Shown one piece after another: positions 1 to 12,603 of a DNA stretch of 12,603 nt. The translations under genes were made by a program, and so were the position numbers. Source of the DNA: Pirellulaceae bacterium (GTDB taxonomy: Bacteria > Planctomycetota > Planctomycetia > Pirellulales > Pirellulaceae); contig JADLDX010001047.1 of NCBI GenBank assembly GCA_020846515.1, positions 1 to 12,603 of the forward strand, given 5' to 3'. Under the pieces are notes generated by a model, which was given only the letters and a program-made list of their open reading frames with translations, was not told the DNA's origin and ran no database searches. Each line of letters begins with the position of its first letter. Position 1 is the stretch's first letter.

Positions 1-3000
1 ACGAAACCGATTCCAACGTTGAAAACGCCTGGCGGTCAGCTCTGGTGGTAGGTCCCACAGACTATGCGAGCAAAGCCAAAATGTTGGCGGCTCAGATCGG
101 CCAACCGGCAGCCAATGTACCACTGGCCGAGCAGGGGATGTATTGGTCCGCTCCGAACATGCGCGCCAAGAAGGTGGCCTGGCTGTTGCCTGGTCAGGGT
201 TCGCAGTATCAACACATGCTGCATGACCTGGTGCTAGCCGAGCCGAGCGCGGTCGCTGCCTTGGCCGAGTGCAATGCGGCGTTGGCTGCGCTGGGGCAAC
301 CCACCTTCGAACAATTTGCCTGGAATCAAGAAGCGTCCCAGTTGGGCGCCGATGTATGGCAGACGCAAGCCGCCATGCTGATCAGTGACTATCTGCTAAT
401 GTCGGTCCTGCGGGCCGAAGGATATGCGGCCGATGTCGTGGCTGGCCACAGCTTTGGCGAATTCGCGGCGATGTTGGCTGCGGGTTGCTGGGATATTCGC
501 ACCGCGCTCACTGCGACCTGGCATCGTTGCCGCGCCATCGTCGACCATGTACCCGCTGCCTGCGGTATGCTCAGCATTCAGGCGGCTGCCGACGTTGTCC
601 AGCAGTTGATTCGCACCAGCCATTGCCAGGTCTCTATCTCACATCGCAACGCGCCACAGCAAACTGTGGTCGGTGGCCAGCAAGCCGCCGTGGCTCAGTT
701 CGCACAGATTGTTGACGACGAAGGCCTAGTCAGTCGTTTATTGGCGGTACCCACGGCCTTTCATACACCAGCTTTAACCGCTGCGCAATCACCACTGGCG
801 CAGGCTCTGCAAACGATCGCGATTGAGCCACCACGCACACCACTGCTCAGCAGCGTGCACAATCGCTATGTCGCCGAGCCGGCTGATATTCGTCAGGGGT
901 TGGTCACACAATTGGTGACACCTCTGGATTTTGTGGGACTGGTGGAACGCTTAATTGCCGATGGTGTCGAACTGGTCGTGGAAGTTGGTCCTCAACAAGT
1001 ACTCACGCGTTTAGTGCGACAGATTGCTGGTTCACGTTTAACCGTGTTATCAACCGATCATCCTAAACGGGGAGCCGCTTTTCAGTTGTTATCGACCAGA
1101 GCTGGCTTGGATGTCATGCTCGCTAAGCCCCGCACCGAACTGATACCGAGAGTTGTTCTGGCATCATCATCAGCAGCAGGGGTTTCAGCAACAGATACGA
1201 TGACTGCGCAGCCCATGGCTTTGAGTCATTCAGCCCCAAAGATTATCGAGACATTGCATTTCGACGCCACGGCCGTGCGTCGTGAACGCATGCGGGCATC
1301 GGCCAGTCGCGATGGAAAACCTGGCAGTGTAACTCAACCGCCTGTCGCGATCTCCGCGCCAGTCGCTGTGCATTTTGATGCCTCTCAAACTCGACGCGAC
1401 CGCAATCGTCAGAGCACGCAACTGCCTCAGCATGTGTCGCCTGCCCCAGCGCCTGCATCGCTACCTTCTCCCGCGCAAGTTTTGTCACCGATTGTTGCAA
1501 CGTCGACGACATCGCAGCCGGGAACTAACCCTCCCGCTGCGGAGCAGTCGGAAGGTCGACCAGCGTTAGCTAGGTCGGGGAGTGGGCAACCAATACGCAG
1601 TGAACATGCGCAGAGTCCTAGCGCGGCATCGGCAGTTGATGCACGCAAGCGTGAGCAGGTTATCGAGACATTCTTGATTGATTTTGTGGTTGAGCAAACC
1701 GGCTATCCGGCTGAGATCATTGAACTGGATTGGGATATCGAAGCTGACTTGGGCATCGACAGCATCAAGAAGGCTCAACTGTTCGGCGAGCTGCGCGAGT
1801 TCTTCGACTTGGATTCGTTGCAAAACGCAAGCACGGTTGCGGGTGAGAAACCTATCAGCTTTTCGCTCGACCGCTTCAAGACGCTGCGCGACATCGTGCA
1901 TTTGTTGGTCACCCTGCCCGGCAAGGGCGATTGGTTGGATCAGCAAACGCGAAGAACGGACTTACCCGCAGACGATTATTCTGCTGATGTATCGACCGCC
2001 CTCCCCTTGTCAACATCCACCGTGTTCCCGACTGAGCCAGCTGCGCAACCACCGGTACAGTCACCAATATCAGCATCAACACCAGCACTGCCATCCACTG
2101 TGCCAGTTGGACTCGTGTCCAAGAGTGAGCGTGGAGATGCTGTACTGGATGGTCAACCGGCAGTTATTGCTCAGCCCCACAGCGTAGCTCAGCCCTACAG
2201 CGCAGCTCAGTCTGACAGCGCAGCTCAGTCTGACAGCGCAGCTCAGTCTGACAGGGCTGCTCAGATGCAGCAGTTCTTGATCGACTTTGTGGTCGAACAG
2301 ACGGGCTACCCACCTGAGATCGTGGAGATGGATGCTGACCTCGAGGCCGACTTGGGTATCGACAGTATCAAGAAGGCGCAACTGTTTGGTGAACTGCGTG
2401 AGATGTTCACCTTCCCGATGTCGGCGACGGCTGATAACCGTTTTTCGCTGAGCGATTTTCCTACGCTTCGTTCGGTACTTGAACTCCTGCTGAGCGCGCA
2501 GACAACCACGACGTCCAGTCTGCCAGCCAGCAGTGCGGACCGGCCAGCGGCTCCTGAGTCATCGCCAGCTTTGGCACATACGCCGGCTATGCCCGCTATG
2601 CCAGCCGATCGCCCCACAGCCATCAAGCCAACTGCCGTAGCTAACCCACCGCAAGTAACCAATACGTCGGTAGTAGCTAACCTAGCCGAAGCCGTACCGC
2701 AACTTCCTTCGGGCCGACCATCGCTTGCTCAGCAGCCAACACAACATTCTCAGCCCGCGCAACATTTTCAGTCAACGCATGCGCCGCAGTTTCGATCGCT
2801 TGTACCCATGGTGATCAGCGACGACCAGGCATCCAGTCCCTGTTGTGTACCGCTGGCTTGGCTATCGAGTGAGCATGACGGTAACGCGTTCGAAGCAGGA
2901 CGAGGCTATAACGACGCAGTCTTCGCAAACTTGCAAGCCCTGGTAGGGCGGCCACAGCGGTCCAGCGATGAACTGCGAGTGCATTACAATGGCCAGCGCG

Positions 3001-6000
3001 ATATGGTCCAGACTGCTATCTCGCACCTGGCTAGCGCCACCGGTGCGGCCGATGTCAGCTTGCTGGCTCTAGACAGTTGCATGCTGGCACAGGCCGCGTG
3101 GCAACCCATGCGCACTGACGAGACACTGGCGGGATCGTCTGCTGGGGCACGCGCTGCCGGATCAGCTGGGGCGTTACGACCCATCGTGCAGTATCACGTG
3201 CCAGCCTGGCTGGTTGGCAGCGGTGGTCAACCCATTGCAATCCACCTGCACTCTGCCCATGGTTCGTCGGGCCCCCAACTGCAATTGCTAACGCCAGGTT
3301 GCGTGCATGCAAGCGTCCTCTTGACCAGTCATGGTCACCTGTTGTCGGCAGGTTGTTTGAGTAATACATCGGTAAGTCAGTCGGTCGATGTCCATGCACC
3401 GCTACAGTTGGTTACCTGGTTGCATGCACAGAATTCGCCAGATGTAGGTTTGAATCAGTTCGAAAAGTCGGCTCGTCAATTGCGATTGGTGGGCGATTGG
3501 TGGGCCATGTGTGTTGATCTGCATACAGCCCAACGCGTGCTGGTGGAATGGCGCGACGGTGTCGTCGTGATTGAGAAAGGTTGGTTGCCCGCGGGCTCCA
3601 GCCCAGACCTATCCCAAGGCGAATGCTGCGCTGCATTGTGCTTGGATGCTGACCGCGGGGAACTGTTGCTCCAGGCGCGACAGCGTCCGTTCCCGTTCAA
3701 CTGCACGGAGACGCGTATTCCGCTGGGCAATCTACAGAGTTGGGCTGCGCCATCTACGGGTGACAAGTCAACGCAAGTTCAATCAGCTTCGCATAGCTCA
3801 GCTTCGCATAAATCAACTTTCGTCGAGTCGACAATTGATAAAACAGAAACCGCCACGCCGGCTGTTGATTCGCCTGCGAAGACGCCGGCTAGTTCACTAA
3901 CCAAACGCTACATCTTGCGCATGGCGCCTGCACCTCAGCGACCGGTCGTTGGCCGGCGACCTGTGTGGTCGGGTGCGGCGCTGATCATCGGCGACAATCC
4001 GATCGCGACACAACTTGAGGCGCGACTGCGCAGCGCCAAGGTGCCCGTGACCCGTTGGGCTGGAACAGAAGAACCTGACGCATTAGCCAAACGATTTGAT
4101 GAATTGGTAGCGCACCAATCGGTACGTCATCTGTTCTTGACCACGCCCTGTGATGCCGAAGCGATTTCGACTCTCGATTCTGCGGCCTGGCAACGCCGAC
4201 GCAATGTGGGATTGATGAGCACGTTCTGGTTGTGCCAACGCTGGCATGCGCACGTTTGCGCCAGTGGATGGGTGGACGATGCCAGTCTCGTGGCCGTGAC
4301 CTCACTGGGTGGCAAGTTCGGGACCGAAGGACAGGTTCCATCAATCGAAGGTGGTGCGCTGACAGGTTTACTGAAAGCCATCTTGATCGAATGTTGGGTC
4401 CAAGGTTTGCGTACATTCCCGATCAAAGTTATCGATACCTGTCAACAAGATTCGCCTGCTCAGATTGCCAATAATATTTGGCATGAGTTGGCCGTGCCTA
4501 GTGCCGATATCGAAGTCGCTTACTGTCAAGGTGAACGGAACGTCATTCGTGCTATTGCGAAACCTGTCTCGGCCGAAGAGAGCACTTCAGCGAGATTGAC
4601 CCCAGGTGGGACATGGGTCTGCACAGGTGGAGCGCGTGGTATCACGGCGCAAGTCGTCGAACAACTTGGCAAGATGTACGGATTCAAACTGCATCTGTTG
4701 GGTACACAACCACTGCCACAGATCAATTCCAGCTGGCGAGAACTGGACAGTTCGGGTCTGCGCGAATTGAAGGCTGAGGTAATGACTAGCGCACGTGCCG
4801 CTGGTAAGAATCCTGTGCACACCTGGCAAGACACCGAAAAAGCACTCGAAATTGATAGCAATCTGCGGCGTTTTCGCGAATTGGGTATTGAAGTCCATTA
4901 TCATGCCTGCGACGTGAGCGATCGCGAACAAGTGCACTCGGTATTGCAGCGCGTGCGGGAAATTTCAGGACCGATTCGCGGCGTCTTACATGGAGCGGGT
5001 ATCGGCAAAGATGCCCGATTCGATCGCAAGCAGCCGGAGAAAGTTCGCCAATGTATTGGCGCTAAAGTAGATGGCGCTTGGGCGTTAATCGAAGCCACTT
5101 GGCAAGATCCACTGGAGGCCTTTATAGGTTTCGGTTCTATCAGCGGACGGTTCGGGGCCAACGGGCATGCCGACTATTCGCTGGCCAATGATATGTTATG
5201 CAAGTTGATGGATTGGCTGCGCGAAGCTCGACCTGAGGTGCATGCCATCGGCTTTCATTGGCATGCTTGGGATGATTTTGGCATGGCCACCAAACCCGAT
5301 ACGCGATTGGCGTTGGAGATGGTCGATATGCAATTCATGCCCGCCGCTGAAGGTGTTGAACATCTTATGCGGGAGCTGCGCAGTCCGAGTCGAGAGAGCG
5401 AAGTCTTGATCACCGATGATCGCTATTGTCGCCTGTTCTGTACACCACAGGACCATGTCGACAAGGCCGATCTTCCCCGCGCAGATCAGCCGCCAACTAC
5501 ACCGCTTATCGTCAGCAGTAGCAATGCGGCTTCCGGTTCCCAGAAACTGCACATGGTTCAGATGGATCCAGTGCAAGATCCGTTTCTGAAGGAACATCGA
5601 CTGGATGATCGGCCCCTGATGCCGATCGTCATTGGGGCTGAATTGTTGCTGGAGTCGGCACGTGCTCATTTGGGACACAGCCAGTCGCTAAAGTTGCGAG
5701 ATGTTCGCGCCGTACAAGGCTTACGTTTTTATGGTGATGCTGCACAGTCTGTGCGGTTGACGACTGAGCTGCGTGGTGATGGCTTAGTGGTGTGTCGTCT
5801 GCTCAGTGATTTCTATGCACGCGATGGACGCTTGGTCCAACGCGACCGATTGAATTTGACTGGTCTGGTAGAAGTTGTCGATCGCCCAGGTGATCGTCCA
5901 AATTCAGACACGACGCATATCGAATTACCCTTGGGTGTGACTTGGCAACGGCCTGTTTATCCTGCTCTGGGCAGCAAGTTTTACGTAGGTGTGCCGCTAC

Positions 6001-6422
6001 AACGTCTGCGTGGTTTTGTGTTGACAGAAGAGGGCATCGTCGGCCGTATTACGGCGCCGACGCTGGGCGAGTTAGCCGGTCCATCCAGAGATGTACGGGG
6101 ATGGCAGTTGCCCAGTTCGGCCGTGGACGCTTGTTTGTTTGTTACTGGCATACTTGCCTGGCAAACGGTGGCACCTGGTTCTGCTTTACCAACTGGGTTT
6201 GGTGAAATTGAAATTGGTCGCTTGCCCGATGCGGGTGAAGCCTGCGAAGTGCATGTGCGATTGCGAGGCGCCTCGCCAGGCAAGGCTGCGTTTGACTTTA
6301 CCCTGTACGGCGTTGACAAGTCTATTTTGGTGAACGTGCGCGATTACAGTGTTGTCTGGTTGATGGATTCAGGCAGTACAAGTGTGTCGGCGGCGACTGC
6401 GGCCACTTCGGTCACCGGTTGA
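1..6422 (+). CDS. Type I iterative PKS / Pfa-Hgl-like lipid synthase, 3' part (AT-ACP-ACP-[C45-like?]-KR-DH)
   Basis: Large multidomain synthase that would extend a chain on its own carrier domains and reduce and dehydrate it. The frame is open from base 3, so the GTG at 45 is not a start; the ketosynthase should lie upstream. Residues below count that GTG as 1. The acyltransferase (about 40-345) has PGQGSQY at 49, GHSFGE with nucleophile Ser136, and His240 in FHTPAL. Two carrier domains share LGIDSIKKAQLF, with phosphopantetheine sites at Ser573 and Ser774. Residues 920-1235 are an unusual domain, possibly C45-like. A structural ketoreductase half (about 1285-1500) precedes the catalytic half, which has TGGARGIT at 1527, Lys1674, Ser1698 and Tyr1711 in the usual spacing. 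The C-terminal double hotdog resembles a dehydratase, with His1851 in EHRLDDRPLMP and Asp2028 in VDACLF. No enoyl reductase or thioesterase is seen. The order resembles PfaA plus a dehydratase. The stop overlaps the next gene by 4 bases. Family is confident; product is unknown. Confidence 0.94.
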   Translation, partial: ETDSNVENAWRSALVVGPTDYASKAKMLAAQIGQPAANVPLAEQGMYWSAPNMRAKKVAWLLPGQGSQYQHMLHDLVLAEPSAVAALAECNAALAALGQPTFEQFAWNQEASQLGADVWQTQAAMLISDYLLMSVLRAEGYAADVVAGHSFGEFAAMLAAGCWDIRTALTATWHRCRAIVDHVPAACGMLSIQAAADVVQQLIRTSHCQVSISHRNAPQQTVVGGQQAAVAQFAQIVDDEGLVSRLLAVPTAFHTPALTAAQSPLAQALQTIAIEPPRTPLLSSVHNRYVAEPADIRQGLVTQLVTPLDFVGLVERLIADGVELVVEVGPQQVLTRLVRQIAGSRLTVLSTDHPKRGAAFQLLSTRAGLDVMLAKPRTELIPRVVLASSSAAGVSATDTMTAQPMALSHSAPKIIETLHFDATAVRRERMRASASRDGKPGSVTQPPVAISAPVAVHFDASQTRRDRNRQSTQLPQHVSPAPAPASLPSPAQVLSPIVATSTTSQPGTNPPAAEQSEGRPALARSGSGQPIRSEHAQSPSAASAVDARKREQVIETFLIDFVVEQTGYPAEIIELDWDIEADLGIDSIKKAQLFGELREFFDLDSLQNASTVAGEKPISFSLDRFKTLRDIVHLLVTLPGKGDWLDQQTRRTDLPADDYSADVSTALPLSTSTVFPTEPAAQPPVQSPISASTPALPSTVPVGLVSKSERGDAVLDGQPAVIAQPHSVAQPYSAAQSDSAAQSDSAAQSDRAAQMQQFLIDFVVEQTGYPPEIVEMDADLEADLGIDSIKKAQLFGELREMFTFPMSATADNRFSLSDFPTLRSVLELLLSAQTTTTSSLPASSADRPAAPESSPALAHTPAMPAMPADRPTAIKPTAVANPPQVTNTSVVANLAEAVPQLPSGRPSLAQQPTQHSQPAQHFQSTHAPQFRSLVPMVISDDQASSPCCVPLAWLSSEHDGNAFEAGRGYNDAVFANLQALVGRPQRSSDELRVHYNGQRDMVQTAISHLASATGAADVSLLALDSCMLAQAAWQPMRTDETLAGSSAGARAAGSAGALRPIVQYHVPAWLVGSGGQPIAIHLHSAHGSSGPQLQLLTPGCVHASVLLTSHGHLLSAGCLSNTSVSQSVDVHAPLQLVTWLHAQNSPDVGLNQFEKSARQLRLVGDWWAMCVDLHTAQRVLVEWRDGVVVIEKGWLPAGSSPDLSQGECCAALCLDADRGELLLQARQRPFPFNCTETRIPLGNLQSWAAPSTGDKSTQVQSASHSSASHKSTFVESTIDKTETATPAVDSPAKTPASSLTKRYILRMAPAPQRPVVGRRPVWSGAALIIGDNPIATQLEARLRSAKVPVTRWAGTEEPDALAKRFDELVAHQSVRHLFLTTPCDAEAISTLDSAAWQRRRNVGLMSTFWLCQRWHAHVCASGWVDDASLVAVTSLGGKFGTEGQVPSIEGGALTGLLKAILIECWVQGLRTFPIKVIDTCQQDSPAQIANNIWHELAVPSADIEVAYCQGERNVIRAIAKPVSAEESTSARLTPGGTWVCTGGARGITAQVVEQLGKMYGFKLHLLGTQPLPQINSSWRELDSSGLRELKAEVMTSARAAGKNPVHTWQDTEKALEIDSNLRRFRELGIEVHYHACDVSDREQVHSVLQRVREISGPIRGVLHGAGIGKDARFDRKQPEKVRQCIGAKVDGAWALIEATWQDPLEAFIGFGSISGRFGANGHADYSLANDMLCKLMDWLREARPEVHAIGFHWHAWDDFGMATKPDTRLALEMVDMQFMPAAEGVEHLMRELRSPSRESEVLITDDRYCRLFCTPQDHVDKADLPRADQPPTTPLIVSSSNAASGSQKLHMVQMDPVQDPFLKEHRLDDRPLMPIVIGAELLLESARAHLGHSQSLKLRDVRAVQGLRFYGDAAQSVRLTTELRGDGLVVCRLLSDFYARDGRLVQRDRLNLTGLVEVVDRPGDRPNSDTTHIELPLGVTWQRPVYPALGSKFYVGVPLQRLRGFVLTEEGIVGRITAPTLGELAGPSRDVRGWQLPSSAVDACLFVTGILAWQTVAPGSALPTGFGEIEIGRLPDAGEACEVHVRLRGASPGKAAFDFTLYGVDKSILVNVRDYSVVWLMDSGSTSVSAATAATSVTG
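1257..1409 (+). repeat. Duplicated HFDAxxxRR(D/E)RxR motif in the AT-ACP linker
   Basis: Two copies of a 13-residue motif lie in an otherwise low-complexity linker: HFDATAVRRERMR at 1257-1295 and HFDASQTRRDRNR at 1371-1409. Shared residues are HFDA, the Arg-Arg pair, the acidic residue, and the following Arg-x-Arg. The codons differ at many positions (cat ttc gac gcc against cat ttt gat gcc), so the protein motif looks conserved rather than freshly copied at the DNA level. A basic, probably helical segment repeated in a flexible linker would suit a docking or interaction site. No function is known to me. Confidence 0.6.
2169..2258 (+). repeat. 18-bp tandem repeat, 5 copies, in linker between the two ACP domains
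   Basis: Five consecutive 18-base units start at 2169, 2187, 2205, 2223 and 2241. The third and fourth units are identical (gctcagtctgacagcgca), and the array ends in a partial gctcag. In frame they encode the hexapeptides AQPHSV, AQPYSA, AQSDSA, AQSDSA and AQSDRA, just upstream of the second carrier domain. The near-identity suggests recent expansion by replication slippage. The array extends a flexible linker without breaking the frame. Confidence 0.9.
2733..2786 (+). repeat. 18-bp degenerate tandem repeat, 3 copies, after the second ACP
   Basis: Three 18-base units at 2733, 2751 and 2769 encode QPTQHS, QPAQHF and QSTHAP. The first two are clearly related in DNA; the third is looser. They lie in the Pro/Gln/Ala-rich linker between the second carrier domain and the unusual middle domain. 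Confidence 0.6.
2808..3760 (+). other. Unusual PKS internal domain, possible degenerate C45 / Ntn-hydrolase-like module
   Basis: Residues about 920-1235 of the synthase (counting from base 45), between the second carrier domain and the ketoreductase, match none of the standard PKS domains. The layout recalls peptidase C45 / acyl-CoA:6-aminopenicillanate acyltransferase proteins. A helical N-terminal part (around GRGYNDAVFANLQALVGR) comes first. A beta-rich section follows, with QLLTPGCVHASVLLTSHGHL and then the stretch RQLRLVGDWWAMCVDL leading into VLVEWRDGVVVIEKG, which resembles the 'G-G-N-W ... D ... VE' end of that family. The N-terminal Cys nucleophile expected in a C45 enzyme is not obvious: the matching place reads VQYHVPAWLVGSGGQP, with no Cys. 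If the match is right, the domain may be non-catalytic or use another residue. The assignment is from memory of the family pattern and is weak. Confidence 0.35.
3768..3842 (+). repeat. 15-bp degenerate tandem repeat, about 5 copies, before the ketoreductase
   Basis: Units begin at 3768, 3783, 3798, 3813 and 3828 and encode STQVQ, SASHS, SASHK, STFVE and STIDK. The second and third share tcagcttcgcata exactly; the others share mainly the opening Ser codon and the pentad spacing. They form the linker between the unusual middle domain and the ketoreductase region. Confidence 0.6.
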
Positions 6423-7603
6423 ACAAACCATTCGAGGCCTCAGCCGGACCCACTATGTTTGTTACGCCCACCAGTTTGCCTCATCTACTTCGACCCGGTG
6501 ACTACGCTACGGCCGAGTGGTATGCGCAGGAAATTCAATTGATGCGCCGTACCTGGCATGTCGTGGGTACAACGTGTGAGTTGGCTAGGGACGGCGATTT
6601 TCTGACGACAGACATTACGGGCGTGGCGGTACAAATTCGCAATTTTGGTGGCCAGCTAAAGGCCTTGTCCAATGTCTGTTCTCACCGGCATTGCCTGATA
6701 TCCTCGCAAGCGGCTGGTAACTCACCGCGCATGCGCTGTCAGTATCATGGTTGGGAGTTTCAAGCCGATGGCCGAACGGGTCGGATACCTGAACCAAAGA
6801 ACTTTGTGCCCATCGAGCGCGAAAAGTTGTGCTTACCCAATTACGCATTGGCCGTTGTGGGCCAATTGGTATTTGTGAATCTGTCTACCAACCCGCCGCC
6901 CATACAAGAGTTTCTGGGCGCAGACTTTCATGATTTTCTGGAGTCGCGTTTTGGCACTCCTTGGCATATGTCGCTCAAGTGGGCACCGAGCTATCCGGCG
7001 AATTGGAAAGTACCTATCGAAAATTCGCTCGAAGCCTATCATATACCGGCGGTGCATCCGAAGACTTTCAAGGTGGATCCAGGCGAAGAACGCTCGGAGC
7101 ATCTCTTGTTGCCTCATCGCACCGCGTTTTTTGCTCGCCTGCCCTTTGGTGCTCATTCGGGCATCGATGCCTGGTTTCAAAAGTTCGAAGGCCAAGTGGT
7201 GCGCTGGTTGGGACATCCAAACACTCGCGACTATTCACAGCATCATGTCTTTCCTAATCTATTGTTTTCGTTCACCGATGCGATGAGTTTGTGCCATTGC
7301 ATCATGCCGGTCAGTCCAGATAGTTCCCGCGCTGTGGTGCGGCAGTTCGGCAGACCGCCAGCCGGTAACGGTGTGCTCAGCCGCACGCTGGGAAAAAGCC
7401 TGTCGAGGACTTGGGGGCGTCTGACTGCCGCCATCAATCGACATATTCTCAAGGAGGATCTAACCATGTTTCGTTCTATTCAACAGGGTTTAGAACGCAG
7501 TCCTCATCGAGGTGTCTTGGGACGTTGCGAAGAACGGTTGCATGCGTTTCAACATTATCTCTTATCCAACATTCCCTCCGAACCTCAAGGCCCAGCACTA
7601 TGA
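6419..7603 (+). CDS. Rieske [2Fe-2S] non-heme iron ring-hydroxylating-type oxygenase, alpha subunit
   Basis: An O2-dependent oxygenase of the ring-hydroxylating alpha-subunit family, which passes electrons from a Rieske cluster to a mononuclear iron. The N-terminal Rieske domain has Cys87-x-His89, then 17 residues, then Cys107-x2-His110 (CSHRH and CQYHGW). The catalytic domain has His208 and His213 in ENSLEAYHIPAVH and the likely carboxylate ligand Asp347 in LKEDLTMFRSIQQGLE, the usual 2-His-1-carboxylate set. At 394 residues it is full length. No beta subunit, ferredoxin or reductase lies in the window, so electrons must come from elsewhere. The start is uncertain: the TTG at 6419 overlaps the synthase stop by 4 bases without a clear ribosome site, while an ATG at 6455 (residue 13) would give a more typical N-terminus. 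Its place between synthase and enoyl reductase suggests it hydroxylates or desaturates the lipid product; the substrate is unknown. Confidence 0.92.
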   Translation: MNKPFEASAGPTMFVTPTSLPHLLRPGDYATAEWYAQEIQLMRRTWHVVGTTCELARDGDFLTTDITGVAVQIRNFGGQLKALSNVCSHRHCLISSQAAGNSPRMRCQYHGWEFQADGRTGRIPEPKNFVPIEREKLCLPNYALAVVGQLVFVNLSTNPPPIQEFLGADFHDFLESRFGTPWHMSLKWAPSYPANWKVPIENSLEAYHIPAVHPKTFKVDPGEERSEHLLLPHRTAFFARLPFGAHSGIDAWFQKFEGQVVRWLGHPNTRDYSQHHVFPNLLFSFTDAMSLCHCIMPVSPDSSRAVVRQFGRPPAGNGVLSRTLGKSLSRTWGRLTAAINRHILKEDLTMFRSIQQGLERSPHRGVLGRCEERLHAFQHYLLSNIPSEPQGPAL

Positions 7604-8463
7604 TCGATTTGACAAACCAAGTGGCTTTAGTCACTGGTGGTTCGCGCGGCATCGGTCGCGCCGTCGCACTGCGGTTGGCTCAGGCAGGCGCGGATGTGAT
7701 CGTCAACTACGTGACCAGTCAATCTGCCGCCAAGGAAGTCGCGGACCAGATTGCGGCACTCGGACGGCGAACGGCGACGATTAAAGCCGATGTCAGCGAA
7801 CCGGAAGATATCGCCAGCATGCTTGAATTTGTTGGAAATAGCTTTGGTAAGTTGGATATCTTGGTCAGTAACGCTGCCTCAGGCGGCTTTCGAAGCTTGA
7901 TGTCGGCCACCCCTCGTCACTTCGACGCTACAATGAAGACCAACGTGCAAGCGCTCATGCTGCTGACTCAAGCCGCCTTGCCGCTCATGCAACAAGACAG
8001 CCAAACCCCAAGTAATCACACCCCAAACAATCAAACATCAGGTAGCCAAGCATCAGGTAGCCAAACCTCGGGTAGCTCGCCGTCCAGTGGTCGGCCGGCC
8101 GCTCGACGCAAGATCATTGCCATGTCCAGTCATGGATCGCATCGCGCTTTACCCGCTTATGGTTTGATCGGAGCATCCAAAGCGGCTCTGGAGAGTTTGG
8201 CACGACACCTGGCGTATGAATTGGGCAATCAAGGTATCAATGTGAATGTTGTTCTGGCCGGATTAGTGGCCAGCGATTCAACGCGTAATTTTCCTGAGAG
8301 CCAACGTATTTTCGATGCCATCGCCCAACGACGGTTGGTTAGTGGTCGCGAATTGTTGGCGGAAGACGTCGCCAATGCTGTGTTGTATCTGGCAAGTCCG
8401 CTAAGCGATTTGGTTCAGGGACAAGTGTTGACGATCGACGGCGGCGAGGCACTGCATGGCTGA
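7600..8463 (+). CDS. SDR-family oxidoreductase, FabL-type enoyl-ACP reductase-like
   Basis: A 287-residue short-chain dehydrogenase/reductase. The N-terminal cofactor motif is TGGSRGIG, followed by a SNAAS motif. The active site reads YGLIGASKAAL: Tyr187 and Lys194 are separated by six residues, as in enoyl-ACP reductases of the FabL/FabI group, rather than by the three of ordinary FabG ketoreductases. The preceding SSHGSHRALPAY and the C-terminal GQVLTIDGGEALHG also resemble Bacillus FabL from memory. It probably reduces the enoyl-thioester made by the KR and DH of the synthase, which has no enoyl reductase of its own. The frame stays open upstream to about 7411, but the ATG at 7600 overlaps the Rieske stop (ATGA), has AAGG nine bases upstream, and puts the nucleotide-binding strand at the normal distance. 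An insert of about 30 Ser/Thr/Gln/Gly-rich residues precedes the active-site strand. A plain SDR acting on another substrate is the alternative. Confidence 0.85.
   Translation: MIDLTNQVALVTGGSRGIGRAVALRLAQAGADVIVNYVTSQSAAKEVADQIAALGRRTATIKADVSEPEDIASMLEFVGNSFGKLDILVSNAASGGFRSLMSATPRHFDATMKTNVQALMLLTQAALPLMQQDSQTPSNHTPNNQTSGSQASGSQTSGSSPSSGRPAARRKIIAMSSHGSHRALPAYGLIGASKAALESLARHLAYELGNQGINVNVVLAGLVASDSTRNFPESQRIFDAIAQRRLVSGRELLAEDVANAVLYLASPLSDLVQGQVLTIDGGEALHG
8002..8076 (+). repeat. 15-bp tandem repeat, 5 copies, inside the SDR/FabL-like gene
   Basis: Five 15-base units at 8002, 8017, 8032, 8047 and 8062 encode QTPSN, HTPNN, QTSGS, QASGS and QTSGS (residues 135-159). The last three share about 12 of 15 bases. 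The array sits in the surface region between the LPLMQQ helix and the IIAMSS strand, where FabL and FabG proteins have only a short turn. It is in frame and leaves the catalytic residues intact. Confidence 0.85.
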
Positions 8464-9937
8464 TCGAGTCGTAAACGATATACCTGCCGTTGCTTTTACG
8501 CAAAACGATGTTAGTCCACGCAATCGCGTTGATGATACCGTTCCGGCCGGTTTGTTTCCGCTCGTGTTGACGCCCTTTGAACAGTACTTGATGCTGGACG
8601 ATTCACCTCAGCATCCCATGACGGCCTTCATGCAGGTTACGCTCGCAACACCTCTGAATGTCGAGTTCCTCGAAGAGGCTGTCTATCGCGCCTGTGTCCG
8701 CAATCCTTTATATGCCTCGCGAGTCACGCAGGCCACCAAGGCTTGGCAATGGCACTATGATGCAGCCTTTCGACCCAAGATCCGCTCGATCGAGTTGGAA
8801 CCGCCCGTAGTCGATGGCTTCATCGTGCCCATTGACCTGACCCAAGAGCCGGGCATTCGAGTCTGGTATCATCGCCAGGCGGACGATACCTGGCGGCTGC
8901 TGTTCCAGTTTCATCATGCCTGCGCCGATGGCATTGGCATGCGTCGCTTTGTGATCGATACATTGATCTGTTACGCGCGCTTCTGCATACCCGAAGATGA
9001 TCCACTGCAAGCGAACTTACGGCTCGATCGCCTGGATCATGCCAGATTGCTCGAGCGTGGTTCGATCAACCACTTGGTCGATACGCCGGCAGCGGTTCCG
9101 CTAACGCTCAAACAACGTTTATGGAACACCTATTACTTTCTATTTCTGCCGCCAGCACCGTTGCGTGGCACGCTGCGTCCAACGCCAAATCGACTGCGGG
9201 CAACTAGTCTGCGGTCTGTGCCGCCGGACCAGCCCACCTTGGTGAAGACTCTCAGCCTGGAAGAATCGACGGCGATTCTAGAACGCGCTCGATTGGCCGA
9301 AGTCGGCTTGAATGATCTAGGGCTGGCCCTCCTGTTTCACCAATGTCGACTGTGGCACGAACAACATAGTACGCGTGGGACCAACCGCCGCATTCGATTG
9401 TTGATGCCCTACGACATTCGTACCAAAGAGGATCTGCGATTATCGGCCGCCAATCGCTTGAGTTATGCGTTTCTCGGAAGAAAGCATCGCGAGTGTCATG
9501 ATTGGCCGAAACTGCTGGCCAGCGTGCAAGCTGAAACTCAGCAAATCAAAGACACTCGCGTTTACGTAGATTTTCTACAAGGTCTGTCGATGTGTCAGCG
9601 CCGCCCACGCCTGTTTCGATGGGTGCTTGGCCGTATGCGGCATGTGGCTACTGCGGTGTTCACTTACGGTGGCGATGCCAACCGAGGTGTGACTCGCGTA
9701 TTTGCCACTCAAGAATGTGGGGCCCTGCGCGTTGGCGATGCTTTGATGCTGGATGGTGCCGCCGCGCCGCCCGTACGCCTCAATACGAACATCGCGATCG
9801 GGTTCTGCATCAGCCGAGATCGCATCTCCATGTCGCTCAGTTGGAGTCGACATGCACTATCGATCGAAGAAGCCCAATTGTTCTTCGATTCCTATTTGAC
9901 GTCATGGAAGAACTGGGCACAGAATAACCGTCCCTGA
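8456..9937 (+). CDS. Condensation/WS-DGAT-like acyltransferase (HHxxxDG)
   Basis: A 493-residue protein of the CoA-dependent acyltransferase superfamily, which includes NRPS condensation domains, wax-ester synthases and PapA-type acyltransferases. The signature HHACADG gives His153, the catalytic His154, Asp158 and Gly159, at the usual depth after an N-terminal half that opens with LTPFEQYLMLDD. The C-terminal half has NDLGLALLFHQCRLW and ends in a beta-rich NIAIGFCISRDRISMSLSW section typical of the fold. A full DFGWG motif is not seen. Its ATG lies inside the end of the SDR gene (8-base overlap) with GAGG six bases upstream, so the two are probably translationally coupled. As the last gene of the operon, and with no thioesterase in the synthase, it may release the chain by transferring it to an alcohol, amine or glycolipid acceptor. 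The superfamily is clear; donor and acceptor are unknown. Confidence 0.85.
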   Translation: MADRVVNDIPAVAFTQNDVSPRNRVDDTVPAGLFPLVLTPFEQYLMLDDSPQHPMTAFMQVTLATPLNVEFLEEAVYRACVRNPLYASRVTQATKAWQWHYDAAFRPKIRSIELEPPVVDGFIVPIDLTQEPGIRVWYHRQADDTWRLLFQFHHACADGIGMRRFVIDTLICYARFCIPEDDPLQANLRLDRLDHARLLERGSINHLVDTPAAVPLTLKQRLWNTYYFLFLPPAPLRGTLRPTPNRLRATSLRSVPPDQPTLVKTLSLEESTAILERARLAEVGLNDLGLALLFHQCRLWHEQHSTRGTNRRIRLLMPYDIRTKEDLRLSAANRLSYAFLGRKHRECHDWPKLLASVQAETQQIKDTRVYVDFLQGLSMCQRRPRLFRWVLGRMRHVATAVFTYGGDANRGVTRVFATQECGALRVGDALMLDGAAAPPVRLNTNIAIGFCISRDRISMSLSWSRHALSIEEAQLFFDSYLTSWKNWAQNNRP

Positions 9938-9947
9938 CGTGGACGGT
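9927..9947. terminator. Possible terminator hairpin at the convergent operon junction
   Basis: ACCGTCC (9927-9933) and GGACGGT (9941-9947) form a perfect 7-base-pair stem with a 7-base loop that contains the stop codon of the acyltransferase gene. There is no U-run on the + side. On the - strand the stem is followed by TTATTCT, a modest U-rich stretch, so it would better serve the secretion operon. Its small size and the overlap with coding sequence make this tentative. Confidence 0.4.
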
Positions 9948-9974
9948 GTAAGTCGACGTCGTTCGAGTGGGCGT

Positions 9975-10424
9975 TCATTTGACCAGGTACGTTTGATCGC
10001 CATGGTCTATCACCACACTGCTGGCCGTAAAGTCGATTACGCGAAAGGTTTGTCCGTCGATGGATATACCATTGCGCGAATCGGCGAGTTTGTCCCGGCG
10101 CAAGGGAACGAAATATCTTCTCTCACCCAACTCAACGATAGCACTGCCATGGTCGATATCGCTTAATACGATGGCCCTCAGTCGCAAACTAGCCATAGCG
10201 TTAGAACCAGAAGACTTAGCATTCGACGATTTAGTATTCGAAGGCTGAGCATCTGAAGACTTAGGATCTGGTGCCGCGACAGTTGGCACAGTGTTGGCCA
10301 GCAATTGCTTGATCGCTGGGCTGGGCACGGTTGGATCATGAACGACGCTGGTTGGCTGAGGCTCCTGCCCTAAGCTGACGCAGGTGAACAGCAACCAGGT
10401 CAGACTGGTCATGCGGATCTTCAT
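9975..10424 (-). CDS. Small exported GspC/PilP-like protein of the secretion/pilus operon
   Basis: A 149-residue protein with an N-terminal hydrophobic segment (about residues 6-19, SLTWLLFTCVSLG) that should act as signal peptide or membrane anchor. There is no good lipobox, because Thr precedes the Cys. A short DPTVPSPAIKQLL segment and a Ser/Lys/Asn repeat linker follow. The C-terminal 70 residues (LRLRAIVLSD, RRYFVPLRRDKL, FRVIDFTASSVVI) look like the small beta domain of GspC/PilP proteins, which link the inner-membrane platform to the outer-membrane channel. The start is well supported: GGAGG lies nine bases before the ATG, and that ATG overlaps the gspF stop (ATGA). GspC normally has a clear transmembrane segment and is longer, so this is a minimal or divergent version. 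The assignment rests on domain shape and operon position; the exact family name is uncertain. Confidence 0.65.
   Translation of the reverse strand: MKIRMTSLTWLLFTCVSLGQEPQPTSVVHDPTVPSPAIKQLLANTVPTVAAPDPKSSDAQPSNTKSSNAKSSGSNAMASLRLRAIVLSDIDHGSAIVELGERRYFVPLRRDKLADSRNGISIDGQTFRVIDFTASSVVIDHGDQTYLVK
10210..10269 (-). repeat. 15-bp tandem repeat, 4 copies, in the GspC/PilP-like gene
   Basis: Four 15-base units on the + strand start at 10210, 10225, 10240 and 10255 (for example gaagacttagcattc and gaagacttaggatct). Read on the coding strand they give DPKSS, DAQPS, NTKSS and NAKSS, the flexible linker between the membrane-proximal part and the C-terminal beta domain. Confidence 0.8.
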
Positions 10425-11719
10425 CGAATATTGCCTCCAGCGCTCATCAGCGCCATAAAGAAAGCCATGTAGACGTAACCAACAATGCCACCGGCCACCA
10501 CAATAATGGCTGGTTCGATCAGCAAGCTCAGTCGTTTGACTTTGGCTTGCAGTTCACTCTCGCAGAAACTGGCGACTTCTTCGAGCGACGTTTCAAGCTG
10601 GCCTGTGCGCTCAGCGACGTCCAGCATACTAGAGAGCATGGGCACGTAGCCGGGTTGAGTGGCCAATGCGTCCGTCAGGCCTTCCCCGCGGAGGACCGCC
10701 TCGCGGGCTCCTTCAACATATTTAGCCAACTGTTGATTGCCCTGCAGCCGCTGCGCGATCGTCAACGATTCCACCAGTTTAAGACCGCTGCGGACCATGA
10801 CCGCTAGCGAACTGGCCAAGGTCGCGGTGCCGGACAACCTGAGGATGCTGCCGATCATAGGCAATTGCAACAGCAGGCGATCGATCACCAGTCGAGCCGG
10901 CGGCCACTGGGTGAGGACGATCAGGCCACCCAAGAGTGATACAACCACCACCAGTAACGTTTGACCGTATGTTTGTAGCCACAGTGAAAGATCGACCAAT
11001 GACTGAGTCATGGCAGGCAACTTGCGTCCCATGGCCTCGAGAAACTTCTGCAATTGAGGGATAACGGCGAAGATCAAGTAGAAGGCGATACAGACCGCGG
11101 CTGTAGCGACGACCGCAGGATAAGCCAAGGCGACGCGTACGGTATTGATGGAACTGCGCCGCTGCGCCAGGTGATGGGCCGCTTGCTCCAGCACATGGCT
11201 AAGATTGCCAGATGCTTCGCCTACGCCGACCAACTGCACGGCGATCTGTGGGAATACATTGGTACACGCCAATGCATCGCTCAGCGAATTGCCGGCATGT
11301 ACTGATTCAATGACTTGCTGTAGATGATATTTCAAGGCCGCCGACGAGCTTTGGTGGGCAACGGCGTGTAACGCGCTAATCAGATCCAGGCCACTGCGCA
11401 GCATCATCGCTAATTGACGCAAGGCGGTTTCGATGGCACGCTGGCTCGGCCGCAGCCAGCGCGACAACTGCAGCGACTGTGGATTGGCAACACGTTTTGT
11501 GTAGTTCGCCGAAGGGCTGATCGCCTGTTCATTCGGCGAACTCTGGAGGAACTTCGATCGTGTCGGAGCTTGCCATGAACGCTCTTGAATGGAAAAGCTG
11601 ATCAACGACAAACCAGACCTTTGCAGCATGCCCCGCAATGTTTCCGGTGAATCCGCCGTTTGAGTACCGCGGGCGATTGATCCCGTTTGATTGCGAGCGA
11701 TATACGAAAATTGTTTCAT
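10421..11719 (-). CDS. gspF: Type II secretion / type IV pilus inner-membrane platform protein
   Basis: A 432-residue GspF/PilC-family protein, the polytopic inner-membrane platform that couples the assembly ATPase to pseudopilin or pilin assembly. The N-terminus MKQFSYIARNQTGSIARG is typical of the family. Two T2SSF repeats lie at about 98-221 and 300-423; both contain the family motif around MLRSGL/MVRSGL, and each has a conserved VGEASG or VAERTG element. Three hydrophobic segments, about 196-221, 253-272 and 399-424, give the expected topology. A Ser/Gln-rich insert at about 45-85 lengthens the linker after the N-terminal domain. The start lies 5 bases after the gspE stop, and the stop overlaps the next gene by 4 bases, so the three form one operon. 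Whether the machine is a secretion system or a pilus cannot be settled without the pilin and secretin genes. Confidence 0.93.
   Translation of the reverse strand: MKQFSYIARNQTGSIARGTQTADSPETLRGMLQRSGLSLISFSIQERSWQAPTRSKFLQSSPNEQAISPSANYTKRVANPQSLQLSRWLRPSQRAIETALRQLAMMLRSGLDLISALHAVAHQSSSAALKYHLQQVIESVHAGNSLSDALACTNVFPQIAVQLVGVGEASGNLSHVLEQAAHHLAQRRSSINTVRVALAYPAVVATAAVCIAFYLIFAVIPQLQKFLEAMGRKLPAMTQSLVDLSLWLQTYGQTLLVVVVSLLGGLIVLTQWPPARLVIDRLLLQLPMIGSILRLSGTATLASSLAVMVRSGLKLVESLTIAQRLQGNQQLAKYVEGAREAVLRGEGLTDALATQPGYVPMLSSMLDVAERTGQLETSLEEVASFCESELQAKVKRLSLLIEPAIIVVAGGIVGYVYMAFFMALMSAGGNIR
10434..10438 (-). promoter_or_regulatory. Strong Shine-Dalgarno (GGAGG) of the GspC/PilP-like gene
   Basis: GGAGG on the - strand ends nine bases before the ATG at 10424 and lies inside the last codons of gspF. 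It supports that start and suggests independent as well as coupled translation. Confidence 0.75.
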
Positions 11720-11724
11720 GATGG

Positions 11725-12603
11725 TTACCAGTTGACTACCGCGCTGGTGACTTCCGAAACAGTGGTCGTACCATCGAGCAACTTGGCGATACCGTCATCC
11801 AAGAGAGAGAAAAGCTGTCGCTCGCGCGCATATCTTTGCAAGGCCTCTTCATTGGCCCCATCGGCGATGACATGCGCTAACTCTTCGCTGCCAGGCAATA
11901 GTTCGAACAAGCCGATTCGTCCCACATAGCCACGTCCCGCGCAAACGATACACCCTGTGGGCTCATAGACAGTTCGACCGACCAGGTCGGTGCGATAGTT
12001 GTCAGTAAGCGACAGCATCAAGACTTCCGCCTCGGTTAAGCTCCTCGGTGACCGGCAATGAGGACACAGGCGACGCACGAGTCGTTGAGCTACGGACCTG
12101 CGTACGGTAGCTGCCACCAGAAATGGTTCGACTCCCATGTCGATCAATCGCGTGACGACACCTGCGGCAGTGTTGGTGTGCAGCGTGCTGAAAACCAAAT
12201 GACCGGTCAATGAGGCTTTAACGGCGATACTAGCCGTCTCGGCATCACGAATTTCTCCGATCATGACGACGTCCGGGTCATGACGCAGCAGACTACGTAG
12301 CGCTTTTGAAAAATTGACTTTGTCCGCGCTATCAATCTCGACCTGCGACGCGCCCACGATCTCATATTCAACAGGATCTTCGATCGTGATGACATTCCCG
12401 CCGCGCGTTCGAAGCAGTTGTTCGATGGCGACGTAAAGGGTGGTCGATTTGCCACTGCCAGTTGGTCCGGTCAACAATACTAATCCATGTGGCCGTGAGG
12501 TGGCTTGTTGAAACGCCTGGAGATCATCTTCGCGCATCCCCAGGCCAGAGAGCGACATGTTCTCGGAGTGGGAACCAAGTAGACGCAAGGTCATGCGTTC
12601 GCC
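11725..12603 (-). CDS. gspE: Type II secretion / type IV pilus assembly ATPase, C-terminal part
   Basis: The C-terminal ATPase part of a GspE/PilB-family secretion NTPase, which powers pseudopilus or pilus assembly from the cytoplasmic side of the membrane. Counting the internal Met at 12594 as 1, Walker A GPTGSGKST is at 43-51. The Asp box VITIEDPVEYE, Walker B MIGEIRDAETA and His box STLHTN follow in the usual order. The zinc-binding tetracysteine is complete as CPHC and CIVC, followed by GRGYVGRIGLFELL. The frame is open to the window edge and reads Gly-Glu-Arg before that Met, matching the normal 'GER..LRLL' sequence, so the Met at 12594 is internal and the N-terminal domain lies outside. 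The tetracysteine fits GspE and PilB and argues against the retraction ATPase PilT. The stop is 5 bases before gspF. Confidence 0.94.
   Translation of the reverse strand, partial: GERMTLRLLGSHSENMSLSGLGMREDDLQAFQQATSRPHGLVLLTGPTGSGKSTTLYVAIEQLLRTRGGNVITIEDPVEYEIVGASQVEIDSADKVNFSKALRSLLRHDPDVVMIGEIRDAETASIAVKASLTGHLVFSTLHTNTAAGVVTRLIDMGVEPFLVAATVRRSVAQRLVRRLCPHCRSPRSLTEAEVLMLSLTDNYRTDLVGRTVYEPTGCIVCAGRGYVGRIGLFELLPGSEELAHVIADGANEEALQRYARERQLFSLLDDGIAKLLDGTTTVSEVTSAVVNW

Follow-up and report, generated by a model that had tools for sequence, protein, structure and literature searches.

A planctomycete Pfa-like synthase operon with a FabL-like reductase, a Rieske oxygenase and a free-standing acyltransferase: candidate genes for an oxygenated long-chain ester

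What does a Pfa-like synthase make when its partners are an iron oxygenase, a stand-alone reductase and a free-standing acyltransferase? The locus that raises this question lies in the window, by which we mean the whole analysed stretch of 12,603 bases, which is the entire contig C1047 of an assembly of 1089 contigs. All four reading frames of the original prediction are present where expected on the plus strand: a Pfa-like synthase open at the contig start (3..6422; its C-terminal 2139 aa, AT-ACP-ACP-(stretch)-KR-DH by Pfam and NCBIfam), a Rieske non-haem iron oxygenase of the alpha-only type (6455..7603, or from an alternative TTG start at 6419), a FabL-like SDR proposed to act as enoyl reductase in trans (7600..8463) and a free-standing acyltransferase of predicted condensation fold (8456..9937). 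The further claim that all four genes overlap holds in part. The Rieske and SDR genes share four bases (ATGA) and the SDR and acyltransferase genes eight, whereas a four-base overlap of synthase and Rieske genes requires the TTG start at 6419. In the related locus L040, the first start codon of the Rieske frame aligns with ATG 6455 of the window, whose use leaves a 32-base gap, and in L039 the start is ambiguous between the two codons. Since the L040 start points to the ATG rather than the TTG, only two of the three overlaps are secure.

Is this arrangement kept in other genomes? Because acyltransferases of this family are widespread (77 of 147 genomes) and often found away from any synthase match (for example in L048, L050 and L054), the SDR and the synthase were chosen as anchors. 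A search of 147 related genomes gave 25 SDR matches, each no more than 2.4 kb from a Pfa-like synthase; among 392 genomes of the phylum, the 13 matches of at least 388 bits were without exception within 2.2 kb of one, with the next score at 278. The 392 genomes were drawn from a larger group, up to six and up to two candidates per genome were scored in the two phylum searches, and four genomes (G000, G032, G056 and G101) matched in both samples. Viewed from the synthase, 24 of the 26 strong-synthase genomes among the 147 have the SDR with it (the other two being cut by contig ends), as do 13 of 14 genomes of the phylum sample; G359 has its synthase on a 399-kb contig with no SDR match among the candidates scored. 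An SDR-only search gave 80 loci, of which 29 were left out: their SDR scores did not exceed 295 bits, and all of them lacked a synthase match. Of the 51 loci kept, 42 have a synthase just upstream. Seven of the other nine have less than 2.7 kb of upstream sequence and two have a synthase no further than about 6 kb away on the other side. Counting identical SDR proteins once gave 69 loci, of which L039 to L072 were partly picked via synthase or acyltransferase matches; the two complete linkage counts and the 51 SDR-only loci are free of that choice.

The exact four-gene order occurs in seven of the 69 loci. The arrangement is shared by other families and genera of the taxonomic order, which argues that the layout is more than chance. 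The view of a Pfa-like synthase with unusual partners is supported. Small genes missing from beside the synthase in related genomes had been named as the observation that would speak against a shared job; the counts do not show this. The SDR is nearly always with the synthase, as given above; the Rieske gene is optional and stands between the two in 22 of the 69 loci, and the acyltransferase is adjacent in 14. The core of the operon is thus a conserved unit in many planctomycetes.

Since the window is a whole contig, its synthase comes without the KS-CLF half and any upstream gene is out of sight. Relatives fill this gap: a thioester reductase lies upstream of the synthase in G003, in G101 and, as the end of the gene only, in G007. 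G025, a single-contig genome that carries the set, has its thioester reductase and synthase fused. Within the genome of the window itself, contig C484 carries a thioester reductase and then a KS in which the contig ends; this KS shares 66% identity with the G007 KS, compared with 37% for the next KS in the genome, and about 1.5 kb, the CLF, is absent from both contigs. We infer that C484 runs into C1047. The set is consequently not complete as four genes, as first supposed, but is preceded by a thioester reductase. A 2136-aa KS frame on contig C945 was also considered as the missing half and was rejected as a different PKS (37% identity).

Complete homologues of the synthase measure 2832 aa (L039) and 2983 aa (L040), and relatives carry KS-CLF-AT-ACP-ACP-KR-DH in one chain. 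The KS of the Pfa-like synthase scores 259 bits, and a second KS-like copy, lacking the Cys motif, follows it as chain length factor in L039, L040 and L047. The KS-CLF of L039 matches 6RIW in one stretch (query 18-739), a structure described as the KS-CLF of the Moritella PUFA synthase (PMC9138089). The half that the window retains begins with an AT domain (180..1028; GHSFGE motif; Pfam Acyl_transf_1, 106 bits) and tandem ACPs, each with the motif LGIDSIKKAQ (the first at 1749..1778, placed by motif; the second at 2274..2429, by Pfam PP-binding at 38.5 bits and by motif). A KR (4608..5276) and a double-hotdog DH (5502..6362, its DH part by Pfam) follow, all on the plus strand. Ser, Tyr and Asn of the KR are invariant in six of six sequences, and so are His and Asp of the DH; we take these to be the usual residues of the two sites. 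Between ACP and KR, a stretch defined by position (2775..3788, plus strand) has no domain assigned. At that place the L047 homologue carries a C45 autoproteolytic acyltransferase domain (138.3 bits, cut-off 85), with weaker matches in L061 (84.6 bits) and L066 (45.3 bits). A C45 domain was rejected for the window, where, as in L039 and L040, no match was obtained and profile comparison returned a probability of 0.1.

In NCBIfam, the synthase matches PfaA (TIGR02813) best, below the cut-off of 1010.1 bits both as the window fragment (362.6) and as the whole homologue of L039 (645.6); the larger sister type L061 passes it at 1024.2 bits. Pfam found no FabA-like dehydratase/isomerase in the complete synthases from L039 and L040, and no ER domain in the synthase of the window or of these two loci. 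A PfaD search (TIGR02814, E 1e-5) gave no match in five genomes with the cluster, of which G025 is a single contig and the others comprise 40 to 1089 contigs.

Which enzyme, then, would reduce the enoyl intermediate? Pfam places the protein in the SDR family. The best solved relative of the SDR profile is FabL (3OIC, 242 bits), ahead of the best FabG at 165 bits. The Tyr-x6-Lys motif, at 8158-8181 in the window, is present in all 67 SDR rows complete at the site (the remaining two of 69 end before it), and the position of the FabG Tyr is occupied by I, V or L. The FabL-like assignment of the original prediction therefore stands. Together with the missing PfaD in the five cluster-bearing genomes, the FabL-type motif suggests that the SDR is probably a trans enoyl reductase. 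If it were instead a second ketoreductase, as Zmn13 is annotated, the synthase would yield unsaturated or hydroxylated chains. We regard this as quite improbable, as the synthase has a KR of its own with the usual residues, neither ER domain nor PfaD was found, and both the catalytic motif and the wide lead of FabL over FabG oppose it. On the other hand, the SDR falls short of the NCBIfam FabL equivalog cut-off (256.8 vs 328 bits), and a 255-aa 3-oxoacyl-ACP reductase lies directly 3′ of the pfa-like genes of zeamine, according to the accessible part of PMC3547906.

The Rieske protein matches the Pfam families for the Rieske domain and the ring-hydroxylating alpha subunit. Its best solved match is CntA, a carnitine monooxygenase (91 bits; Glu, His and His aligned), and its best NCBIfam match, GbcA, reaches 87.7 bits against a cut-off of 670. 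Placing what we take to be the CntA ligands on the CntA-Rieske alignment, we find all eight metal-site positions (Cys-His/Cys-His cluster site and 2-His-1-carboxylate iron site) present in the window and kept in 22 of 22 linked copies. No electron-transfer partner is found among the four genes of the window. A Rieske gene adjoins the SDR, on the SDR strand, in 24 of 69 loci (22 upstream, two behind); as most SDR loci have none adjoining, oxidation is not essential to the pathway in general.

This optional presence, for which the SDR tree implies about 12 gains or losses, and the small amine on which CntA works favour a passenger role for the Rieske enzyme, or action on the acceptor instead of the chain, leaving synthase, SDR, thioester reductase and acyltransferase as the core. 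Such a role is rather unlikely, for the gene occupies one place in distant clades with every metal-site residue kept, and distances between Rieske proteins track those of the synthase (Spearman 0.65) and the SDR (0.77), values reached in none of 1000 permutations that left kinship uncontrolled; synthase and SDR distances agree less with each other (0.45). All 14 Rieske-bearing genomes among the 147 belong to the 26 strong-synthase genomes. Moreover, only three unlinked copies were detected (E 1e-40, 147 genomes), in G101, G065 and G001, each a genome whose cluster lacks the Rieske gene; ignoring kinship, the chance of all three falling in strong-synthase genomes without a linked copy (15/136) is about 0.001. 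The eight frames beside these unlinked genes bear names unrelated to lipid synthesis: methyltransferase, carbonic anhydrase, YbjN, efflux protein, nucleoside hydrolase, PfkB kinase, RTX repeats and lectin-like.

The last gene had been described as an HHxxxDG acyltransferase, and this is supported: HHACADG stands at 8912-8932 in the window, and HHxxxD is found in 19 of 19 acyltransferases, with the final G in 18. The Pfam Condensation match stays below its cut-off (24.5 vs 30.6 bits), and the best free-standing solved match is PapA5 (8S6L, E 3.2e-15). PapA5 transfers mycobacterial PKS chains straight from its PKS to a hydroxyl. NRPS proteins head the match list, slightly above PapA5 against the acyltransferase profile in scores summed over two condensation domains, and this keeps amide formation in play, whereby the chain would be joined to an amine (amino acid, polyamine or long-chain amine) rather than to a hydroxyl. 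Sister clusters L062, L066 and L096 encode, in order, a thioester reductase, a class III aminotransferase, an AMP-ligase and the acyltransferase (by Pfam on L066 and by profiles), a gene set suited to making and then acylating an amine, and the accessible text on zeamine and fabclavine proposes that their free condensation proteins form an amide (PMC3547906, PMC9113149). An amide is nevertheless doubtful for the window type: neither the L066-derived aminotransferase profile nor the ligase profile matched in the window, L039, L040, L043, L044 or L047 (several of them cut by contig ends), and PapA5 is the best free-standing match.

From the gene set, its conservation and the catalytic residues, we infer a pathway with its reactions, chain length, acceptor and product. 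The window would hold the 3′ part of a five-gene operon for thioester reductase, synthase, Rieske oxygenase, trans enoyl reductase and acyltransferase. Working iteratively, the synthase may build up a long acyl chain out of malonyl units while holding it on its own ACPs; its KR and DH would act in cis and the FabL-like SDR, replacing PfaD, would reduce the enoyl in trans to give a mostly saturated chain. The Rieske enzyme, served by a reductase encoded elsewhere, may oxygenate the chain, most likely to a hydroxyl, before or after release. Two exits can be envisaged: by the first, the thioester reductase would release one chain in the form of an aldehyde or alcohol; by the second, the condensation-fold protein would pass an ACP-bound chain directly to a hydroxyl, or less likely an amine, much as PapA5 does. 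Such a pathway would yield an oxygenated long-chain ester. The chemistry of the original prediction (reduce, oxidise, esterify or amidate) would fit these parts. Judged from sequence, we hold the reading as a whole tentatively, at somewhat less than even confidence. A more specific version, in which FabL-type SDR and single-chain synthase dispense with PfaD, the Rieske enzyme hydroxylates the chain (possibly while ACP-bound) and two chains made by the operon, one supplied as alcohol via the thioester reductase and the other via the PapA5-like enzyme, are linked into a hydroxylated two-chain envelope ester forming a planctomycete lipid class, is unlikely.

Pfa-like synthases without known products are common: in the accessible text of a 2023 survey, more than 92% of 1,170 metagenomic PUFA-type KS domains fall outside those with known products (PMC10308959). 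Here, the parts are of known kinds, and no description of the combination was found. The accessible portions of the open-licence literature yielded none of the gene set or its product in planctomycetes, and a term search of the available text of a 2025 review gave no match (PMC12078418). What distinguishes this operon is that it is a well-bounded, recurring variant of Planctomycetota with a clear parts list, so that removing genes and comparing lipids by mass spectrometry should make its product traceable. Should the reading be true, the toolkit of Pfa-like synthases gains a FabL-type enoyl reductase as well as a Rieske oxygenase, and the operon indicates a specific lipid in planctomycetes, whose cell envelopes are unusual.

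How does the operon compare with known systems? PapA5 and mycocerosic acid synthase of mycobacterial PDIM likewise pair a free-standing HHxxxDG acyltransferase with an iterative PKS, but the synthase belongs to another family, and we know of no Rieske enzyme or FabL-like SDR there. FabL of Bacillus subtilis (3OIC) shares the Tyr-x6-Lys motif, whereas the window SDR, below the NCBIfam cut-off, is tied to a Pfa-like synthase; CntA and GbcA, the closest solved and NCBIfam matches of the Rieske enzyme, differ in genomic setting, and the GbcA score lies far below its cut-off. Pfa synthases for omega-3 PUFA and the 'secondary lipid synthases' share KS, CLF, AT, tandem ACPs, KR and DH, but the window type unites KS-CLF and AT-ACP-KR-DH in one chain, without FabA-like DH or PfaD match. 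Planctomycete types I and J were described in 2011 (PMC3098273), and Kothea flammea is reported to have one hglE-KS cluster. That no characterised pathway has exactly this set was the original view; we too found no such description, yet zeamine and fabclavine come near it. According to the accessible text on both (PMC3547906, PMC9113149), their clusters (zmn10-14 and zmn19; fclC-G and fclL) share a PUFA-like KS-CLF synthase, an SDR, a thioester reductase and a free-standing condensation protein, but use several Pfa-type proteins, a PfaD enoyl reductase fused to an aminotransferase, and NRPS modules, with no Rieske enzyme named in that text. The window type, by comparison, has a single synthase chain, no PfaD match, a FabL-like SDR and a Rieske oxygenase.

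What does the operon hold, and how tightly are its genes joined? The window is the whole of contig C1047 (12,603 bases), one of 1089 contigs in a 6.48-Mb planctomycete assembly whose completeness is about 81%. Its forward strand carries the open-ended synthase frame (3–6422; Pfam AT, ACP, KR and DH_N), the Rieske oxygenase gene (6455, or from a TTG at 6419, to 7603; Rieske and Ring_hydroxyl_A), the SDR (7600–8463; SDR families) and the acyltransferase (8456–9937; a sub-threshold Condensation match). Downstream of the latter, a T2SS F-type gene and an ATPase-like frame (the frame named from sequence only) lie on the reverse strand. The original prediction had all four genes overlapping. This is borne out at the Rieske/SDR (4 bases, 7600–7603) and SDR/acyltransferase junctions (8 bases, 8456–8463), but synthase and Rieske overlap only if TTG 6419 is the Rieske start, and the first Rieske start codon of L040, a locus in genome G003, aligns with the window's ATG 6455, not with that TTG. 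Part of the linker between the two ACPs (2169–2264) is encoded by an 18-base repeat present in about five copies.

The SDR is an almost fixed partner of the synthase. Among 147 relatives, 26 match the KR-DH part of the synthase strongly (E 4.5e-115 or better; a threshold of 1e-30 gives 37). The SDR profile at 1e-55 gave 25 matches in 24 genomes, and by coordinates none of the 25 is further than 2.4 kb from a synthase match. G058 has two loci, and at one of them the closer match is a weaker piece from the C-terminus of the same synthase frame. Two strong-synthase genomes, G013 and G075, have no SDR match, and the contigs of both end there. A phylum sample of 392 genomes, with thresholds of 1e-55 for the SDR and 1e-100 for the synthase, yielded 49 SDR matches in 48 genomes. 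Thirteen of these reach at least 388 bits, each with a synthase match within 2.2 kb, and 13 of the 14 genomes with a synthase match carry such an SDR; the remaining 36 matches (at most 278 bits) come from genomes in which the synthase search gave nothing at 1e-100. G359 is a true exception, since its strong synthase match (locus L169, 1510–3966) sits in a 399-kb contig, C36, and no SDR match was found in that genome. The synthase lies immediately upstream in 42 of 51 loci found via the SDR alone, and in 60 of 69 non-redundant loci including those from the relatives; of the other nine, seven have upstream sequence shorter than 2.7 kb, and L083 and L113 carry a synthase on the other side, no more than about 6 kb away.

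The other two small genes are kept beside the synthase less regularly than the SDR. A Rieske gene lies between synthase and SDR in 22 of the 69 loci, counting L110 with its truncated synthase, and follows the SDR in two; an acyltransferase comes after the SDR in 19 (14 times at 400 bases or less). The full four-gene order of synthase, Rieske, SDR and acyltransferase occurs in seven loci: the window, L039, L040, L056, L057, L076 and L121. On the SDR tree these seven are spread over separate branches; L056 and L057 are near-copies of each other. By these counts, the acyltransferase is a frequent partner, and the Rieske gene is optional and recurrent, with 12 gains or losses on the SDR tree against a shuffled mean of 18.7. 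Other arrangements occur: L080 and L127 have two tandem Rieske genes ahead of the SDR; L093, L105, L109, L114, L117 and L119 carry an opposite-strand Rieske gene behind the thioester reductase, accompanied in L105, L109, L114 and L117 by a second one ahead of the SDR; and in L112 (Bacterium isolate SZAS-1), whose host may lie outside the phylum, synthase and SDR are followed by a Rieske gene at 505 bits.

At 1e-40, the Rieske gene was found in 14 of the 147 relatives, each of which also belongs to the 26 with a strong synthase match. Eleven of the 14 have it in the cluster: nine between synthase and SDR, G013 next to the synthase at a contig end, and G048 behind the SDR. The clusters of G101, G065 and G001 have no Rieske gene; in these near relatives, stand-alone kin of the cluster gene (L162–L164) lie amid unrelated genes. 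Ten further synthase genomes have it in the cluster (four) or elsewhere (two), or gave no match at 1e-40 (four). All eight metal-site positions are conserved in 22 of 22 linked copies. Rieske distances correlate with those of the synthase (Spearman 0.65, 21 loci) and the SDR (0.77), 0 of 1000 permutations being as high in either case with host kinship ignored; for synthase and SDR the value is 0.45. The closest solved relative, carnitine monooxygenase CntA (91 bits), is too distant to infer a substrate.

Which step might the SDR catalyze? Among solved relatives it matches B. subtilis FabL (3OIC) at 242 bits and the best FabG at 165, and it scores below the NCBIfam FabL cut-off. Tyr-x6-Lys is present in all 67 SDR rows that extend to the motif, and the FabG tyrosine position is I, V or L. 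The usual catalytic residues of the synthase KR and DH are invariant in six of six sequences, no ER domain was found in the synthase, and PfaD had no match in five genomes with the cluster, one of them single-contig. Together, this FabL-like character, the missing PfaD match and a synthase with KR and DH but no ER make a trans enoyl reductase the best reading of the SDR from sequence. The window's SDR also bears an insert of about 35 residues (7999–8103), rich in S, T, Q, N and G, ahead of the active-site tyrosine; it stems partly from 15-base repeats (8005–8076) and is missing in six aligned relatives.

Complete synthase homologues of 2832 aa (L039, in G007) and 2983 aa (L040) both start with a KS. 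Aligning the KS against the remainder of its own protein revealed a second KS-like stretch behind it (42.7 bits in L039, 31.5 in L040, at most 133 in sister types); in L039, L040 and L047 (in G101), this stretch lacks the cysteine motif of a KS. Residues 1–949 of L039 match 6RIW, reported to be the KS-CLF didomain of the PUFA synthase from Moritella marina (PMC9138089), in one continuous stretch (18–739). The full-length enzyme therefore has the order KS-CLF-AT-ACP-ACP-KR-DH. Contig C484 (4167 bases) of the window's own genome terminates within a KS sharing 65.9% identity with the G007 KS (417 residues) and 62% with the G003 KS; the genome's next KS reaches 37%. Directly 5′ of the C484 KS lies a thioester-reductase-like gene (513 aa; NAD_binding_4, 145 bits). 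Its counterparts precede the synthase by 31 bases in G003 (525 aa) and occupy the equivalent place in L047 (527 aa), and the G007 contig starts with the last 163 residues of a thioester reductase (37% identity to that of G003). The KS identities and this shared position suggest a five-gene operon in the order thioester reductase, synthase, Rieske, SDR, acyltransferase, of which about 1.5 kb would lie outside both contigs. In L056, L057 and L058, the thioester reductase is fused onto the synthase N-terminus. In the L047 synthase, ACP and KR are separated by a C45 autoproteolytic acyltransferase domain (10412–11554, reverse strand; 138 bits), and weaker ones occur within the Pfa-like synthases of L061 and L066; if this domain self-cleaves, the megasynthase would be split. 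The window's genome has at least two further KS-bearing PKS loci, on contigs C945 (L001) and C749 (L007, L008), the latter with five KS matches within 5.5 kb.

HHxxxD is present in all 19 linked acyltransferases, whose profile matches NRPS condensation domains; the best free-standing match is PapA5 (8S6L, E 3.2e-15; 1Q9J, 1e-11), and wax ester synthase (7NXG) matches more weakly (9.5e-7). We infer each reaction of the proposed pathway as follows: the chain would grow iteratively on the synthase ACPs, be completely reduced with the SDR acting in trans, be oxygenated by the Rieske enzyme, and be released through two exits, the thioester reductase giving an aldehyde or alcohol and the acyltransferase an ester or, less likely, an amide. 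Three longer sister clusters (L062, L066, L096) comprise synthase, phosphopantetheinyl transferase, Rieske, SDR, thioester reductase, class III aminotransferase, AMP-ligase and acyltransferase. Inserted between thioester reductase and acyltransferase, the aminotransferase and ligase would shift the shared plan towards amides, and these clusters would form a zeamine-like amide set in Planctomycetota.

The cluster differs from the Pfa system proper in three respects: its synthase falls below the PfaA cut-off, Pfam shows no FabA-like DH in the complete homologues L039 and L040, and five genomes with the cluster gave no PfaD match. A 2011 typing of Pfa-like clusters in planctomycetes included types I and J, and its type J, PfaD with a PfaA homologue, differs from the window's set (PMC3098273). 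Titles, abstract openings and selected passages of the open-licence literature yielded no description of this gene set. The closest partner logic is that of zeamine and fabclavine: these likewise combine PUFA-like synthase genes with an SDR, a thioester reductase and a free-standing condensation protein, but have PfaD fused to an aminotransferase, and NRPS modules (PMC3547906, PMC9113149). We place the cluster among the Pfa-like secondary lipid clusters, as an apparently novel variant.
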